This document shows positions 1-64,000 of a DNA stretch of 64,000 nucleotides, piece after piece. The notes beneath the pieces were generated by a model. It worked only from the letters and a program-made list of their open reading frames with translations. It was not told where the DNA came from and made no database searches. The DNA is from Bacteroidales bacterium (GTDB lineage Bacteria > Bacteroidota > Bacteroidia > Bacteroidales > JAADGE01): contig JAKISF010000003.1 in NCBI GenBank assembly GCA_021648725.1, positions 1 to 64,000 of the forward strand, in the 5' to 3' direction. How positions within the stretch are numbered: the first letter of the stretch is position 1; every line of letters starts with the position of its first letter. The translations under genes were made by a program, and so were the position numbers.

Positions 1-143
1 CTATATTTTTCGATTTTAAATTTTACAAAAACACAAATCCAAATTTTTGACTTGTATTTTTGTGATGATAAAATAAAAAAATCAGAAATAAGCTGTTTTT
101 AAGGCCGAGAAAATCAGCAAGCCCTAAATAAAATACTACTGAC

Positions 144-608
144 TTATTCAAAATGATATAAGAAAACAATAGTCCCGATATAAGCCGGTTTTTTTCTGTC
201 TTTTATTTCTAAGGTAGCACGCATTTCAGCTTTACAAATACCTCTTAAATCCTTAATACTTTCAACTGTTACTTTTAATCTGACTTCGTCATCAACCCTT
301 ACGGCTTCCATAAATTTGAATTTCTCAATACCGTAATTTACCTGCATTTTTAAATTATTAACTTCAATAATTTGTTCCCAAAGATAAGGTAAAACCGAAA
401 GTGTTAAATAACCGTGGGCAATAGTTGATCCGAATTGTGTTTCTTTTTTTGCTCTTTCAACATCAGTATGTATCCACTGAAAATCAAGCGTTGCATCTGC
501 AAATTTATTTATTTGCTCCTGTGTAATTTTCAAATAGGCGGAAGTTCCGATTTCTTTGCCTTCATGTGATGCAAATTCTTCAAGACTGTTTACAATTACT
601 TTTGACAT
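144..608 (-). CDS. MaoC-family (R)-specific enoyl-CoA hydratase/dehydratase
   Basis: A 154-residue hot-dog-fold protein. The segment FADATLDFQWIHTD followed by an AHGYLTLS stretch matches the hydratase-2 motif of MaoC-like dehydratases, with the Asp and His that act as the catalytic dyad in the family. Such enzymes hydrate trans-2-enoyl-CoA, in fatty-acid or branched-chain acyl-CoA metabolism; the substrate cannot be told from sequence. The length is normal for a single-domain member. It starts 17 bp after the glnS stop on the same strand, so the two are probably co-transcribed. The 143 bp to its left up to the window edge hold no gene or clear terminator. Confidence 0.88.
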   Translation of the reverse strand: MSKVIVNSLEEFASHEGKEIGTSAYLKITQEQINKFADATLDFQWIHTDVERAKKETQFGSTIAHGYLTLSVLPYLWEQIIEVNNLKMQVNYGIEKFKFMEAVRVDDEVRLKVTVESIKDLRGICKAEMRATLEIKDRKKPAYIGTIVFLYHFE

Positions 609-625
609 AGTTTTTGTGTTTTAAA

Positions 626-2326
626 TTAATTATTTTTCTTTCTCCAAGAGTCTCTTAATGTAACTGTTCTGTTAAATGTTAGTTTTTCTGAATTACTGTC
701 TTTATCAAGTGTAAAATATCCTTTTCTTTCAAACTGAAACTTTTCACCGATTTTTGCATTTTTTAAAAACGGTTCGGCTTTGCAGTTTTCAATAAGAGTT
801 AAAGAGTCAGGATTTATAAACTCTTTAAAATCTCTATCTTTGTGGCTGTCAGGGGATTCATCGCTGAATAATCTGTCATATTGTTTAACATCAATATCAA
901 TTGCATGTTCAACAGAAACCCAATGAAGCGTTCCTTTTACTTTTCTGCCGTCAGGTGATTTTCCGCCTTTTGAAAGAGGGTCATAAGTGCAAAGCAGTTC
1001 TGTGATTTCTCCGTTTTCATCTTTTATAACTTCATTGCAAGTAATAAAATAAGCATATCTTAATCTTACTTCCCCTCCGAGTTTAAGCCTGAAAAATTTT
1101 CGATTTGCAATTTCTTTAAAGTCCTCTTTTTCAATATATAAATTTCTTGAAAACGGAACTTCTCTTGTTCCGGCACTTTCATCTTCCGGATTATTAATTG
1201 CAGATAATAACTCATCCTTTCCTTTCGGATAGTTTGTAATAGTAACTTTTAAGGGGTCAATTACCGTCATTACTCTTTGGGCAACTTTATTAAGGTGCTC
1301 TCTTATGCTGAATTCCAACAAACTTACATCAATTATATTCTCTCTTTTTGCAACACCTACTTTCTCAGCAAAGATTTTTAATGCTTCCGGCGTGTAACCT
1401 CTTCTCCGTAAGCCTGAAATTGTAGGCATTCGAGGATCATCCCAACCTGAAACATAATTCCCTTCAACCAGTTGCAAAAGCTTTCTTTTGCTCATAACAG
1501 TATAATTCAAGTTTAATCTGGCGAATTCAATCTGGCGAGGTCTTGTTCTGCCTTCTTCGTAAATATGACCCAGAAACCAATCATACAAAGGTCGATGATT
1601 TTCAAACTCAAGCGTACAAATTGAGTGTGTAATACCCTCAAGATAATCTGATTGCCCGTGTGTATAATCATACATCGGGTAAATACACCACTTATTTCCT
1701 GTTCTGTGATGATATTCGTGTTTTATTCTGTACATAACCGGATCACGCATATGCATATTGGGCGAACTCATATCAATTTTTGCACGAAGAACTTTTTCAC
1801 CATCTTTAAATTCGCCTTTTTTCATGCGTTCAAATAAATCTAAATTTTCTTCAACAGAGCGATTTCTGAAAGGACTTTCAATACCGGGTTTTGTCGGAGT
1901 ACCTCTTGTTGCAGAAATTTCTTCTCCGCTTTGGTCGTCAACATAAGCAAGCCCTTCTTTTATCAACTTTATTGCCCATTTATAAAGTTGCTCAAAATAA
2001 TCTGACGAATAAAGATCTTCTCCGTTCCATTTAAAACCCAACCACTCAACATCTTCTTTGATGGAATCAACAAATTCAATTTCTTCTTTTGTGGGATTAG
2101 TATCGTCAAAACGAAGATTTGTTTTTCCGTTATATTTTTCTCCCAAACCAAAATTAAGGATAATTGATTTTGCATGACCGATATGCAAATATCCGTTGGG
2201 TTCAGGCGGGAACCGTGTAATTATTTCTTTGTGTTTTCCTGATTTCAAATCTTCTTCAATAATTTGTTCAATGAAGTTTAATGGTTTTTTTTCTTCCGAA
2301 ACTTCATTATTATTTTTGTCTGTCAT
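626..2326 (-). CDS. glnS: Glutaminyl-tRNA synthetase
   Basis: A class I aminoacyl-tRNA synthetase of 566 residues that charges tRNA-Gln with glutamine in the cytoplasm. The HIGH signature is in [12 protein letters not shown] (HIGH at residues 48-51) and the KMSKS equivalent is VMSKRK near 277-282. The PPEPNG segment and the beta-barrel C-terminal half (residues about 340-560) are those of GlnRS rather than of bacterial GluRS. Length agrees with the family. It is divergent from folB-cysS across 94 bp and is followed by the MaoC gene. A TATCTTTG -7 element lies 27 bp before the start. Confidence 0.97.
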
Positions 2327-2352
2327 AATTATCTGTCTGTAAAATTATCATG

Positions 2353-2389
2353 CAAAGATAAAATGAATTATTGTTTTTTAATACATTTG
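2353..2389. promoter_or_regulatory. Divergent Bacteroidota-type -7 elements for glnS and folB
   Basis: Between the divergent genes, TATCTTTG on the minus strand (2353-2360) lies 27 bp before the glnS start, and TACATTTG on the plus strand (2382-2389) lies 32 bp before folB. Both match the TAnnTTTG consensus of the phylum. Neither has a good TTTG at the -33 position, so the call rests on the -7 match and position only. Confidence 0.45.
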
Positions 2390-2420
2390 CAAATTGAATT
2401 TATTTTCGTAAATTTTTAAT

Positions 2421-2771
2421 ATGGGATTTATAGAAATTGAAGGTATGGAGTTTTATGCCTATCACGGACATTACGAAGAAGAACAAATTGTAGGCAATCG
2501 CTTTTTAGTTGATTTGAAAATTGAAACAAATTGCCGAAAGGCTGCGGAAAGTGATCAAATCGAAGATGCTGTTAATTATCAAACAGCTTATAAAATTATT
2601 AAAACTGAAATGCAAAAAAAATCCAATTTACTGGAAAATATTGCAGGCAGAATTATTGATGCGTTGCATAATAAATTAGAAAATATGAAATCCGTCAGCA
2701 TTAAACTGTCAAAAATGAATCCTCCCATGGGCGGAAAAATTAAAAAAGTAAGTATTACAATGACAAAATAA
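2421..2771 (+). CDS. folB: Dihydroneopterin aldolase
   Basis: A 116-residue FolB that converts 7,8-dihydroneopterin to 6-hydroxymethyl-dihydropterin and glycolaldehyde in folate synthesis. The N-terminal [12 protein letters not shown] carries the conserved pterin-binding Glu region, and the C-terminal KMNPPMGGK holds the conserved Lys-x-x-Pro-Pro segment with the catalytic lysine. Length fits the family, which works as an octamer of T-fold subunits. The gene ends 4 bp before cysS, so the two form an operon; this pairing is not functionally obvious. Confidence 0.93.
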
Positions 2772-2775
2772 AACA

Positions 2776-4245
2776 ATGGAAAACAAATTAACAATATATA
2801 ATACATTAAGCAGAAAAAAAGAATTATTTGAACCCATAAATCCTCCCTTTGTAGGAATGTATGTTTGCGGACCTACGGTTTACGGCGATTCTCATTTGGG
2901 GCATGCTCGCCCGGCAATTACATTTGATGTTTTATTCAGATACTTAAAATATACCGGATATAAAGTTCGATATGTCAGAAACATTACTGATGTAGGGCAC
3001 CTCGTAAATGATGCCGATGCAGGAGAAGATAAAATTGCAAAAAAAGCAAAGCTTGACCAAGTTGAACCAATGGAAATTGTTCAAAAATATACAAACAGTT
3101 ATCATAAAAACATGGAGCAACTAAACACATTGCCTCCGAGCATTGAGCCGCATGCATCTGCACACATTATTGAGCAAGCGGAAATGGTTGAAGAAATTTT
3201 AAAAAACGGTTTCGCATACGAAGTGAACGGTTCTGTATATTTCGATGTTGCAAAATACTCCGAAACAAATAATTACGGCAAACTTTCAGGAAGAATTTTG
3301 GAAGACCTCCAAAACAATACAAGAGAACTTGCCGGACAAAGTGATAAAAAAAACTCATTCGATTTTGCTCTCTGGAAAAAAGCAGAACCGGAACATATTA
3401 TGCGTTGGCCTTCAAAATGGAGCGACGGTTTTCCCGGCTGGCATTTGGAATGTTCGGTAATGAGCACAAAATATCTCGGTAATAAATTTGATATTCACGG
3501 TGGCGGTTTAGACCTTCAATTTCCCCATCACGAATGCGAAATTGCACAATCGAAAGCTGCAAAAGGTGAAGAAGCTGTTAAGTATTGGATGCATAACAAC
3601 CTTATTACAATTGCCGGACAAAAAATGAGCAAGTCTTTAAATAACTTTATTATGCTTGATGAAATGTTCAGCGGAAAACATGAACTTTTAGAACAAGCAT
3701 ACAGCCCGATGGTTGTAAAGTTCTTTATATTACAGGCACATTACCGCAGTACGCTTGACTTCTCAAATAAAGCATTGCAAGCATCCGAAAAAGGATTTAA
3801 CAGATTAATGACAGGAATTCAGACTTTAAATAATTTAAAAGAAAGCAATGAATCAACCGTAGATGTCAAATCTTTGACCGGCAAATCCTTTAAAGCACTT
3901 GATGACGATTTAAATACTCCCGTTTTAATTGCTCATTTATTTGACGGCGTTAAAATGATAAATTCAATAGCTGCAGGAAACGAAACAATTAATAATAATG
4001 ATTTGTCTTCTTTGCAAAACTTCTATGATGATATTGTTTTTAAAATTCTCGGATTAAAAGACGAAGAAGCAACTTGCAATAATGATGAAAAGCTTTCGGA
4101 TGTTATTGAGCTTCTTTTAAAATTAAGAACAGAGGCAAAAAAGAATAAAGATTTTGCAACTTCTGATAAAATAAGAAACGAGCTTAAAGAACTAGGGATT
4201 ATTGTTAAGGACACGAGAGAAGGCTCTGAGTGGAAGATTAATTAA
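2776..4245 (+). CDS. cysS: Cysteinyl-tRNA synthetase
   Basis: A class I synthetase of 489 residues charging tRNA-Cys. The zinc-site and HIGH region read [18 protein letters not shown] (Cys31, HLGH 40-43). Further zinc ligands appear in HLECS (Cys226) and PHHECE (His251 region), and KMSKSLNN is at 283-290. A helical C-terminal region follows, as usual. It starts 4 bp after folB and is followed by a 400-bp gap before the next gene. Confidence 0.97.
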
Positions 4246-4645
4246 TTACATTATAAACAAAAAGTATAGAATTACTTCGGCATTTTTTATTGTCATTTAC
4301 ATTTACTTTACACACTAAACCTCTGAAAACAAACATTTTATGTATATTCTGGTTGCCTGCGTTAGTATTTTTTAATTGCAAATACACTTTCTGATTTGCA
4401 AAGATAAAATACACATGCGGCTAAGAAAAAAAACGATTGTGTCGCAAACAACACTTTTTACTTGATAAACAGGAAAAAATACACTACGAAAAGTTTATAC
4501 AAATAAAACAAAACCGATTGTTATATGAATACTGCTGTTTATATATGTTATCCGTCTTTTACAAAAAAAAACATGACATTTGAGTTATTAAATTTTTTGT
4601 AACTATTTGCAATTATATACGTCTTAAAAATAAAAAGCCAAAACA
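4246..4645. other. 400-bp intergenic region without a recognisable gene
   Basis: This very AT-rich stretch between cysS and the outer-membrane protein gene has no open frame of substance. A CAAAGATA near 4398-4405, which reads TATCTTTG on the minus strand, looks like a -7 element but has no minus-strand gene to serve. I see no strong hairpin, RNA gene or repeat in it. Confidence 0.5.
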
Positions 4646-7072
4646 ATGAATGTCAATAAAGAAAATAAATTGAAAAAAACATATAAGTTTTATGTATTAA
4701 TAATAATGTTTTTTTTGAGTTTCAGCAGTAATGTTTTTGCAGAAAACAATATAGGAGTTTCTGGTCAGGTAAAAGACGAACAAAGCAAAAAAGTTATAGA
4801 GTTTTGTAATGTTCGCGTATTTAATATGAAAGACAGCCTGATAACAGGAGGAGTAACTGACCAAAAAGGCTTCTTTATAATTCCCTTGTTAAGAGGAAAT
4901 TATAAATTAATAACCGAATATATGGGATATATACCGGACACTACTGAAATTTCCGTAAAAACAGGAACAGAATTCATCGGCATTATTAAACTTAAAAGAG
5001 ATGCAAACAATATAGATGAAATAATAGTAGAAGGCAGCACAAAGGAAAGTTTAATCGATAAAGATGTTTATCTGGTTACAAGTGATTTAAAAACAGGGGC
5101 AGCAAATACAAAAGATGTACTCTCAAAAGTTTCCGGTGTTAATTACGACAGATATAATAATTCAATAAAAGTTGACGGAGACGAAAATATCATAATTCTT
5201 GTAAACGGTTTGGAAAAAGATCAAGAATATATCAAAAATTTAGCTCCCGACAGGTTAAAAAAAATTGAAGTTATAAGAGACCCGAGCGGAAGATATGCTC
5301 TGGAAGGATATTCTGCAATTATAAACATTATATTAAAAGAAAATTATAAAGGAACCGAATTCCATTTTTCTGACCAACTGATTACCGACCCCGACAATAA
5401 AGATTCAAATTACCGTATTCCTATTAACAGCTTTGATGCAAATATAAATTACACATATAATAAAATTAATATTTATTCTGCCGTCAGATACAGCTTTTTT
5501 AATATTGGAATGTTGGCAAGTAATTATAAAGAATATGACAACGGATTAACAATTGATAAAAACTCAGGAAGTAATTTACATAATTTGTTATATAAAAACA
5601 CAAGTGATAATCTAACCATAGGTGCTGATTATTATATAAACCCGAAACATACCGTAAGTTATGAAAGTAATTATAAAGGATATCTTTTAGGAGAAGGCAT
5701 CTCAAACGAAACATATAATACTTTATATCTGCAAGACGGAAACATAATTGATAATATTGAAATTGAAACAAATAATAATTCAAACAATCAAAGCAATTAC
5801 CATTCTTTCTTTTATATCGGAAAGTTTAATAAAAAAAACAGTTTGAATGTTGACTTTACATATTCAACATACAAGGATAACTATACAAATAAATATTATG
5901 AAAATTCTGTTTTAGGAAGAACCGAGCAAGGAACAAACAATAAAACAAATACAAAATTCTATGCCGAATTCAATCATACTTTAAATGATAAATCAAATAT
6001 TCAAGTAGGTTACGGAAATGAAACTAAAAATCTTACAAATACACTCATTACAAACAATATTTATTTTAATGAAGTACCGGAAGGCACAAATCCTGATTTT
6101 AATTTAACCGAATTACGCCATAAATTTTTTGCATATTACTCGTGGAATATTAATAAAAAACTCGGAATTAAACTTGGCGGTGCTGCTGAAACAAGTATTC
6201 CGAAGGTTTACGGCGAAAAATTAACATACTTCATTTACCAACCTTATGCAGATATCAAGTACAAACCTTTTAAGATTTTAGATATACAACTAAAATACAG
6301 ATCATCAAGTGATTATCCGAGTATAAGTGAAGCAAATCCATTTACTTATGTAATCGACCAAGAAACCGTATCAAAAGGAAATCCTTTTTTAAGTCCGGCA
6401 GTAAAACATAAACTTTCAATTAAACTTAATATCTTGAAAGGTTTAGCATCAGTTGAACCTTATTATCATTTTTCCGAAAATTACATCAGCCAAATAGGAA
6501 CATTAAGAAACGACGGAATATTTGAACTTACATATCAAAATGCCGGAAGATATGAGCATAAAGGAATAAAAGCAAATCTTACGATACCTTTCGGAAAAAG
6601 TTTATTTCTTCAAACAAATACAGATTTTTATAAAAGCAAAATTGAATTTGACAATAATATTCAAAAAATAAACGACTGGCGAATGAACAGCCAGTTAATA
6701 TATGTAAATAAAAAATACGGAAGTGTCAGCGGGTTAATATTTCAAAATAACTTATCAAAATACATTACCGCACAAGGCTATAATATGTGGAATAATGATT
6801 TCTGGGGATTATTTGTTCAGCAACCTTTCTTTAAAAAGAAGTTAAATGTTATGCTTCTTTATATGTTGCCGCTTGAACTCGGAATGGATTATTACCAAGG
6901 TTCATATACCGAAACAGCCAATTACTCTGAATTAAAAACACAAGACATGAGCCTTCTTAAAAACGTACTACTTCTAAGGGTCAGTTTCAGAATGAATAAA
7001 GGACAGTCTGTTCGAAAAACAGAGAAGGAAGTTAAAGAAGAAAAAGAAAAATCAACTAAAAAATTGTTTTAA
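4646..7072 (+). CDS. Outer-membrane beta-barrel protein, TonB-receptor-like, with N-terminal carboxypeptidase-regulatory domain
   Basis: An 808-residue exported protein. Residues 1-33 form a long signal peptide (basic start, hydrophobic IIMFFLSFSSNVFA). Residues about 37-108 are a CarboxypepD_reg-like beta-sandwich (SGQVKDEQSKKVIEF onward). Residues about 130-230 are plug-like (DVLSKVSGVNYDR, IEVIRDPSGRYALEGY, INIILKE). The rest is a repetitive aromatic-rich beta-barrel of the OMP_b-brl_3 type. It probably sits in the outer membrane, but no TonB box can be assigned and the substrate is unknown. No SusD partner is adjacent, which argues against a classic polysaccharide-utilisation locus. It stands alone between cysS and a peptidase gene. 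The C-terminal lysine/glutamate tail (about residues 783-808) is an unusual extension after the barrel. Confidence 0.85.
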   Translation: MNVNKENKLKKTYKFYVLIIMFFLSFSSNVFAENNIGVSGQVKDEQSKKVIEFCNVRVFNMKDSLITGGVTDQKGFFIIPLLRGNYKLITEYMGYIPDTTEISVKTGTEFIGIIKLKRDANNIDEIIVEGSTKESLIDKDVYLVTSDLKTGAANTKDVLSKVSGVNYDRYNNSIKVDGDENIIILVNGLEKDQEYIKNLAPDRLKKIEVIRDPSGRYALEGYSAIINIILKENYKGTEFHFSDQLITDPDNKDSNYRIPINSFDANINYTYNKINIYSAVRYSFFNIGMLASNYKEYDNGLTIDKNSGSNLHNLLYKNTSDNLTIGADYYINPKHTVSYESNYKGYLLGEGISNETYNTLYLQDGNIIDNIEIETNNNSNNQSNYHSFFYIGKFNKKNSLNVDFTYSTYKDNYTNKYYENSVLGRTEQGTNNKTNTKFYAEFNHTLNDKSNIQVGYGNETKNLTNTLITNNIYFNEVPEGTNPDFNLTELRHKFFAYYSWNINKKLGIKLGGAAETSIPKVYGEKLTYFIYQPYADIKYKPFKILDIQLKYRSSSDYPSISEANPFTYVIDQETVSKGNPFLSPAVKHKLSIKLNILKGLASVEPYYHFSENYISQIGTLRNDGIFELTYQNAGRYEHKGIKANLTIPFGKSLFLQTNTDFYKSKIEFDNNIQKINDWRMNSQLIYVNKKYGSVSGLIFQNNLSKYITAQGYNMWNNDFWGLFVQQPFFKKKLNVMLLYMLPLELGMDYYQGSYTETANYSELKTQDMSLLKNVLLLRVSFRMNKGQSVRKTEKEVKEEKEKSTKKLF

Positions 7073-7080
7073 AAAACAAT
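7063..7080 (+). terminator. Weak hairpin overlapping the stop codon of the barrel-protein gene
   Basis: ATTGTTTT and AAAACAAT form a perfect 8-bp stem with a 2-base loop across the stop codon. The stem is AT-only apart from one G-C pair and the downstream run is A-rich, so termination is only possible. Confidence 0.25.
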
Positions 7081-7110
7081 AAAATTAATCTCCGAATAAA
7101 AGATATAACT

Positions 7111-7118
7111 TACATTTG
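7111..7118 (+). promoter_or_regulatory. Bacteroidota -7 element upstream of the S9 peptidase
   Basis: TACATTTG matches TAnnTTTG and lies 24 bp before the start codon. No -33 TTTG is present at the right distance. Confidence 0.4.
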
Positions 7119-7142
7119 TAATTCATTCAAAACACACACAAT

Positions 7143-9239
7143 ATGAAACATCTTATATATATTTTTTCAACAATATTGTTATTGTCAACAGCGTGTAAAA
7201 CCGACAATAGCAACAAGGCATCAAAAGATAAAGAAGCAAAAATTATAAGCAAGCCAAATTTAAAACTTGAAAGTGATATTATGACACCGGAGGTTCTTTG
7301 GTCATTCGGACGCTTGGGAGATGTTCAGGTCTCGCCCGATGAAAAAACTTTGCTTTTCGGAATAACATATTATGATATTGCCGAAGACAAAGGCAACAGA
7401 GAACTTTATACAATGCCGGCAGAAGGTGGTGATATGAAGCGAATTACGGAAACAGCCGGCGGAGAATATAATGCCGTTTGGAGTAAAGACGGTAAAACAA
7501 TTTATTTTATGACTTACGGTGAATCCGGAATGCAAATGTGGAAAATGAATGCAGACGGAACAAAAAGAACTCAAATTTCAGATATTGAAGGCGGAATTTC
7601 AGGATTTATCATTTCTCCGGATGAAAGCAAAGTTTTGTTTGCAAAAGAAGTTGATTTAATCGACGATGTTGTTGATAAATATCCCGATTTGCCGAAAGCA
7701 AACGCAAGAATCATAGAAGATTTAATGTATCGCCATTGGGATACTTGGACAGATTCGTACAGCCACATTTTTGTTGCTGATTTTGACGGAAATTCAGTTT
7801 CAGGAGAACTTGATATTATGAAAGAGGAAGAATTTGACTCACCTTTGAAACCTTTCGGCGGATTTGAGGAAATTACTTGGAGTCCTGACAGTAAAACAAT
7901 TGCATATACTTGCGTTAAGAAAAAAGGGAAAGAATATACTTTATCAACAAATTCAGATATTTATTTGTATAATATTGAAACAAAAACAACCTCAAATTTA
8001 ACAGAAGGAATGAACGGCTACGACAAAGCACCTGTTTATTCGCCTGACGGTAAAAAAATTGCATGGGAAAGCATGGAAAGAGACGGTTACGAATCGGACA
8101 AAAACAGATTGTTTATATATGATTTTAAAACAAAAGAAAAGAAAGATTATACAGTAGATTTCGACCAAAATATTCACGGAATAAATTGGACGGCAGACGG
8201 AAAAAACATTTATACCGTAAGTGACTATCATGCACGTTTTCAAATTTTCAAATTAAATATTGAAAGCAATGAAATAAATGCCGTAACAAAAGGCGATTAT
8301 AATTACCGTTCTGTTGCTGTTCTGTCGGATAAATTGATTGCAACAAAACAATCAATGTCGATGCCTACGGAGATTTTTGCAATTAAGGAACAAGGCAAAG
8401 AAACTCAACTAAGTTTTGTAAATAAAGATGTATTAGATCAATTAGAACTTGCAAAAGTTGAAGAGCGTTGGGTTAAAACAACCGACGGAAAAGATATGTT
8501 GGTGTGGGTAATTTATCCTCCCCATTTTGATGCAAATAAAAAATACCCTGCATTGTTGTATTGTCAAGGCGGTCCGCAATCGTCAGTCAGTCAGTTCTTT
8601 TCTTATCGCTGGAATTTTCAAATGATGGCAGCAAACGGCTATGTTGTTGTAGCTCCCAACCGCAGAGGATTACCTAGTTTCGGGCAAGAATGGAATGAAC
8701 AAATAAGCGGAGATTACGGCGGGCAAAATATGAAAGATTATTTTTCGGCAATTGACGAATTTAAAAAAGAACCTTTTATTGATGAGGATAAACTCGGGGC
8801 AATCGGGGCAAGTTACGGAGGGTTTTCTGTTTTTTGGCTTGCCGGAAATCATAATAAAAGATTTAAAGCATTTATTGCACATGACGGAATTTTTAATTTT
8901 GAAGCACAATATCTCGAAACCGAAGAAATGTGGTTTGCAAATTGGGATTTAGGCGGTGCTTTTTGGGATAAAAATAACAGAACTGCACAAAATTCTTATG
9001 CAAATTCACCGCATAAATTTGTGCAAAATTGGGATACGCCGATTATGGTTATTCACGGACAAAAAGATTACAGAATTGCCGTAACGCAAGGAATGAGTGC
9101 TTTTAATGCTGCAATTTTAAAAGATGTGCCGGCAAAATTCCTTTATTTCCCGGAAGAAAATCATTGGGTATTGCATCCGCAAAACGGAATACTTTGGCAA
9201 AGAGAATTTAAAACTTGGTTGGATAAATGGCTTAAGTAA
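7143..9239 (+). CDS. S9-family prolyl oligopeptidase-type serine peptidase, lipoprotein
   Basis: A 698-residue peptidase. The N-terminus is a lipoprotein signal with lipobox LSTAC, so it is probably anchored in the envelope. Residues about 50-430 contain PD40/WD40-like propeller repeats (SPDEKTLLF, WSKDGKTIYFM, SPDGKKIAW). The C-terminal alpha/beta-hydrolase domain has the nucleophile in GASYGG (Ser557), the acid in HGQKDYR (Asp642) and the base in ENHW (His674). This is the architecture of dipeptidyl-peptidase/acylaminoacyl-peptidase-like enzymes that trim oligopeptides; the exact specificity is not deducible. The gene is monocistronic: the next gene is convergent, 163 bp away. Confidence 0.93.
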   Translation: MKHLIYIFSTILLLSTACKTDNSNKASKDKEAKIISKPNLKLESDIMTPEVLWSFGRLGDVQVSPDEKTLLFGITYYDIAEDKGNRELYTMPAEGGDMKRITETAGGEYNAVWSKDGKTIYFMTYGESGMQMWKMNADGTKRTQISDIEGGISGFIISPDESKVLFAKEVDLIDDVVDKYPDLPKANARIIEDLMYRHWDTWTDSYSHIFVADFDGNSVSGELDIMKEEEFDSPLKPFGGFEEITWSPDSKTIAYTCVKKKGKEYTLSTNSDIYLYNIETKTTSNLTEGMNGYDKAPVYSPDGKKIAWESMERDGYESDKNRLFIYDFKTKEKKDYTVDFDQNIHGINWTADGKNIYTVSDYHARFQIFKLNIESNEINAVTKGDYNYRSVAVLSDKLIATKQSMSMPTEIFAIKEQGKETQLSFVNKDVLDQLELAKVEERWVKTTDGKDMLVWVIYPPHFDANKKYPALLYCQGGPQSSVSQFFSYRWNFQMMAANGYVVVAPNRRGLPSFGQEWNEQISGDYGGQNMKDYFSAIDEFKKEPFIDEDKLGAIGASYGGFSVFWLAGNHNKRFKAFIAHDGIFNFEAQYLETEEMWFANWDLGGAFWDKNNRTAQNSYANSPHKFVQNWDTPIMVIHGQKDYRIAVTQGMSAFNAAILKDVPAKFLYFPEENHWVLHPQNGILWQREFKTWLDKWLK

Positions 9240-9402
9240 TTTTTAAACCTCATTAAGCTGTAAACATTTATTATATCAAACTTCGGTTATTAATTTAAAT
9301 TTATGCTTACGAGCTAACTTCCGTACCAAACATTTTTGCCCTGTAAAATACTGACAAGTGCAAAGGAGCATTATAAAGTAAGAACTTAAAAAGCGATTAC
9401 GT

Positions 9403-11736
9403 TCATGACCATTTTAAGTCGGAAAACTTAATACCCCAAATTGTAATATCATCACGTTGTTCCTCTTCTCCTTGATATTCTGCCAATCTTTTCTCTATTA
9501 AATTCTTTTGCTCAGCTAAACTAAGGTCTTTGGCTTCTTTAAGCGTTTCAATATACCTTGGTGTTCCGAAACGTTTTCTTTCGGCATTATTTTGGTCAAT
9601 AATACCGTCTGTTGACAGCCAAATACTGTCATCATTATAAACAAAAAAATCTTTATTGTCAAATTCAATATTCCCTCTTTTTTGTATTGTTCCCCCTATT
9701 GATCGTCTGGCAGATGATAATATCGTGATATCGTCATCTTTTTTTGAATAGTAATACAAATCACATTTTGCACCCGAATATGTAATATGAAAAGTATTAT
9801 CTTCTTTTTCAATCATACACAGTGTCATGTCCATTCCGTCATTATTATCAGTTGTTTCTTGTCTTAGAGCCAACTTAACTTTCTCATCCAATCTTTCAAG
9901 AATATCTTTCGGACTGACAATTTTTTGCTCCAAAACGATTTCACTTAATAAACGGCTTCCAATCATTGACATGAATGCCCCGGGAACTCCGTGTCCGGTG
10001 CAATCAACTGCTGCAACAAAAATCTTTTCTGAAAAATCATCTGTTGCGGGTAAATGTGCATACCAATAAAAATCACCGGAAACAATATCTCTCGGCTTAA
10101 AAATAACAAACGAATCAAAATATTTTTCAAGATCATCTCCTAAAGGAAGAATTGCTTGTTGGATATTTTTTGCATAGTTGATACTGGATGTAATTGCTTC
10201 ATTTTGTATTTCAATAAATTCTTTTTGTTTTATGATTTCAATCTCTGCTTTCTTTGCAACGGTAATATCTGTATCTATCGTAATTAATTTAACAACTTCA
10301 TTGTTGTCATCTAATATCGGGGTTATTGTAGTTTGTGCCCAAATATCTTCCCCTCTTCTTGTTTTATTAAGGTTTTGATAATAACCTGTTTGCTTTGTTT
10401 CAAGTATTTCTTCAATTACTCTTTTAACATCCGGATTACCGCTTGCACTAATTATATTTTCATCTAATTCATTTCTCAGCAGTTGCAAAGTGTAGCCGTA
10501 CATTCGAGTAAACCCGGCATTTACCCATTCAAAGTTTCCGTTTACATCAAGAATAGATACTGCATTGTCAGTTTCAGAGGCTACCAGCGATAACTTTTCA
10601 AGTTCAGAGTTTACACTTTCCAATTGTTTCGCCTGATTTTGAATCTCATCTTTTTGGCTGTTAATTGCAACATATTGTTCGCTAAGTTGTCTGTTAACCT
10701 TTTGTTTATTTATATAACTTACAACAATTAATATTAACATGAAAATAACAACAATCCCGATTCCTGCAAAAATAAATAAATATGTTTTTTGCGATGCAAC
10801 TGTTGCTTGTGATTCTCCCAAAACTTCTTTATTCTTTCTTAACCTTTCCTCTTGTTCTTTAAGGTCTTTACTTTTTAACTCAATCTCTTCATTAAGTTTC
10901 TTAACAAATTCTTTTTGTTTATTAATGTTTTCGGTTTGTATTTCAAGAATTGCAAGGTTTTTTAACAACTCTTCTTTTCGCATCATAACCTCAGAACTCA
11001 TAGAATCCAGTTTTAAGTTTTGCTCTTTTACTTCATTCTCTTTTGCAGATAATAAATATTCTTTACCGGCAATACTGTCTCTTTGGCTCTTAATTTTATC
11101 TTCTTGCTCTTTCAAAAGCTTTTCTTTTTCTTCTATTTCCAGTTTTTTCTGTTCCAACATCTTTTGTTCCGCAATAAGCCTTTTATTTGTTTGAATTTGC
11201 ATTATTCTGATGTCTTCACGACTTCCTCCTAACCTTAATATTGTAGTAGAAAATTTAAGATTCTGTTTGCCGGCAAGTCGTGTATTAATATCAAAAGGTT
11301 TTGATGCATCGGCCTTATTCAGGTTAATTACGCTGTATTCAGGTTGTTTAGACCTGTCCGAGATTATTAAAACATTCTTACCGTTTAATTTTTGATAAAC
11401 AAATGCTAAATATGCATTCTCATTTTTTGTGACGTATAAAATATGGTTGGGTTCAACATCTGCATAATTTGTATATTTAATTATTTCAACGGGTTTTCCT
11501 TTTATTGTTCTCATTGCCGCTAATTTCTCCAATTCGTCAAATGCTTTTTGAGAAGAGAATACACCTATTGTAAATTTTGAAATATTAGCTTCGTTCTCCC
11601 AAGTTATGCCAGGGGCAATATTAAAAATCCACATTGCTCTTTTTTCATCCTCGGTTTGCGAATATAACTTTTGAGAAGATATTACACCAATCATAACTAA
11701 CATTATAATTGTAAAATATTTTTTAAAATTTCTCAT
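9403..11736 (-). CDS. Membrane sensor phosphatase: YfiR-like domain, coiled coil, TM helix, PAS, SpoIIE/PP2C
   Basis: A 777-residue signalling protein. It has a signal peptide (1-27) and a YfiR/DUF4154-like periplasmic domain (about 35-180). A long Glu/Lys-rich coiled coil (about 180-315) precedes one TM helix (about 318-342). A PAS domain (about 383-500) follows, with the typical YAKNIQQAILP linker and then a PP2C/SpoIIE phosphatase with PRDIVSGDFYW (548-558) and VDCTGHGVPGAFM (577-589), which hold the metal-binding Asp residues. Proteins of this type dephosphorylate anti-anti-sigma-like partners in response to signals; the partner is not visible here. A related but broken YfiR gene lies directly upstream on the same strand, so the pair arose by duplication. 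Confidence 0.88.
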   Translation of the reverse strand: MRNFKKYFTIIMLVMIGVISSQKLYSQTEDEKRAMWIFNIAPGITWENEANISKFTIGVFSSQKAFDELEKLAAMRTIKGKPVEIIKYTNYADVEPNHILYVTKNENAYLAFVYQKLNGKNVLIISDRSKQPEYSVINLNKADASKPFDINTRLAGKQNLKFSTTILRLGGSREDIRIMQIQTNKRLIAEQKMLEQKKLEIEEKEKLLKEQEDKIKSQRDSIAGKEYLLSAKENEVKEQNLKLDSMSSEVMMRKEELLKNLAILEIQTENINKQKEFVKKLNEEIELKSKDLKEQEERLRKNKEVLGESQATVASQKTYLFIFAGIGIVVIFMLILIVVSYINKQKVNRQLSEQYVAINSQKDEIQNQAKQLESVNSELEKLSLVASETDNAVSILDVNGNFEWVNAGFTRMYGYTLQLLRNELDENIISASGNPDVKRVIEEILETKQTGYYQNLNKTRRGEDIWAQTTITPILDDNNEVVKLITIDTDITVAKKAEIEIIKQKEFIEIQNEAITSSINYAKNIQQAILPLGDDLEKYFDSFVIFKPRDIVSGDFYWYAHLPATDDFSEKIFVAAVDCTGHGVPGAFMSMIGSRLLSEIVLEQKIVSPKDILERLDEKVKLALRQETTDNNDGMDMTLCMIEKEDNTFHITYSGAKCDLYYYSKKDDDITILSSARRSIGGTIQKRGNIEFDNKDFFVYNDDSIWLSTDGIIDQNNAERKRFGTPRYIETLKEAKDLSLAEQKNLIEKRLAEYQGEEEQRDDITIWGIKFSDLKWS

Positions 11737-11796
11737 TTGTAAAAAATTTAAGTCTTTTGTTTTATATTTTATTTGTTGAAAAATATATTAAAAGGT

Positions 11797-12485
11797 TTAG
11801 TTTGATTTACTCTCATATTCTTTTATGAGCTTTTCTTGTTCTTTTATTATTTCTTTAAGATTCTTAACCTCAATATCTTTTTCTGCTAATTCTTTTTTCA
11901 CTTTAAGTAATTCTATTATTTGTTTCAACTTGCATCTTCCGTATATCCACTCTGCTTCCTCCTATCCTTGAATATTGATGCTGATAACTCAAGGTTTTGC
12001 TCTTTTGCAAGTTTTGTGTTAATATTAAAAGGTTCTGAAGTGTTCGATTTACATAAATTAAATACACTATACTCAGGTTGCTCAGACCTGTCAGATATTA
12101 TTAATACATTTTTATTTTTAAGCTTATTGCACACAAGCTCTAAATGTGCATTTTCATTTTTTGTGATATAAATAATATGATTTGGATTAATTTCTTCTAA
12201 TTTTGAATATCTGTATACTTCAACAGCCTTGCCTTTTACGGTTCGTTTTTCTGCTATTTTTTTTATCTCATTATATTCAGTTTCCGAGGAGAACACACCG
12301 ATAACATATTTTGGGACAGTTGATCCGTTTTCCCATGTTGTACCCGATGCAATATTAAAAATCCACATTGCCCTTTTTTCACTATCTGTTTGCGAAAACA
12401 TTTTCCGGGTAGATGTTACGGCAATCATAACTAACATTATAATTGTAAAAATTTTTTTAATATTTCCCATTAAACGTAATTTCAT
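11797..12485 (-). pseudogene. Frameshifted paralogue of the YfiR-coiled-coil protein
   Basis: The open frame from 12485 encodes 186 residues with a signal peptide and a YfiR-like domain closely similar to the N-terminus of the downstream sensor phosphatase (AMWIFNIA, TVKGKAVE, IISDRSEQPEYSV). It ends abruptly at 11925. Reading one frame over, just after codons Ile-Phe, restores RIGGSRVDIRKMQVETN, matching LRLGGSREDIRIMQIQTN of the paralogue. A second shift restores a Lys/Glu-rich helix (KQIIELLKVKKELAEKD onward) ending at a stop at 11797. Two frameshifts mean a decayed gene, or assembly errors. No PAS or phosphatase part is left. Confidence 0.7.
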
Positions 12486-12589
12486 AAATTATGCTATTCT
12501 GTAAAGCGAAACTTAACAAAATTAATACTTTTTTAGAAATTTATATGCAAATTTCTCATAATTTATTCTTTTTATACATATTTAAATCA

Positions 12590-12597
12590 TATTTTTG
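12590..12597 (+). promoter_or_regulatory. -7 element upstream of the PAP2 phosphatase
   Basis: TATTTTTG matches TAnnTTTG and lies 32 bp before the GTG start codon. It sits in a 144-bp divergent gap and has no clear -33 partner. Confidence 0.35.
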
Positions 12598-12629
12598 TTA
12601 TCTGTCTTTTCAGTAAAATCCAAAAAATT

Positions 12630-13193
12630 GTGCTTATTATAGAAAAACTTCTATCTGTTGACACAGAGCTTTTTTTGTTTTTGAATCAATTTCATAATAA
12701 CTTTTTCGATGTTATTATGAGGCAAATCAGTTCTAAAATAATTTGGCTTCCTCTGTATCTGTCAGTACTTTTTTTTATTTATAAACGGTTTAAACTTAAA
12801 AAAACAATTTTACTTTTAATTTCTTTCGGCTTTTTAATTGCATTCAGCGATCAAATTTCCGTTCAGCTTTTTAAAAATGTATTCCAACGCTTGCGTCCGT
12901 GCTTTAACCCTGAAATTCAAGATTTAACCCACGTCCTTTCATTGCCCGGAAGTCGCTACGGTTTTGTATCTTCACATGCTGCAAACTCATTTGCATTTGC
13001 ATTTTTATCTTTACTTATTTTCAGAAACAAAAACTATACAATTTTTATTTTATTCTGGGCATTTACTGTATCCTACAGCAGAATATATTTGGGAGTTCAT
13101 TACCCGTCGGATATTATAGGAGGTGCTGTGTTAGGAGTTTTTATCTCTGCTTTAGTTTATATAATTATTAAACCCCGGATTTTAATTAAGTAA
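12630..13193 (+). CDS. PAP2-family membrane phosphatase
   Basis: A 187-residue integral membrane protein with about five hydrophobic helices. The three PAP2 motifs are visible: KNVFQRLRP (K-x6-RP), a GFVSSHAAN motif where PSGH is usual, and SRIYLGVHYPSDIIGG with the catalytic His and Asp. Family members remove phosphate from lipid phosphates such as undecaprenyl-pyrophosphate, lipid A or phosphatidic acid; the substrate here is open. The start codon is GTG at 12630, with no upstream ATG in frame. It ends 5 bp from a convergent gene. Confidence 0.9.
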   Translation: MLIIEKLLSVDTELFLFLNQFHNNFFDVIMRQISSKIIWLPLYLSVLFFIYKRFKLKKTILLLISFGFLIAFSDQISVQLFKNVFQRLRPCFNPEIQDLTHVLSLPGSRYGFVSSHAANSFAFAFLSLLIFRNKNYTIFILFWAFTVSYSRIYLGVHYPSDIIGGAVLGVFISALVYIIIKPRILIK

Positions 13194-13198
13194 GAATA

Positions 13199-13843
13199 TC
13201 ACTTCTTAATATGATAAGTGATTTTTCTGTCTTGATACTTACTGACATTCAAAGGGGTTGTATGCCTGTTTCTTTTTAGCTTAATTCCGCAGTCAGGACA
13301 ATGTAAATCAACTGCAGAAAGGTCCTCTCCGCATGCAGAACATTTTGACTCATCATTTATCCAAGAAACCTGTTCCTCCGATAATTTTTCCGGAATATTT
13401 TTTTTAATAAGAATACCGTCTATAGATTGTAATATCAAATTATAAATAAAATTATCAATTATTAAAAAACTAATCCCAAAAAAGCCTGCTGACATTAGAG
13501 CAGAAGTAATTAAAAACCATTTAATTGAAAGAAAAGAAAAAAAAGCGGTAAGGATAATTATAATGAGAACAATTCGAACTAAATTTTCAAAATTGACTTC
13601 GTAATCAATAATCAGCTCATTGTTTATTAAGTTTATTTTAATTTCTGTTGAATATTTAAAATTAAAAACAGGAGCAATAAATTTGAAAGATAATGTTTGA
13701 TTTTTTATTTTAAAGTCTGTCGGATTTTTTTTCTGTATTGCTTTGTTCACAAGATTTTGAATGTCACACAAGTCAATATTGTTCTCATTTAGTTCTTCTC
13801 TTGATTTTACTAAACTCTTTTTATATGAATACGGAAAAGCCAT
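13199..13843 (-). CDS. Membrane protein with C-terminal zinc ribbon
   Basis: A 214-residue protein of unknown function. Residues about 88-135 form two hydrophobic segments (LVRIVLIIIILTAFF and LITSALMSAGFFGISF). Near residue 172 a zinc ribbon reads CSACGEDLSAVDLHCPDCG, four cysteines in two CxxC pairs. The N-terminal part is a predicted soluble alpha/beta region. Its start codon directly abuts the stop of the HPt gene upstream, so the two are translationally linked and may work together. Confidence 0.6.
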   Translation of the reverse strand: MAFPYSYKKSLVKSREELNENNIDLCDIQNLVNKAIQKKNPTDFKIKNQTLSFKFIAPVFNFKYSTEIKINLINNELIIDYEVNFENLVRIVLIIIILTAFFSFLSIKWFLITSALMSAGFFGISFLIIDNFIYNLILQSIDGILIKKNIPEKLSEEQVSWINDESKCSACGEDLSAVDLHCPDCGIKLKRNRHTTPLNVSKYQDRKITYHIKK

Positions 13844-14203
13844 TTAATTATTAAGTTCGATTTCTAATATCTTAATTTCTTCAACAGCAACTTGACACGA
13901 TTTAATAAAAACATTAACTTTTTGACTGTATATATCTTTATTTCTTTTTTCTTTTAAATCTGATTCAAGTATTTTCATATCATCTGCTTGTTTATCCATA
14001 CCCATAATTTTAATGCTCGACTTTGCTTTATGAACAATGTCTGCAAGCAGTTCGTAATCTTCTTTGTTTAATGCGGCAATCATCACCTTTTCAAACTCAG
14101 AAACATTTTGTTTAAACAAATTAAAAATCTTCTTTTTAAACTCTTTCTTTTGCGATATTTCGTCAATATATTTTGTATTTATTATTTTACACATTGGACT
14201 CAT
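13844..14203 (-). CDS. HPt-domain phosphotransfer protein
   Basis: A 119-residue all-helical protein with the HPt signature LADIVHKAKSSIKIMGMD. His58 would be the phosphorylated residue, followed by the usual Lys and Ser-Ser and a Gly seven residues later. HPt proteins pass phosphate between hybrid histidine kinases and response regulators. No kinase or receiver protein is encoded nearby, so its partners lie elsewhere. It is the first gene of a two-gene operon with the zinc-ribbon membrane protein and is divergent from the TPR gene. Confidence 0.78.
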   Translation of the reverse strand: MSPMCKIINTKYIDEISQKKEFKKKIFNLFKQNVSEFEKVMIAALNKEDYELLADIVHKAKSSIKIMGMDKQADDMKILESDLKEKRNKDIYSQKVNVFIKSCQVAVEEIKILEIELNN

Positions 14204-14352
14204 AATAAATAATATAAACTTGGGTTATTTTTGACCTGTTTAAAATAAAATGACATAAAACTACACTCTTCACAAGCAACCTTATGCCTTTACTCTCATC
14301 TAAATTTTATGTTGATATTATACAAAAAAGGTATCTATTAATTTTTTTATAT

Positions 14353-14360
14353 TAAATTTG
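14353..14360 (+). promoter_or_regulatory. Possible -7 element for the TPR/OmpA operon
   Basis: TAAATTTG matches TAnnTTTG, 64 bp upstream of the TPR gene start. There is no matching -33 element at 19 bp. Confidence 0.3.
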
Positions 14361-14424
14361 CCTTATATTTTATAATAGATTAATACTTCAAATTTAATAG
14401 AATTATAACAAAATACTGCTGAAT

Positions 14425-15507
14425 ATGAAAAAAATATTCATTTTAATCATAAGTCTTGTTTCGATTAACAGTTTCGCACAAGATAATCAAACATCTATAA
14501 CTGCTAAGGGGCAAGATGCAGAGTTAGCTTACAATGAAGGTGTTAAATTTTTTCTTAACCAGGACCTTCCGGCAGCCCTCGGAGAGTTGTCTAAAGCAAT
14601 AGATTTAAGATCTGATTTCGGCAAAGCATATTATAACAGAGGGGTAATAAAAAGTGAATTGAAAGACTTTGAAAGTGCAATATCAGATTTGTCAATTGCA
14701 GTTCAGTTATTACCGGATATGCCGAAAACTTTATTTGCACGAGGATTTGCAAGAGTTAACACTTCCGACTTCAATGGTGCAGTCAGTGATTTTACCCTTG
14801 CAATAAAATCAGGGTATAACAAACCAAATGCCCTGTATTACAGAGGGGTTGCTCATTTGAAACTTAAAAATTACGATGAGGCGATTAAAGATTTTAATGA
14901 AGCTATCAGCATGAATGAGAATTATGCCTATGCATATCACGACAGGGGAAGTGCAAAGCGACTAAAGGGAAACCCGCAAGGTGCTGAAAATGACTATCTG
15001 AAAGCTGTTGAAATTGACCCTAATTTATATTTTGCTTATAATAATTTGGGGGCTGTAAGAAGCGAACTTAAAAAATATGACGAAGCCATTACGGCTTACA
15101 GCGAAGCTTTAAATGTAAATGCAGAATATTATCCGTCATATAACGGAAGAGGGCTTGCTAAATATGCACAAGGCGTAAATAATTTAACAAGAGATAAAAC
15201 AGAAGATGCAGAAAAAAACTTCAAAGAGGCAATTAAGGATTTTGAGAAAACTATAAATTTTAATAACACTTTTGAGATTGCCCATAATAACTTAGGAATG
15301 GCACAATTAAAACTCAAAAATTACAAAGAAGCCGAAGCTGCATTCACAAAAGCAATTAAAATTAAAGCTGATTATCCTGAGGCATATGCAAACAGGGGGA
15401 CAGCAAGAGAAAACCTCAGAAATTTTACAGGAGCCTGTAATGATTGGGAAAAGGCAGTTTCATTAGGAATAGAACATGCTGATAAATATATTAAAAACTG
15501 CAAGTAA
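14425..15507 (+). CDS. Secreted tetratricopeptide-repeat protein
   Basis: A 360-residue protein with a signal peptide (residues 1-18, ending SFA) and about nine consecutive TPR units filling the rest, each with the A..YNRG..../Y.DAI.DF pattern (AKAYYNRGVIKSEL, NALYYRGVAHLKLKN, EAYANRGTARENLRN). It is probably periplasmic and serves as a protein-binding scaffold. It lies 27 bp upstream of the PorE-like OmpA protein, and the two are likely one operon acting at the outer membrane. Confidence 0.85.
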   Translation: MKKIFILIISLVSINSFAQDNQTSITAKGQDAELAYNEGVKFFLNQDLPAALGELSKAIDLRSDFGKAYYNRGVIKSELKDFESAISDLSIAVQLLPDMPKTLFARGFARVNTSDFNGAVSDFTLAIKSGYNKPNALYYRGVAHLKLKNYDEAIKDFNEAISMNENYAYAYHDRGSAKRLKGNPQGAENDYLKAVEIDPNLYFAYNNLGAVRSELKKYDEAITAYSEALNVNAEYYPSYNGRGLAKYAQGVNNLTRDKTEDAEKNFKEAIKDFEKTINFNNTFEIAHNNLGMAQLKLKNYKEAEAAFTKAIKIKADYPEAYANRGTARENLRNFTGACNDWEKAVSLGIEHADKYIKNCK

Positions 15508-15534
15508 GAAACAATAAAATAACAAAGACTCAAT

Positions 15535-17613
15535 ATGAAAACTAAGATATTTTTGACTATTATTTTTTTATCGGTTATTTTTCAAAACCAAATATTCTCA
15601 CAAAAATTTGTGAAAGTTAAAAAGTCAAGCTACAAAATAGAAGAGGAAGGTTTCAAGGAAGCCTGGAAACATGTAAAAAAAGGAAATAAACTTTTCAGAA
15701 TGAATAAAAAAGGTGCTTTCTACGAAGCACTTGAACATTACTTAACTGCAAATAACTATAACGAAGATAATGCAGCCCTAAACTACCTTATAGGCATTTC
15801 ATATTTAAAAACATCTGATTCTAAAAAAGCATTAGAGTTCATTGATAATGCTAACTTTATATACGGTTACTTGACTGATGATATATTATACTGGCTGGCA
15901 ATGGCAAAACAATATAATTACCAATTTGATGAAGCGATTGATGACTACGAGGAATATATGAGTTCTTTGACACCGAAAGAAATGCAAAGAAAAAAAACAA
16001 AAATCGACAAAAGAATTGAAGAGTGTGAAAGCGGCATAAAACTAATGAACAATCCCGTAAGATGTTTCGTTGACAATTTAGGTAACGGCGTAAATACAAA
16101 AGCTCCCGAATACAGTCCTGTTTTTTACTTTAGAGATTCCGTTTTATACTTTACTTCAAGAAGAGAAAATACAACCGGAGGTAAAAAGAATCCATACAGT
16201 CGTATGTATTATGAGGATGTTTACACTTCTTATTTTAAAAACGGGAAATGGCAAAATGCCGACCAAATGGAAAAGCCGATTAATACAAAACATAACGACG
16301 CAGCAGTAGATATCTCCCCCGAAGGTCGTGAAATATGTATTTACAGGGGTTATAAAGGTCAAGGAGATTTGTACAACAGCCAATTTAAGAAAGATATGTG
16401 GCAAAAACCCGGGAAAATGAAAAGGGTTAATAAAGGCAAATACAGAGAAAGTTCAGTTTCTGTTACCAGAGACTCTATGACTTTATACTTTATAAGTGAC
16501 AGAAAAGGAGGACAAGGACGACAAGACATTTGGATGACTCAAAAAACAATTGACGGAAGTAAGTGGCAAAAACCACAGAATCTAGGGCATGTAGTAAATA
16601 CAAAATATAATGAAGAAACTGTTGAAATTTCAGCTGACGGTAAAGATTTGTATTTCAGTTCAAAAGGACACAACTCAATGGGAGGTTATGATGTTTTTGT
16701 AACACATAAAAATGATGACGGAACTTGGACAGAACCTGAAAATATTGGCTACCCTATTAACACTCCCGGAGATGACGTGTTTTTTATGCTGACTAAAAAC
16801 GAAAAATTCGGTTATTATTCATCAAACAGAGATGATTCATTCGGCGACAAAGATATTTATCAGGTTGTTTTTCTGGGACCGGAAAAACCCACTCATATTT
16901 CTTTCGGCAACCCGAATGATTTAATTGCGTATTTTGCCGAACCTATAAACGAAACCGATATTGAAAAACCCGTAAACATTAAAGTTATTCAACTTTCAAT
17001 TGTTAAAGGCGTAGTAACGGATGCATTTTCAGGGAAACCTATAAAAGCCACATTGGAACTTGTTGACAACGCAACCGGCGAAGTTGTAAAAATAGTTGAA
17101 TCATACGCATCAACAGGTGCATATACTGTTCCGCTTCCTCCGGGAAAAGATTATGCGTTAACTGCCGGAGCCCCTGACTATTTCTTTCATTCAGAAAATT
17201 TCACAATTGCAGATACATCTACACACGAAGTAATCAGAAAAGATATTCAACTTCAACCGATGGGAATCGGAGCAAAAATTGTATTGAATAATGTATTTTT
17301 TGATTCAGGAAAGGCTATTTTACGTCCGGAATCATTCCCGGAACTAAATCGTTTAGCAAGAATTTTAACCGACTATAAAAACATCCGAGTTGAAATCTCC
17401 GGACATACTGACAGCAGAGGCTCTGAAAGTTCAAACCAAGGCTTATCGCAACGAAGAGCACAGTCTGTTGTTGATTATATTCTGACAAGAGGAGTTAATT
17501 TAGCTCAAATTGTTGCAATGGGTTATGGAGAAAGCCAGCCGCGTGCTGACAACAATACTGCTTCCGGACGACAACTAAACCGGCGTGTTGAAGCAAAAAT
17601 TCTTGACAAATAA
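15535..17613 (+). CDS. PorE-like TPR-propeller-OmpA protein
   Basis: A 692-residue envelope protein: signal peptide (1-22), TPR-like helices (about 40-170), a PD40-type beta-propeller (about 180-450; repeated ISPEGREI, VTRDSMTLYFISDRKGG, ISADGKDLYFSSKGHNSMGGYD), a carboxypeptidase-regulatory-like sandwich (about 485-565), and a C-terminal OmpA peptidoglycan-binding domain (about 575-692; NNVFFDSGKAILRPES, GHTDSRGS, LSQRRAQSVVDYI). The same domain order is found in PorE of the type IX secretion system, which anchors that machine to peptidoglycan. Bacteroidota carry many paralogues and this one lacks a lipobox, so a role in type IX secretion is only an inference. Confidence 0.85.
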   Translation: MKTKIFLTIIFLSVIFQNQIFSQKFVKVKKSSYKIEEEGFKEAWKHVKKGNKLFRMNKKGAFYEALEHYLTANNYNEDNAALNYLIGISYLKTSDSKKALEFIDNANFIYGYLTDDILYWLAMAKQYNYQFDEAIDDYEEYMSSLTPKEMQRKKTKIDKRIEECESGIKLMNNPVRCFVDNLGNGVNTKAPEYSPVFYFRDSVLYFTSRRENTTGGKKNPYSRMYYEDVYTSYFKNGKWQNADQMEKPINTKHNDAAVDISPEGREICIYRGYKGQGDLYNSQFKKDMWQKPGKMKRVNKGKYRESSVSVTRDSMTLYFISDRKGGQGRQDIWMTQKTIDGSKWQKPQNLGHVVNTKYNEETVEISADGKDLYFSSKGHNSMGGYDVFVTHKNDDGTWTEPENIGYPINTPGDDVFFMLTKNEKFGYYSSNRDDSFGDKDIYQVVFLGPEKPTHISFGNPNDLIAYFAEPINETDIEKPVNIKVIQLSIVKGVVTDAFSGKPIKATLELVDNATGEVVKIVESYASTGAYTVPLPPGKDYALTAGAPDYFFHSENFTIADTSTHEVIRKDIQLQPMGIGAKIVLNNVFFDSGKAILRPESFPELNRLARILTDYKNIRVEISGHTDSRGSESSNQGLSQRRAQSVVDYILTRGVNLAQIVAMGYGESQPRADNNTASGRQLNRRVEAKILDK

Positions 17614-17627
17614 ATAAAAGGAAATCA

Positions 17628-17659
17628 CTTCCTGAAATCTGTTATAAGATTTCGGGAAG
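17628..17659 (+). terminator. Hairpin after the OmpA-family gene
   Basis: CTTCCTGAAATCT and AGATTTCGGGAAG form a 13-bp stem (one G-T pair) with a 6-base loop, 15 bp after the stop codon. A second small stem (CAATC/GATTG) and GGTTTTG follow. It lacks a long T-run directly after the stem. Confidence 0.55.
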
Positions 17660-17863
17660 AGCAAAGCTCAATCTTTTATTTGATTGGGTTTTGTCCTAAT
17701 TTTCGCACTTTTTCATCTTCAAAAACAATAAGTTACATTAAATTAGTGAGAATTTTATTGTTCTTGGGGTATTCTGAGTATAACTTTTGCTGTATGTTTT
17801 TACAAAACCGGAAAAGCAATTATTCCTTACATTTTATAAACTCAATTTATTAAATCAAAAAAT

Positions 17864-19051
17864 ATGTTACCCCTGAAAAACGTAAAAATATTAGACCTCA
17901 CCAGAGTATTAGCAGGACCGTTCAGCACAATGTTAATGCAAGAACTCGGAGCAGAAGTCATAAAAGTTGAAATGCCCGGCAAAGGAGATGACGCTCGTTA
18001 TTTCGGACCTTTCAAAAACGGTGAAAGTGCTTATTTTCTGAGCATTAACAGAGGGAAGAAAAGCATTTCGTTAAACCTGAAATCAGAAAAAGGCAAAGAA
18101 ATATTATTGAACCTTGTAAAAGAAGTAGATATCGTAACTGAGAACTTCCGCCCGGGAACAATGGAGAAACTTGGTTTAAGTTACGAAGTTTTAAAAAAAG
18201 CAAACCCGAAAATTATCTTTGCTTCAACTTCCGGCTTCGGTCAAACCGGTCCCGATTCTAAAAAACCCGCTTATGATATGCTTGTTCAAGCCATGAGCGG
18301 AATGATGAGCATTACCGGTTGGCAAGACAAACCCCCTACCCGAGTCGGATCTTCAATAGGCGATCTTGGTGCCGGGTTATATACTATCATCGGAATTTTA
18401 TCAGCTCTTTATCAGCGAACCATAACAGGTGAAGGACAAAGAGTTGATGTTGCAATGTTGGATTGTCAGCTTTCATTGTTAGAAAATGCAATTGTACGTT
18501 ACGGCATAACCGGAGAATCGCCTAAACCCGGAGGAAATCAACATCCTACGATAACCCCTTTTCAGGTTTTTAAAACAAAAGATGATTATATGGCTGTATC
18601 AATGGGAAATGACCTGATGTGGCAAAATTTCTGCAAAGCTATCAACAGAAATGATTTAATTGAAAACCCCAAATTTGAAACAAACCTTAAAAGAACAGAA
18701 AATAAAAATGAACTTTTACCGGTTCTGGAAGAAATTGTTTTGCAAAAAACAAATGATGAATGGACTGTAATTTTTGAAAATGCAAAGTTACCTCACAGTC
18801 CGGTTAATAATATTGAAAGCATTATGCAACATCCGCAAGTAAAAGCCAGAAATATGATTGTTGAAACAAGCGGAACGGAAATCGGAAAAATCGGTGTTGC
18901 CGGAAATCCGATTAAAATGACCAATATTCCGGAAAGTGCATACCGAGAAAAAGCTCCTGAAGTCGGGGAACATAATTTTGAAATATATGCTGAGATGTTG
19001 GGTTTTAGTAAAGATGAAATTGAATCTTTGAAAAAAGAAAAGGTTATTTAG
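17864..19051 (+). CDS. Class III CoA-transferase (CaiB/BaiF family)
   Basis: A 395-residue protein beginning with the family hallmark LDLTRVLAGPFSTMLMQELG and containing ENFRPGTMEKLGL. The PAYDMLVQAMSG segment carries the Asp that forms the acyl-enzyme intermediate in formyl-CoA transferase and relatives. These enzymes move CoA between carboxylic acids in the cytoplasm; the substrate (succinyl-CoA plus an organic acid is common) cannot be fixed from sequence. Length is typical. It stands apart from its neighbours and is followed after 67 bp by the CapA-like gene on the same strand. Confidence 0.92.
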   Translation: MLPLKNVKILDLTRVLAGPFSTMLMQELGAEVIKVEMPGKGDDARYFGPFKNGESAYFLSINRGKKSISLNLKSEKGKEILLNLVKEVDIVTENFRPGTMEKLGLSYEVLKKANPKIIFASTSGFGQTGPDSKKPAYDMLVQAMSGMMSITGWQDKPPTRVGSSIGDLGAGLYTIIGILSALYQRTITGEGQRVDVAMLDCQLSLLENAIVRYGITGESPKPGGNQHPTITPFQVFKTKDDYMAVSMGNDLMWQNFCKAINRNDLIENPKFETNLKRTENKNELLPVLEEIVLQKTNDEWTVIFENAKLPHSPVNNIESIMQHPQVKARNMIVETSGTEIGKIGVAGNPIKMTNIPESAYREKAPEVGEHNFEIYAEMLGFSKDEIESLKKEKVI

Positions 19052-19118
19052 TACAGTATGTTTTTCGGTTGCATAACACTTTTAAAGTGCTTGACAACTT
19101 TCATTTAAAATCTCAATT

Positions 19119-20288
19119 ATGAAATACACAAATTATATCTCATTTATATTAATATTCCCTTTATTATTCCTAAGTTGCAATTCATCAGGGCAAAATGAGG
19201 AGTTTGACAATAATGAGGATACAATCATTCAACAATCAAAAGATAAAATATCCTTGTTGTTCTTGGGTGATATTATGCAACACGATTTACAAATTCAATC
19301 GTCCTATGTTCCGGAAACCGGCAACTATGATTTTTCATCACAATTCAAATATGTTAAACCGATATTTGACAGCACCGATGTTGTAATCGGCAATCTTGAA
19401 GTTACGCTTGCAGGGAAACCATATAAAGGTTATCCGCATTTCAGTTCTCCCGATGATTTGGCTTTTGAAATTAAAAAATCAGGAATTGATTATCTCGTTA
19501 CCGCAAATAATCATGTTTACGACAGAGGTAAAAAAGGTTTTGAAAGAACCATGCACATGCTTGATTCTGTCGGATTCAAAAGAACAGGGTGCTTTATTGA
19601 TGAAGGCGATAAAAATAAAAACCATCCGATGATTATTGAAAAAAACAATTTTAAAATTGCATTGTTCAATTACACATACGGATTAAACGGAAATATTGCA
19701 GAAAAACCGAGTATCATAAACACTTTAAATAAAGATGAAATAAAAAAAGATTTAACAGATGCCTCAAATTCAGATTATGATGCAATTATTGTTTTTTTCC
19801 ATTGGGGAATTGAATACAAACATCAACCGAATAATGAGCAGGTAAATTTGGCTGATTTGTGTTTTGAAAATGGTGCAAATATTGTAATCGGCTCTCATCC
19901 GCATGTTATTCAACGAATGGAACATAAAACATACAAAACAAATTCCGGAAAGGAAAAAGATGTTCTCGTTGCATATTCTCTCGGAAATTTTGTTTCAAAC
20001 TACGGAACATGGCGCTATTGCGACGGCGGAACAATGATTAAGTTCTCTTTAAGCAAAACCGAAGAAGGCAAACTTTCAATTATTGAGCCTGAATACCACT
20101 TAATTTGGGTTTACAGAGAACCAAAAAACAACAAATTAATGAATTATTACGTATTACCAATTGCAGACTTTGAAAACAGCAAAGATTTGAAAGAATCGGA
20201 TAAAAAGCAAATGAATATTTTTATTAATGATTCAAGAAAGCTTTATAATGCAGAAAATATAGGTGTTACGGAACATAAAAATGAATAA
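19119..20288 (+). CDS. CapA-family (PGA_cap) metallophosphatase-like lipoprotein
   Basis: A 389-residue protein with a lipoprotein signal (LLFLSCNSS, Cys at 20). The PGA_cap fold is shown by LLFLGDIMQHD, GNLEVTLAG, TANNHVYDRGKKGF, FFHWGIEY and GSHPHVIQ, which carry the metal-binding residues of the calcineurin-like fold. CapA proteins take part in poly-gamma-glutamate capsule export, but single copies without capBC, as here, are common and of unclear role. The amidase gene starts 20 bp downstream, so the two may be co-transcribed. Confidence 0.85.
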   Translation: MKYTNYISFILIFPLLFLSCNSSGQNEEFDNNEDTIIQQSKDKISLLFLGDIMQHDLQIQSSYVPETGNYDFSSQFKYVKPIFDSTDVVIGNLEVTLAGKPYKGYPHFSSPDDLAFEIKKSGIDYLVTANNHVYDRGKKGFERTMHMLDSVGFKRTGCFIDEGDKNKNHPMIIEKNNFKIALFNYTYGLNGNIAEKPSIINTLNKDEIKKDLTDASNSDYDAIIVFFHWGIEYKHQPNNEQVNLADLCFENGANIVIGSHPHVIQRMEHKTYKTNSGKEKDVLVAYSLGNFVSNYGTWRYCDGGTMIKFSLSKTEEGKLSIIEPEYHLIWVYREPKNNKLMNYYVLPIADFENSKDLKESDKKQMNIFINDSRKLYNAENIGVTEHKNE

Positions 20289-20308
20289 AAGTTATAACTT
20301 TGTAATAT

Positions 20309-21598
20309 ATGTTCACTTCAAAATCACATCTTTCAAAAACAGCATTTATATTAAGAACAAACAAGCTTAATGCAAAAGACTATGTCAGAGGGTCTTGTAA
20401 AATTTCCGAAAATAAAGATATACATATAAAAGCATTAATCTCTGAAAAAAACAGAGAAAAAAGATTACTTGCAGAAGTTGATAAATTAAGAAAACGTTTC
20501 CCTGATAAAAATAATTTGCCTCCTTTATACGGCGTTCTTGTAGGAATAAAAGACATTGTAAATGCCGAAGGGTTTAAAACAAAAGGAGGAAGCAAATTAC
20601 CGGCAAAACTTTTTAAAGGAAAAGAGGCTTCGCTTGTTACAAAACTGAAAGACGTAGGTGCAATTGTTATGGGAAAAACCGTAACAACCGAATTTGCCTA
20701 TTTTGAACCGGGAGAAACCCGAAACCCGCATAATATAGAACATACACCCGGAGGTTCAAGCAGCGGTTCGGCTGCTGCCGTGGCAAGCGGCATTGTTCCT
20801 TTGGCAATCGGCACACAAACCATAGGTTCGATAATTCGCCCTGCGGCATATTGCGGCATTGTAGGTTTTAAACCTTCTTTCGACAGAATTGAAAAAGACG
20901 GAGTAATCCCTTTTTCTGTTTCTGCTGACCACATCGGAATATTTACGCAAGATATTGAAGGAATTGATTTGGCTGCTTCCGTTCTTTGCGATGATTGGGA
21001 AAAAGAAGTTAAAAAAGAAACAAAACCGATTATCGGAGCAGTTGATGGAAAATATTTGCAACAAGCCGAGCCTGAAATTATTGAATTTTTTGAAGAAAAG
21101 ATTCTGCAACTACTAAAATCCGGGTATATAATTAAACGAATAAACCCTTTTGAAGATATTGATGATATAAACTTCAAACATCAAAATATGAACGCTCGTG
21201 AATTTTATGAAGTTCATAAAAAGTGGTTTAAAAAACATGAGCAAAAATACAGAGAAGGAACAAAGGAACTAATACTTAAAGGGAAAAAAGTAAGCGACAA
21301 GGATTACATACAAGCAATTGAATATCAGAAAGTTCTCAGAATAAAAATTGAAAAAATGAAAAAAGTAAGCGGAATTGATATTTGGCTTTCACCGGCAACA
21401 ACAAGTCCGGCTCCCAAAGGAATGCAAACCGGCAGCCCGCTTATGAATTTGCCTTGGACTTATGCCGGACTTCCTGCAATAACAATTCCGGCAGGCAAAG
21501 CAAAAAACAGTCTTCCTATCGGATTGCAACTAACAGGCTCTTTTTATAAAGATGAAGAGTTAATTGCTTTTGCAAAAATTGTTGAGAATAGTTTTTAG
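20309..21598 (+). CDS. Amidase (amidase-signature family)
   Basis: A 429-residue amidase-signature enzyme that hydrolyses carboxamides. The Lys-cisSer-Ser triad can be placed: Lys81 (VGIKDIV), Ser150 in PGGSSSGSAAAVASG, and nucleophile Ser174 in GTQTIGSIIRPA. The 24-residue spacing of the two serines is that of the family. It is not obviously GatA: no gatB or gatC is near and the sequence is shorter. The substrate is unknown. Twenty bp separate it from the CapA-like gene and 39 bp from the permease, so it may be part of a transport and hydrolysis operon. Confidence 0.88.
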   Translation: MFTSKSHLSKTAFILRTNKLNAKDYVRGSCKISENKDIHIKALISEKNREKRLLAEVDKLRKRFPDKNNLPPLYGVLVGIKDIVNAEGFKTKGGSKLPAKLFKGKEASLVTKLKDVGAIVMGKTVTTEFAYFEPGETRNPHNIEHTPGGSSSGSAAAVASGIVPLAIGTQTIGSIIRPAAYCGIVGFKPSFDRIEKDGVIPFSVSADHIGIFTQDIEGIDLAASVLCDDWEKEVKKETKPIIGAVDGKYLQQAEPEIIEFFEEKILQLLKSGYIIKRINPFEDIDDINFKHQNMNAREFYEVHKKWFKKHEQKYREGTKELILKGKKVSDKDYIQAIEYQKVLRIKIEKMKKVSGIDIWLSPATTSPAPKGMQTGSPLMNLPWTYAGLPAITIPAGKAKNSLPIGLQLTGSFYKDEELIAFAKIVENSF

Positions 21599-21637
21599 GT
21601 TTTGAAAACATTGTCAGGTTTGAATTAAATTACAACA

Positions 21638-22897
21638 ATGAAAAAAATCTCCCCAAAACACATAATAATGGGTTTGCAACATACATTTGTTATGTTCGGA
21701 GCCACTATTCTTGTTCCTTTGCTTACAGGTTTAGATATTGGTGTAACCTTATTTGCAGCCGGTGTAGGAACATTCATTTTTCATATTGTTACAAAATTTA
21801 AAGTACCGGTTTATCTCGGTTCATCGTTTGCATTTATTCCGCCAATTATTGCCGTTGCTCAAAGCGGGTCATTGCCCGAAGCTCTCGGAGGTATTTTTAT
21901 TGCAGGACTTTTATACATTTCCGTTGCAATTCTTTTTAAATTCATTAAAGTTGAAATTTTGCATAAAATACTTCCCGCACATATAACAGGACCTATGATT
22001 GTGCTTATAGGACTGATACTTGCACCCGTAGCAATAAAAAACTCATCGGGCGAGTTTGCTCCCGAACTGGTTAAAAATATAACAACAAACGGGTGTTGGG
22101 GAATTGCATTATTTACATTGGCTGTTGCAATTTTTGTAAAAATCTTTTTTGAGAAAATAAGCAAGAAGTTACTCTCAATGCTTCCTGTTTTATTTGCTCT
22201 TATTACCGGTTACACACTTTCAATAATAGTAGGAGTAGTTGATTATAACGTGATTAATGGGGCGTCTTGGTTCGGTGTACCGAAATTTTCAGCACCTGTT
22301 TTTTCCTGGCGAGCAATTTCTATTACAGTTCCTATTGCGGTTGTTACAATTGTTGAACATTTCGGTGATGTTTTGGCAATCGGTAATGTTGTTGGCAAAG
22401 ATTTTATTTCAAAACCCGGAATTCACCGAACTTTAATCGGTGACGGATTGGCAACCTCATTTTCAGCTCTTATCGGCGGTCCCGCTAATACGACTTACAG
22501 CGAAAATACCGGAGCGGTTGCTTTAACCGGTGTATATAATCCTGTAATTATGCGAATTGCAGCAACATTTGCAATTATTCTTGCATTCATCCCTAAGTTT
22601 ACGGCAATTATCGAAACAATTCCGACACCTGTTATCGGCGGAATTTCAATTCTGCTTTTCGGAATGATTTCATCAATAGGCATAAAAAATATGATTGATG
22701 CAAAAGTTGATTTTACGAATCCTAAAATTATTATTGTTTCATCTGTAATGTTGGTATTAGGTTTAGGCGGTGCTGTGTTTGAATTAGGAGAATTTAAAAT
22801 TGAAGGATTAGGCTTGGCTGCAATAATCGGCATTTTATTAAATTTGGTTATTAATTTCAGTTCTTTCAGTAAAAATGAAACGAAAACTCAACAATAA
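21638..22897 (+). CDS. uraA: Uracil/xanthine permease, NCS2 family
   Basis: A 419-residue inner-membrane symporter with about 14 hydrophobic segments. The family motifs VYLGSSFAFIPP (TM3) and GGPANTTYSENTGAVALTG (TM10 region) are clear, the latter with the conserved Glu that binds the base. It matches UraA-type uracil:proton symporters more than xanthine permeases, but the substrate is inferred. Its 3' end overlaps the next gene by 23 bp. Confidence 0.88.
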   Translation: MKKISPKHIIMGLQHTFVMFGATILVPLLTGLDIGVTLFAAGVGTFIFHIVTKFKVPVYLGSSFAFIPPIIAVAQSGSLPEALGGIFIAGLLYISVAILFKFIKVEILHKILPAHITGPMIVLIGLILAPVAIKNSSGEFAPELVKNITTNGCWGIALFTLAVAIFVKIFFEKISKKLLSMLPVLFALITGYTLSIIVGVVDYNVINGASWFGVPKFSAPVFSWRAISITVPIAVVTIVEHFGDVLAIGNVVGKDFISKPGIHRTLIGDGLATSFSALIGGPANTTYSENTGAVALTGVYNPVIMRIAATFAIILAFIPKFTAIIETIPTPVIGGISILLFGMISSIGIKNMIDAKVDFTNPKIIIVSSVMLVLGLGGAVFELGEFKIEGLGLAAIIGILLNLVINFSSFSKNETKTQQ

Positions 22898-23339
22898 CGA
22901 ACTTCAGATATTAAAATCAATCTATTTTCATACAATTGATTACAACAAAGTAGAACTTACTAACCAACACTTATTCAGCAAAATATTAAAGAAATACAGA
23001 GGAATTGTTTTTGACAACACCATTGTTTTTACAAATAAAAGCTACAAATATGATTTCAGCAAAACAATAAGCGATATGGCATTATTGGTTCATGAAATAT
23101 GCCATATTTGGCAATATCAAAACTTGAATTACAGATGGTACAAAGCCGGAGTTGAACATTTAAAATTCGGAAAATCAACTTATTCTTATAATATTGCCGA
23201 TCATAAAAAATTAACCGACTTCAGGTTTGAACAACAAGGCGAGATTATGGCTGATTATTTTAGGCTGAAGAAACGAAGCAGTTCAAAAATCAGTATTTAT
23301 GAGGATGTGATTTACAGCACAATTAATAAGAATAAGTAA
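22875..23339 (+). CDS. Small HExxH-containing protein, putative metallopeptidase
   Basis: A 154-residue protein with LLVHEICHIWQYQ, a zinc-binding HExxH helix, and a distal QQGEIMADYFR that could give a third ligand. The HEICHIWQ pattern resembles DUF4157/eCIS-core-like metallopeptidase domains and Vgr-associated proteins, but no secretion or tail genes are present. The start is in the last codons of uraA (23-bp overlap) and no other in-frame start leaves the motif intact, so expression is probably coupled to uraA. Two DUF1289 genes follow 2 bp later. Confidence 0.6.
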   Translation: MKRKLNNNELQILKSIYFHTIDYNKVELTNQHLFSKILKKYRGIVFDNTIVFTNKSYKYDFSKTISDMALLVHEICHIWQYQNLNYRWYKAGVEHLKFGKSTYSYNIADHKKLTDFRFEQQGEIMADYFRLKKRSSSKISIYEDVIYSTINKNK

Positions 23340-23340
23340 A

Positions 23341-23514
23341 ATGTTCGACATTAAAAATATAAAATGCCCCTGCATCGACAAATGCAAATACGATGAAGAT
23401 AAAATTTGCATGGGTTGTCACAGAACAATGCACGAAATTGTAAGTTGGTCAGATTTTTCTGATGACGAAAAAATAAAAATTATTCAACGTGTTGAAAAGA
23501 AAATGAAATTATGA
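23341..23514 (+). CDS. DUF1289-family mini-protein (first of two)
   Basis: A 57-residue protein beginning MFDIKNIKCPCIDKCKYD and containing ICMGCHRTMHEIVSW. The PC..KC.....IC.GC.R....I..W pattern is the DUF1289 signature, four to five cysteines likely to bind a metal. Function is unknown; the family is often called an Fe-S or zinc protein. It starts 2 bp after the HExxH gene and its stop overlaps the start of a second copy (ATGA). Confidence 0.8.
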   Translation: MFDIKNIKCPCIDKCKYDEDKICMGCHRTMHEIVSWSDFSDDEKIKIIQRVEKKMKL

Positions 23515-23687
23515 GTGAGAAAAAATTAAATGCAAAAAATCCTTGCATTCGAAACTGCGAATATGATGATAACAATATTTGTATTGCTTGTCGGCGGACT
23601 AAAAAAGAAATTTTTGAATGGGGAGATTATTCCGATGAAGAACGAATATTAATTAATAAACGAATACCAGAAAAATATGACAAATAA
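23511..23687 (+). CDS. DUF1289-family mini-protein (second of two)
   Basis: A 58-residue paralogue of the preceding gene: NPCIRNCEYDDNNICIACRR, then KEIFEWGDYSDEER. All DUF1289 cysteines are kept. The ATGA overlap with the first copy shows translational coupling. The gene pair ends just before the convergent rpoD. Confidence 0.8.
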   Translation: MSEKKLNAKNPCIRNCEYDDNNICIACRRTKKEIFEWGDYSDEERILINKRIPEKYDK

Positions 23688-23710
23688 AAAAAGACCGCCT
23701 TACAGGCAGC
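23686..23710 (-). terminator. Terminator of the rpoD transcript
   Basis: On the minus strand GCTGCCT-GTA-AGGCGGT forms a 7-bp stem (two G-T pairs), followed by a run of seven T. It lies 23 bp beyond the rpoD stop and may also act on the convergent operon. Confidence 0.65.
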
Positions 23711-23732
23711 CTTAAGATATTGTGTTAAACGG

Positions 23733-24593
23733 CTATCCTAAATATTTTTTCAAAGGATTGCTTCTTGACGTTGTTCTTAAACGTTTAATTGCTTTTTCTC
23801 TTATTTGTCGAACTCGCTCCCTGGTCAAACCGAATTGCTGTCCTATTTCTTCCAAAGACATTTCTTCAACTCCTATTCCGTAGGAAAGTTGTAAAATTTT
23901 ACTTTCTCTGTCGTCCAAAGTTGCAAATACTCTTTCAATTTCTTTTCTTAAAGATTCGTGAATTAAAGATTTATCAGCAATCGGTGAATCATCATCGGAA
24001 AGAACATCCAATAAGCTGTTATCTTCGCCTTCTTGAAAGGGAGCATCTACAGAAACATGCCTTCCCGAAACTTTCATTGTTGCTTTAACTTTAGATTTTG
24101 GAATTTCTAAAATTACCGATAATTCATCAATTGAGGGTTTTCTGTGATGTTCTTGTTCAAAAACAGCAACAGCCTTTCTGTATTTGCTTAGTGAACTTAC
24201 TTGGTTTAAAGGCAGTCTTACAATTCTGGATTGCTCATTAATAGCCTGCATGATTGATTGACGAATCCACCAAACGGCATAAGAAATAAATTTGAAACCT
24301 CTTGTTTCATCAAATTTTTCAGCGGCTTTTATTAAACCTAAGTTTCCTTCATTAATTAGATCGGGTAAACTGAGTCCTTGATTTTGATATTGTTTTGCAA
24401 CAGAAACAACAAATCTTAAATTTGCACTTGTTAATTTTTCAATTGCAGCTTGATCTCCTTTTCTTATTCTTTGTGCCAGTTCAACTTCCTCTTCAACACT
24501 TATAAGGTCGTATCTTCCAATCTCTTGCAAATATTTATCAAGAGATGCACTTTCTCTGTTGGTAATTGACTTGGTAATTTTTAGCTGTCTCAT
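23733..24593 (-). CDS. rpoD: Primary sigma factor RpoD (Bacteroidota short form)
   Basis: A 286-residue sigma-70 factor without region 1.1 and without the large non-conserved region, as in the primary sigma of Bacteroidota. Region 1.2/2.1 ([26 protein letters not shown]), 2.3-2.4 ([16 protein letters not shown]), region 3 ([14 protein letters not shown]) and region 4.2 ([18 protein letters not shown]) are all present. It directs RNA polymerase to the TTTG/TAnnTTTG promoters seen in this window. A possible -7 element, TAAATTTG, lies at 24653-24660 on the minus strand. Confidence 0.96.
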
Positions 24594-24695
24594 ATATCGG
24601 AATAAAAGTAGATTAGGGTTTTATAGTGAATATCCTTTTTTCAAAAGGGATGCAAATTTAACTCTTTTATTTTATTTAGAACTAATTTTTTAAAA

Positions 24696-27461
24696 TTATA
24701 TTACAATATTTATCATTCTGCCCGGAACTACTATAATTTTTTTTGGTTTCCCGTTCTCTAATCTTTTTTGTGTTCTTTCATCGTTGAATGCAGTTTTCTC
24801 AATATCAGCTTTTTGCATATCAGAGGGAACATTTATCGTAAACTTTGTTTTACCGTTAAACGCAACAGGGTATGTTATAGTATCTTCAACAAGAAATTCT
24901 TCTCTAAATTCAGGGAAATTTGCATTAACTACACTACCCGGATTTCCCGTTAATTGCCAAAGTTCTTCAGCAATATGAGGAGCAAAAGGTGAAAGTGTAA
25001 TGATGAAATTTTTTAAAACTTCTTTATTGTTGCATTTTAATTTTGACAAATCATTGGTACAGACCATAAATGCAGCAACCGATGTGTTAAACGAAAAGTT
25101 CTCAATATCCTCATTAACTTTTTTTATTAATGTGTGAATAACTTTTTGTTCTTCTTTTGTGGGTTCGTTATCAGATAAGTTAATATTTCCTTCATTATCA
25201 AAGAATAATCGCCAGAATTTATTGAGAAACCTTGATACTCCTTCAATTCCGTTAGTATTCCACGGTTTTGATTGTTCAATAGGTCCGAGGAACATTTCAT
25301 ACAAACGTAATGTATCGGCACCGTATTCTTCAATAATCAGGTCGGGATTAACAACATTATATTTTGATTTTGACATTTTTTCAATAGTATTTCCGCACCT
25401 ATATCTTCCGTCTTCCTCTAAAATAAATTCTGCACCTTCAAATTCTGGTCGCCATTTTTTAAAAGCTTCAATATCTAAAATGTCGTTATTTACCATGTTA
25501 ACATCTACATGAATTTCGGTAACTTCGTAATCTGCTTTCAGGTTGAAAGAAACATATTTATTCGTATCTTTTATTCTGTAAACAAAGTTTGAGCGTCCTT
25601 GAATCATCCCCTGATTTACAAGTTTTTTAAATGGCTCATCTTTAATGACATATCCTAAGTCAAAAAGAAATTTATTCCAAAATCGAGCGTAAATTAAATG
25701 ACCTACTGCATGTTCTGTTCCTCCGATGTATAAGTCAACATCTTGCCAATAACTATTTGCTTTTTTTGAAACTAACGCATCTTTATTTTGCGGATCCATA
25801 TAACGCAAATAATATGCGGATGAACCTGCAAAACCGGGCATTGTACTTAATTCGTAATGAAATTTGCCGTTGTAAAGCCAATTTTCTGCTCTTCCTAGGG
25901 GCGGTTCACCGGTTTCTGTCGGTTTATAATCGTCAATTTCAGGCAAAGTCAAAGGAAGTTCATCTTCTTTTAACGGTCTTGCAATATCGTTTTCGTAATA
26001 AACGGGAAACGGTTCTCCCCAATATCTTTGTCTGCTGAAAATTGCATCTCTTAAACGATAGTTAATTTTTCTGTATCCCAATTCTTGATTTTCAATTTCA
26101 TCAATCATTTTTTTAACAGCATCTTTAACATCAAGCCCGTTTAGGATATCAGAGTTAATCATTGTTCCGCTTTTTGCATCGTAAGATGCTTCTGAAATAT
26201 CACCGCCGTCAACCACAGGAATTATTTCAATATTAAAGTGTTTTGCAAAGGCATAGTCTCTGCTGTCGTGTGCGGGAACAGCCATTATTGCTCCTGTTCC
26301 GTATCCGCCGAGTACATAGTCGGCTATCCAAATCGGAATTTCTTTTTTTGTAAACGGATTGATTGCGTAAGACCCGGTTAAAACTCCTGTAATATTTTCA
26401 GCATCAGCCATTCGTTCTCTCTCTGTTCTGCTTTCTGCTTTTGTAACATATTTATCAACTTCTTCCGATTTTTCGATACTTGTAATTTTATCGACAAGGT
26501 CACTTTCGGGAGCAATAACCATAAAAGTTGCACCATAAATTGTATCCGGTCGTGTTGTGAAAACCTGTATTTTATCTTCTGAATCTTTAATTTGAAATAA
26601 CACCTCTGCACCTTCCGAACGACCAATCCAGTTTTTCTGCATTTCTTTTAAAGAATCAGACCAATCAATGGTATCTAATCCTGAGACCAGTCTTTGTGCA
26701 TATGCCGTTACTCTTAATTGCCATTGCATCATATCTTTTTGAGTAACAGGGTGTCCGCCTCTTTCTGAAACTCCGTCTTTAACTTCATCGTTTGCTAAAA
26801 CTGTTCCGAGAGCGGGACACCAGTTTACTTTTGTATTTGAACGGTAAGCTAATCGGTAGTTCATTAAAATTGCTTCTTTTTCATTTTCCTCCATTCCGTT
26901 CCAAACGGCAGCTTCAAATTTAGGCGTTTCACTACATGCAGCATCAATTAATGTGTTTCCGTTTTGTTCAAATTCTTTTATTAGAGAATTAACTTGCTCT
27001 GCTTTTTGTGTCTTATTATTAAACCAGTGATGAAACATTTGAATAAATGCCCATTGTGTCCATTTATAATAGTCAGGATTTGCTGTTCTTACTTCCCTGC
27101 TCCAATCATAAGAAAATCCGATTTTATGAAGTTGTTCTTTATATCTTTTAATATTAATATCAGTTGTTATAGCAGGATGTTGTCCTGTTTGGACGGCATA
27201 TTGTTCAGCGGGAAGTCCGAAAGCATCAAACCCCATAGGATGAAGAACATTAAAGCCTTTTAATCTTTTATATCTGCTGTATATGTCAGAAGCAATGTAC
27301 CCGAGAGGATGTCCCACGTGCAAACCTGCCCCGGAAGGGTAGGGAAACATATCCAAAACATAGAATTTAGGTTTTGAATTATCTATTTCAACTTTATATA
27401 TATCAGTTTTTTGCCAATTATCTTGATGTTTCTTTTCTATTTTTGAAAAATTGTATTCCAT
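24696..27461 (-). CDS. leuS: Leucyl-tRNA synthetase
   Basis: A class I synthetase of 921 residues. HIGH is in [16 protein letters not shown] (HVGH 48-51), KMSKSKYN is near residue 695, and the CP1 editing domain ([28 protein letters not shown]) lies between them. Length is normal. A TATTTTTG -7 element lies 32 bp before the start on the minus strand (27494-27501). The tRNA-Arg gene is divergent, 122 bp away. Confidence 0.97.
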
Positions 27462-27540
27462 TATTTTGATATAAGTAGCATTATAAAAGTTTGCAAAAAT
27501 AGTAAAAAATCACATTGATTTTATATTGCTTAAATAATTG

Positions 27541-27571
27541 TTTGAATATATTCGGATAATTTCTATTTTTG
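27541..27571 (+). promoter_or_regulatory. tRNA-Arg promoter, complete TTTG-N19-TAttTTTG
   Basis: TTTG at 27541-27544 and TATTTTTG at 27564-27571 are separated by exactly 19 bp, the full consensus of the phylum. The tRNA begins 12 bp after the -7 element. Confidence 0.8.
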
Positions 27572-27583
27572 CAGAATAATTAA

Positions 27584-27656
27584 GGCTCCGTAGTTCAATG
27601 GATAGAATATCAGATTTCGGCTCTGAGGGTTGTGGGTTCGAGTCCCGCCGGGGTCA
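27584..27656 (+). tRNA. tRNA-Arg (anticodon UCG)
   Basis: The 73-nt sequence folds as a standard cloverleaf: acceptor GGCTCCG/CGGGGTC with wobble pairs, a D-arm GTTC/GAAT, an anticodon arm CAGA/TCTG with loop TTTCGGC (anticodon TCG after the invariant T33), and a T-arm GTGGG/TCCCGC with loop TTCGAG. CCA is not encoded. Its 3' 16 nt plus 7 downstream bases form the left attachment repeat of the island. Confidence 0.92.
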
Positions 27657-27663
27657 CTAATAT
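27641..27663 (+). repeat. attL: left copy of the 23-bp att repeat
   Basis: It covers the last 16 nt of tRNA-Arg (T-arm 3' strand and acceptor) and 7 bases beyond. It is identical to 57220-57242, and sequence similarity falls off directly outside it. Confidence 0.9.
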
Positions 27664-27671
27664 ACTTTAAA

Positions 27672-27710
27672 AGTCTTGTTAATCAAATGATTGCAAGGCT
27701 TTTTGTTTTT
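27672..27710 (+). terminator. Terminator after tRNA-Arg, inside the island
   Basis: AGTCTTG (27672-27678) pairs with CAAGGCT (27694-27700) with one G-T pair, and a T-rich run follows. It ends tRNA transcription. A similar hairpin (AAGCTCT/AGGGCTT) lies just outside attR at 57250-57280 and is probably the original chromosomal tRNA terminator displaced by the insertion. Confidence 0.6.
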
Positions 27711-27711
27711 T

Positions 27712-27731
27712 GGTACAACATAGGTACAACA
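27712..27731 (+). repeat. Left pair of GGTACAACA repeats, putative integrase arm sites
   Basis: GGTACAACA occurs at 27712-27720 and 27723-27731, followed by AATCA. The same tandem pair in the same orientation, also followed by AATCA, lies at the other end of the island (57088-57108). Short direct repeats inside both ends are what arm-type binding sites of tyrosine integrases look like. Confidence 0.55.
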
Positions 27732-27795
27732 AATCAAATATTTTTTTATTCCCTTTTTTATGTATGATTAATCATTGTATTGCATTGTTTTGCAG

Positions 27796-27826
27796 TTTGT
27801 TATGAATTGTATTAGCCTTATCTTTG
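27796..27826 (+). promoter_or_regulatory. Complete promoter TTTG-N19-TAtcTTTG
   Basis: TTTG at 27796-27799 and TATCTTTG at 27819-27826 with an exact 19-bp spacer. It drives the gene starting at 27863, which shows that the ATG at 27824 is not the true start. Confidence 0.8.
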
Positions 27827-27862
27827 TCATGTAATTTTTTTAGTAACTTAAAACTTAATATC

Positions 27863-28669
27863 ATGGCTAAACAGAAAGGACCTATTAAATACATCGGAAC
27901 ATTAGGCGACATCCGACATTTCAAAATCAAGAACACAGAAGGATATTTTGCCGGAATGATTGGCGGCCCAACAGCCGAACAAATTAAAACAGACCCTGCT
28001 TTTGCTCGTACTCGTGAAAACATGAGTGAGTTCGGTGGTTCTGCAATTGCTGCAAAAGCTGTTCGAGTTGCTTTTGGTGAACTTGTACAAAGTGTTGCAG
28101 ATTCACGAATAACCGGACGTTTAACTGCGTTAATGAAAAAGATTAACAAAGAAGATACAACCGGAATAAGAGGACAACGACCGATTTTAGTTACACAATA
28201 TCCGGAACATTTAAAAGGGACAGAATTTAATAAAAACATCACTTTCGGAAGTATTATGTATGCACCGTTCACAATTACTCCTAATGTTGACAGAAACAGT
28301 TCTGACCTCGTTATTCCTGCATTTAAACCAAAGAACAGTATAAATGCACCTGTCGGAGCAACACATTTCAGAATTGTAAATGCAATCGGTGTAATATCAG
28401 ACTATGCATTTGACCTGGATACTAAACAGTATGAAGCTGTTGATGATGCTTTGAATATGAAAATGAACATTGAATATTCTCCATATCTTGATTTGTCCTC
28501 TAATATCGGAACTGATACAACTATTACCGCTGCTCTTGCCGGTGCTCCTGTGATGTCTACGGATGTAATTGTATTGAATGCTGTCGGTATCGAATTTTAT
28601 CAAGAAGTAAATACTGAATATTATCTTTTTGCATCCGGACATGCTGCAAAAATTAAAAATACTTTCTAA
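27863..28669 (+). CDS. Conserved Bacteroidota protein of unknown function (MAKQKG family)
   Basis: A 268-residue protein starting MAKQKGPIKYIGTLGDIRHF. From memory, proteins with this start (MAKQKG...GTIGD, then DPAFxRTRENxxEF and a basic, Arg-rich helix) are common in Bacteroidota, often next to mobile elements; none has a function known to me. The N-terminal 130 residues are basic and partly helical, and the C-terminal half (NPFT-like strands, SDLVIPAFKP onward) is beta-rich. No signal peptide, motif or catalytic residue is evident. The start at 27863 is chosen because a full promoter lies at 27796-27826, so transcription begins after the ATG at 27824. It is the only plus-strand gene in the island and has its own terminator, so it is an independent unit. 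Confidence 0.7.
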   Translation: MAKQKGPIKYIGTLGDIRHFKIKNTEGYFAGMIGGPTAEQIKTDPAFARTRENMSEFGGSAIAAKAVRVAFGELVQSVADSRITGRLTALMKKINKEDTTGIRGQRPILVTQYPEHLKGTEFNKNITFGSIMYAPFTITPNVDRNSSDLVIPAFKPKNSINAPVGATHFRIVNAIGVISDYAFDLDTKQYEAVDDALNMKMNIEYSPYLDLSSNIGTDTTITAALAGAPVMSTDVIVLNAVGIEFYQEVNTEYYLFASGHAAKIKNTF

Positions 28670-28703
28670 ACTTGGGAATTTAGATTGATGATGACAGATT
28701 TGA

Positions 28704-28731
28704 AGCTCTCTTTAATTAGAGGGCTTTTTTT
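28704..28731 (+). terminator. Rho-independent terminator of the MAKQKG-family gene
   Basis: AGCTCTCT and AGAGGGCT form an 8-bp stem (one G-T pair) with a 6-base loop, followed by seven T. It begins 34 bp after the stop codon. Confidence 0.85.
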
Positions 28732-28889
28732 ATATCCATAGCAATCATATACGACTTATATATGCTTTGTTTATGAAATAAGATACGGAACAAGCCAATT
28801 AACCGGAACATAGCTCAACCGGATGAACTCTTTTATTTACCTTTTCTTTTTACATATATTTTTAAAAGAAGAAAGAAAAAAAACGAGAA

Positions 28890-29086
28890 AAAAAAAGAAA
28901 AAAGAAAGCATTTTGTAAGGCGGTGTAGAAGGGTGTCAAGGTTTTTGGATATTTATTTTATGCCTTTGAAAGTTATTAAAAGATAAACATAAAAAAAATA
29001 TTCAAAACCCGCAGGGCTTGACCTTGATGCCCTTGTGCGGTTGTATGTGCGTACCGCCTATCTTTGCTTTCCTTTTTTATTTTTTG
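28890..29086. repeat. Imperfect palindrome of about 197 bp
   Basis: The left arm 28890-28962 pairs with the right arm 28988-29086 in blocks: the A-rich/GAAAGC tract with GCTTTCC plus T-rich; AGGCGGT with ACCGCCT; AAGGGTGTCAAGG with CCTTGATGCCCTT (two mismatches); and TTTTTGGATATTTATTTTATG with CATAAAAAAAATATTCAAAA. The right arm has extra bases: one block near 29010-29021 and one near 29035-29052. The 25-bp centre is AT-rich. It would form a long cruciform or RNA hairpin. Confidence 0.7.
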
Positions 29087-29609
29087 TACCCTGCCAATTT
29101 AACTGCAACTTTATTTTAGTCTTTTTCTTTTAAACCGGATTAAAACAAATAACAACAAATACAATATCAAACTGATTGCCGGATAAAACATATTTTGGGG
29201 TGGTGGTCGGGGACGTGGGGGGACATTGGGGTTTGGCGTGTGTTTTTGCTGTGGATGGTGCGGTTGAGAACAGGTGGCTTTTGTGGATGAAAATATTTGG
29301 TTTGTTTTTTATGTGGGTAGATTGTGTGGTTGATAAAAAACAAGCCGGATATTTTAAGTGCGGTTGTAAAGCTGCCTGTGTGTGTAGCGGTGGGTTTTAT
29401 GATTTACTGAACGTAGTTTACGGAGAGAAGAAAATTAGAAAATCCAAGGAGCGATTGGTGGTTATGACTTGCAAAAAACATGACAAAACCGTGCGGTTGC
29501 AAACCTTATGTTTTTTCTGAATTGACTTTCTTATTGATGCTTGGGGCGCGTATGTGCAGCAATAATTAAGTTAATAGAAGAAAAACATTGTGCGGATGTA
29601 TTTGTGCGG

Positions 29610-29679
29610 GCTATTTAACATAGTTGACTTATGGGACAATTTTTCTTTGTTCCCATAAGACGCAATTATGTTAAATAGC
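29610..29679. repeat. Strong hairpin with attC-like terminal boxes
   Basis: GCTATTTAACATA (29610-29622) is perfectly complementary to TATGTTAAATAGC (29667-29679), and inside it CTTATGGGA (29628-29636) is perfectly complementary to TCCCATAAG (29651-29659), with TTG/CAA pairing between. The outer ends contain ATTTAAC and GTTAAAT, which fit the RYYYAAC and GTTRRRY boxes of integron attC sites, and the total length is in the attC range. No integron integrase is encoded here, and the pairing continues where attC sites usually have an unpaired spacer. Confidence 0.65.
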
Positions 29680-29848
29680 TTTGCAGCAATTTATTTGGCG
29701 TGTCTTTTTGTTTGTGTGGTTGGCAGCTCTTTGTTTTTTGGTTTTGCCTTTTGAGTTATTAAAAAATAAAACCGGAAAACAATGTGCTGCTTGTAGAGGT
29801 TGTACAAAAAGCATGACGGATAAATTGCGTGTGCGGTTGTGTGGGGAG

Positions 29849-30430
29849 TTAATGTGTCTTAAAGCTATTCCATTTTGGCTTAAAGTGTAATACTAATAGT
29901 ATTTCAGCCAGATGGAGTTTAAAGTTATGTGTTTTTTTATTAATATCTTTTTCAATACGATGAAAGTAAACTTTTAGATTTTCTATATTCGGATGTTTTT
30001 CATATAGAGGCATTAAGTTGTAGTGATATTCCTTTTCTTCCATGAGATTTGCCCATGTTGCAGACTCTTTATTTTTTCTGATTAAGTGGTCTGCCATTCT
30101 CCGTCTTAAATCTCTTGAAATCCCGATATAAACAGGGTTATTCTTTTTTGTTGCCGAATCTTGTTCTGAAAAAATATAAACACCCATTAATTCAGACAAT
30201 TCATCTTTGGAAAATTCATTAAAGGCTTTAATAAACTTTTCATCTTGAAAGAAATATTTATCAATATAATCACCTTTATATTTAGCTTTCTCCTTTTTAT
30301 ATAGTTTTCTTACAGGAACAGATTTATTTAATTCAATATTATCAACTAACTCTTTAATAAAGTCATTATAATCAATCTCCGGAAACGTTTCTTTGTCAAA
30401 ATTTTTACTCATTTTCTGTGTCATTATCAA
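29849..30430 (-). CDS. GIY-YIG nuclease-domain protein
   Basis: A 193-residue protein. The C-terminal two-thirds form a GIY-YIG domain: GVYIF (83-87), VYIGIS (100-105) followed by Arg residues (RDLRRRMADHL), and a later Glu in HLAEILLV that can bind the metal. The N-terminal 80 residues are helical and charged and match nothing I recognise. GIY-YIG enzymes cut DNA by a one-metal mechanism; here it may be a restriction or repair-like nuclease of the island. It is the last gene of the defence run, separated by about 90 bp from the small HTH gene. Confidence 0.82.
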   Translation of the reverse strand: MIMTQKMSKNFDKETFPEIDYNDFIKELVDNIELNKSVPVRKLYKKEKAKYKGDYIDKYFFQDEKFIKAFNEFSKDELSELMGVYIFSEQDSATKKNNPVYIGISRDLRRRMADHLIRKNKESATWANLMEEKEYHYNLMPLYEKHPNIENLKVYFHRIEKDINKKTHNFKLHLAEILLVLHFKPKWNSFKTH

Positions 30431-30523
30431 TAGGGTTTTTGCTAAATGTAAGCACCAATTTGAATTAAGCTATTCGATAAAACGTTTTCTTTGCCTATAT
30501 ATTTGGTAACGAAATCCTTTTCG

Positions 30524-30805
30524 CTACCAAAAGGTTTTGACATGAACTAATTTGTAATCAATCAGGCGTTTACCTTTTAGGACTTCGTAACCGTTTTTTG
30601 CTAATTCTTTTTCGTATTTGGACAGGTAGTTTTCAGCAGTTCGTTCGGTAATTTCAAAAAAATCGGCAATTTGTTTTTTAGTAAAGCGAAACTCGCTTTC
30701 GTATAAAACACCCCTTAAACCTACTGCATTCTGTATTTCCTGAACTGCATATTTATTGTTCAGTATATTTTGTCTTACTATTTTTGAGTTTGTTAAATCT
30801 TTCAT
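30524..30805 (-). CDS. Small HTH DNA-binding protein
   Basis: A 93-residue protein with a central helix-turn-helix (FTKKQIADFFEITERTAENYLSKYEKEL). The first part (QEIQNAVGLRGVLYESEFRFT) is a conserved lead-in seen in small Bacteroidota DNA-binding proteins. It begins 3 bp after mcrC and may regulate the run of genes upstream of it, or be a leftover of a toxin-antitoxin unit. No toxin partner is adjacent. Confidence 0.65.
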   Translation of the reverse strand: MKDLTNSKIVRQNILNNKYAVQEIQNAVGLRGVLYESEFRFTKKQIADFFEITERTAENYLSKYEKELAKNGYEVLKGKRLIDYKLVHVKTFW

Positions 30806-30808
30806 TTT

Positions 30809-32101
30809 TTATTCTTTTATTACCGGTAGCTTTATACCTATTTTAAACATTTGAACAAATTCTTTGATTTCGTTTGATTCGTCATTCAGGTTAATTTCAT
30901 TGAAATTTTCTATACCGGATTCTTGATTCGGATAAATTATCAGACAATCAATTATTTCATTATGGTCTTTTTCTAATTTATTGTAAACAGATTTAAGCCG
31001 GGCATAACCACTTACTTGTCTCATGTCTATGTTTTTAAAATGTGAATCATATGCAGGCTTGTATTTTGCATCAATTACCATTTTGTATTCATTGCTGTTG
31101 AGTAAAAAGTCTAATTCATTTCCGAGATATGTGTAATGATAATTTACATGATTTCCGAATTTGTCTTTTAATAAACCGAGTGTGTACAATTCAAATAGTT
31201 TACTCATATCAATCCAAAACGGTGGTATTTTAGCTTTTTCTTTATTGTTAATGTTGTTTACAGAATAACCGAATCGTTTTAATATCCATAATGCCAACTT
31301 CACAGCTTCTTTATATTCGGAATATATTGCATTTGATTTTATTTGCTTTATTTCATTGAAACTTACATCTTCACTGACCTGAACAAATGCCGGATTAATA
31401 TATCCGAACAGTTCGTTGTAATTATTATTTATACCGGACATGTTTTGACCGGATAAATATTTCTGTACAAAAGTTAATGCTTTTTTCAGTAATCTGTTTT
31501 CAATGTTGTTAATTCCAAACTCATCATAAGTACAGACCGTATTTAAATTTTTACTTTTAAAGTGGTTTTGTTTTATTGTTTCAGCAATATTAATCTTTCC
31601 TTTTACTTTTCCGAATAAGTTATCTGTTTTTCTGTAATATGATTTTTTAAGCCCTTTTTTTACAATTTCTTTTATGATTTTAATAAAATGAATTGCAAGC
31701 AATGGTGTAAGAAGGTCTTGATGTTTTTCTATTTCAACCGGTTTTGATTCAAACCTAATATCATATAAATCATTTGTGTGTTTATACACTTCCGGATGAT
31801 TTAAGGCATGGAACAGCATATTTATGTAATTTAACCGAACGCCTTCTTTGTTTAATTTCGGTTCGACAACTATAATTTTGTTGTCTGTTATCCAATCAAT
31901 ACCTATGTAATAGCTTGTGTGGAGAGTATTGTTGCTTTTGAGTTCAACACATCGTTTTTCTTTATTGTTTTTGAAATATACAGATGAGTTTATATCCCCG
32001 ACTTTTTCATTCGGGATTTGCTCACCATGCGGATATTTATGATGCTCTGTAAAAACTTTATTTAAAAACAAATCAATCATATTAAACTGAAAGTTTTTCA
32101 A
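30809..32101 (-). CDS. mcrC: McrC-type nuclease subunit of the McrBC system
   Basis: A 430-residue McrC. The N-terminal half is the conserved McrC body. The C-terminal PD-(D/E)XK core is ELDFLL (Asp331) and MVIDAKYK (Asp344, Lys346), with FELYTLG (Glu304) before it. With McrB it cuts DNA carrying modified cytosines (known for E. coli McrBC). Its start overlaps the mcrB end by 20 bp, so the two are translationally coupled. Confidence 0.9.
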   Translation of the reverse strand: MKNFQFNMIDLFLNKVFTEHHKYPHGEQIPNEKVGDINSSVYFKNNKEKRCVELKSNNTLHTSYYIGIDWITDNKIIVVEPKLNKEGVRLNYINMLFHALNHPEVYKHTNDLYDIRFESKPVEIEKHQDLLTPLLAIHFIKIIKEIVKKGLKKSYYRKTDNLFGKVKGKINIAETIKQNHFKSKNLNTVCTYDEFGINNIENRLLKKALTFVQKYLSGQNMSGINNNYNELFGYINPAFVQVSEDVSFNEIKQIKSNAIYSEYKEAVKLALWILKRFGYSVNNINNKEKAKIPPFWIDMSKLFELYTLGLLKDKFGNHVNYHYTYLGNELDFLLNSNEYKMVIDAKYKPAYDSHFKNIDMRQVSGYARLKSVYNKLEKDHNEIIDCLIIYPNQESGIENFNEINLNDESNEIKEFVQMFKIGIKLPVIKE

Positions 32102-34001
32102 TTATTTCTTTTGCACTTTCCAAAAGAACTCCGTCTTTTAAGTATTCATTGAGAATAGGTTTTATTTCATATTCAAGTCTCATGTTTAAGTTTTTTTCCT
32201 CTCCCATAAAATAACTGTGCCCAACCATTACATCCAAAGGGTTAAATTCTTGTGAAAGATGTAACGAACGCTCCGGATTATCTTTATTGTTTTCATAATC
32301 ATTGCAAAACAGTTCAGTCATTTTGATAAATAAATTCTGACCTTTTTCTGTTTCGATAATTGTTTTATCCGGATTAATATTTACGAAAGCAAAGCGTCTT
32401 CGAATTGCATAATCTATATGCCCGACACTTCTGTCTGCCGTATTCATAGTGCCTATAATGAATAAGTTCTTCGGTAAGGTAATCTGTTTGCTTTCCGGAT
32501 TGTCATCATCATCATCATCATATAAAGCATACATACTTTCAACCGTTGTTTCTTCCGGATTGTTTTCATCGTAACGGTATTCGAGGGCATATATTAATTC
32601 ACCGAGAACAGCCGGAAGATTCGCTCTGTTTATTTCATCGATAATGAGGACGAAATTTGCTTTGGGGCTGTCGAGTGCTTTTTGAGCAAATTTTGCTAAA
32701 ACTTTATTCTTTACACTGTATTGAATCCTATTTTCATCATCAGTTTCTACGGTTATACCTCTTACAAAATCTTCATAAGTATATGCCGGATGAAATTGAA
32801 TTACCTTATATTCTCCATTTGTTAATATTTGATTTTTCTCAATTTTAACCGGAACTTTTAAATCAAATTTGTCAAAAAGGAAGAACATAAATTCAAAATT
32901 TGTTATATCAACACTGTATTCTTTCTTCTTCTGTAAAAATAAGTCTTGAACTTTCTTGTTTTTTTCCAGTAATGAAATACCTTCCGGAGAAATATCGAAT
33001 AACTTTAAAACATTATCAATAAATTCTTCTTTACTTATAGGGAAATAAATGTCAGGGTGGTAGCTGTGGAGAATTTTGAGAACTAAACCTTTGCTTAAAT
33101 ATTTAATTGTTTTTTCCGGATTGATATTCTCTGCAATAGTATGAAGTTGTTCTCCAATCATTTTTATTGCTGTATCATCATCATGGTTTTTCAGAAATGC
33201 ACTTTTTCTAAATTCTTCTTTTGATTTGCTCCAATAAATTTTAAATTTTGTTGCAGGACCTGTATATTTTCCAAGATGTTCCAAGCCATATTCAATCCAC
33301 CATGAGAATGTTTGAGAACCAAAACCTAAAACATAATTGTCTAATTCAATTTCTTTTAGTTTATCTTTCGGGAACTCTTTTTGAAACGTTTCCAATAAAG
33401 TGTTTTGTTTTTTTCTAAACTTGATAGTTTCTTTATCCGGATTGAATGATTTAAAAAACTCATTAATAATTAGCAAAGGACTTCCTAATTTTACCGGTTT
33501 TGTTAATTGTTTTGCTACTTCTTTTGCTGTGAAAGTTTTACCTGTTCCCGGAGCACCTTGCAGAATAATTTGATGCTTTAATTTTAACAAATTATTAATT
33601 TCTTTCATTCTTTCGTTTTTGTTTAGGATATTCATATAATTTACCACATACTCAAACATCTTATCTTGTCTCATAAATTCAATAGTTTTGCGGTATGAAA
33701 TACCGTCAAAATCTTTTGGTAAGGAATCATTTTTTAACCAATTTACATTAAATGAAAACCAGCTGTTTTTTGATATAACTATACCAATCCCTTTCAGTTT
33801 AGTGAAAGTTATTGAATGATTTTTCCCTTTTGTTGAACTTGATTTCATTATTATAATGTCACCAATTTCAACTTGATTCAAATATCTCTCATTTTGATTA
33901 TTATCATTTGCGGCATAACCGTCATACCAAACACTTTCTTTTATAAAACTATCTGATACATCTTTACCTTCGAATGATGCTCCTACTGCCCAATAATTCA
34001 T
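32082..34001 (-). CDS. mcrB: McrB-type AAA+ GTPase/ATPase with N-terminal EVE-like domain
   Basis: A 639-residue McrB. Residues 1-105 (MNYWAVGASFEGKD, QVEIGDIIIMKSS, GIGIVIS) look like an EVE/PUA-like domain that reads modified bases. The AAA+ domain has Walker A GAPGTGKT (149-156), a roughly 240-residue helical insert, Walker B LIIDEINRANLP (452-463) and the McrB signature MNTADRS (519-525). A run of six Asp (495-500) stems from an ATC triplet repeat. It overlaps the RhuM gene by 4 bp (ATGA) and mcrC by 20 bp, so all three form one operon. The insert between Walker A and B is longer than in E. coli McrB. Confidence 0.92.
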   Translation of the reverse strand: MNYWAVGASFEGKDVSDSFIKESVWYDGYAANDNNQNERYLNQVEIGDIIIMKSSSTKGKNHSITFTKLKGIGIVISKNSWFSFNVNWLKNDSLPKDFDGISYRKTIEFMRQDKMFEYVVNYMNILNKNERMKEINNLLKLKHQIILQGAPGTGKTFTAKEVAKQLTKPVKLGSPLLIINEFFKSFNPDKETIKFRKKQNTLLETFQKEFPKDKLKEIELDNYVLGFGSQTFSWWIEYGLEHLGKYTGPATKFKIYWSKSKEEFRKSAFLKNHDDDTAIKMIGEQLHTIAENINPEKTIKYLSKGLVLKILHSYHPDIYFPISKEEFIDNVLKLFDISPEGISLLEKNKKVQDLFLQKKKEYSVDITNFEFMFFLFDKFDLKVPVKIEKNQILTNGEYKVIQFHPAYTYEDFVRGITVETDDENRIQYSVKNKVLAKFAQKALDSPKANFVLIIDEINRANLPAVLGELIYALEYRYDENNPEETTVESMYALYDDDDDDNPESKQITLPKNLFIIGTMNTADRSVGHIDYAIRRRFAFVNINPDKTIIETEKGQNLFIKMTELFCNDYENNKDNPERSLHLSQEFNPLDVMVGHSYFMGEEKNLNMRLEYEIKPILNEYLKDGVLLESAKEIIEKLSV

Positions 34002-35029
34002 GATTTATTATTTTTTAATGATTTTATCATTTTGTCGAAATCGGATTCTATTTTTTGGGTTTTGTTGAATTTGTCGTATTCTTGAAATGCTTTATTTTCT
34101 GCTTGTTTGGCAGATGTTTTTCCTTTGCCTTCTAAAACTTTGTATTCGTTAAATTCAAGGAACTTGTTAATACTACCGGCAAATTGTTCCATTGTAAAGG
34201 CATTGCGAGTTTCAATGATTCTTTCAATGTAATCAAAGAAACTTGTGATTGTACGTTCTAAACCTTTAATTTCTTTTTTTGATAAGTAGTTTTTTGCAAT
34301 TTTAGCATCTGATTTTAATATTCTTCCTTCGGGTGAGTTTTTCCAAGTTTGCAGCCCCATAAATTCTTTACCGGAATCGACTTTGGTGTATATTATTTCT
34401 GCTGCGGTTTGTCCGGTTATGGCAAAATGGAATTTGTTTTGAACCGTAGCATAAAATATTTTTGTAATTTCAGATTTTGAATCGTAATCAATACTGCATT
34501 CTTGAAAAATATCTGTTATTTGTTGGTAAATTCTGCGTTCGCTTGCACGTATCGAACGAACCCTTTCAAGTAGTTCTTTGAAATAATCTTTACCGAAATA
34601 ACGTCCGTTTTTAAGCCGGTCGTCATCCAGTATAAAGCCTTTTATAATGTATTCTTTCAGGGTTTTGGTTGCCCAAATTCTAAACTGTGTTGCTTGCCTT
34701 GAATTTACCCTGTAACCGACTGAAATTATGGCATCAAGATTGTAAAATTCAAGATTACGTTTAACCTCTCTGTTGCCTTCTTTTTGAACTGTTTCCAAAA
34801 TGGAAATAGTTGCATCTTTCTCTAACTCTCCTGTTTCGAAGATGTTGTTCAAATGTTTTGATATTGCCGGCACATTTACACCGAATAAATTTGCTATTGA
34901 CTTTTGTGTGAGCCAAACGCTTTCGTTGTTTAAAATGACTTCTACTTTTATATTGCCTTCCGGAGCGGTGTATAGTAAGAAATCTGTTATTTCGTCTTTG
35001 GGGCTTATTTTTTTTGGTAGCTTTTCCAT
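33998..35029 (-). CDS. RhuM-family protein
   Basis: A 343-residue protein with the RhuM hallmark: VWLTQKSIANLFGVNVPAISKHL (a DNA-binding-like start; residues about 36-58), YNLDAIISVGYRVNSRQATQFRIWATK, and a helical C-terminus. RhuM was named from a Salmonella pathogenicity island, but the family is very often embedded in type I restriction loci. The biochemical role is unknown. Here it lies between the type I restriction block and McrBC and overlaps mcrB by 4 bp. Confidence 0.85.
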   Translation of the reverse strand: MEKLPKKISPKDEITDFLLYTAPEGNIKVEVILNNESVWLTQKSIANLFGVNVPAISKHLNNIFETGELEKDATISILETVQKEGNREVKRNLEFYNLDAIISVGYRVNSRQATQFRIWATKTLKEYIIKGFILDDDRLKNGRYFGKDYFKELLERVRSIRASERRIYQQITDIFQECSIDYDSKSEITKIFYATVQNKFHFAITGQTAAEIIYTKVDSGKEFMGLQTWKNSPEGRILKSDAKIAKNYLSKKEIKGLERTITSFFDYIERIIETRNAFTMEQFAGSINKFLEFNEYKVLEGKGKTSAKQAENKAFQEYDKFNKTQKIESDFDKMIKSLKNNKS

Positions 35030-35077
35030 TAATTTTTATTTGGTTTTTGTGTTGTATTTAATTTTATATTCGTTAGA

Positions 35078-35752
35078 CTATAAATCAATTTCTAAAAGTT
35101 CACCGTTTTCTTTTAACCAGTTTTTTGCTTTTTCGTAATCCGGATGTTGGATAGATACTATATTCCAAAATTCAGGAGTGTGGTTTGGTTCGATTAAATG
35201 TGTCAGTTCGTGTATTACAATATATTTTATTACATACATAGGTGCTTTAATAAGCCTCCAATTAAAGTTTAAATTGTTTTTTGGTGTGCAAGAACCCCAT
35301 CTGTATTTTATATCTGAAATAAATATTTTATTGTATTTTACTCCTATGTGCTCTGAAAATTCTTTTGCAATTTTATTAATTTTTGCTTTTGCTTTTTCTT
35401 TATACCATTCTTTAAATAATTTATATGCTTTATTTTGGTTCTTTTTAGATATAGAAAAATTATAATTAAATTCAATTCCTTTAATGTCTTCTTCTATAAT
35501 ATTTAGTTTGTAATTTTTACCGAGATATAGTAATGTTTCACCGGAAACAAATTCTTTTTGATTTTTATGTTCCGGATATTTCTTACCGTGGTTTATCTTC
35601 TCAAACAGCCAAAGTTTCTTTTTCTCAATTATTTCATCAATTTTTTCCTTTGAAGTGTTTATAGGTGCTCTTACAATAATTGACCGGTCACGTTCAACTG
35701 AAATATTGAGTGTCTTCCTTTTGCTGTATATGAGTTTATAATCAATATTCAT
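35078..35752 (-). CDS. YgjP-like zinc metallopeptidase-domain protein
   Basis: A 224-residue protein of the YgjP/DUF45 type: RWGSC (151-155) followed by VIHELTHLIEPNHTPEFW, with HELTH at 181-185 and a third His at 191. The length and the RWGSC-HExxH-PNH order match the family. Such genes are frequent partners of type I restriction systems; their substrate is not known to me. The start codon overlaps the hsdR stop (ATGA), so it is translated with hsdR. Confidence 0.85.
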   Translation of the reverse strand: MNIDYKLIYSKRKTLNISVERDRSIIVRAPINTSKEKIDEIIEKKKLWLFEKINHGKKYPEHKNQKEFVSGETLLYLGKNYKLNIIEEDIKGIEFNYNFSISKKNQNKAYKLFKEWYKEKAKAKINKIAKEFSEHIGVKYNKIFISDIKYRWGSCTPKNNLNFNWRLIKAPMYVIKYIVIHELTHLIEPNHTPEFWNIVSIQHPDYEKAKNWLKENGELLEIDL

Positions 35753-38700
35753 CAGTCGGCAATAATTTTAAAGTGATTTGTTTTTGCAAGTTCCATTATT
35801 CTTGAAATTAATTGTTTCCTGTTTTTTACAATATTCGGCAATTTATTAAAACGTGGAGATAAAAACATTTTTTGTAATTCTTCTTTCAGTTTATTTTGTG
35901 CAGGGATGGCATCCCAAAAGCCGGTTAATTTCAGTTCGGTATTTAAAAGATTAAAAACATTCAGAGTCAGGTTTACATTTTGGCTAATTTCATCTTCTGA
36001 AAGTTTTTTATTATCAAAGATTTCAGCCTTGAAGATATTGAAAAACGGCATTTGTTTTTTTCTGTCAAGACCAAAAGTGAGTTCTTTTTCTCTTTTCGCA
36101 ATTTTCTTTCGGAGTTTTTCAAGTTCTTCATAAATCTTTTTCCAGTTTCCTTTGAAATTCTTAAATATTTCTAATAAAGCTTTTGAGAATGAAGCAAAAA
36201 GTTCCGGGTCTTCATTAATATTAACTTCAATATAGTCCCTTATTGCATGCTCTACTTCTGCCGCTTTTGTTTTTTCTCTTTTCCTTTTCTTAACATTCTT
36301 TTGAAAATCGTCATCCATTATTGAAATCGGAGCTACTTTTTGGTCAATTCCTTTTGATTTCAGAAAGTCATCTGCAATTGCACGGAGTTTATCCGGAATG
36401 CCTCGCATACTTAATCTGTCATCATGAAAATGCTTGTGAGCTAAAATATTTATTTCCAGTAAATTTTTATAATCATTAAAATAATCTAATGCTTCTTTTT
36501 GCGGTAGAACATTATTAAAGGCAGAGGTTAATTTTTGAAATGCAAGAATATATTCAAAACGAATTTCTTCATCATAGAATGTATCAAAAAATGCTTCGGG
36601 GTCAGAAAAATCAGTAAGGCCATGTTTTTCCAGTAATTCAAAAATTTCTTTATGTGAACTTTTCAGTTCTTTTAAACTTTCTTCTCTGTTGCTTAATGCA
36701 TCAGTGATTTCTTTCAGTTCTCGTTCACTGTAACTGTCCAATGCTCTTTTTAAATGATGACCTACACCAACATAGTCAATAACAAAACCGACATCTTTTC
36801 CTTCCGGACCAACTCTGTTTACTCTTGCAATTGCTTGCAAAAGATTATGTGCTATAATTACTGTATCAAGATATAATACTTGTTCAATCGGTGCATCAAA
36901 GCCGGTAAGTAACATGCTTTTAACAATTATAATTCCTACATTACCATCTGTTTTTTTTTCATTTGAACCGAAAGGTTTCTTAAACCGTTTAATACTTTTA
37001 TCGTGATAGGATTTATTTGTAAATGCTTTTAAATGTGGTTTATCATTGTTTTTTCCGGATACTATTACAGCCGTTTCAAGTTTTTTAAGTCTTTCAATGT
37101 TTATTGAATACGGATTGTTTTTCTCTAAATTCAATATCTCACTTTTCAAAGCATCATCTAATGCTGATTTATATCTTACGGCTGCTTCTCTTGAATTTGC
37201 AACAATTTGAGCTTTAAAACCATTTGTAAAAATATATTCGGTATAATGCTTAATAATATCTTTTGCTTTTTCTTTAATTGTTTCTTTTGCTTCGAGATAG
37301 GCATTTCTTGTACCATAACCTAAAATTTGAAGTCTTTCGGTTAATTTATATTCACTGAATACATCTGAAAAACGTTTATCCATTTTTTCGGTTTCAGGAA
37401 TTTCGGCGTTATGGGTTCTGCCTTCATATACTATTTCAAGAGTTACACCATCATCAATGGCTGTTTGCATGGTATATTTGTCAATATAATCACCATAGCT
37501 TTTTTCAGTTTTATCTATCGGTGTACCGGTATATGCAATACGACTTGCATTAGGAATTGCTTTGTCTAAATTTGCACCGAGTAATGAATACTGTGAACGG
37601 TGAGCTTCATCAGTCATTGTTAAAATTTTATGACTTTCGTTCAGGGTTGGGAAAATAGTGTTAAAATCTTGTTCCTGAAATTTATGTATCATTGCCATTA
37701 CCATATCAGGCGTATCGTTTGAGAGTAATACTCTTAATTGCTCCATGCTGTCGGCAACATTAACAGAAAAACCAATGTTGCTTGCAGTTTCATTTAATTG
37801 GTCTTCAAGCTGTGTACGGTCAGTAATAAACACAATTTTCCAATCGGCAAAGTATGATTTTAAACGCATTTCTCGAACCATAAACATCATTGTAAGCGAC
37901 TTACCGGAGCCTTGCGTGTGCCAAATAATCCCGCTTCTTTCATCTTTGTTTTTACCGGACAGCAAACGTTCTACTGATTTTTTTACGGCTTTGAATTGTT
38001 GATATCTGCCTACAATTTTTATTGTTTTACCTTCTTCATTTGTGTTAAAGATTGTAAAGGTTTGAATAATATCTAATAAATTGTTTTTATCCAACATTCC
38101 TGCTACCATTCTTCTTTGGTCGTTGGGAGATGATTTGCCGTGTTTTAATTCATTTAATGTTTTTGGATAAGGGTCTGACCAACGGTAAAAATGTTTTTCG
38201 TTATGGGTTGTTATTGTCCCGAATTTTGCATTTAGGCTATCGGTTATTATTACAAATTGATTGTAAAAGAACAATTCTTGATTTCCTTCACCTTTTGAAT
38301 TTCTTTGTTCTGAATATCGCATTAACTGGTCTATTGCTTCACCCATTGAATCTTTTACTTTGGGGGATTTACATTCAACCGTTACTATCGGCAAGCCGTT
38401 AATAAACAAAATTATATCCGGAACGATATGATGTTCTGTTCCGGGAATTTTGACTTTAAATTGTGATATAGCCGTAAATGTATTATTTGTCGGATTTGTA
38501 AAGTCAATATACTTAACCGTAGGACTTATTTCACCGGTTTCTTCATTTACATCTGTTATTGTGTTTTCGAGCAATAGGTCTAAAACAAATTTATTGCTTT
38601 CAATTAAACCGGATTTATTAAAGGTTGTTATTCTATGAACCAAGCTGTCGAGTTGCTTATCTGTTAAGAAAGGATTTATTTTTCTTAATGAGTTTTCTAA

Positions 38701-38901
38701 AACAGGAGATAAAACAAGTTCCGAGAAAGAAGAACGATAACTGTCTTCGGGGCTTTGACCGTGCATATTCAGCCTTAAAACTTCATCCCAGCCTTGTTCT
38801 TCGAGCTGTTGCAAGAATGGTTCTTCAACATAATTTTGTTCATCTAATTTTAGGGCTTTACCTTGATTGCCGGTGTATTTTTTGTCGTTAGAGAGTATCA
38901 T
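35752..38901 (-). CDS. hsdR: Type I restriction endonuclease subunit R
   Basis: A 1049-residue HsdR. The N-terminal nuclease core is VPDIILFINGLPIVTVECKS (Asp162, Glu176, Lys178). The helicase has Walker A TQGSGKS (329-335), DEAH in MTDEAHRSQY, and motif VI in LLQAIARVNRVG. A helical C-terminus follows. HsdR translocates and cuts DNA lacking the HsdM mark. It is separated from hsdM/hsdS by an XRE-ImmA/PIN pair and by a 109-bp gap with three hairpins. Confidence 0.95.
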   Translation of the reverse strand: MILSNDKKYTGNQGKALKLDEQNYVEEPFLQQLEEQGWDEVLRLNMHGQSPEDSYRSSFSELVLSPVLENSLRKINPFLTDKQLDSLVHRITTFNKSGLIESNKFVLDLLLENTITDVNEETGEISPTVKYIDFTNPTNNTFTAISQFKVKIPGTEHHIVPDIILFINGLPIVTVECKSPKVKDSMGEAIDQLMRYSEQRNSKGEGNQELFFYNQFVIITDSLNAKFGTITTHNEKHFYRWSDPYPKTLNELKHGKSSPNDQRRMVAGMLDKNNLLDIIQTFTIFNTNEEGKTIKIVGRYQQFKAVKKSVERLLSGKNKDERSGIIWHTQGSGKSLTMMFMVREMRLKSYFADWKIVFITDRTQLEDQLNETASNIGFSVNVADSMEQLRVLLSNDTPDMVMAMIHKFQEQDFNTIFPTLNESHKILTMTDEAHRSQYSLLGANLDKAIPNASRIAYTGTPIDKTEKSYGDYIDKYTMQTAIDDGVTLEIVYEGRTHNAEIPETEKMDKRFSDVFSEYKLTERLQILGYGTRNAYLEAKETIKEKAKDIIKHYTEYIFTNGFKAQIVANSREAAVRYKSALDDALKSEILNLEKNNPYSINIERLKKLETAVIVSGKNNDKPHLKAFTNKSYHDKSIKRFKKPFGSNEKKTDGNVGIIIVKSMLLTGFDAPIEQVLYLDTVIIAHNLLQAIARVNRVGPEGKDVGFVIDYVGVGHHLKRALDSYSERELKEITDALSNREESLKELKSSHKEIFELLEKHGLTDFSDPEAFFDTFYDEEIRFEYILAFQKLTSAFNNVLPQKEALDYFNDYKNLLEINILAHKHFHDDRLSMRGIPDKLRAIADDFLKSKGIDQKVAPISIMDDDFQKNVKKRKREKTKAAEVEHAIRDYIEVNINEDPELFASFSKALLEIFKNFKGNWKKIYEELEKLRKKIAKREKELTFGLDRKKQMPFFNIFKAEIFDNKKLSEDEISQNVNLTLNVFNLLNTELKLTGFWDAIPAQNKLKEELQKMFLSPRFNKLPNIVKNRKQLISRIMELAKTNHFKIIAD

Positions 38902-38917
38902 GCTTATCTTATATTTC

Positions 38918-38996
38918 GCTCTTTAAGAGCTTTAAAAACTTGTTGAATTTGCACCCTGTGCTTCACACAGGGCTATTATATTTTACCCTTTCAGGG
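38918..38996. repeat. REP-like cluster of three hairpins
   Basis: Three small stems follow each other: GCTCTTTAAGAGC (38918-38930), CCCTGTG-CTTCA-CACAGGG (38954-38972) and CCCT-TTC-AGGG (38986-38996). From memory, almost the same arrangement (CACAGGG hairpin, then AT-rich ATTATATTTTACC, then an AGGGCTTT hairpin) is a widespread intergenic repeat in Bacteroidota. It lies between the hsdR start and the PIN gene and could end transcripts or be a RAYT-mobilised REP element. Confidence 0.6.
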
Positions 38997-39010
38997 CTTT
39001 TAGAAAAATA

Positions 39011-39514
39011 CTATTCTATATTATCTTTCCATAAAGAAATTCTTTTTTCAATTTCATCATACGGAAGTCTGTTGTTTATTTTATTAAGTAATTTGATTTT
39101 TTCTAATGCCGTTTTGTTATCAATGATTTGTGTTTCAATTAATTTATCAAAGATAAAAAATATACCTTTAACAGTTATACCTTGCTTGCTTGCAGTTTTT
39201 CGTAAGATGCCGTCACCGGATAATAATATACCGCCTGTTTTTATTGCATAGTGCCAAATTGAACAATCTGCAAAACTTAAATTTTTAGTTTGCAGCTCTA
39301 ATATTTCTTGATATTCTTCACTTTTTGTTTGGGCAACAAATAATTTGTCGGTTTTGATAAGTTCTTCAATTTTTTCTTTTTGTTCCGGGTTCTTTATCTC
39401 ATCTATTACAAAATCGTTTGTGTGAAATTCAAAATCAAGTCTAACAAATTCGTTTATTAAGTCCAAATCGGCAAGGTCTATAAGTATGTTTGCATCGCTT
39501 ACTGTTATTTTCAT
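39011..39514 (-). CDS. PIN-domain nuclease, toxin-like
   Basis: A 167-residue PIN-like protein. SDANILIDLADLDL (Asp7) and LSFADCSIWHYA (with Asp) supply acidic residues of the PIN metal site, and GILLSGDGILRK resembles the third acidic motif. PIN proteins usually cleave RNA as toxins or tRNA nucleases. The gene follows the XRE-ImmA gene, a common antitoxin-type partner of PIN proteins in this phylum. Both sit inside the type I restriction locus. Confidence 0.8.
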   Translation of the reverse strand: MKITVSDANILIDLADLDLINEFVRLDFEFHTNDFVIDEIKNPEQKEKIEELIKTDKLFVAQTKSEEYQEILELQTKNLSFADCSIWHYAIKTGGILLSGDGILRKTASKQGITVKGIFFIFDKLIETQIIDNKTALEKIKLLNKINNRLPYDEIEKRISLWKDNIE

Positions 39515-39669
39515 TTTGAACTGTTTAATGTTTGCCCATAATGTCCGATTTCTTCGTTATCCTTATGTTTATATTCAGTCATTTACAAAAGATACACTCT
39601 ATTTAGTCCTTGTTTATAAAGTCGATAATTATTTATTCGCTCTTTCATGGCTTTATTGATTAATATAGA
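39515..39669. other. Spacer with a second repeat-like sequence
   Basis: The 155 bp between the PIN and XRE-ImmA genes have no gene. On the minus strand GCCATGAAAGAGCG near 39640-39655 resembles the GCCCTGAAAGGG hairpin of the repeat at 38986-38999, so this may be a degenerate relative. Confidence 0.35.
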
Positions 39670-40725
39670 TTATATCAGTGCTAATTTATTTCTTATACTG
39701 TTAATGTCGGTATTTAAAAAAGCTGATGCTTTGCTTATTGATATGATTTCTTGTGATAGTGCTTTATAAACAAGCCTCATAAAACGTTCTGAAAATTCTT
39801 TGCCTGCAAATCGTTCTTTGTCAACACTTTCTTTTAATTCAGCATTTAAATTTCTTTTAATATAAAAAGACTTTTTTCTGTTTTCTGAAATAATTTCCAA
39901 ATCGGCAAGTCGGTATATTTGTGCTGATATACTTATGCCGAATTGTTTTTGAAAATTAATTAATTCGGTTAAGCTAATTTTTTGTCGTTTTATGCCAATT
40001 TCTTCAATTAATATTTCTTGCGGCAGAAGCATAGCTCCTGCAAAACGATTGCAAAATTTTTCTTCTTCTTTTTCAGAAAACTCTTTGTTGATGTTTAATA
40101 ATAAATGACCAAGTTCGTGAAGAAGAGTAAATCTTTTACGTTCTATACCGAAACTTTTATTTATTACAATTACCGGATATTTATTGTTAAGATAAGTTGA
40201 AAGCCCGTCGAATAACTTGTGGTCGGGTTCTTTAATTTCAACAACTTTTATTCCGTGAGTTTCGAGCAATGAAATTATATTGTGAATAGGGTCGTTTCCA
40301 ATCTTCCACACCATTCGGAGTTTTATTGCCGCATTTTCTACATCATCGGCAGAAGTTATTTTAATGTTTTTTAAAGGGTTAATAAATTCTGATTGTACGG
40401 AAAGTATATCTTCAATAGATAAATAACTTTCCACTTTGTTTAAGATTTTTGCTTTTAAACTTTCAATTTTAGTTTTTGAATATTTTGATTTTTTACGAAA
40501 CCGGATGCTTTCTAATGATACGGTTGACGCTTGAAAAAAATAATCGGGTTTTACATCCAAAATATTTGAAAGTGCAATAATTTTATTGCTGTCGGGAATT
40601 GATTCGGCATTTTCATATTTACTTATCATTTGCTTGCTTACACCAAGTTTTTCGGCAAGTAATTGCATTGAAAAGCCTTTGATTTTTCGAGCATTCTTTA
40701 AACGGTATGCAAATATATTTTTCAT
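39670..40725 (-). CDS. XRE-family regulator with ImmA/IrrE metallopeptidase domain
   Basis: A 351-residue protein. An XRE helix-turn-helix occupies residues about 6-60 (LGVSKQMISKYENAESIP). The ImmA/IrrE domain follows with LLHELGHLLL (HELGH 203-207), a third ligand at Glu223 (SEKEEEKFCNRFAGAMLLP), and a helical C-terminus. Such proteins act as cleavable or self-regulating repressors; with a PIN gene they form a COG2856-type toxin-antitoxin pair. It has its own promoter inside an inverted repeat (40741-40776), so it probably controls itself, PIN and perhaps hsdR. Confidence 0.9.
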   Translation of the reverse strand: MKNIFAYRLKNARKIKGFSMQLLAEKLGVSKQMISKYENAESIPDSNKIIALSNILDVKPDYFFQASTVSLESIRFRKKSKYSKTKIESLKAKILNKVESYLSIEDILSVQSEFINPLKNIKITSADDVENAAIKLRMVWKIGNDPIHNIISLLETHGIKVVEIKEPDHKLFDGLSTYLNNKYPVIVINKSFGIERKRFTLLHELGHLLLNINKEFSEKEEEKFCNRFAGAMLLPQEILIEEIGIKRQKISLTELINFQKQFGISISAQIYRLADLEIISENRKKSFYIKRNLNAELKESVDKERFAGKEFSERFMRLVYKALSQEIISISKASAFLNTDINSIRNKLALI

Positions 40726-40740
40726 AAGAGAGATTGTTTA

Positions 40741-40776
40741 GTTGACAAATATAGATTAAATATACAAAAAGTCAAC
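40741..40776 (-). promoter_or_regulatory. Promoter and operator-like inverted repeat of the XRE-ImmA gene
   Basis: On the minus strand GTTG (40773-40776), a 19-bp spacer and TATATTTG (40746-40753) make a near-consensus promoter whose start site would be only about 15 bp before the ATG. The perfect inverted repeat GTTGAC (40741-40746)/GTCAAC (40771-40776) frames it, as expected for an XRE operator. Confidence 0.65.
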
Positions 40777-40807
40777 CAGAAAGTCAAATGTTTTTGATGA
40801 AATATTA

Positions 40808-41971
40808 TTATTTCTTACCCAAAAGTTCAGTAACTCGAACTTTACCGGTTAATAAATCTTGCATTAAGCCGGTTTTTTGTTTTTGGAGTTTGTTTATTTC
40901 TTTATTATAAATATCAATAGTTTTATTAAAATTTTGAATAAAATCTGAAATTCTGATTTGCTCTTTGGGTTTTGGAAGTAAAATAGGTAAATTCTGTAAA
41001 CTTTCTTTATTTAACTTGAACCTACCTGCTCCCTGTCTTGTTAAATAATATGTAATGTCTTTATGTGAAAAATAATAATGAATCCATTCTGTATTACAAT
41101 TTGGTTTTCCTTGTAATATATGTGCATGGTTACTTACATTAAATTTACCATCAACTAAAATAGTCATTTCTTGTGACTTGAATTTTAGGAAATGGTCTCC
41201 ATCTTCACCCATTAAAACACATTTGCCATTAATCCTAAATTCATTTATGTAATCTATTATCCCTGTTGCACCATAATAAGGATAATCTCCAATCATATGT
41301 TCTCTTTCAAGTGCAGATATGGGTTTTCTTAAATTGTTTAACAAAATACTACATTTCTCCAACTTATCTACTTCCCATTCCTCCGGTATTCTGCCAAGCG
41401 GGCTGTCTTTAAATTTGTGTGTTTCTTCTGTTCGGATGTTTCCGTTTTTATCAATTCCTTTGGTTAGGAGGTCTTGCATTAAGCCGGTTTTTATGTGCTT
41501 GTATTTGGCTATTAGTTTTTGAGTTTGCTCAATGACATTATCTATGGTGCTTAATATTTGGGCTATTTTTTTTTGTTCGGGGAGAGATTTGGGGTGATAG
41601 AATTGAAAATTTTTAAAATCTTTTTTTTGTAAATGTTTTAAGCCACTACCATGAAAAAAATGAATATTTATAAATTCAATAATGTTTAAGAAAAAGTAAT
41701 ATAAATATTTTGTATCTATATTATCGCCACAAACAACATAAGTATCCGTTGAGTATGACGTTTTGCCATTATAATATTTGACATTAGCAACACCGCCAGT
41801 TGCTAAAAAGATATTTTCATCATCAATTAAAAAAGTATGATATTTAAGAATATTATCTCCACTTGTATAAAAAGGAAACACACCGAAATCTGATGCATCA
41901 GACACCATAATTTTTGATTTTGGCAATTCCTTTATTAATTCTCCAATTTTATTTTCTATCCACCCTTTCAT
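40808..41971 (-). CDS. hsdS: Type I restriction specificity subunit S
   Basis: A 387-residue HsdS with two target-recognition domains, each followed by a conserved helical repeat (LPEQKKIAQILSTIDNVIEQ at about 128-147 and a KEQIRISDFIQ-type copy near 344), and two KTGLMQDLLT segments. It sets the sequence that HsdM and HsdR recognise. Its start overlaps the hsdM stop by one base. A direct repeat of at least 20 bp (40858-40877 and 41473-41492) encodes the KTGLMQDL segments and could allow recombination between domains. Confidence 0.93.
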   Translation of the reverse strand: MKGWIENKIGELIKELPKSKIMVSDASDFGVFPFYTSGDNILKYHTFLIDDENIFLATGGVANVKYYNGKTSYSTDTYVVCGDNIDTKYLYYFFLNIIEFINIHFFHGSGLKHLQKKDFKNFQFYHPKSLPEQKKIAQILSTIDNVIEQTQKLIAKYKHIKTGLMQDLLTKGIDKNGNIRTEETHKFKDSPLGRIPEEWEVDKLEKCSILLNNLRKPISALEREHMIGDYPYYGATGIIDYINEFRINGKCVLMGEDGDHFLKFKSQEMTILVDGKFNVSNHAHILQGKPNCNTEWIHYYFSHKDITYYLTRQGAGRFKLNKESLQNLPILLPKPKEQIRISDFIQNFNKTIDIYNKEINKLQKQKTGLMQDLLTGKVRVTELLGKK

Positions 41972-44880
41972 TAATTCAAATATTTCAATTTAGTCAGAAA
42001 TGTGTTTAGTTCTTTTAATGTTTCTTTACGTTGCGTTTCTATGTCTTGTGCTGATATTGCATATTTATCGTAGATGTTTTCAAAGAACCGGAGCATTGTT
42101 CGTTTTTCAGCATTAAGATATTTGCTTAATTGCTCGCTTATAAGGTCGTGGTGTTTCAGTAAAATAAGTTCTTTGGTTTCTTCTTCGCTTATTTTATCAC
42201 CTATTTCTTTGAGTATTTTATCTAATGAATTTAATTTTTGCTTAATAATATCAATGTCTTTTAAAACCGGATTATAGGCTTTGGTAATTTCTTTAAATTC
42301 TTTTTTTGCGGTAATAATTTTATCAATTATTGAGTTGTTATTCTTGCTTTCCTTTTTTATTTCTTTTTCAAACTTTGTAAGCGATTTTTTAATATTTACA
42401 AAGTTGTCAGCTTTATCTAATCGGTCTTTAAATTCAATAATCAGATTTTCAATTATTGTGTCGTAATCTTTAATTTTAGCATTCAGTATTGTGAGTAAAT
42501 TTTTGTTTTCGTGTTTTAAATCTTCCGTGCCGAAACGTTTTATTTCAAGTTTTAGCTCTAATTGTTGTGCATAAAGTTTTATGTCCTTTTTGAGTTGTTT
42601 TATTTTTTCTTGTATACCGGTTATTTTTTTGAGTAATTTCGGTAAAGCTTCATCATCGTTGTCTTTAATTTCATTATTGAGAAGACTTGTTAATAACTTT
42701 GTTGTAATTTTTTCATCTTCTTCGGGTTCATATTCGAGTGTTATTTGTGTTTCTTCAAGAGTTTCCGCCAAAATATTTTCATTTTCTGAAATTGAATTTT
42801 CAGTATCATTAATTTGCTTTTGTTCTTTGGTAAAGTATTTATCAATTAAATATTTATCGGGGATTAATGCCGGCATCCAACCGTTTGACATTATTGTTTT
42901 GAGGTCGTATTTAATGCTGTCCCACCAATTAACAAACACACCTGCCAGTTGGAAATTGTCTAAAACTTTATATTCTTTAAGTTTATTGATTAGTGAAGTA
43001 ATTAATTCTTTTCTGACCTTGGGCAATTTCTCACCTTTAACAGTAAGATATGTTGCCATTGTTTCGTTTACTTTATCTTGTTTATCTTCCGGTTGTTCTT
43101 TTTTTCCGTTCGTATTTGCAAGAGATGCAAAATTGTTTTTAGCATTGCTCCACCAATTTGTTAAATCGGTATAGAATTTTTTATATACTTCGGTTACTTT
43201 TTTGTTGGTATCAATAAGTTGTTTGATGTTTTCTTTTTCCGGAACATCTTCTTTAAATTCTAAATAATTATCATCTTTCTTTTTGAAAAACAAATCTTTG
43301 TCTATACCGAATTTTGAGTAAATAAATTTATTGTCGTTTACTTCTTTTTTCGGAATACCACCGGTTAAGTGTGCTTTAACATCTTCCGGTTCGGGTTCCG
43401 GTGTATTATCTACATAACGCCGGATGTTTAAGTTATAATCGTTTTCTTCTATTGTTTTTAAATCAACCAATTTAGAGTATTTTTCAATCTCTTTCTTTTT
43501 CGTGAAAACATAATCAATTTTTTCAATATCCTCCGGACGTAAGAGATTTTGATTTTTTCCTTCTGCATATTCTGCATCTGCATTTATAAAAAATACTTTG
43601 TCTTTCAGTTCATCGGGTTTGTTTTTATTAAAAATAAGAACCGCAGCCGGAATACCTGTACCATAAAAAAGAGCCGGAGGTAAACTGATAATTCCTTCAA
43701 TAATATTGTCTTTAAGCATTGCTGTTCTGATGTCTTTTTCTTTGCTTCCTCTGAATAATACACCATGCGGCATAATTACGGCTACTTTTCCGGGTGAACC
43801 GTCTGATGCTATATTTTTACAGCTTGCTACCATGTGCTGAACAAACATTAAATCGGCTTTTTTGCCTGTTTCAGAAGCAAAACCATAGGTGAACCTGCTT
43901 TTATGTTCAATATCTTTTAAGTTGTAATCTTGCGAAAAGGGAGGATTTGCAATTACTCTGTCGAATAAGCGGATTGAGCCTTTTTCAAGGTTTAACGGGT
44001 CGGCAAGTGTATCACCGTAATCAATATTGTAATTTGTGATATTGTGTAAAATAATATTCATTTTACAAATAGCCACAACAGTCGGGTCATTTTCCTGACC
44101 GTGTAGTTGCATGTTGTCATCATCTTGTCCTTGTTCTGATACATATTGATGCGATTGTATAAGCATACCGCCTGAACCGGCAGTAGGGTCATAGATACTC
44201 ATGCCCTCTTGCGGTTTGATTATTTGAACTAACAGCCTTACAACTTGTGCCGGAGTATAAAATTGTCCTCCTTTTTTTCCTGCACTGTCGGCAAAAAATT
44301 TGATTAAGTATTCATATGCTGCACCAAGTAAATCAGGGAACTCAAAATTTTCATTTATTAAATCAGGAAAATTGTTGAAGTGGTGTATCAGTTTTTCAAG
44401 GTCGGTATCTTTCAGTATTTTTTTACCGTCAACATCTCTGTTGAAATTAATACGCCCTTTGAGCATACCATTTAATGTATCGTTTTCATCTTCAATAGCC
44501 GTTAGTGCTTTATTAAGCATTTGCCCTATATTCTTATGTAAGTTTTTTACAGCCGGTTGTTCTTCTCCGTTTTCATCAATAAAACTGTTGTGCCATCTTG
44601 CTCTGGGCGGAATGTAAATAGTATCGCCGTAAGATGTTTTATCTTCAATTATTTTCTTGTATTCTTTTTCTAATTCGGAATTATTATCACTTAAAAGATG
44701 TTTGAAGTCTTTCTCAATGTTCTTCTTTTTTTCATAAAACAAATCAGACATTCTTTTTAAAAACAACATGCCGAATATGTATTCTTTATATTCGGAAGCA
44801 TCCATTTTGCCACGCAAAATATCAGCTGCTTTCATTAAGAAGCTTTCTAATTGAGTTAAAGTGATTTTATTTTGGTTCAT
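41971..44880 (-). CDS. hsdM: Type I restriction DNA methyltransferase subunit M with long C-terminal extension
   Basis: A 969-residue N6-adenine methyltransferase. The helical N-terminal domain is at about 8-195, FYTP at 207-210, the SAM-binding motif DPTAGSGG at 231-238 and the catalytic NPPF at 312-315. The core ends near 510. About 450 further residues carry a WW-rich segment ([18 protein letters not shown], then [14 protein letters not shown]) and long Lys/Glu coiled coils. Ordinary HsdM proteins are about 500 residues; I recall comparable extensions in some other HsdM, so it is uncommon but not unique. The gene lies 21 bp after the Argonaute gene. Confidence 0.93.
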
Positions 44881-44901
44881 TGATTAAATGCCTTTGTTTG
44901 T

Positions 44902-46998
44902 TTATAAAAACCATAAATTCTTTTTGCCGAATGGGGGCAGTGTGTTTCCTGTGAAATAAGGGAAGAGTTCTGCGACCATCTCCGGATATTTTATTGTTAC
45001 GGGTAATTTTTGTTGTTTTACTGATTTCCAATACATACGACTGAATTGGTATATTTGGTCTATTAATAAATTGATTGTTGTCTTGCTTTCAATCAGTTTT
45101 TCATCGGTTGACCAAAAACTTAATTTAACCGGAAAGGGGTAACTTTCAATTTTAAATTCAGGATTGCTGCCGTATCTTGTATTGTTGCATAAGAGGTATT
45201 GACTTTTGCCAATTTTTAGTGATGTTCCGCTTAAAGGAATTAAATTGTTAAAATTTGTATCAAAAGGAACGTAATCAAAACTTTCTGTTTTGTTTATCGT
45301 TACTATTATTATCGGAACATTATAGTTGAGGCTTTGCAGGGCTTCTTGTATTGGTCTTATGTTTTTGTTTGACATGGTTTTGTAGAAATGGATAATAAGA
45401 CGTTTTATGTCTTTGTTATCTTTCTTAAATTTTTCTACTGCTGTTCTTATTGAACCTGCCAGTTTAATCATGTTGTTTTCTCGGAAAGCGTCAAAACTTT
45501 GAAAGTGTCCTTCGTTTGAGAAAGAAAAAGCACTGCCGATATATCGGGAATCAAATTTTAAAGATTTGAATGCTCCGATGCCTACTATTAGTTCTTTTTC
45601 TACTGTTCGTTCCAGTCTCCACGGTATTCCGTCAAGTTTTGCGGATATTGATACAAAAATATTTTGTAAGGTCCACTCAAAGCCATAACCTCCAATATTA
45701 TCAATATTTATGACTTGTGACGTGATACCCGGTTTTAATAATGCTTCTTTTATAAGGTAATACGCTCTGTGTTGTTCCGGATTAGATTCTGTTTTACTAA
45801 TCGGACTTATGTATATTGCTATGTATCTTTTATTATTTGTCTTATAATCGTTTTTTTCTATTGCTTTTAATACTTCGGGAGCCGGATTGTTTATATTTTC
45901 AAAAAGTATATGACCGGCTTTATAATTTTTATGTGTTACTCCAATATATTTTGATATGCCTGCATATATTGAGTTTCCGTTTTTATCTTTTGCTATGGGT
46001 TTGTCGTATTTTGAAATTGGTTTTTTGCCTTTAAAATAGTCGTCAAATTCCTTAACTTTCTTTTCATGGTCTTTATGACAGATATAGAAAAACTCAATGT
46101 CTTGTGAGTCGGGCGGATGTTTGTAAACTCCTGAATTGATACCAAACTTCGGACTGATATTGGTTTTTTCTTGTCCGAATATCATTTTATTACTGTCGTG
46201 AGATGTTGAAAATATGTTATCCGGATTGAAGCTTATAAATTCATTTGTATTTATAGGAATTATATTTTTAAAGTCGCTTGTAATGATATGCTTTTTAAGA
46301 AAATCATTAATGAGTGTATAGTGCTTTTTGTATTTGTTAACTATCTTAAAGGTATTATCAAACGGAATATTCAGACTGTTTTTGAGATTGTAGTTTAGTG
46401 CCGGATATACGTTTTGTAATTCATATTTTGCTTGGTCGGGTAAGTATTTGTATTTATGAATATGTTTGTTCCAGATTACTCTTGTGTAGTCATCTTTATC
46501 AATGTCATCCAATTCAAGAATACTTTCTTTAAATACTTTTGAGAGTGCATGGTAGGCAATCAGAAGTTCCGGATAATCTGAAACTCTGCTGTTTTGAACT
46601 CTTAACCGGAAAACATGGTATGCATTAAATTGTTCATCGCTTTCTTTTTCATCTTTAAACCATACTAATAAATCGTTTATGAAATCGAATTGTATTGCAT
46701 CTGCTACATTTTTGAAATATTCGTAAATCAAATATGTGTAATAATGGTTTGCAAATGTTGTGCTTTCTTTTAGGTTTACGGTTAGGTTTATGTCTTCGGA
46801 AGTTGATTTGAAATCGGTATATAAATATTTTATTTCATCATACTTTTCAGAATCTGCCTGTTCCTGTAAATTGGTCGGACATTCTTTTTTTTTGATAGGG
46901 AAAAAGCCTTGTTTTTTTTCGTAGGAAAAGGAAAAGTTTTTTTCATCTTCTTCGGGGTTGAAGGTTAGGATGTTTATTTTGATGTTTTGGTCAATCAT
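44902..46998 (-). CDS. Prokaryotic Argonaute, long type, PIWI catalytic residues missing
   Basis: A 698-residue Argonaute. The MID domain shows the four 5'-end-binding residues Tyr413, Lys417, Gln428 and Lys454 (YYLIKEALLKPGITSQV; SAKLDGIPW), with the spacing of Rhodobacter Ago. The PIWI domain runs from about 468 to the end (LIVGIGAF; RLIIHFYK; MYWKSVKQQKLPVTIKYPEM; C-terminal LWFL). The first catalytic Asp is Gly475, the HRDG-type motif is HFYK (537-540), and Lys670 sits where the last tetrad residue is expected, so slicing is very unlikely. The N-terminal 400 residues are divergent. Inactive long Argonautes act with partner effectors; here the next gene is hsdM, 21 bp away. Confidence 0.9.
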   Translation of the reverse strand: MIDQNIKINILTFNPEEDEKNFSFSYEKKQGFFPIKKKECPTNLQEQADSEKYDEIKYLYTDFKSTSEDINLTVNLKESTTFANHYYTYLIYEYFKNVADAIQFDFINDLLVWFKDEKESDEQFNAYHVFRLRVQNSRVSDYPELLIAYHALSKVFKESILELDDIDKDDYTRVIWNKHIHKYKYLPDQAKYELQNVYPALNYNLKNSLNIPFDNTFKIVNKYKKHYTLINDFLKKHIITSDFKNIIPINTNEFISFNPDNIFSTSHDSNKMIFGQEKTNISPKFGINSGVYKHPPDSQDIEFFYICHKDHEKKVKEFDDYFKGKKPISKYDKPIAKDKNGNSIYAGISKYIGVTHKNYKAGHILFENINNPAPEVLKAIEKNDYKTNNKRYIAIYISPISKTESNPEQHRAYYLIKEALLKPGITSQVINIDNIGGYGFEWTLQNIFVSISAKLDGIPWRLERTVEKELIVGIGAFKSLKFDSRYIGSAFSFSNEGHFQSFDAFRENNMIKLAGSIRTAVEKFKKDNKDIKRLIIHFYKTMSNKNIRPIQEALQSLNYNVPIIIVTINKTESFDYVPFDTNFNNLIPLSGTSLKIGKSQYLLCNNTRYGSNPEFKIESYPFPVKLSFWSTDEKLIESKTTINLLIDQIYQFSRMYWKSVKQQKLPVTIKYPEMVAELFPYFTGNTLPPFGKKNLWFL

Positions 46999-47534
46999 GA
47001 TAATTCTAAAAATGTAAATTTCTTCGTTATTTCAAAATTTTAAAATCCTCATTTACAACAGTAAACTGCGGTTTGAAAATTTCTCATGCCTTGGACTTCA
47101 CTATTTTTAGAGATTATCATCAATAATGCTTATTGTGAAGACCTTAACAAAGTAACAGCAAAAATAAGAAATTAAGGGTAAAAGAATGTAGATGTTAATA
47201 ATAAGTTAATAAGTATTGTGGATGTTGAAATGATTTTTTGGTTTAATTGCTCTTACTTTTCTTTTGTCTTGAAACAAAAGAAACAAAAATTCAAGACTGC
47301 AAATAAACTTCTTGTTTTCTACACTTTACTTCACTAAAATAAAAGAACTCACTTCCTTCGGTCGTTCAAACAGCTTTTATTTCTTAACGTTCCGTTCCGT
47401 TTGAAAACTACGAAATTTCTTTGAGGTCAGATTCAGCAACTTGCAAGTATTATAGAAAATTATTATTTTTCTTGAACAAAAAAAAGAGTTTGAAATTAAT
47501 CAAACTCTTTGAAACCTGATGAGTTATTACAAAT
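46999..47534. other. 536-bp intergenic segment with a possible dispersed repeat
   Basis: There is no gene between Argonaute and the YegP protein. GTCTTGAA (47266-47273) and TTCAAGAC (47290-47297) are inverted around an ACAAAAG-rich centre. The following bases to about 47420 (with CTTCCTTCGGTCGTTC and CGTTCCGTTCCGTTTG) look, from memory, like an intergenic repeat found in many Bacteroidota. The rest is AT-rich. Confidence 0.4.
47478..47510 (-). terminator. Strong terminator of the YegP gene
   Basis: On the minus strand AAAGAGTTTGA and TCAAACTCTTT form a perfect 11-bp stem with a 6-base loop, followed by a run of eight T. It lies 25 bp beyond the stop codon. Confidence 0.88.
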
Positions 47535-47864
47535 CTATGTCAGGTCATTGATTTCTGCATCGGGTGCATTTGTTTTAACTGATTCAATTCCGTTGTCTCT
47601 TGATGAGGTGCTTTCGTACATTTCACTTGTACCAATGATTTGACCATTGGTTGCAGTTAAATTGAAATATGGCTTGCCGTTTTTAGCTTCAAGACGTTTG
47701 AATCTGTTATCGTCTTGTGAGTTTGTTCTTACTGATTCAATTCCGTTGTTGCATCCGGCTTTTGATGTATATCCTTCGCTTGTCAGAATTACTTGACCGT
47801 TCCCTGCTTTCAAATTGAATTGAAATTCATCGTTCTTTCTTTTTGTAATCTCGAATTTTCCCAT
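47535..47864 (-). CDS. YegP/DUF1508-family protein
   Basis: A 109-residue protein made of two DUF1508 repeats: GKFEITKRKNDEFQFNLKA with SEGYTSKAGCNNGIESV, and PYFNLTATNGQIIGTSEMY with RDNGIESVKTNA. Each repeat is a small beta-beta-alpha unit. The function of the family is not established. It is a single-gene unit between viperin and Argonaute, with a strong terminator. Confidence 0.88.
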   Translation of the reverse strand: MGKFEITKRKNDEFQFNLKAGNGQVILTSEGYTSKAGCNNGIESVRTNSQDDNRFKRLEAKNGKPYFNLTATNGQIIGTSEMYESTSSRDNGIESVKTNAPDAEINDLT

Positions 47865-48047
47865 TGTTAGTGTTTTAAATTTATTATTTGAATGTAAAAG
47901 TATGAAAAATTAATTAAGTTTTAAAATTCTTGTCGGACAACCGGACAGGGGACAAATAGTTTTTGTTTGTTATTTTATTGATATTTAGTTGAATGCAGAC
48001 AATTATTGTTTGTGTGTTTGTCCGGATGTCCTTTGGTATTATTTTTA

Positions 48048-48941
48048 TTAAACTATCGTTTTTAACTTTTGTAATTTCTCTGTCTTTATATAATAATCTC
48101 CTTTTCTGTTTATAAATTTGTTGTAATTATACTCCATTTGATTATAACATGAATCAATATCTTTAAAAAGAATTGAATGACTGTAAAAGTAATTACCGTT
48201 TATGTTGTTGAAAAATCGTCCGGCAGGGTCAAGCATAACATAAGAATTTGTCATTGCTTCATTATTCTCAATAATTGCATTATCCGGATTGATTTTTATA
48301 AAATGCTTAAATTCAACTTTTGAGATTAAGAAATTATCAATGTTTTTATCATTTTCACCGGTTATCGGTAATACTTGAAATATTTTCCATCTTTCCGGTT
48401 GCAACAACTTTATTTTATCAGACATTTTTTCATTGAAATTGTATTTATGTACAACTGTGTTAATTTTAAATCCTATATCTAAATTTCGGACATTCTTTGC
48501 CAATAAATAATAATCTGAAAAACTTAATGTATTTTTGTTTGTTGCTCTACCGGATACAAAATTTGTTTGCTCCACGAAACTGTCCATACTGACTGTAATC
48601 CAATCTGCAATATTTCTGAATTTTTCTAATAGTGCTTTGTTTCTTGCAAAGACATAACCGTTTGTAACAATATTTGTTAACAAACCTTTCTTTTTTGCAA
48701 GCAATACTAAATCATACAGCCACGGGCAGAGTGTCGGTTCTCCGCCTACAAATGTTATTTTCTTGAAACCAAAGTCAGCAATTTTATTTACAATTTTAAT
48801 TGCATCTTCTTTTGATAAATGACCTTTCGGTAAAATTGTTCTTTTAACATCTTGAAATGTTGCAAAACAAAATTTACAACGCATGTTACAGGGTTCCCAT
48901 AAATGGAAATTAACGCTTGGAATTAAATTTTCTTTGTTCAT
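48048..48941 (-). CDS. Prokaryotic viperin (radical SAM antiviral nucleotide synthase)
   Basis: A 297-residue radical-SAM enzyme. The cluster motif is CNMRCKFC (Cys18, Cys22, Cys25), GGEP is at 66-69, and the later segments FKINTVVHKYN (158-168), QPERWKIFQVLPITGEN (181-197) and NNEAMTNSYVMLDPAGRF (226-243) match animal viperin (FKINSVINRFN, NPVRWKVFQCLLIEGEN, NQKMKDSYLILDEYMRF). Viperins convert a nucleoside triphosphate to its 3'-deoxy-3',4'-didehydro form, which stops viral polymerases. The base used here (C, G or U) is unknown. It lacks the N-terminal amphipathic helix of animal viperin. It follows the nuclease-TPR gene by 58 bp. Confidence 0.93.
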   Translation of the reverse strand: MNKENLIPSVNFHLWEPCNMRCKFCFATFQDVKRTILPKGHLSKEDAIKIVNKIADFGFKKITFVGGEPTLCPWLYDLVLLAKKKGLLTNIVTNGYVFARNKALLEKFRNIADWITVSMDSFVEQTNFVSGRATNKNTLSFSDYYLLAKNVRNLDIGFKINTVVHKYNFNEKMSDKIKLLQPERWKIFQVLPITGENDKNIDNFLISKVEFKHFIKINPDNAIIENNEAMTNSYVMLDPAGRFFNNINGNYFYSHSILFKDIDSCYNQMEYNYNKFINRKGDYYIKTEKLQKLKTIV

Positions 48942-48999
48942 AATAGTACGATTTTAAAAGTTATCTCGGAGAGATTGAATCATATATTATGAGGATTGC

Positions 49000-51456
49000 T
49001 TATTTGCTATCTAATTCTTTTGCTGTTACTAACATGTTTTGCCATATAAAGTAATCTTTTCTTAATTTTAAAGCTTTATCGTATTGTTGCATTGCTGTTT
49101 CTTTTTGGCCAAGTTCAGCAAGACAGGTTGCTATTAAATCAATGTAACTTGCTTCATGTGGATTTATTTTATGTGCTTTTTCAAAATGAATAATTGCATT
49201 GTTATAATCTTTTTGTTCAAAATATTCATTTCCTATGTCAAACTGTTTAAATTCATTTTCATCGTCCGGAACATTTGATGGAGTGAACGCTTTTTTATAA
49301 TAAGAATGACGGTAATTCAGACCATATTCAGGCTGTTGATATATTATAAAATCTTTATCAATTTTTTTAAATTCTTTTGCTATATTTTTCCATATCTCAT
49401 CTTCCTTTAAAACATTATAAAATTTTTGCAAAATATTATCTAATTGTCTGTCAAAAAAAAGTGCATAGAAATTAAATTCAAAAAAGCTTTTCTTTAAAAT
49501 ATCGTTTATCATTTCACCGTCTTGTTCCATTGATGTTGTTATGATTAAAGGCAAAATCTTCTTGACTTTTTGCATGTCTATTCCAAGTTTTTTGTTAATC
49601 CATTCATGATTTTGTTCGTCTTTAAGAAATTTTTGAATTTTTATTAATTGATGTGATGCGTGTTCATTTATTTCTTTTCGCTCTATTTGTAATTCATGTA
49701 ATTGCTTCCTGAAACGTGTTCGTTTCAATTCAACTAATAATAATATTCCTTCATGCAAAATATACACATCAATATCACCTATTATTATTTCTTTTCCATT
49801 TTCGTTTTTTTTACAGACATCTTTTGAAACTCCAATTTTATCAAATTTGTAGCCGGAAAACAATTCAAGAAAATATTTTTCAAAGTCTTTATCTTCTTGT
49901 TGTGTCAATCTTATGGGTCTTAATTTTTTAAATTGTGTTTTATGAAAATATGTATTTTCTCTAATAATATTATATGAATTTGTCAGTTTACCCAAAAAAC
50001 TTTCTAAACTTATAATATAACTATTCAATTCAAATAGAGGTTGTGCAACAATATTTACAAAAGGGGTATGCCTGTTAAAATATTTTTTTGGGGTATCTTT
50101 TACTGGATTAAAACACAAAACATTTCGAATTTCTTTTGAATCATTTTGCATTTTTAAGGTATTACCAAGCATATTGGAAAATTCTTTTACAGACTCAAAA
50201 CGAACACCTAAATGCCCGGTCAACGGAGCAAATAATAAAGACTCTATTCCGCTATTCCCGGTAGTTTGCTGATATTCATGTAACGGATTATAATATTTTT
50301 CTGTTGCATTGTGAATTAAACCATTCAGTAAGTGTGAAATTGCACTTACCTCTATTTTTTTTTCGGCTACTTCATAATGAGTATATTGCATAGAGTTTAA
50401 TATTATAGATTGGGAAATATCTCTAATTGCCTCTCTTTTATTTATATCTTTATCTTGTTGAGTTTTTCCGGGTATTTTTGATATGTTATCTTTAACATAA
50501 AGTTCTGCAATTTCATAGTTGCTTGCTTCGATAAACATAGGTAAAAATTCAATTTTCTTTCCTATTGTTCTCCATTTTGATTCTTCAATAGTATCTATGC
50601 AGTTTAAGTGAAAACTATATTTTGTTTCCGACAAATAATAATTGTCATAAAATAAATATACACTTGCAATATCTTCAACAAAAACATTCCACTTTTGCAG
50701 TTTTTTTAAACTTTCAAAATATTTATTTTTTGAATTTTCAATACATTGCATAAGGATTCTCATACTGTTTTCTATGAAAATCTTTTCATTTATTGTATAT
50801 GTTTTATTGTCTTTTGATTCAAAAAAGTAATATGAAAAAAGAACATTAAGAGAGGTATATAAATGATTTGATTTATTAAGTCTATCAGATTCTACAATAT
50901 AATATGAGGCATATGCAAATAATTCGACAGGATTTAAATTTAGCCAAATTTTAGCATCTGATTCGAACTCTTGCCAAAGATTTGTTTCAATTTCATTTAC
51001 ATAAATTATAAATTCAGAAAATAACTTTAACTCCGAATTTTTTGATGTAGTAAATTGCCGGATATTATTAATGAATTTGTCATTAAATACAGGCTTGTAT
51101 TTGCTTGTTTTGAATTTTTCAATAAAAAGTTTCGGGTTTATTTCCGAAACAGGTTTATTGAAGTTATTATTTGCATTAGCTTCTTTTTTGAAATAGTAGT
51201 CAAACAGCAAATCAACTTTTTCAATATACTTATTGTTTTTTATTAATTCAGGAAAGTGTTTTGATTTAATAATTGCAGACCAGAAATCATTTTTGAAATG
51301 ATATTTGCCATTTACATTTCTATTATTTGGGTTTTTTGGCAATAAAATTTTTAACCAATCTTTGAAGTTTAATTGGTCAATCAGGTTGAAAAACTCTGTG
51401 TATTTGCCTTCTATTATTAGTTGAAGGGCTTCTTTTTGTTTAATTCTAACATCCAT
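49000..51456 (-). CDS. Large unknown protein with PD-(D/E)XK nuclease-like domain and C-terminal TPRs
   Basis: An 818-residue protein not recognised as a known family. Residues 1-510 are helical and divergent. Residues about 520-680 look like a restriction-nuclease fold: an EKYFLELF helix with Glu525, GDIDVYIL (Asp561/Asp563) and LLLVELKRT (Glu576-x-Lys578), then a helix with Gln/Glu. Residues about 735-810 form two TPR units (NEYFEQKDYNNAIIHFEKAH, LAELGQKETAMQQYDKAL). It lies 58 bp upstream of viperin on the same strand, so the two are likely one operon. A -7-like TATATTTG (51510-51517) and the palindrome AACTCATTGAGTT (51476-51488) precede it. Confidence 0.7.
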   Translation of the reverse strand: MDVRIKQKEALQLIIEGKYTEFFNLIDQLNFKDWLKILLPKNPNNRNVNGKYHFKNDFWSAIIKSKHFPELIKNNKYIEKVDLLFDYYFKKEANANNNFNKPVSEINPKLFIEKFKTSKYKPVFNDKFINNIRQFTTSKNSELKLFSEFIIYVNEIETNLWQEFESDAKIWLNLNPVELFAYASYYIVESDRLNKSNHLYTSLNVLFSYYFFESKDNKTYTINEKIFIENSMRILMQCIENSKNKYFESLKKLQKWNVFVEDIASVYLFYDNYYLSETKYSFHLNCIDTIEESKWRTIGKKIEFLPMFIEASNYEIAELYVKDNISKIPGKTQQDKDINKREAIRDISQSIILNSMQYTHYEVAEKKIEVSAISHLLNGLIHNATEKYYNPLHEYQQTTGNSGIESLLFAPLTGHLGVRFESVKEFSNMLGNTLKMQNDSKEIRNVLCFNPVKDTPKKYFNRHTPFVNIVAQPLFELNSYIISLESFLGKLTNSYNIIRENTYFHKTQFKKLRPIRLTQQEDKDFEKYFLELFSGYKFDKIGVSKDVCKKNENGKEIIIGDIDVYILHEGILLLVELKRTRFRKQLHELQIERKEINEHASHQLIKIQKFLKDEQNHEWINKKLGIDMQKVKKILPLIITTSMEQDGEMINDILKKSFFEFNFYALFFDRQLDNILQKFYNVLKEDEIWKNIAKEFKKIDKDFIIYQQPEYGLNYRHSYYKKAFTPSNVPDDENEFKQFDIGNEYFEQKDYNNAIIHFEKAHKINPHEASYIDLIATCLAELGQKETAMQQYDKALKLRKDYFIWQNMLVTAKELDSK

Positions 51457-51475
51457 AGTTATAATATTTAAAGAT

Positions 51476-51517
51476 AACTCATTGAGTTGAACTATGGCTA
51501 TGGATTTTACAAATATA
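51476..51517 (-). promoter_or_regulatory. Putative promoter and palindrome upstream of the nuclease-TPR/viperin operon
   Basis: On the minus strand TATATTTG (51510-51517) is a -7 match 54 bp before the start. The near-palindrome AACTCATTGAGTT (51476-51488) lies between it and the start codon and could bind a repressor. No -33 TTTG is seen. Confidence 0.35.
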
Positions 51518-51660
51518 AGACTTTTTTATATTAAGTACATGAAATATCGGCAATTATTTTTAAAATAGGACAGAGAATTAATGTTTTTTATTGTGTTATA
51601 TTGATGATATTCAGTAAAATAATTTGCTTGCATTTTTGTGAGTTTGTCCTGTGTCGGATG

Positions 51661-53856
51661 TTATTCTTTTAACCAAGCACCTACCGTTGATTTACCTTTT
51701 CCAACATATACAGCAATATCTCTGATGACCATCCCTTTTTCTGATAAAAGTTTTGCAACAGATTTCATATTTAATGATGCCGGATTATCTGCATTTTCAA
51801 TTTTGTCAATTACTCTTATTGCATTTTCTTTGAAATATTCGATTAGTTCTTTTGCTCCGGATAATGCTTTTAGACTGACATTTTCTTTATTGTCTTCACC
51901 GGATGCCCAATACAGCATTTGTAAGAGCAAAGCAAAACGTGAAATATAAGATACATACTTTGAGTATAAGCTGCGTATTTGTTCCGGTATGTTATCGTCA
52001 TTGATTAGGTCTGTATTTTGTTTATTCCATTCTAAAAATGCTTTTTTTGCATCAACAGAAAAGTTAAGTGTTTCGGGTTCTTGTTCTGTTAAAGGGTTTT
52101 GGTATTCGGTTAGATTATATAACTTGATGATTATTTCTTTATATTTCTCTGTCAGCTCTTGCGACATTTCTTCATCATCTAAATACGGTTTTTTTAGATT
52201 CTCCGGATAGGCAAATAAAATTCTGTCAGTGAAACCGTTTTTATTCATTTTGTCTTTTGCAAACTCATCTAAAATTGCCGGTTGTATTGTTCCGCAAACA
52301 GAAATAAACGGATTAGGAATAAATATAGGTTTACCTGTTTTTCGATTTACTGTTATAGTTGTACCACTCCAATTGCTTAACCAAAATTGTTGGTCGCTTC
52401 CTTTGTGATAACGGTTAAAGTCATTTAACCAGCCTGTTAATTCATCTTTGAATACTCCCAATCCTCTTTTATTATTGCTGTGAACTTCATTTAATGCTTC
52501 GGGTGTGAAATCATTTACAATCATTTGTTTTAAAATCGGTTTTACCGGTTCATCAAAACCTTCGTTTTCTCTTTCCTTTTTGGAAAGACTGCTTACATGT
52601 TCGTATTTATCAAAATCAGAACTGAATGTATTATGATTTTTTTGGTCTATATTCAGAATCGGAGATAATGCAAATTTCAAAGGATGACTTTTGTTTATTC
52701 CGGGTCTGCCGACTAATGCAATGTATAAAATCGGGCTTTCTATCCATCCCTTTTTAATTTGAATATTCACAGCTCTACCGGTTGCAACAGATGTAGCAAA
52801 CAGAATTGATGATGCGAGATATTCAACCGGATATTTAAGTGTGTCGTTTGCTTTGCTGATAAACTTTTGTATGATTTCAGGAAAAACATGAACCGGAAAG
52901 GGGCGTGTTTTCCTTTTCTTATTTGTATTCCGGATTGTGCTTATTTTTTCATATTCCTGTAAAGTGTTTTCTAATAATAAATCATTTGAATCTTTACCGG
53001 ACGGGAATTGTATTGATTTGATTTCTTTAACAGGAATCTTATTTTTAATTATCAGGGATAAAAGTTCATTGTTAAACTTTTCTCCTGCTTCATCACCATC
53101 ACCGGAAAGATAAACAGATTTTCCGGATATGTATTTGCTTAACAAATTTGCATTCGGCAGATTGGTTGCTCCGAATGTTGCTATTGCTGATTTACCTATC
53201 TCTGCAAATGATATTGCATTATTAGGACCTTCACAAATAAAAACTTCATCAAATGCTTTATTGAAACAACTTATATATAAGGTGTCTGTTTTGTTTCCTG
53301 AAAACTGTGTCTTTGGAAGTCCTTTTTCTTTCAGTTCTTCTTCTGTTGCTATGTATCTTCTTTCGAATCCTGTATTATTATGATTAACGAATACAACAGA
53401 TGCCGGATATTTTTTATAAGCATTTGATTGTAAAAAATATTCATGTTTTGTTAGTCCTCTGCTATTTTGATAAGCAATTGCATGATCTTTATTATTCTTC
53501 CGGATGTTATACAATTGCTTTTCGGTTTTGGTATATTGGGTTGACATTGACAAATTAAGATTTAAGTCATTATTTATATTTTTCAGAATTTCAATAAAAC
53601 TTGTTTTTAAAATCAAATTATAATGAAATGCTGCAAAGTCGAACATATCACCTTTATAATAATCGTCTCCGTGGTCTTTGAAAAACCATTGGTCAGATTT
53701 GTTGAATATGCTTAAACTTGGTTTTGTGTCTTTGTAAAAGGGGTTTTTTATGTTTTTACATTTGTTCCCTTGCCGGTTGAGTTCCGGAATAACAAACTTG
53801 AAGAAATCAAACCCGTTATTTGTTGAACTCAATATATTTTCTTTATTTAGTTTCAT
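51661..53856 (-). CDS. Primase-helicase-like protein: CHC2-type N-terminus, Toprim, DUF3987, C-terminal HTH
   Basis: A 731-residue protein. The start at 53856 (MKLNKENILSS) is chosen because a longer frame to 54045 would run into the HTH_17 gene. Residues about 15-80 resemble a DnaG-type CHC2 segment without clear zinc cysteines (KNPFYKDTKPSLSIF, GDMFDFAAFHY). A Toprim domain has CEGPNNA (208-214) and DGDEAG (253-258). A DUF3987 helicase-like domain follows, with a Walker-A-like GRPGINKS (383-390). The last 30 residues look like an HTH (KSTVGAWLKE). Such proteins replicate mobile elements; here it is probably the replication protein of the excised island. Confidence 0.85.
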   Translation of the reverse strand: MKLNKENILSSTNNGFDFFKFVIPELNRQGNKCKNIKNPFYKDTKPSLSIFNKSDQWFFKDHGDDYYKGDMFDFAAFHYNLILKTSFIEILKNINNDLNLNLSMSTQYTKTEKQLYNIRKNNKDHAIAYQNSRGLTKHEYFLQSNAYKKYPASVVFVNHNNTGFERRYIATEEELKEKGLPKTQFSGNKTDTLYISCFNKAFDEVFICEGPNNAISFAEIGKSAIATFGATNLPNANLLSKYISGKSVYLSGDGDEAGEKFNNELLSLIIKNKIPVKEIKSIQFPSGKDSNDLLLENTLQEYEKISTIRNTNKKRKTRPFPVHVFPEIIQKFISKANDTLKYPVEYLASSILFATSVATGRAVNIQIKKGWIESPILYIALVGRPGINKSHPLKFALSPILNIDQKNHNTFSSDFDKYEHVSSLSKKERENEGFDEPVKPILKQMIVNDFTPEALNEVHSNNKRGLGVFKDELTGWLNDFNRYHKGSDQQFWLSNWSGTTITVNRKTGKPIFIPNPFISVCGTIQPAILDEFAKDKMNKNGFTDRILFAYPENLKKPYLDDEEMSQELTEKYKEIIIKLYNLTEYQNPLTEQEPETLNFSVDAKKAFLEWNKQNTDLINDDNIPEQIRSLYSKYVSYISRFALLLQMLYWASGEDNKENVSLKALSGAKELIEYFKENAIRVIDKIENADNPASLNMKSVAKLLSEKGMVIRDIAVYVGKGKSTVGAWLKE

Positions 53857-53881
53857 GGGTGACAGATTTTTATTGAGTTTA

Positions 53882-54160
53882 TTAAAAAGCCGGATTATAA
53901 TGTTTGTCCAAGTGTTTCTGAATGTCACTTGCTTTATAATAAATCTTTGCACCGATTTGACTAAAAGGCAGAATGCCTTTGTCTCTATAACTTTGGAGTG
54001 TTCTTTTAGATATGTGCAACAGTTCGCATACATCTTGAATGTCAAGCCATCTGTCTTCCAAAGGGTCTTTTCTGTTTATTTTTTCAACTCTTTCATTGAG
54101 TGTTTCAATTTGACTGATTAATTTCTCAAATTGTTCTGATGATATTATCATTGCTTCCAT
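53882..54160 (-). CDS. HTH_17/excisionase-like DNA-binding protein
   Basis: A 92-residue protein: an N-terminal coiled-coil stretch (SEQFEKLISQIETLNERVEKI), then a MerR/excisionase-type winged helix (WLDIQDVCELLHISKRTLQSYRDKGILPFSQIG). Proteins of this kind sit before the primase gene in many Bacteroidota integrative elements and act as excisionase or regulator. The primase gene starts 25 bp later. Palindromes at 54209-54220 and 54278-54287 lie upstream. Confidence 0.85.
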   Translation of the reverse strand: MEAMIISSEQFEKLISQIETLNERVEKINRKDPLEDRWLDIQDVCELLHISKRTLQSYRDKGILPFSQIGAKIYYKASDIQKHLDKHYNPAF

Positions 54161-54208
54161 TATTAATTCATTTTAAAGATTAAACATTAGATTTTGTTTG
54201 AATCTTCA

Positions 54209-54287
54209 TTTAGCGCTAAACGAATGATTACGGGAGCAAATTTATGCTATACAGTGAAGCAAATCAAGTTGTATTCAGTTGTACAAC
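54209..54287 (-). promoter_or_regulatory. Control region of the HTH_17-primase operon
   Basis: A perfect 12-bp palindrome TTTAGCGCTAAA (54209-54220), a TAAATTTG -7 element on the minus strand (54237-54244), and a perfect 10-bp palindrome GTTGTACAAC (54278-54287) lie in the 155-bp gap. The first palindrome falls just after the expected start site, where a repressor would block transcription. The second shares GTACAAC with the arm-like repeats at the island ends. Confidence 0.5.
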
Positions 54288-54315
54288 CATAGTGTAACAT
54301 ATTGATTTAGTGTGG

Positions 54316-55722
54316 TTAGATTCCGATATTTTTTTTGTCTGTAAAAGCAATTTCTTGCATTTTTTTAAATTTCGGATGCATATTCTCAACAGCTTTATCA
54401 TCTTTTGTGTAGAATTTATTATATATGCTATCAGTATCAAGGTTTGGATTTCTCATTTGTTTTGTTTCAAAGACATTTGCTATGCCTCGGCACAATTCTT
54501 TTTTATCTTTCATCTCCAAAACACCTGATTCGTCTATAATTCTGAATAAATATGCTAATTCATAAGTATTCAGATTAGTCTTAATTTTAGTTATTTCTAA
54601 TAAATCTGCCGGATTATAATTTGGATTTACTTTATAAGTTTCTTCAATTTTATTAAGCCATGTTCTTAATTCTCTCGGGAGAGATAATTCAAGTTTAGGA
54701 TTTTCAATGATATGATTTGAATTAAGGAATGAAAATTTATCAAGCTCTTTGCTGATGAGGCTTGTTCTGTTTGCAGGGCTGTCAGTTTTTTCAAGTTCTG
54801 AAATTATCTTGTCTTGGTATTCAGGTTTAATTGATTCAATATTTTTTTGTTCTAAATGAGTTAAAATATTTTGATTGCCTTTTAATTTACCGAGTACATC
54901 AATGCAAATGATATTTTCTAATGTTCGGATATTTTGTATTTGTACTTCGTTTAATTCAATTTGTTCTTTTTCAGAACTGTTGTTTTTATTGAATTTAATG
55001 TAATCGTAGCGGATAGTTTCAATTAACCCCAAAGCCTCTGACATTTCAAACTTGTTGATTTTTAGAAGTTTGTGTATTTTGAAATGATTTAGTTTTGAAG
55101 TTATACTGTTAAGGTTAGGAAAATGTTTCAGCAAATCATTTTCGGATAGCTTCTTTGATGTAATTAATTCAGGATATAAGTTTTGTACTTCTAATCGGAT
55201 TTTTACAAGAGTTGTGTAGAGAGTTTTGAAAATGAAATCCGTTTGATGTGCTGTATTATTAATGTGCTTTTCAGTTTCTTCTTGATATTGTTCAATTTGT
55301 TCAATGAACTGTAATACCGGATATTTTGCTTGTTCCTTGTTATAAAAATTCAAAGCTTTATTTAATGTTGAAATAAGCCTTATTGCTTCGGCAGATATTA
55401 TTTGCTTATAGTATTTTGTAAGTTTATCATCTGCTTTTGGGAGGTCTATATATATAAGGTGTTCAAATATTTCCGAATAGTCAGTTTTGGGTTTGTCGTT
55501 TGTCGGGAATGTTTCAATAGTAAAAGTATCTGATTTTGAAATAAGCGGATTATTTTTTACAATTTTTGATAATGAATTGTTGAGGTCTTCAATGCTTGTA
55601 TATGTTTCTTTTTGTCGATATTGTGGTAATATCTGTTTGTGTGCATCTTCATTAAGTTTATTTAGCCATGGGCGTAATTCTCCGAAAATGATACTTTGGT
55701 ATATGTTTAAATCTATATTCAT
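54316..55722 (-). CDS. Unknown helical protein of the island maintenance module
   Basis: A 468-residue protein starting MNIDLNIYQSIIFGELRPWL. An upstream in-frame ATG at 55764 exists, but the 14 extra residues look unlike coding sequence. It is almost wholly helical and charged, with no signal peptide, TM helix or catalytic motif. The segment GELRPWLNKLNEDAH recurs loosely as LPRELRTWLNKIEETY near residue 365, suggesting an internal repeat. It sits between integrase and the HTH_17-primase pair, a position often taken by an element-specific protein of unknown function. Confidence 0.6.
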   Translation of the reverse strand: MNIDLNIYQSIIFGELRPWLNKLNEDAHKQILPQYRQKETYTSIEDLNNSLSKIVKNNPLISKSDTFTIETFPTNDKPKTDYSEIFEHLIYIDLPKADDKLTKYYKQIISAEAIRLISTLNKALNFYNKEQAKYPVLQFIEQIEQYQEETEKHINNTAHQTDFIFKTLYTTLVKIRLEVQNLYPELITSKKLSENDLLKHFPNLNSITSKLNHFKIHKLLKINKFEMSEALGLIETIRYDYIKFNKNNSSEKEQIELNEVQIQNIRTLENIICIDVLGKLKGNQNILTHLEQKNIESIKPEYQDKIISELEKTDSPANRTSLISKELDKFSFLNSNHIIENPKLELSLPRELRTWLNKIEETYKVNPNYNPADLLEITKIKTNLNTYELAYLFRIIDESGVLEMKDKKELCRGIANVFETKQMRNPNLDTDSIYNKFYTKDDKAVENMHPKFKKMQEIAFTDKKNIGI

Positions 55723-55802
55723 AATAAAGGTGTATGTAAGTAGCTGATATTTAGATGATTGCAACGTGTTGATAATCAGACAGTTTGTTGCACGAAAGTA
55801 AT

Positions 55803-55825
55803 AAAAAAAGCCGGATGTTCCGGCT
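55803..55825 (-). terminator. Terminator of the integrase gene
   Basis: On the minus strand AGCCGGA-ACA-TCCGGCT forms a perfect 7-bp GC-rich stem followed by seven T, 5 bp after the integrase stop. Confidence 0.9.
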
Positions 55826-55829
55826 CTTC

Positions 55830-57035
55830 TTAGTCAAAAAATTTATCCATTGCATCGTCAAGGTCTTGGTTGACAATTTTTGCATAGACTTGTGTTGTTT
55901 TGATTGATGAATGACCTAACAAACGTGAAACGTATTCTATACGCATTCCTTTCTTTAATGCTCTGGTTGCAAATGTGTGTCGGCTTGTATGGAAATGTAT
56001 GTTTTTATCTATCCCTGCCAATTTTGCAATTTTCTTTAAATCCGTATTTGTATATGCTGTATGTGATGAAATTGCTCTGAATAATGCACTTTCAGAATAT
56101 TCAATATCATTTTTCAGAAACGGAAAAATATAATGTTCTTTTTCTGCATCTTCTGTTTTATATTTTTTGATAATTTCTTTTGCTTTGTTCGGTAACTTTA
56201 TTGAAACTGTGGATTTTGTTTTTTTAGTTGTCATTAAGATTCTTTCACCGTCATAATCAGACCACCTTAATTGAAAAATATCTGATATTCTTAAACCTCC
56301 CGCGTAAGTAGCAAATACATATATATTCCTGTGGTGGTTTCTCATTGAGTTTTTTTCAAGTTGTAGTTCTTCAAATCTCCGGATTTCATCCTCTGTTAAA
56401 AATTCTTTTGTTGTTTTTTCTAATTTGAGTTTATATTTATGAAAAGGACTTTTTTCGTATGGTAAGATATCTTCATTAATAGCATCATTTATAACTTTTC
56501 TGATTACTTTCATATTTGAATGAATGGTATTTATTGAATTTCCTAAATTTTCAGATAAATATCTTTCATAACGTTTCAAAAATGTTACAGTCAATTCATT
56601 GAAAGTAATCTTTTTATCGCCTACATATTCGGAAAGTTTTGTGAAAACTGTTTTTGATTTTTTATAATAACTGAATTTGCCGCTTTTTTCAAGTGTGTCA
56701 ATGTATTCACTAAAATATTGCAAGAAACTATGAGGATTTGTTCCCATTATATTATCCTTAATACTTTTTGGGCTTACATATTTTGAATCTGCTTCCATTT
56801 CCAAAGCAACACCTTCCGCTTCTGCTACTTTATGAGCAATAAAATTATTCATTCTTTGTGAGTTCGGATGTGACTTTCTTACTCTTGATTGTCTTTCATT
56901 CCAATCTTTTATTAATATCTTTACACCCAAAGAAATAAATTTAGTTTTTCTGTTTTTAATAATCCGGATGTATAAAGGTGCTTCACCTTTTGAATTAATT
57001 TTGTTCTTTTTGAGAATTATTTTTACTGATGACAT
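55830..57035 (-). CDS. Tyrosine-type site-specific integrase
   Basis: A 401-residue phage-type integrase. The start at 57035 (MSSVKIILKKNKINSKGEA) is preferred over the ATG at 57086, because Bacteroidota integrases begin with this strand. An arm-binding/SAM-like N-terminal half (to about 190) precedes the catalytic domain, with Arg in GGLRISDIFQLRW, HFHTSRHTFATRA (His-x-x-Arg), LLGHSSIKTTQVYAKI (His and nucleophilic Tyr). It recombines the 23-bp tRNA-Arg att core for insertion and excision. It lies 184 bp from attR and is followed by a strong terminator. Confidence 0.93.
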   Translation of the reverse strand: MSSVKIILKKNKINSKGEAPLYIRIIKNRKTKFISLGVKILIKDWNERQSRVRKSHPNSQRMNNFIAHKVAEAEGVALEMEADSKYVSPKSIKDNIMGTNPHSFLQYFSEYIDTLEKSGKFSYYKKSKTVFTKLSEYVGDKKITFNELTVTFLKRYERYLSENLGNSINTIHSNMKVIRKVINDAINEDILPYEKSPFHKYKLKLEKTTKEFLTEDEIRRFEELQLEKNSMRNHHRNIYVFATYAGGLRISDIFQLRWSDYDGERILMTTKKTKSTVSIKLPNKAKEIIKKYKTEDAEKEHYIFPFLKNDIEYSESALFRAISSHTAYTNTDLKKIAKLAGIDKNIHFHTSRHTFATRALKKGMRIEYVSRLLGHSSIKTTQVYAKIVNQDLDDAMDKFFD

Positions 57036-57087
57036 AGCTCTTTGGATTTGTAATTTACTGGTATAAAGATAATAAAAATAATTCAAA

Positions 57088-57108
57088 GGTACAACAATTG
57101 GTACAACA
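57088..57108 (+). repeat. Right pair of GGTACAACA repeats, putative integrase arm sites
   Basis: Two copies in direct orientation 12 bp apart, followed by AATCA, mirror the pair at 27712-27731. They lie 53-73 bp upstream of the integrase start, where its promoter should be, so integrase binding could also repress its own gene. Confidence 0.55.
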
Positions 57109-57219
57109 AATCATGCTTTTTCTTGCATATATTTGCTTTTAGTTGCTTTAATTAAAGTGTTATATAGCTGATATACAAGTATAAAAAGGAAATATGAAGC
57201 AAGGAAAAGCAGAGTAATT

Positions 57220-57242
57220 AGTCCCGCCGGGGTCACTAATAT
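57220..57242 (+). repeat. attR: right copy of the 23-bp att repeat
   Basis: It is identical to the 3' end of tRNA-Arg plus 7 bases (27641-27663). No other tRNA sequence is present here, so the intact tRNA is at the left end. Confidence 0.9.
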
Positions 57243-57712
57243 GTTTTTAAAGCTCTCTAAATCTGATATTTATAGGGCTTTTGGTACAACAAATTGAGTA
57301 TCTACTCAAACATTGAATATAAAGACATAGCTCTAACAAATTAATGGATTTCCAATTTTTGGACAATCGTTAAAGGCTCTTACACTTTGTTGTTGATTTC
57401 AATTTACCCTAATTCTGCATCACTGAAATGGGGATATGTTTTTATGCGTATTCTTCTTGCAAATACAATAAATTTCTTGATAGCAGTTTAGTATAAAGCT
57501 ACTCTCAAAAAAGAATCGCAAAACATCAACATTGATTGAAATATATAAAATTATGCACAAGTAAGTCAAAAAAGTATACAGATTTATAATAAAACAGTAA
57601 TATCTTTGTAATGTAATTAAATGATTAAAATTATGAAAACTTTAGTGACAATTTTCACATTTGTTAAAATTGTAGGCAAGATGTAAATACAAAACCGATA
57701 AAAATTCTCAAA

Positions 57713-59044
57713 TTGAATAACAAAAACATATCCGAAAATTATAATAATATTTCTTGCAATAAAGCAGGTTTAATTTATTTGTCAAAATCTAAATTGCCGC
57801 GTATTGTAATTATTGGTGGTGGTTTTGCCGGTTTGTCCTTAATAGAAAGTCTGAAAAACGCAAATGTTCAAGTAGTATTAATCGATAAAAATAACTACCA
57901 TCAATTTCAACCTTTGCTCTATCAAGTTGCAACAAGCGGATTGGAACCGGATAATGTTGCATTTCCTTTCAGGAAACAAATTTCAAAATATAAAAATGTT
58001 ACTTTTAGATTAGCAGAAGTAGAAGAGGTAAATACTGAATTAAAAACAATATACACTGATAAAGGTATGCTTCAATATGATTATTTAGTGTTAGCAACAG
58101 GAACAACTACCAATTTCTTCGAAATGAAAAATGTTGAAAAAAATAGTTTAGGAATGAAAAGCATACTCGACTCTTTGAATATACGACACATGATGCTGCA
58201 AAACTTAGAACAGGCAACAATTACTTGTAACAAAACAGAACGAGATACATTAACCAATTTTGTTATTGTCGGCGGCGGACCCGCAGGAGTTGAAATGGCA
58301 GGTGCACTAGCAGAATTTAAAAAATATATTCTTCCAAAAGATTATCCTGAATATCCACCTTCAATTATGAATATTTATCTGATTGAAGGGTCTGACAGAC
58401 TAATCTCAGCTATGTCTGAAAAAGCATCTGTTAAAACACTATATTATTTAAAAGAACTAAATGTAAAAGTGCTTTTTAACGAAATAGTTACAGATTATAA
58501 CGGTGAGGTAATAATCACAAAAAGCGGGAAAGAAATTCTTGCTAAGAACTTAATCTGGACAGCAGGTGTAAAAGGGCAATTGCCAAAAGGTATTGATGAA
58601 AAGCATATTGTAGCAGGAAATCGATTAAAAACAGATCAATATCTCCAAGTTGAAAAAATAAATAATGTATTTGCAACGGGAGATGTCGCTGCTGTTATAT
58701 CAAAAGAAACACCAAAAGGACACCCGCAAGTTGCACAAGCTGCAATTCAACAAGGAAAAATTGCAGCTGTAAATATTGTAAACAGACTAAATAATAAAAA
58801 ATTAATTCCTTTTAATTACAAAGATAAAGGTTCGTTAGCAACTGTTGGTAAACGAAGAGCGGTTGCCGATTTAGGCAAATTGAAATTTGGAGGTTATATT
58901 GCTTGGCTACTATGGTCGTTTGTGCATTTAATGTCGATAAGTGGTTTTCGCAATAAATTACTTGTAGGTATTAATTGGGCTGTCAGTTATTTTAGTTATG
59001 AAAAGAGCAATCGCATTATTATTAGAAAGTATAAAGAAAATTAA
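57713..59044 (+). CDS. ndh: Type II NADH dehydrogenase (NDH-2)
   Basis: A 443-residue flavoprotein. The FAD-binding motif GGGFAG is at 35-40, the NADH-binding motif VGGGPAGVEMAG near 185, and ATGDVA near 325; the C-terminal amphipathic/hydrophobic part (GYIAWLLWSFVHLMSISGF) docks to the membrane. It passes electrons from NADH to quinone without pumping protons. The frame opens with TTG at 57713; no ATG lies between it and the FAD motif, so TTG is taken as the start, with some doubt. The YHS fusion gene begins 20 bp downstream. Confidence 0.9.
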   Translation: MNNKNISENYNNISCNKAGLIYLSKSKLPRIVIIGGGFAGLSLIESLKNANVQVVLIDKNNYHQFQPLLYQVATSGLEPDNVAFPFRKQISKYKNVTFRLAEVEEVNTELKTIYTDKGMLQYDYLVLATGTTTNFFEMKNVEKNSLGMKSILDSLNIRHMMLQNLEQATITCNKTERDTLTNFVIVGGGPAGVEMAGALAEFKKYILPKDYPEYPPSIMNIYLIEGSDRLISAMSEKASVKTLYYLKELNVKVLFNEIVTDYNGEVIITKSGKEILAKNLIWTAGVKGQLPKGIDEKHIVAGNRLKTDQYLQVEKINNVFATGDVAAVISKETPKGHPQVAQAAIQQGKIAAVNIVNRLNNKKLIPFNYKDKGSLATVGKRRAVADLGKLKFGGYIAWLLWSFVHLMSISGFRNKLLVGINWAVSYFSYEKSNRIIIRKYKEN

Positions 59045-59064
59045 TCAACAAATAATTTAAAGTT

Positions 59065-60162
59065 ATGAAAACCACAATAAAAACAGCAATCGACCCGGTT
59101 TGCAACATGGTCGTTAAAACGGAAGATTCGTTAACTCTGAAACTGAAAGATACCGATTATTACTTTTGCTCCGATGGTTGTAAACAAAAATTCGAGAGGA
59201 AAAGGTCGGATACTCCGAATGACAGTAATGAGGAATTTGATTTAATTATTATCGGAGGCGGGCCGGCCGGGTTAACAGCCGGTGTATATGCATCAATTCT
59301 GAAATTAAAAGCATTCTTGATTACCAAAGACTTAGGAGGGCAAGCCATTGACAGCACTAAAATAGAGAACTACATGGGATTCGATTTTATTACCGGTCCC
59401 GAGTTAATTCAAAAATTCCATTACCAGCTTGTTAATTCACATTATATCGACCATCTTATAGGTGAAGCGGATTTAATTGAGAAAGATGACAGCGGCGGTT
59501 TTGTTGTTACTGCATCCAACGGAAAAAAATTCAAATCGAAAACGGTACTGGTTGCACCCGGAATGAAACGAAGGACTTTAAATATTCCGGGGGAATCTAA
59601 GTTTCAACGAAAAGGAATCTTTTACGGTAGTATTCAAGACTTATCTTATCTGCAAAATAAAAATGTTGCAGTTGTCGGTGGTGGAAATTCAGCTCTGCAA
59701 TTAGTTGAAGACCTTCGTTCTATCTCAAAAAACATTTTTCTGGTTTCTGATACAATTTTAACAGGAGATGCAGTAATTATCGAACGAGTCAGAAAGTTAA
59801 AAAATGTTGAGATTTTTGAAGAACATAAGATTAATGAACTTTATGGAGGTAATTTTCTGACAGGTTTGCAAATCAGAAAACTCGGAACCGGTGCAACCAA
59901 AACATTAGCTGTTTCAGGAGCACAAATTGCTATAGGATTACGCCCAAATTCGTCTTTGGTTACCAAACTTGTAGAACTGAACAAAAAGGATGAGATAATT
60001 ATCAATTACGATTGCTCTACATCGTGCCGCGGACTGTTTGCTGCCGGCGATGCAACCAGTGTTTACGGCAAGCGAATAATAATTGCTTCGGGTGAAGGAG
60101 CAAAAGCTGTACTGGCAATAAAAAGGTTCATAATAGACAGCAATAAACTTAAGAAAATTTAA
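59065..60162 (+). CDS. YHS-domain/thioredoxin-reductase-like fusion lacking the CxxC centre
   Basis: A 365-residue protein. Residues 1-48 are a YHS metal-binding domain (DPVCNMVV, then YYFCSDGCKQKF; Cys13, Cys35, Cys39). Residues about 57-360 are a thioredoxin-reductase-like FAD/NAD(P)H fold with IIIGGGPAG, VVGGGNSALQ and AAGDAT. The redox-active CATC of thioredoxin reductase is replaced by KGIFYGSIQD, so it cannot reduce thioredoxin in the usual way. It may pass electrons to a metal or to the YHS site (inference). The HMA-AraC gene starts 6 bp after it. Confidence 0.85.
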   Translation: MKTTIKTAIDPVCNMVVKTEDSLTLKLKDTDYYFCSDGCKQKFERKRSDTPNDSNEEFDLIIIGGGPAGLTAGVYASILKLKAFLITKDLGGQAIDSTKIENYMGFDFITGPELIQKFHYQLVNSHYIDHLIGEADLIEKDDSGGFVVTASNGKKFKSKTVLVAPGMKRRTLNIPGESKFQRKGIFYGSIQDLSYLQNKNVAVVGGGNSALQLVEDLRSISKNIFLVSDTILTGDAVIIERVRKLKNVEIFEEHKINELYGGNFLTGLQIRKLGTGATKTLAVSGAQIAIGLRPNSSLVTKLVELNKKDEIIINYDCSTSCRGLFAAGDATSVYGKRIIIASGEGAKAVLAIKRFIIDSNKLKKI

Positions 60163-60168
60163 AATACA

Positions 60169-60753
60169 ATGAGCGATCTTGTCAGAAATAAATTATTGCT
60201 GCCAAACAACATCTTTATCAAAAACATGGTATGCAATCATTGCATATTGGTGGTCAGACAAATTTTCAAAAGTGCCGGGATTGAAGACGTAAATGTACAA
60301 CTCGGGAAAGTAGAAGTAGAGCACGATATTCCTGACAATGTATTCCGGCAAATTGAGGCGAATCTGAATAAAGTTGGTTTCAAAATTATGAGTAGTCAGG
60401 TTATGCAGATGGTTGAACAAATTAAAAACTTATCTGTAAATTATGTATATTTGAACCGGACCGATAGGCAAAAAATTAACTTTTCAACTTTCCTTACATC
60501 AAAAATGAATAAGGATTACAACCACTTAAGCACCCTTTTTTATTCAATCGAAAACACAACTATTGAGCATTATTTAATCAACCTTAAAATTGAACGTGTA
60601 AAAGAGCTGCTTATTTACGGAGAAATGGTTCTGAGCGAAATTGCCTGCGAAATGGGATACAGTAGCGAAGCACATCTTTCCGTACAGTTCAAAAAAAATA
60701 CCGGCTTTACACTTTCCTCTTTTAAACTTAAATTTCACCTGCAAAAAACATAA
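60169..60753 (+). CDS. HMA-domain AraC-type regulator
   Basis: A 194-residue fusion. Residues about 12-85 are a heavy-metal-associated domain with the metal site NMVCNHC (Cys22, Cys25). Residues about 95-190 are an AraC helix-turn-helix domain (LSEIACEMGYSSEAHLSVQFKKNTG). It is probably a copper or other thiophilic-metal sensor that activates transcription, most simply of this same operon. AraC proteins with an HMA front are found in Bacteroidota, often with copper-handling genes. No P-type ATPase is in the window. Confidence 0.85.
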   Translation: MSDLVRNKLLLPNNIFIKNMVCNHCILVVRQIFKSAGIEDVNVQLGKVEVEHDIPDNVFRQIEANLNKVGFKIMSSQVMQMVEQIKNLSVNYVYLNRTDRQKINFSTFLTSKMNKDYNHLSTLFYSIENTTIEHYLINLKIERVKELLIYGEMVLSEIACEMGYSSEAHLSVQFKKNTGFTLSSFKLKFHLQKT

Positions 60754-60917
60754 TATAACAATAAAATCAACAACATCCATACCCTTTCAAAATTTCATTG
60801 TCACTTGCAATGTTTTCCGATAAAGATGAATCCTCCGGTTGCAAAGTTTGTAACTTCGATTTATTATAACAATAGCTTTCAGTTGCTTCTGCTTATTTAA
60901 GTTTACAATTTCGATTA

Positions 60918-61691
60918 TTACCAATTAATTTCTTTTTTTAAAAGAAATGCATCAATACCTTTTTTGCAATCGTCTGTTTCTCTTGATTTTGCATTTGCTT
61001 CTGCTGCCAAGTTTAAAGCTTCTTCATAACCAAAACTTTGAATTTTGGCAATAAGTTGTTTAGTAATTCTTAAAGAGTCGGCAGAAGTTTTGTCAATAAG
61101 GTTTTGAGCAAATTTGTCAACTGCATTTTGAATCTCTTTTTTTTCTTCTATAAAATTAAAAATATTCATATCTGCCGCTTCTTGTGCCGAAATAATTTTG
61201 CCGGTAAGAAGCAGTTCTTTTGATTTTGCTTCTCCTATTTTTCGTATTAAAAATACACTTACAATTGCCGGAACAAAACCTATATTTACTTCCGTATAAC
61301 CATATTTTGCTTCCGGAACTGAAAAAATAAAATCACAAACAGTTGCTAAGCCTGCACCGCCTGCAATAGCATGCCCTTCGACCTGTGCAATAAAGATTTT
61401 TTCTGAAGTGTAAATCATTTTATATAATTCCATCAAATTATTGGAATCTTGCAAATTTTCTTCATAAGAAAAGTTTTGTAATTTTTGGAGATACCCTAAA
61501 TCGGCACCGGCACAAAAAGCTTTGCCTTCGGCTTTTAAAACAATAACTTTTATATTCGCATCATCTTCGGCAAGTTTGATGCTTTGTTTTAATTCATTAA
61601 CTAATTTTTCATTAAGGGCATTTCTTTTTTCAGGACGGTTTAAAGTTATATAAACTATTCTGTTTTTATGTTCGTACTTAATGTATTGCAT
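60918..61691 (-). CDS. Enoyl-CoA hydratase/isomerase (crotonase family)
   Basis: A 257-residue crotonase-fold enzyme. FCAGADLGYLQ and GHAIAGGAGLATVCDF form the oxyanion hole, and GYTEVNIGFVPA carries the catalytic Glu. Members hydrate or isomerise acyl-CoA; the substrate could be crotonyl-CoA, methylglutaconyl-CoA or similar. It begins 2 bp after the flippase gene on the same strand, an odd partner, so co-transcription does not imply shared function. Confidence 0.9.
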   Translation of the reverse strand: MQYIKYEHKNRIVYITLNRPEKRNALNEKLVNELKQSIKLAEDDANIKVIVLKAEGKAFCAGADLGYLQKLQNFSYEENLQDSNNLMELYKMIYTSEKIFIAQVEGHAIAGGAGLATVCDFIFSVPEAKYGYTEVNIGFVPAIVSVFLIRKIGEAKSKELLLTGKIISAQEAADMNIFNFIEEKKEIQNAVDKFAQNLIDKTSADSLRITKQLIAKIQSFGYEEALNLAAEANAKSRETDDCKKGIDAFLLKKEINW

Positions 61692-61693
61692 CT

Positions 61694-63133
61694 TTATGTT
61701 TTATCGTATTTAATAATTTTATATAAAGTTTTTAAATCAATCAACTTGAAAGTGAAAGCACTTAAAATACCTATTACCAGGGTTGTTGCAAGTGCAATCG
61801 GACGACTTATAATATATTCATTAGAAATATATGCAGTTAAAATAATCCAAGCCGTAAAAGCAATTATTGAGAGAATTATTTTATATCCGGGTTTAAAACC
61901 GAAAACTTTATGGGCAATATAAACTTGCATTGTTGCCGTCAGGGCTTGTGTTATAAGACTTGCGAGTGCTGCACCGTAAGCTTCCATTTTCGGAATAAGA
62001 AGAAAGTTTAAAAGCAAATTTAGAATTACGCCTATTCCTGCCATAATATTTAATTCTTTTAAATTTCCGTTTGCAGTTAATAATGTACCGAAAATATATG
62101 ATACAGCAATAGGAATAAACCCGAGAATTAATATTCCGAAAACTTTTCCCGACTCCTTAATGTGTTCATTATATAAAACATAAACAATGTCATTTTTATA
62201 AAAGAAAAGATTTATTGCAATTATTAAAGCGGGAATAACTAATAGTAAAAATGAGATTTTAACTAATCGAGTAATATTTTCTTTTTTTACTAACATTTTT
62301 GCAAACATAGGCAGCAGCAGGGTTGCGAATAACAGAGCATATTGTGATGCAGCATCCAAAATCCTGAATCCGTGAGCATATATACCAGTCTGGGTATCAC
62401 CGTCTTCCAGCAAGCGTTCAAGCATAACAGAATCTATTCTTGTGTAAGAAGTCATTAATAGTACCAAAAGAGCATAAGGATAACTTTTTCTGAGAATAGC
62501 TCTAAAAAACTGAACGTTAAAATAAAGTTTTAAGCCGATTGATTTTGCCCTTACTATTAAAAATGCAACTATTGCAGTAATAATATATGATGCAGATTGT
62601 GCATAAATTAACCAATCTACTTTAAAAATCTCTCTTTTATATAATAACAGGTAACCTACTATTAGAATCATTAATAATCTGTCGAGAACAGAAAGAATAC
62701 TGTCGGTTTTGAAGAGATGCAAACCCGAAATATTTGAACGCATATATAAAATAAGAGAAAGAAGAAATTGATTTCCTGCAAGAATAAACAAAAACTTTAT
62801 TTGTCTTTCGTTATAACCGATAAAAAATGCTCCGCCTAATATTAAAAAAACATAAAGTAGTCCTAATAAAAACTTCAGCCCAACAATGTTCGAAAAATGC
62901 TTGCTCAGAAGTTGATTATGTTGAGCAATATTTCGATTATTAAAATTCGTAATTCCGAGATCGAGAAAAATATTTAAAAGAAGTGAAAAATTAAAAAGAG
63001 CAAAATAAAAACCATATTCTGAAGCTCCGACTGTATTTTGAACCGTCATATCAATCCCGAAAATCCAAAAAGGTTTAATCAGAAGATTTAAGGAAACTAA
63101 AAAAATAAGGTTTATTATGAACTTTTTTCTCAA
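61694..63133 (-). CDS. Wzx-type polysaccharide flippase
   Basis: A 479-residue membrane protein of the MATE/polysaccharide-synthase superfamily with about 12-14 hydrophobic helices. It has the early charged segment IFGIDMTVQNTVGASEYG and the long loop GDTQTGIYAHGFRILDAASQY seen in O-antigen flippases. It flips undecaprenyl-linked oligosaccharide across the inner membrane. A GT4 glycosyltransferase is divergent, 86 bp away, which supports a surface-polysaccharide context extending past the right edge. Confidence 0.85.
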   Translation of the reverse strand: MRKKFIINLIFLVSLNLLIKPFWIFGIDMTVQNTVGASEYGFYFALFNFSLLLNIFLDLGITNFNNRNIAQHNQLLSKHFSNIVGLKFLLGLLYVFLILGGAFFIGYNERQIKFLFILAGNQFLLSLILYMRSNISGLHLFKTDSILSVLDRLLMILIVGYLLLYKREIFKVDWLIYAQSASYIITAIVAFLIVRAKSIGLKLYFNVQFFRAILRKSYPYALLVLLMTSYTRIDSVMLERLLEDGDTQTGIYAHGFRILDAASQYALLFATLLLPMFAKMLVKKENITRLVKISFLLLVIPALIIAINLFFYKNDIVYVLYNEHIKESGKVFGILILGFIPIAVSYIFGTLLTANGNLKELNIMAGIGVILNLLLNFLLIPKMEAYGAALASLITQALTATMQVYIAHKVFGFKPGYKIILSIIAFTAWIILTAYISNEYIISRPIALATTLVIGILSAFTFKLIDLKTLYKIIKYDKT

Positions 63134-63219
63134 ATCTGAAAATATTTACAAAATTAATGAACAAAAATAGTAATAATTTGACGCCTGTTTTTAATTTTGA
63201 ATAATATTTAATATATAAT

Positions 63220-64000
63220 ATGAAAATTGCCGTTAATACGCGTTTGCTTATTGAAAATAAATTAGACGGAATTGGTTGGTTTACATACGAAACTCTGAAA
63301 AGAATTACAAAAAGCCATCCTGAACATGAGTTCTTTTTTCTTTTTGACCGAAAATATTCCGATAAGTTCATTTTTTCCGACAATGTTACTCCCATTGTTA
63401 TAAATCCGCCTGCACGTCATCCGGTTTTGTGGTATTTCTGGTTTGAGTTTTCAGTTAAAAAAATATTAAAAAAAATAAAAGCTGATTTATTTATTTCTCC
63501 CGACGGATATCTTTCATTATCTTCAACTGTCAGGCAAATCTCTGTCATTCATGACATTAACTTTGTGCATCGTCCGCAGGATTTACCTTTTTTAACTCGA
63601 AAATATTACAATTATTTTTTTCCGAAATTTGCAAAAAAAGCATATAAAATAGCAACGGTTTCTGAATATTCAAAACAAGATATTATCCGGCAATATAACA
63701 TTCCGAACAATAAGATTAAAGTTGTTTATAATGGGTGCAACGAAATGTATGCTCCTGTTTCGGAAGATATAAAGCAAAAAACAAAGCAAAAATATTCCGA
63801 CGGAAAAAATTATTTTATATTCATCGGAACTTTGCATCCCAGAAAAAATATTGCACGATTATTTAAGGCTTTCGAAAAATTTAAAAGTGAAACAGATTCA
63901 GATTTTAAACTTGTAATAGTCGGGACAAAAATGTTTATGACTAAAGATATTGAACAGGCTTTTGCTGATTCAAACTTTAAAAATGATATAATTTTTACCG
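63220..64000 (+). CDS. Glycosyltransferase family 4, partial (runs off the window)
   Basis: An open frame from the ATG at 63220 to the edge, 260 codons so far. It starts MKIAVNTRLLIENKLDGIGW. SVIHDINFVHRPQ and ATVSEYSKQDI are typical of the GT-B N-terminal domain, and YFIFIGTLHPRKNIARLFKA begins the nucleotide-sugar-binding C-terminal domain. It transfers a sugar in polysaccharide assembly. The 3' end is outside the window. Confidence 0.9.
   Translation, partial: MKIAVNTRLLIENKLDGIGWFTYETLKRITKSHPEHEFFFLFDRKYSDKFIFSDNVTPIVINPPARHPVLWYFWFEFSVKKILKKIKADLFISPDGYLSLSSTVRQISVIHDINFVHRPQDLPFLTRKYYNYFFPKFAKKAYKIATVSEYSKQDIIRQYNIPNNKIKVVYNGCNEMYAPVSEDIKQKTKQKYSDGKNYFIFIGTLHPRKNIARLFKAFEKFKSETDSDFKLVIVGTKMFMTKDIEQAFADSNFKNDIIFT

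Follow-up and report, generated by a model that had tools for sequence, protein, structure and literature searches.

The window analyzed here is a 64,000-nucleotide stretch of a Bacteroidales bacterium genome, and all unprefixed coordinates refer to it. A tRNA-Arg gene (anticodon TCG; 27584–27657, plus strand), identified with ARAGORN and the Rfam tRNA model, serves as the target of an island. A 23-bp segment at its 3′ end (attL, 27641–27663, plus strand) is identical in blastn to positions 57220–57242 (attR, plus strand), and a tyrosine integrase gene with Phage_integrase, Phage_int_SAM_5, and Arm-DNA-bind_5 domains (55833–57086, minus strand; Pfam) lies beside the right copy. This exact repeat of the tRNA-Arg 3′ end, together with the adjacent integrase, identifies 27641–57242 as an integrated island. 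The 29.6-kb element is a defense island, whose cargo recognized with Pfam comprises McrBC, RhuM, YgjP, HsdR/M/S, and a Piwi-domain gene. The Piwi-domain (pAgo-like) gene, at 44905–46998 and flanked by a DUF1508 gene on one side and the HsdM/S genes on the other, is a possible Argonaute defense gene. A primase-like protein combining DUF3987 and Toprim domains is encoded near the integrase (51664–54045) and is possibly the island's own replication protein.

Near the left end of the island, behind the module gene F0 (27863–28666, plus strand, 268 aa), lies a G/T-rich zone that spans approximately 28835–29850 and is faced by the 3′ end of a GIY-YIG domain gene on the minus strand (29849–30430; ORF list and Pfam). 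The F0 protein has no Pfam, PHROG, or NCBIfam match, and its structure prediction from a three-row alignment reached a pLDDT of 36 and gave no usable fold; at other loci, a DUF6266 gene occupies the place of F0. The zone opens with a conserved block (28835–29086, plus strand; blastn) made of a purine tract, the inverted pair GTCAAGGTTTTT...AAAACCCGCAGGGCTTGAC, and the first copy of the octamer TGCGGTTG. For the longest ORF in the zone (29176–29520; 114 aa from a TTG start), Pfam gave no match. A first-pass annotation of this DNA had described the zone as devoid of coding sense, which the ORF and Pfam checks bear out, and the decayed coding gene that it had named as an alternative is contradicted by the same checks. 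The G/T bias that it had reported over 700 bp is equally real: the G+T content over 29177–29876 is 0.636, rank 4 of 1266 among 700-bp windows with either strand counted, the GC skew reaches +0.39, and the GC content exceeds that of the AT-rich surroundings.

The zone holds a cluster of short repeats. Five copies of TGCGGTTG at 29036, 29259, 29359, 29492, and 29832 (29036–29839 overall) all lie on the plus strand, and TTTGGCGTGTnTTTTTG occurs at 29232 and 29694, exactly as first reported. The window holds seven TGCGGTTG on both strands, against a mean of 1.05 and a maximum of 4 in 100 dinucleotide shuffles. The 3.24-Mb genome holds 99 on both strands, compared with 14 for the reversed pattern. 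At about one copy per 33 kb genome-wide, the octamer is less rare than the first-pass annotation had expected for AT-rich DNA, but the cluster itself stands and is far denser than the genome rate, at which five or more copies per 911 bp have a Poisson P of ~1.4e-10. Across 2000 dinucleotide-shuffled versions of the zone, the mean was 0.056, the maximum 2, and none reached five, so that the zone's own composition does not explain the cluster. Among 18 related zones, TGCGGTTG lies on the plus strand in five (10 copies, five of them the window's) and on the minus strand in one. A strict G-quadruplex pattern is present on the G-rich strand of 8/18 related zones and on the opposite strand of 0/18; the window has a cluster of G runs at 29197–29232 (plus strand, pattern search) and no strict G-quadruplex pattern. 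The TGCGGTTG cluster is beyond chance, but it is not the signal that matters.

The strand bias, the repeats, and the one-strand clusters of G runs in related zones are what an origin of transfer or replication for the island might display, and the first-pass annotation had proposed such an origin. No relaxase or Rep protein was found among the island proteins scanned with Pfam, which speaks against that proposal, as does the presence of the zone in modules that have no recognized relaxase or Rep. We regard an origin as very improbable. Searches of a plasmid collection and by distant blastn returned no match.

The signal that matters is hairpin A (29610–29679, plus strand), which was defined by DNA folding and by comparison with the genome's own dif site. 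The chromosomal dif of the group is ATAATTAATATTATGTTAA, single-copy in most of the genus, and the copy in this genome (G000:C6:38499–38517, minus strand) reads TTTGTCTCATAA-TTAATA-TTATGTTAAATAGAGC. Hairpin A contains two inverted dif-like sites. The left site, TTGTCCCATAA-GTCAA-CTATGTTAAATAGCCC, consists of a XerD arm (29611–29623), a 5-nt center (29624–29628), and a XerC arm (29629–29639). The right site, TTTGTTCCCATAA-GACGCAA-TTATGTTAAATAGCTT, has a XerC arm (29646–29658), a 7-nt center (29659–29665), and a XerD arm (29666–29678). The arms match the genome's own dif on the XerC and XerD sides alike. Folded as DNA, hairpin A has a z-score of −6.3 on the plus strand and −6.8 on the other strand, which none of 200 shuffles equaled. 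Pairing rebuilds a XerC and a XerD arm around an unpaired 5/7-nt center, whose mean of 6 equals the dif spacing, and the XerC side of one arm keeps a single base that is bulged or mismatched. In the window, this hairpin is intact and is the single folded site. That it consists of the genome's own dif in two inverted copies is well supported; its recombination we infer. The first-pass suggestions of decayed cassettes or of the origin of an excised circle came nearest to this result, in that the zone holds a folded dif-type site at the end of a mobile module and the proposed tie to DNA mobility is sound, but the key signal is the hairpin at 29610–29679, absent from the features that annotation listed, and not TGCGGTTG.

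The unequal centers of hairpin A follow a wider rule. A partner-blind scan for ATAA-N(4..8)-TTATGTTAAATAGC gave 131 distinct sites (at least 120 viral stretches and 24 of 395 genomes of the class). Among the matches listed, an inverted partner within 250 nt accompanies 8/12 sites with a center of 5 and 19/31 with a center of 7, compared with 4/83 with a center of 6 and 0/5 with a center of 4; a control with reversed windows found a partner in 3/262. All eight partnered center-5 sites among the matches listed have a partner with center 7. These counts include one hairpin (L638) twice, as center 5 and as center 7, and five of the 19 partnered center-7 sites belong to one near-identical inovirus-like group (L644, L674, L703 twice, and L720). 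Inovirus-like contigs L644 and L674, with a Zot-like ATPase assigned by eye, carry the partner at 97 nt and provide a natural positive control. Among the 18 hairpins parsed, exact 5/7 centers occur in 14, and the rest are 5/6, 6/6, 6/6, and 6/7; two further sites outside the parser are 5/7 by eye. A bulge or mismatch on the XerC side recurs in several sites (the window, L095, L579, and L759; by eye).

Comparison with other Bacteroidota DNA, as the first-pass annotation had suggested, places the zone in a recurring module, with the block found again in the modules of relatives. The first 250 bp of the zone recur at 91–92% identity in contig C27 of this genome and in G006, with weaker matches in others. 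The block adjoins F0 or DUF6266, and a DUF6943 gene is often present, oriented away from the zone. F0 was found in 8/60 genomes and DUF6943 in 6/60, counting the own genome and its relatives. In G006 and G012, the F0 module likewise lies directly behind tRNA-Arg; at other loci, it is isolated between chromosomal genes. A search of the order-level set with GTGTCAAGGTTTTTG gave 8/393 positive genomes, and viral scans with GTGTCAAGGTTTTTG and GGCGTGTCTTTTTG returned matches that we judged mostly due to chance. Contigs G006:C156, G012:C8, G057:C47, and G057:C52 stop a few hundred bases from the block or module, as is expected if near-identical zones within one genome break the assembly. A literature search on DUF6943 and DUF6266 found no paper.

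Several of these modules have phage neighbors. An endolysin gene lies next to the module in L497 and holin-like genes (by eye) in L496. DUF6943 is encoded in seven viral contigs, of which L577, L578, and L579 have contractile-tail baseplate genes and L579 also an integrase; a zone of the same kind is present in L577 and L579. The modules of L762 (G580) and of L575, which comes from the viral set, share 92% identity over 3.6 kb. The right end of the module is reproducible, falling at L762:9176 in both the L762–L575 and the L761–L762 comparisons, ~260 bp past hairpin A. Contigs L726, L761, and L762, which were found by the dif pattern alone, carry the F0 and DUF6943 module. The module has no recombinase of its own, and neither relaxase nor Rep is among its recognized genes; the module proteins gave no match to genes of single-stranded phages (Zot and others), and no microvirus capsid or Rep protein was recognized in the module.

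The folded dif is found in 8/17 module zones, or 6/15 without the two found by the dif pattern. In seven of the eight, the shorter center precedes the longer one when the strand is read from the block; the centers are equal in G035. Hairpin A could be a relic, left from a single-stranded phage or from a past Xer-using element, in a zone that is now inert, hitch-hiking palindromic DNA. The intact hairpin inside an island moved by a different integrase would fit such a history, as would the dispersed hairpin-B palindromes next to it, which have no fixed gene orientation, and the absence of the folded dif from 9/17 module zones, by which the module does not need a folded dif everywhere. Against a relic, both arms and the 5/7 centers persist at unrelated loci whose stems differ on both sides, and the two zones of genome G022 are ~90% identical compared with 50% for the neighboring DUF6943 proteins. 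We consider a relic rather unlikely. The two G022 zones (L495:13529–14981 and L496) may have been homogenized or exchanged independently of the DUF6943 gene, judging from these identities.

Downstream of hairpin A, hairpin B (29686–29828, plus strand) pairs GCAATTTATTTGGCGTGTCTTTT with AAAAAGCATGACGGATAAATTGC and has a DNA-folding z-score of −6.5. An earlier pair of the same motif, TTTGGCGTGTGTTTTTG (29232–29248) with CAAAAAACATGACAAAACC (ending at about 29492), spans 29232–29492 on the plus strand and has mismatched N/N′ positions. The repeat TTTGGCGTGTnTTTTTG is the 5′ arm of this palindrome. Its constant core sets GGCGTGT against CATGAC, with one position mismatched, one paired as G.T, and a T bulged out. 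Across 45 distinct copies, two of which are the window's own, N/N′ are complementary in 41, and outer pairs 4–6 are Watson–Crick in 42, 42, and 38. The copies were picked by the motif and its partner, which leaves N/N′ and the outer pairs, chiefly numbers 4–6, as the independent evidence. Short-loop versions are dispersed between genes in many Bacteroidota genomes, with no fixed orientation among the 45 copies. They are often preceded by a variable second hairpin, such as ACGACGGATGAAGTCCGTCGT (L059, L065, L088, L133, L155, and others), and the two together are a dispersed two-hairpin palindrome family with no Rfam entry.

REP palindromes are dispersed and intergenic and carry a conserved mismatch and bulge. 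Hairpin B resembles the REP/RAYT system in all these traits but differs from it in that 0/30 and 0/29 Y1-transposase loci carry the paired hairpin, and we rejected this assignment. Hairpin B has no Rfam match, and a literature search with its strings found nothing relevant; it is an undescribed dispersed palindrome.

Measured against shuffles, folding of the zone in the window is much stronger on the plus strand (z-score −9.5) than on the complement (−3.9; 20 shuffles each). This multi-hairpin fold, the compensating changes in hairpin B, and the raised GC content could be read as a structured non-coding RNA or a long leader from the G/T-rich strand, and a non-coding RNA was among the first-pass proposals. 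As a known family it fails: at the Rfam gathering score, only tRNAs were reported and no zone matched in the window or six related loci, and the loose-E-value matches, which put miRNA labels on the hairpins, were taken as chance. Hairpin B has no fixed gene orientation, its wobble pairs have no strand bias (G.T 7 versus A.C 5 in the six outer pairs), and both arms of hairpin A match a DNA recombination site, all of which makes an RNA improbable. The same wobble counts and a folding excess that is greater on the G-rich strand in only 6/14 zones (L496z left out, five shuffles, pieces of at most 950 nt) give no sign of a preferred strand as a general rule. The G/T bias may be due to folding needs or to something else.

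Folded sites also occur near chromosomal dif and near a xerD gene. In G516, dif is followed on its own strand by a 139-aa ORF, then one folded site, then a 79-aa ORF and another folded site. In both G604 and G442, the distance between dif and a folded site is ~0.5 kb. These three genomes account for the 3/17 center-6 loci with a folded site in reach (flanks of at most 1.5 kb), and in G632:C9 dif itself is one arm of an inverted pair. In G632:C72, a site of ~160 bp is repeated at 12691, 13545, and 14554 with 74–88% identity and unrelated small ORFs in between, and it is 77–79% identical to the site in G516. The XerD gene, which scores 336 bits against an equivalog cut-off of 329.6, lies 2.6 kb past the last copy, so that the array is 2.6–4.7 kb away. 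Units of one ORF and one folded site are found in G632:C72 and G516:C27; the window has a single site. ORF directions are mixed in the G604 and G632 arrays, which makes the cassette reading of the G632:C72 array suggestive rather than proven.

The wider surroundings of these sites include further genes. In L784 (G632:C72, 12631–18317), the ~160-bp folded-dif repeats with small ORFs are followed by an AbiEi-like gene (by eye), XerD, and an AbiEii-like gene (by eye). In L759 (G447:C40, 180–16099), a 7.3-kb unit is tandemly duplicated; it contains a primase and a pair of XerC/D-like recombinases immediately followed by a 5/7 site. Two tandem XerC/D-like recombinases lie beside Rhs-like genes in L759, L786, and L787, with a DnaG-like primase in L759 and L786.

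The bulged base, the unpaired center, and the arrays with small ORFs invite comparison with integron attC sites proper or with cassette ends, as do the hairpin ends, which we take to be like the RYYYAAC/GTTRRRY motif. The arms of hairpin A match the genome's own dif on the XerC and XerD sides, and we set the attC assignment aside. The recombinases tested score far under the integron-integrase cut-off of 265 (L784 132, L759 107, and window 70), and a true attC is hardly plausible. The resemblance to integron attC arrays, as described in PMC4792948, lies in a folded single-strand site, an asymmetric stem, and similar sites between unrelated small ORFs (G632:C72); the differences are the dif-derived arms, the absence of IntI, and the mixed ORF directions.

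A closer parallel is attP(+) of the Vibrio cholerae filamentous phage CTXphi, in which, according to PMC3089051, inverted dif-like sites within ~100 nt, with centers of 12 and 7, fold into one XerC/XerD site. Hairpin A shares with it an inverted dif-like pair, unequal centers (5/7 here), and the lack of an own recombinase. Unlike the system outlined there, the sites described here involve no filamentous phage and mostly have shorter loops, and the window element lies away from dif. Extrahelical bases are absent from the CTXphi stem according to PMC4792948, whereas a bulge or mismatch sits on the XerC side here. By analogy with such CTXphi-type (IMEX) attachment sites, XerC would catalyze a one-strand exchange at hairpin A. 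Bacteroidetes microvirus proviruses (BMV), according to PMC3091885, also use dif-like sites, with a second dif-like site in BMV4–6. They share with our locus the Bacteroidetes hosts, the dif-like sites, and the second site; they differ in that the window has an intact folded pair inside a non-viral island and the module has no recognized microvirus capsid or Rep. Arrays of folded dif sites did not appear in our literature searches on Xer, cassettes, and Bacteroidetes and on REP. Hairpin A extends folded Xer sites beyond filamentous phages, to a module for which the literature searched gave no description.

The zone forms the non-coding end of a small module. We favor, with a probability of about 0.58, the reading that its folded dif acts as a single-strand Xer site through which the module is captured, exchanged, or integrated. 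Hairpin A would form when its strand becomes single during replication, transfer, or rolling-circle copying. Host XerC and XerD would bind the folded hairpin, as they do with CTXphi attP(+), and exchange one strand with chromosomal dif or another folded site. Replication would then resolve the exchange, which would allow capture, exchange, or integration of the module or a neighboring gene with no need for an own integrase. The window island sits in tRNA-Arg rather than at the chromosomal dif, which is on contig C6. As the island that contains the module moved by means of its own tRNA integrase, the Xer site in the window is carried along and is not the insertion site. Counting against the single-strand Xer reading, the window hairpin is intact and no recombination product was seen, and the phage contigs that bear the module resemble tailed phages, whose genomes are not single-stranded. 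The presence of a folded dif in only 8/17 module zones, the failure to find a preferred strand by wobble pairs or by folding excess, and the mixed ORF directions of the G604 and G632 arrays also weigh against it.

A broader possibility, which we put forward tentatively and hold to be doubtful, is that Bacteroidota have an integron-like system run by host XerC/XerD instead of IntI. The folded dif with its 5/7 centers would correspond to attC and chromosomal dif to attI, and small ORFs or phage-derived modules would be captured beside dif or near xerD. If true, such a host-Xer cassette system would stand as a living intermediate that links CTXphi integration with integrons. The authors of PMC4792948 speculate that integrons arose from a viral, CTXphi-type system, and a family of folded dif sites with the 5/7 rule and an asymmetric stem, not confined to filamentous phages and located beside small ORFs at dif, would make this idea testable. 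The center length offers a simple search key for such elements, and folded dif sites would explain the movement of some Bacteroidota gene modules that have no recombinase.

Follow-up and report, generated by a model that had tools for sequence, protein, structure and literature searches.

The question raised by this locus is what a large protein encoded directly upstream of a viperin could contribute to viperin-based defence. Conservation of viperin extends from prokaryotes to humans. The prokaryotic viperins (pVips), reportedly described by Bernheim and colleagues, are established to produce a 3'-deoxy-3',4'-didehydro (ddh) nucleotide that terminates phage transcripts. In the 64,000-nucleotide stretch of Bacteroidales DNA analysed here, referred to as the window, the viperin gene lies downstream of a gene for an 818-aa protein, both on the minus strand:

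48048..48941, minus strand: viperin gene, radical SAM, 297 aa, CxxxCxxC intact (Pfam, PADLOC, NCBIfam)
48942..48999, no strand: spacer between the nuclease-TPR gene and viperin, 58 bp
49000..51456, minus strand: nuclease-TPR gene of 818 codons (818 aa), diverged 'viperin-associated NERD' (ORF, Pfam, PADLOC, hhalign)

The viperin and the element that carries it

An earlier note on this DNA had described an 818-aa ORF 58 bp upstream of viperin, and both ORFs were found at these positions. Judged from its sequence, the 297-aa protein is a genuine viperin, scoring 283.7 bits against an equivalog cut-off of 180 (NCBIfam NF038283) and matching three PADLOC pVip models, with radical SAM cysteines (C18, C22 and C25, CxxxCxxC) that are invariant across nine aligned viperins. 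From its family membership it would be expected to form the ddh nucleotide. No nucleotide kinase adjoins viperin in the window. The two genes are presumably co-transcribed; simple sigma-70 promoter scans at the locus performed no better than shuffled sequences. Downstream of viperin, at a distance of 183 bp, lies a DUF1508 (YegP-like) gene (47535-47864) followed by a terminator-like hairpin.

Together with several other defence systems, the pair is carried on what appears to be an integrative element (27641-57242, about 29.6 kb) with exact 23-bp repeats at its borders:

27641..27663, plus strand: left 23-bp direct repeat, 3' end of a tRNA-Arg, likely one end of the element
55830..57086, minus strand: tyrosine recombinase, at the element's right end (Pfam)
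57220..57242, plus strand: right 23-bp direct repeat

This setting fits a horizontal spread of the module. On the same element, a prokaryotic Argonaute (44902-46998; Piwi domain, PADLOC pAgo 775 bits) has the viperin pair on one side and a type I restriction system on the other, and positions 30809-34001 hold a McrBC-like pair, formed by an AAA_5 ATPase and an McrBC component. Since the element is so rich in defence genes, we retained as one explanation that the nuclease acts in defence independently, contributes separately and shares the operon of viperin by happenstance, within defence islands; the restriction system, the McrBC-like pair and the Argonaute are what such co-residence would look like.

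Fold and family of the upstream protein

The 818-aa protein can be divided into the following parts:

49054..49260, minus strand: C-terminal TPRs, about residues 733-801 (Pfam, model)
49453..49902, minus strand: predicted PD-(D/E)XK nuclease core, about residues 519-668, in the order helix, three strands, helix, strand (model, structure search)
49723..49731, minus strand: Glu576-Leu577-Lys578 (ExK), Gln-x-Lys in six relatives
49768..49770, minus strand: Asp563, kept in every aligned member covering the position
49879..49881, minus strand: Glu526, helix-A acid, kept in 11 of 12 aligned members
49927..51456, minus strand: N-terminal region, residues 1-510, mostly helical in a low-confidence model, no Pfam match

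The C-terminal TPRs proposed earlier were borne out by a significant Pfam match (two repeats at about residues 739-800, TPR_1 E 2.7e-10) and by a confident model (pLDDT 83-94). The Pfam scan of the whole protein returned nothing beyond these repeats, leaving the N-terminus without a match and revealing no DNA-binding domain, and no ATPase family was matched in Pfam or PADLOC. Membership in the Avs family (STAND NTPases with a C-terminal TPR-like sensor) was rejected, as neither Pfam nor PADLOC gave a STAND ATPase match. Matches of the nuclease domain to PF06100 and CASP_C fell under the curated cut-offs and were treated as chance.

The AlphaFold model of the whole protein had a mean pLDDT of 53.6 and was poor outside the nuclease and the TPRs, with values mostly under 50 in the N-terminal half, and for this reason no fold is claimed for residues 1-510. 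Because the TPRs swamped the structure search with the whole protein, residues 490-700 were folded in isolation with 13 sequences as input, which yielded a model (mean pLDDT 80, pTM 0.75) with an alpha-beta-beta-beta-alpha-beta core. Its best structural matches in the PDB were PD-(D/E)XK nucleases and not an unrelated housekeeping fold: the R.BspD6I small subunit (2p14; Z 9.3 over 133 residues) was followed by Nt.BspD6I (9.1), FokI (8.2), Can2 (7.4), McrC (7.4) and SduA (7.2). Foldseek E-values were modest (best 1.5e-3), and PDB sequences gave no match to the family profile. Asp563, Glu576 and Lys578, which the earlier note had picked out as a D...ExK core, lie on the second strand (D563) and the third strand (E576/K578) of the predicted core and form the signature D-x12-E-x-K. 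D563, K578, A600 and Q603 are invariant in 12 of 12 aligned members, while position 576 is split evenly between E (six members) and Q (six); Q-x-K active sites are known from Mrr/MspJI-type enzymes. The model and the alignment thus support, for the 818-aa protein, a PD-(D/E)XK nuclease fold whose catalytic positions are conserved, and the predicted enzyme may be active, cutting phage or host nucleic acid. Its fold is shared with Can2/Card1, SduA (Shedu) and other PD-(D/E)XK defence nucleases (Z 7.0-7.4), in which the nuclease is likewise coupled to a separate non-nuclease domain; unlike these, the window protein has no Pfam CARF or DUF4263 match, and sequence identity amounts to 10-16%. Membership in Shedu itself was rejected, since DUF4263 was not matched and the resemblance to SduA at Z 7.2 is not specific.

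Although the protein had been taken as unknown, PADLOC-DB (2023) contains a model for a 'Viperin-associated NERD', PDLC02906, which covers most of its length, matching residues 82-690 over profile positions 37-542 of 542 (E 1.1e-8, 32.6 bits); it was the sole viperin-associated model matched in a PADLOC scan of the window protein. The same model scores 708 bits on relatives in Flammeovirga and Neolewinella (L051 and L095), which occupy the same slot beside pVip, and the association of viperin with NERD had therefore been catalogued before. The N-terminus, called unrecognised in the earlier note, has no Pfam match but is covered by the PADLOC model from residue 82 on, and residues 161-660 also align to a profile of three relatives (L095, L063 and L072; hhalign probability 97%, E 5e-11), which places the N-terminal region within the family. 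The Pfam NERD model (PF08378) did not match the window nuclease domain even at E 1, and it matches four relatives, among them full-length L051 above the gathering cut-off (23.6 vs 22.1 bits). PDLC02906 describes an association only, and the window protein differs from it in its distance (32.6 bits) and in the TPRs that lie beyond the 542-position match. Its sequence marks the window protein as a TPR-bearing and divergent variant of an unexplained viperin partner that is already catalogued. This partner is broader than its model: its members are diverged, TPRs are frequent among them, and Pfam NERD misses some of them. The earlier interpretation is accordingly supported in part: right on the fold and, as described below, on recurrence, it overstated the novelty. 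In the literature searched, the scope of which excluded the original pVip paper, no text describing a nuclease-viperin pair and no experimental test of one was found.

Recurrence and divergence of the pairing

When 80 viperin loci were fetched via viperin, from one genome per species and blind to the partner gene, a relative of the 818-aa protein was found directly upstream of viperin on the same strand in 12 of them (L051, L062, L063, L068, L069, L070, L072, L075, L076, L078, L095 and L124). The most diverged of these, L068 (hhalign probability 3% to one subfamily), was counted because it shares the position and has a D...ELK motif and a TPR tail. Independently of these loci, genome G395 provides a thirteenth (L154), in which the gene for a nuclease-TPR protein of 1031 aa stops 57 bp short of viperin. 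The recurrence that the earlier note had proposed as a check was thus observed. The spacers in relatives measure 32-96 bp, most of them 50-60. As the family occurs in only about 1% of 395 genomes of the class, compared with 12 of 80 viperin loci, chance adjacency is negligible. Viperin was detected at E 1e-20 in only two of 395 sampled genomes of the phylum, the window genome and G312, and both carry the pair. An initial search of the phylum mostly returned proteins that matched through TPRs alone, and these were set aside. A scan of genome contigs with the 818-aa protein as sole query gave no relative, probably because the protein is too diverged, and the route via viperin worked. The plasmids searched contained no relative, and viral contigs contained viperins with no nuclease partner near them or in direct scans. 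In another genome (G429, contig 38; L156) the frame of a relative stops just past nuclease helix A at the contig end, possibly representing a broken copy.

The pairing is not strict, since a strong relative in G289 (L003) lies between two unrelated genes without viperin. This viperin-less relative is what an independent defence gene would predict, as is the distribution of the nuclease label on the viperin tree, which is scattered (11 changes vs a shuffled mean of 12.3). Against such independence, the nuclease is always the first gene, on the shared strand and at a short distance, across all 14 loci including the window and even in diverged subfamilies, and four of the five members from profile searches with readable neighbourhoods are paired. 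We therefore consider it quite improbable that the two genes merely share an operon.

TPR tails occur in the paired members of the window, L062, L072, L068 and L154, and the unpaired L003 has C-terminal repeats too, while the remaining complete members have no tail beyond the nuclease; TPR-less pairs are found, for example, in Neolewinella persica and Xanthomarina. Divergence has been far more rapid in the nuclease domain than in viperin, with distances in most pairs of 0.5-0.98 and 0.18-0.56, respectively; L069 and L075, for instance, are separated by 0.18 for viperin but by 0.56 for the nuclease domain. Between two close relatives dN/dS was about 0.25, with few differences to count. The distances in nuclease and viperin do correlate, in favour of a joint module, but weakly (Mantel r 0.28-0.45, with p between 0.0015 and 0.017), and this weakness, together with the scattered label, indicates that partners must frequently have been swapped or lost.

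Some nuclease-paired loci also contain a nucleotide kinase, either adjacent (L070) or fused to viperin (L063). The operons of pVip with a nucleotide kinase (VakA or kinase-viperin fusions) resemble the window in joining an accessory enzyme to viperin and differ in that the window partner has a nuclease fold and no kinase adjoins it. In two viperin-kinase fusions (L063:1696-3096 and L050:9971-11404) the kinase is C-terminal, the reverse of the order in the PADLOC fusion model. The earlier view that viperin acts alone or with a nucleotide kinase was incomplete, as pVip genes adjoining HicA and RelE RNase genes have been published (PMC10865869). They are a separate instance of a nuclease next to viperin, here a ribonuclease, whereas HicA and RelE are small toxins unrelated to the large PD-(D/E)XK protein of the window. 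A TPR-domain protein beside viperin has been reported only from Archaea (PMC12988326); the window shares this neighbourhood, and differs in that its TPRs are fused to a nuclease and occur in Bacteroidota.

Possible roles of the nuclease in viperin defence

The two genes would best be explained as a single viperin-based defence module carried by a mobile element, in which the ddh nucleotide made by viperin would terminate phage transcripts and the upstream protein, a member of the 'viperin-associated NERD' family, would act as an accessory PD-(D/E)XK nuclease, its conserved core being held, targeted or released by the fast-diverging N-terminal part and the optional TPR tail. A viperin operon with an accessory nuclease as its first gene, and with variable, possibly sensory parts, is the reading that we think probably applies. 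It is favoured because the conserved core has variable surroundings, the position is fixed, and the nuclease co-occurs with viperin and its kinase. The variable parts may sense infection or dock a partner, and nuclease and viperin may cooperate.

The strongest rival assigns the upstream protein the role of a sensor or regulator of viperin instead of an effector, its nuclease fold binding nucleic acid or trimming a regulatory RNA and thereby controlling viperin expression or activity. In 19 Bacteroidota-side loci (L048, L049, L052, L053 and 15 others) the gene immediately preceding viperin belongs to a LytTR response regulator family, and in seven Myxococcota loci (L085, L088, L093, L094, L096, L097 and L101) the same position is taken by a family of 420-520-aa proteins, the best-matching of which contains a sigma-70 region 4 domain, so that the upstream slot could be regulatory. 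The faster divergence of the nuclease domain relative to viperin is also what a sensor would show. However, the catalytic positions are kept family-wide, which would be needless for pure binding and speaks against pure regulation, and the lack of a Pfam DNA-binding domain points the same way. We regard a regulatory role as rather unlikely.

The two-arm mechanism suggested in the earlier note would agree with all of the observations. One such reading is a sensor-gated operon with two arms, in which the N-terminal and TPR parts would recognise an infection signal and unleash the nuclease to cut nucleic acid, while the viperin product would terminate transcripts; this we consider doubtful, slightly more so than the regulatory role. 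If it were true, the viperin pathway would possess its own infection-activated nuclease. Because the nuclease partner recurs, keeps its catalytic positions and in some loci accompanies the known kinase, it offers a concrete module for testing cooperation, and is relevant to the activation of prokaryotic viperins and to the reason for their partner genes. As a separate observation, the LytTR-type regulator found upstream of other viperins may represent an inducible viperin switch in Bacteroidota.
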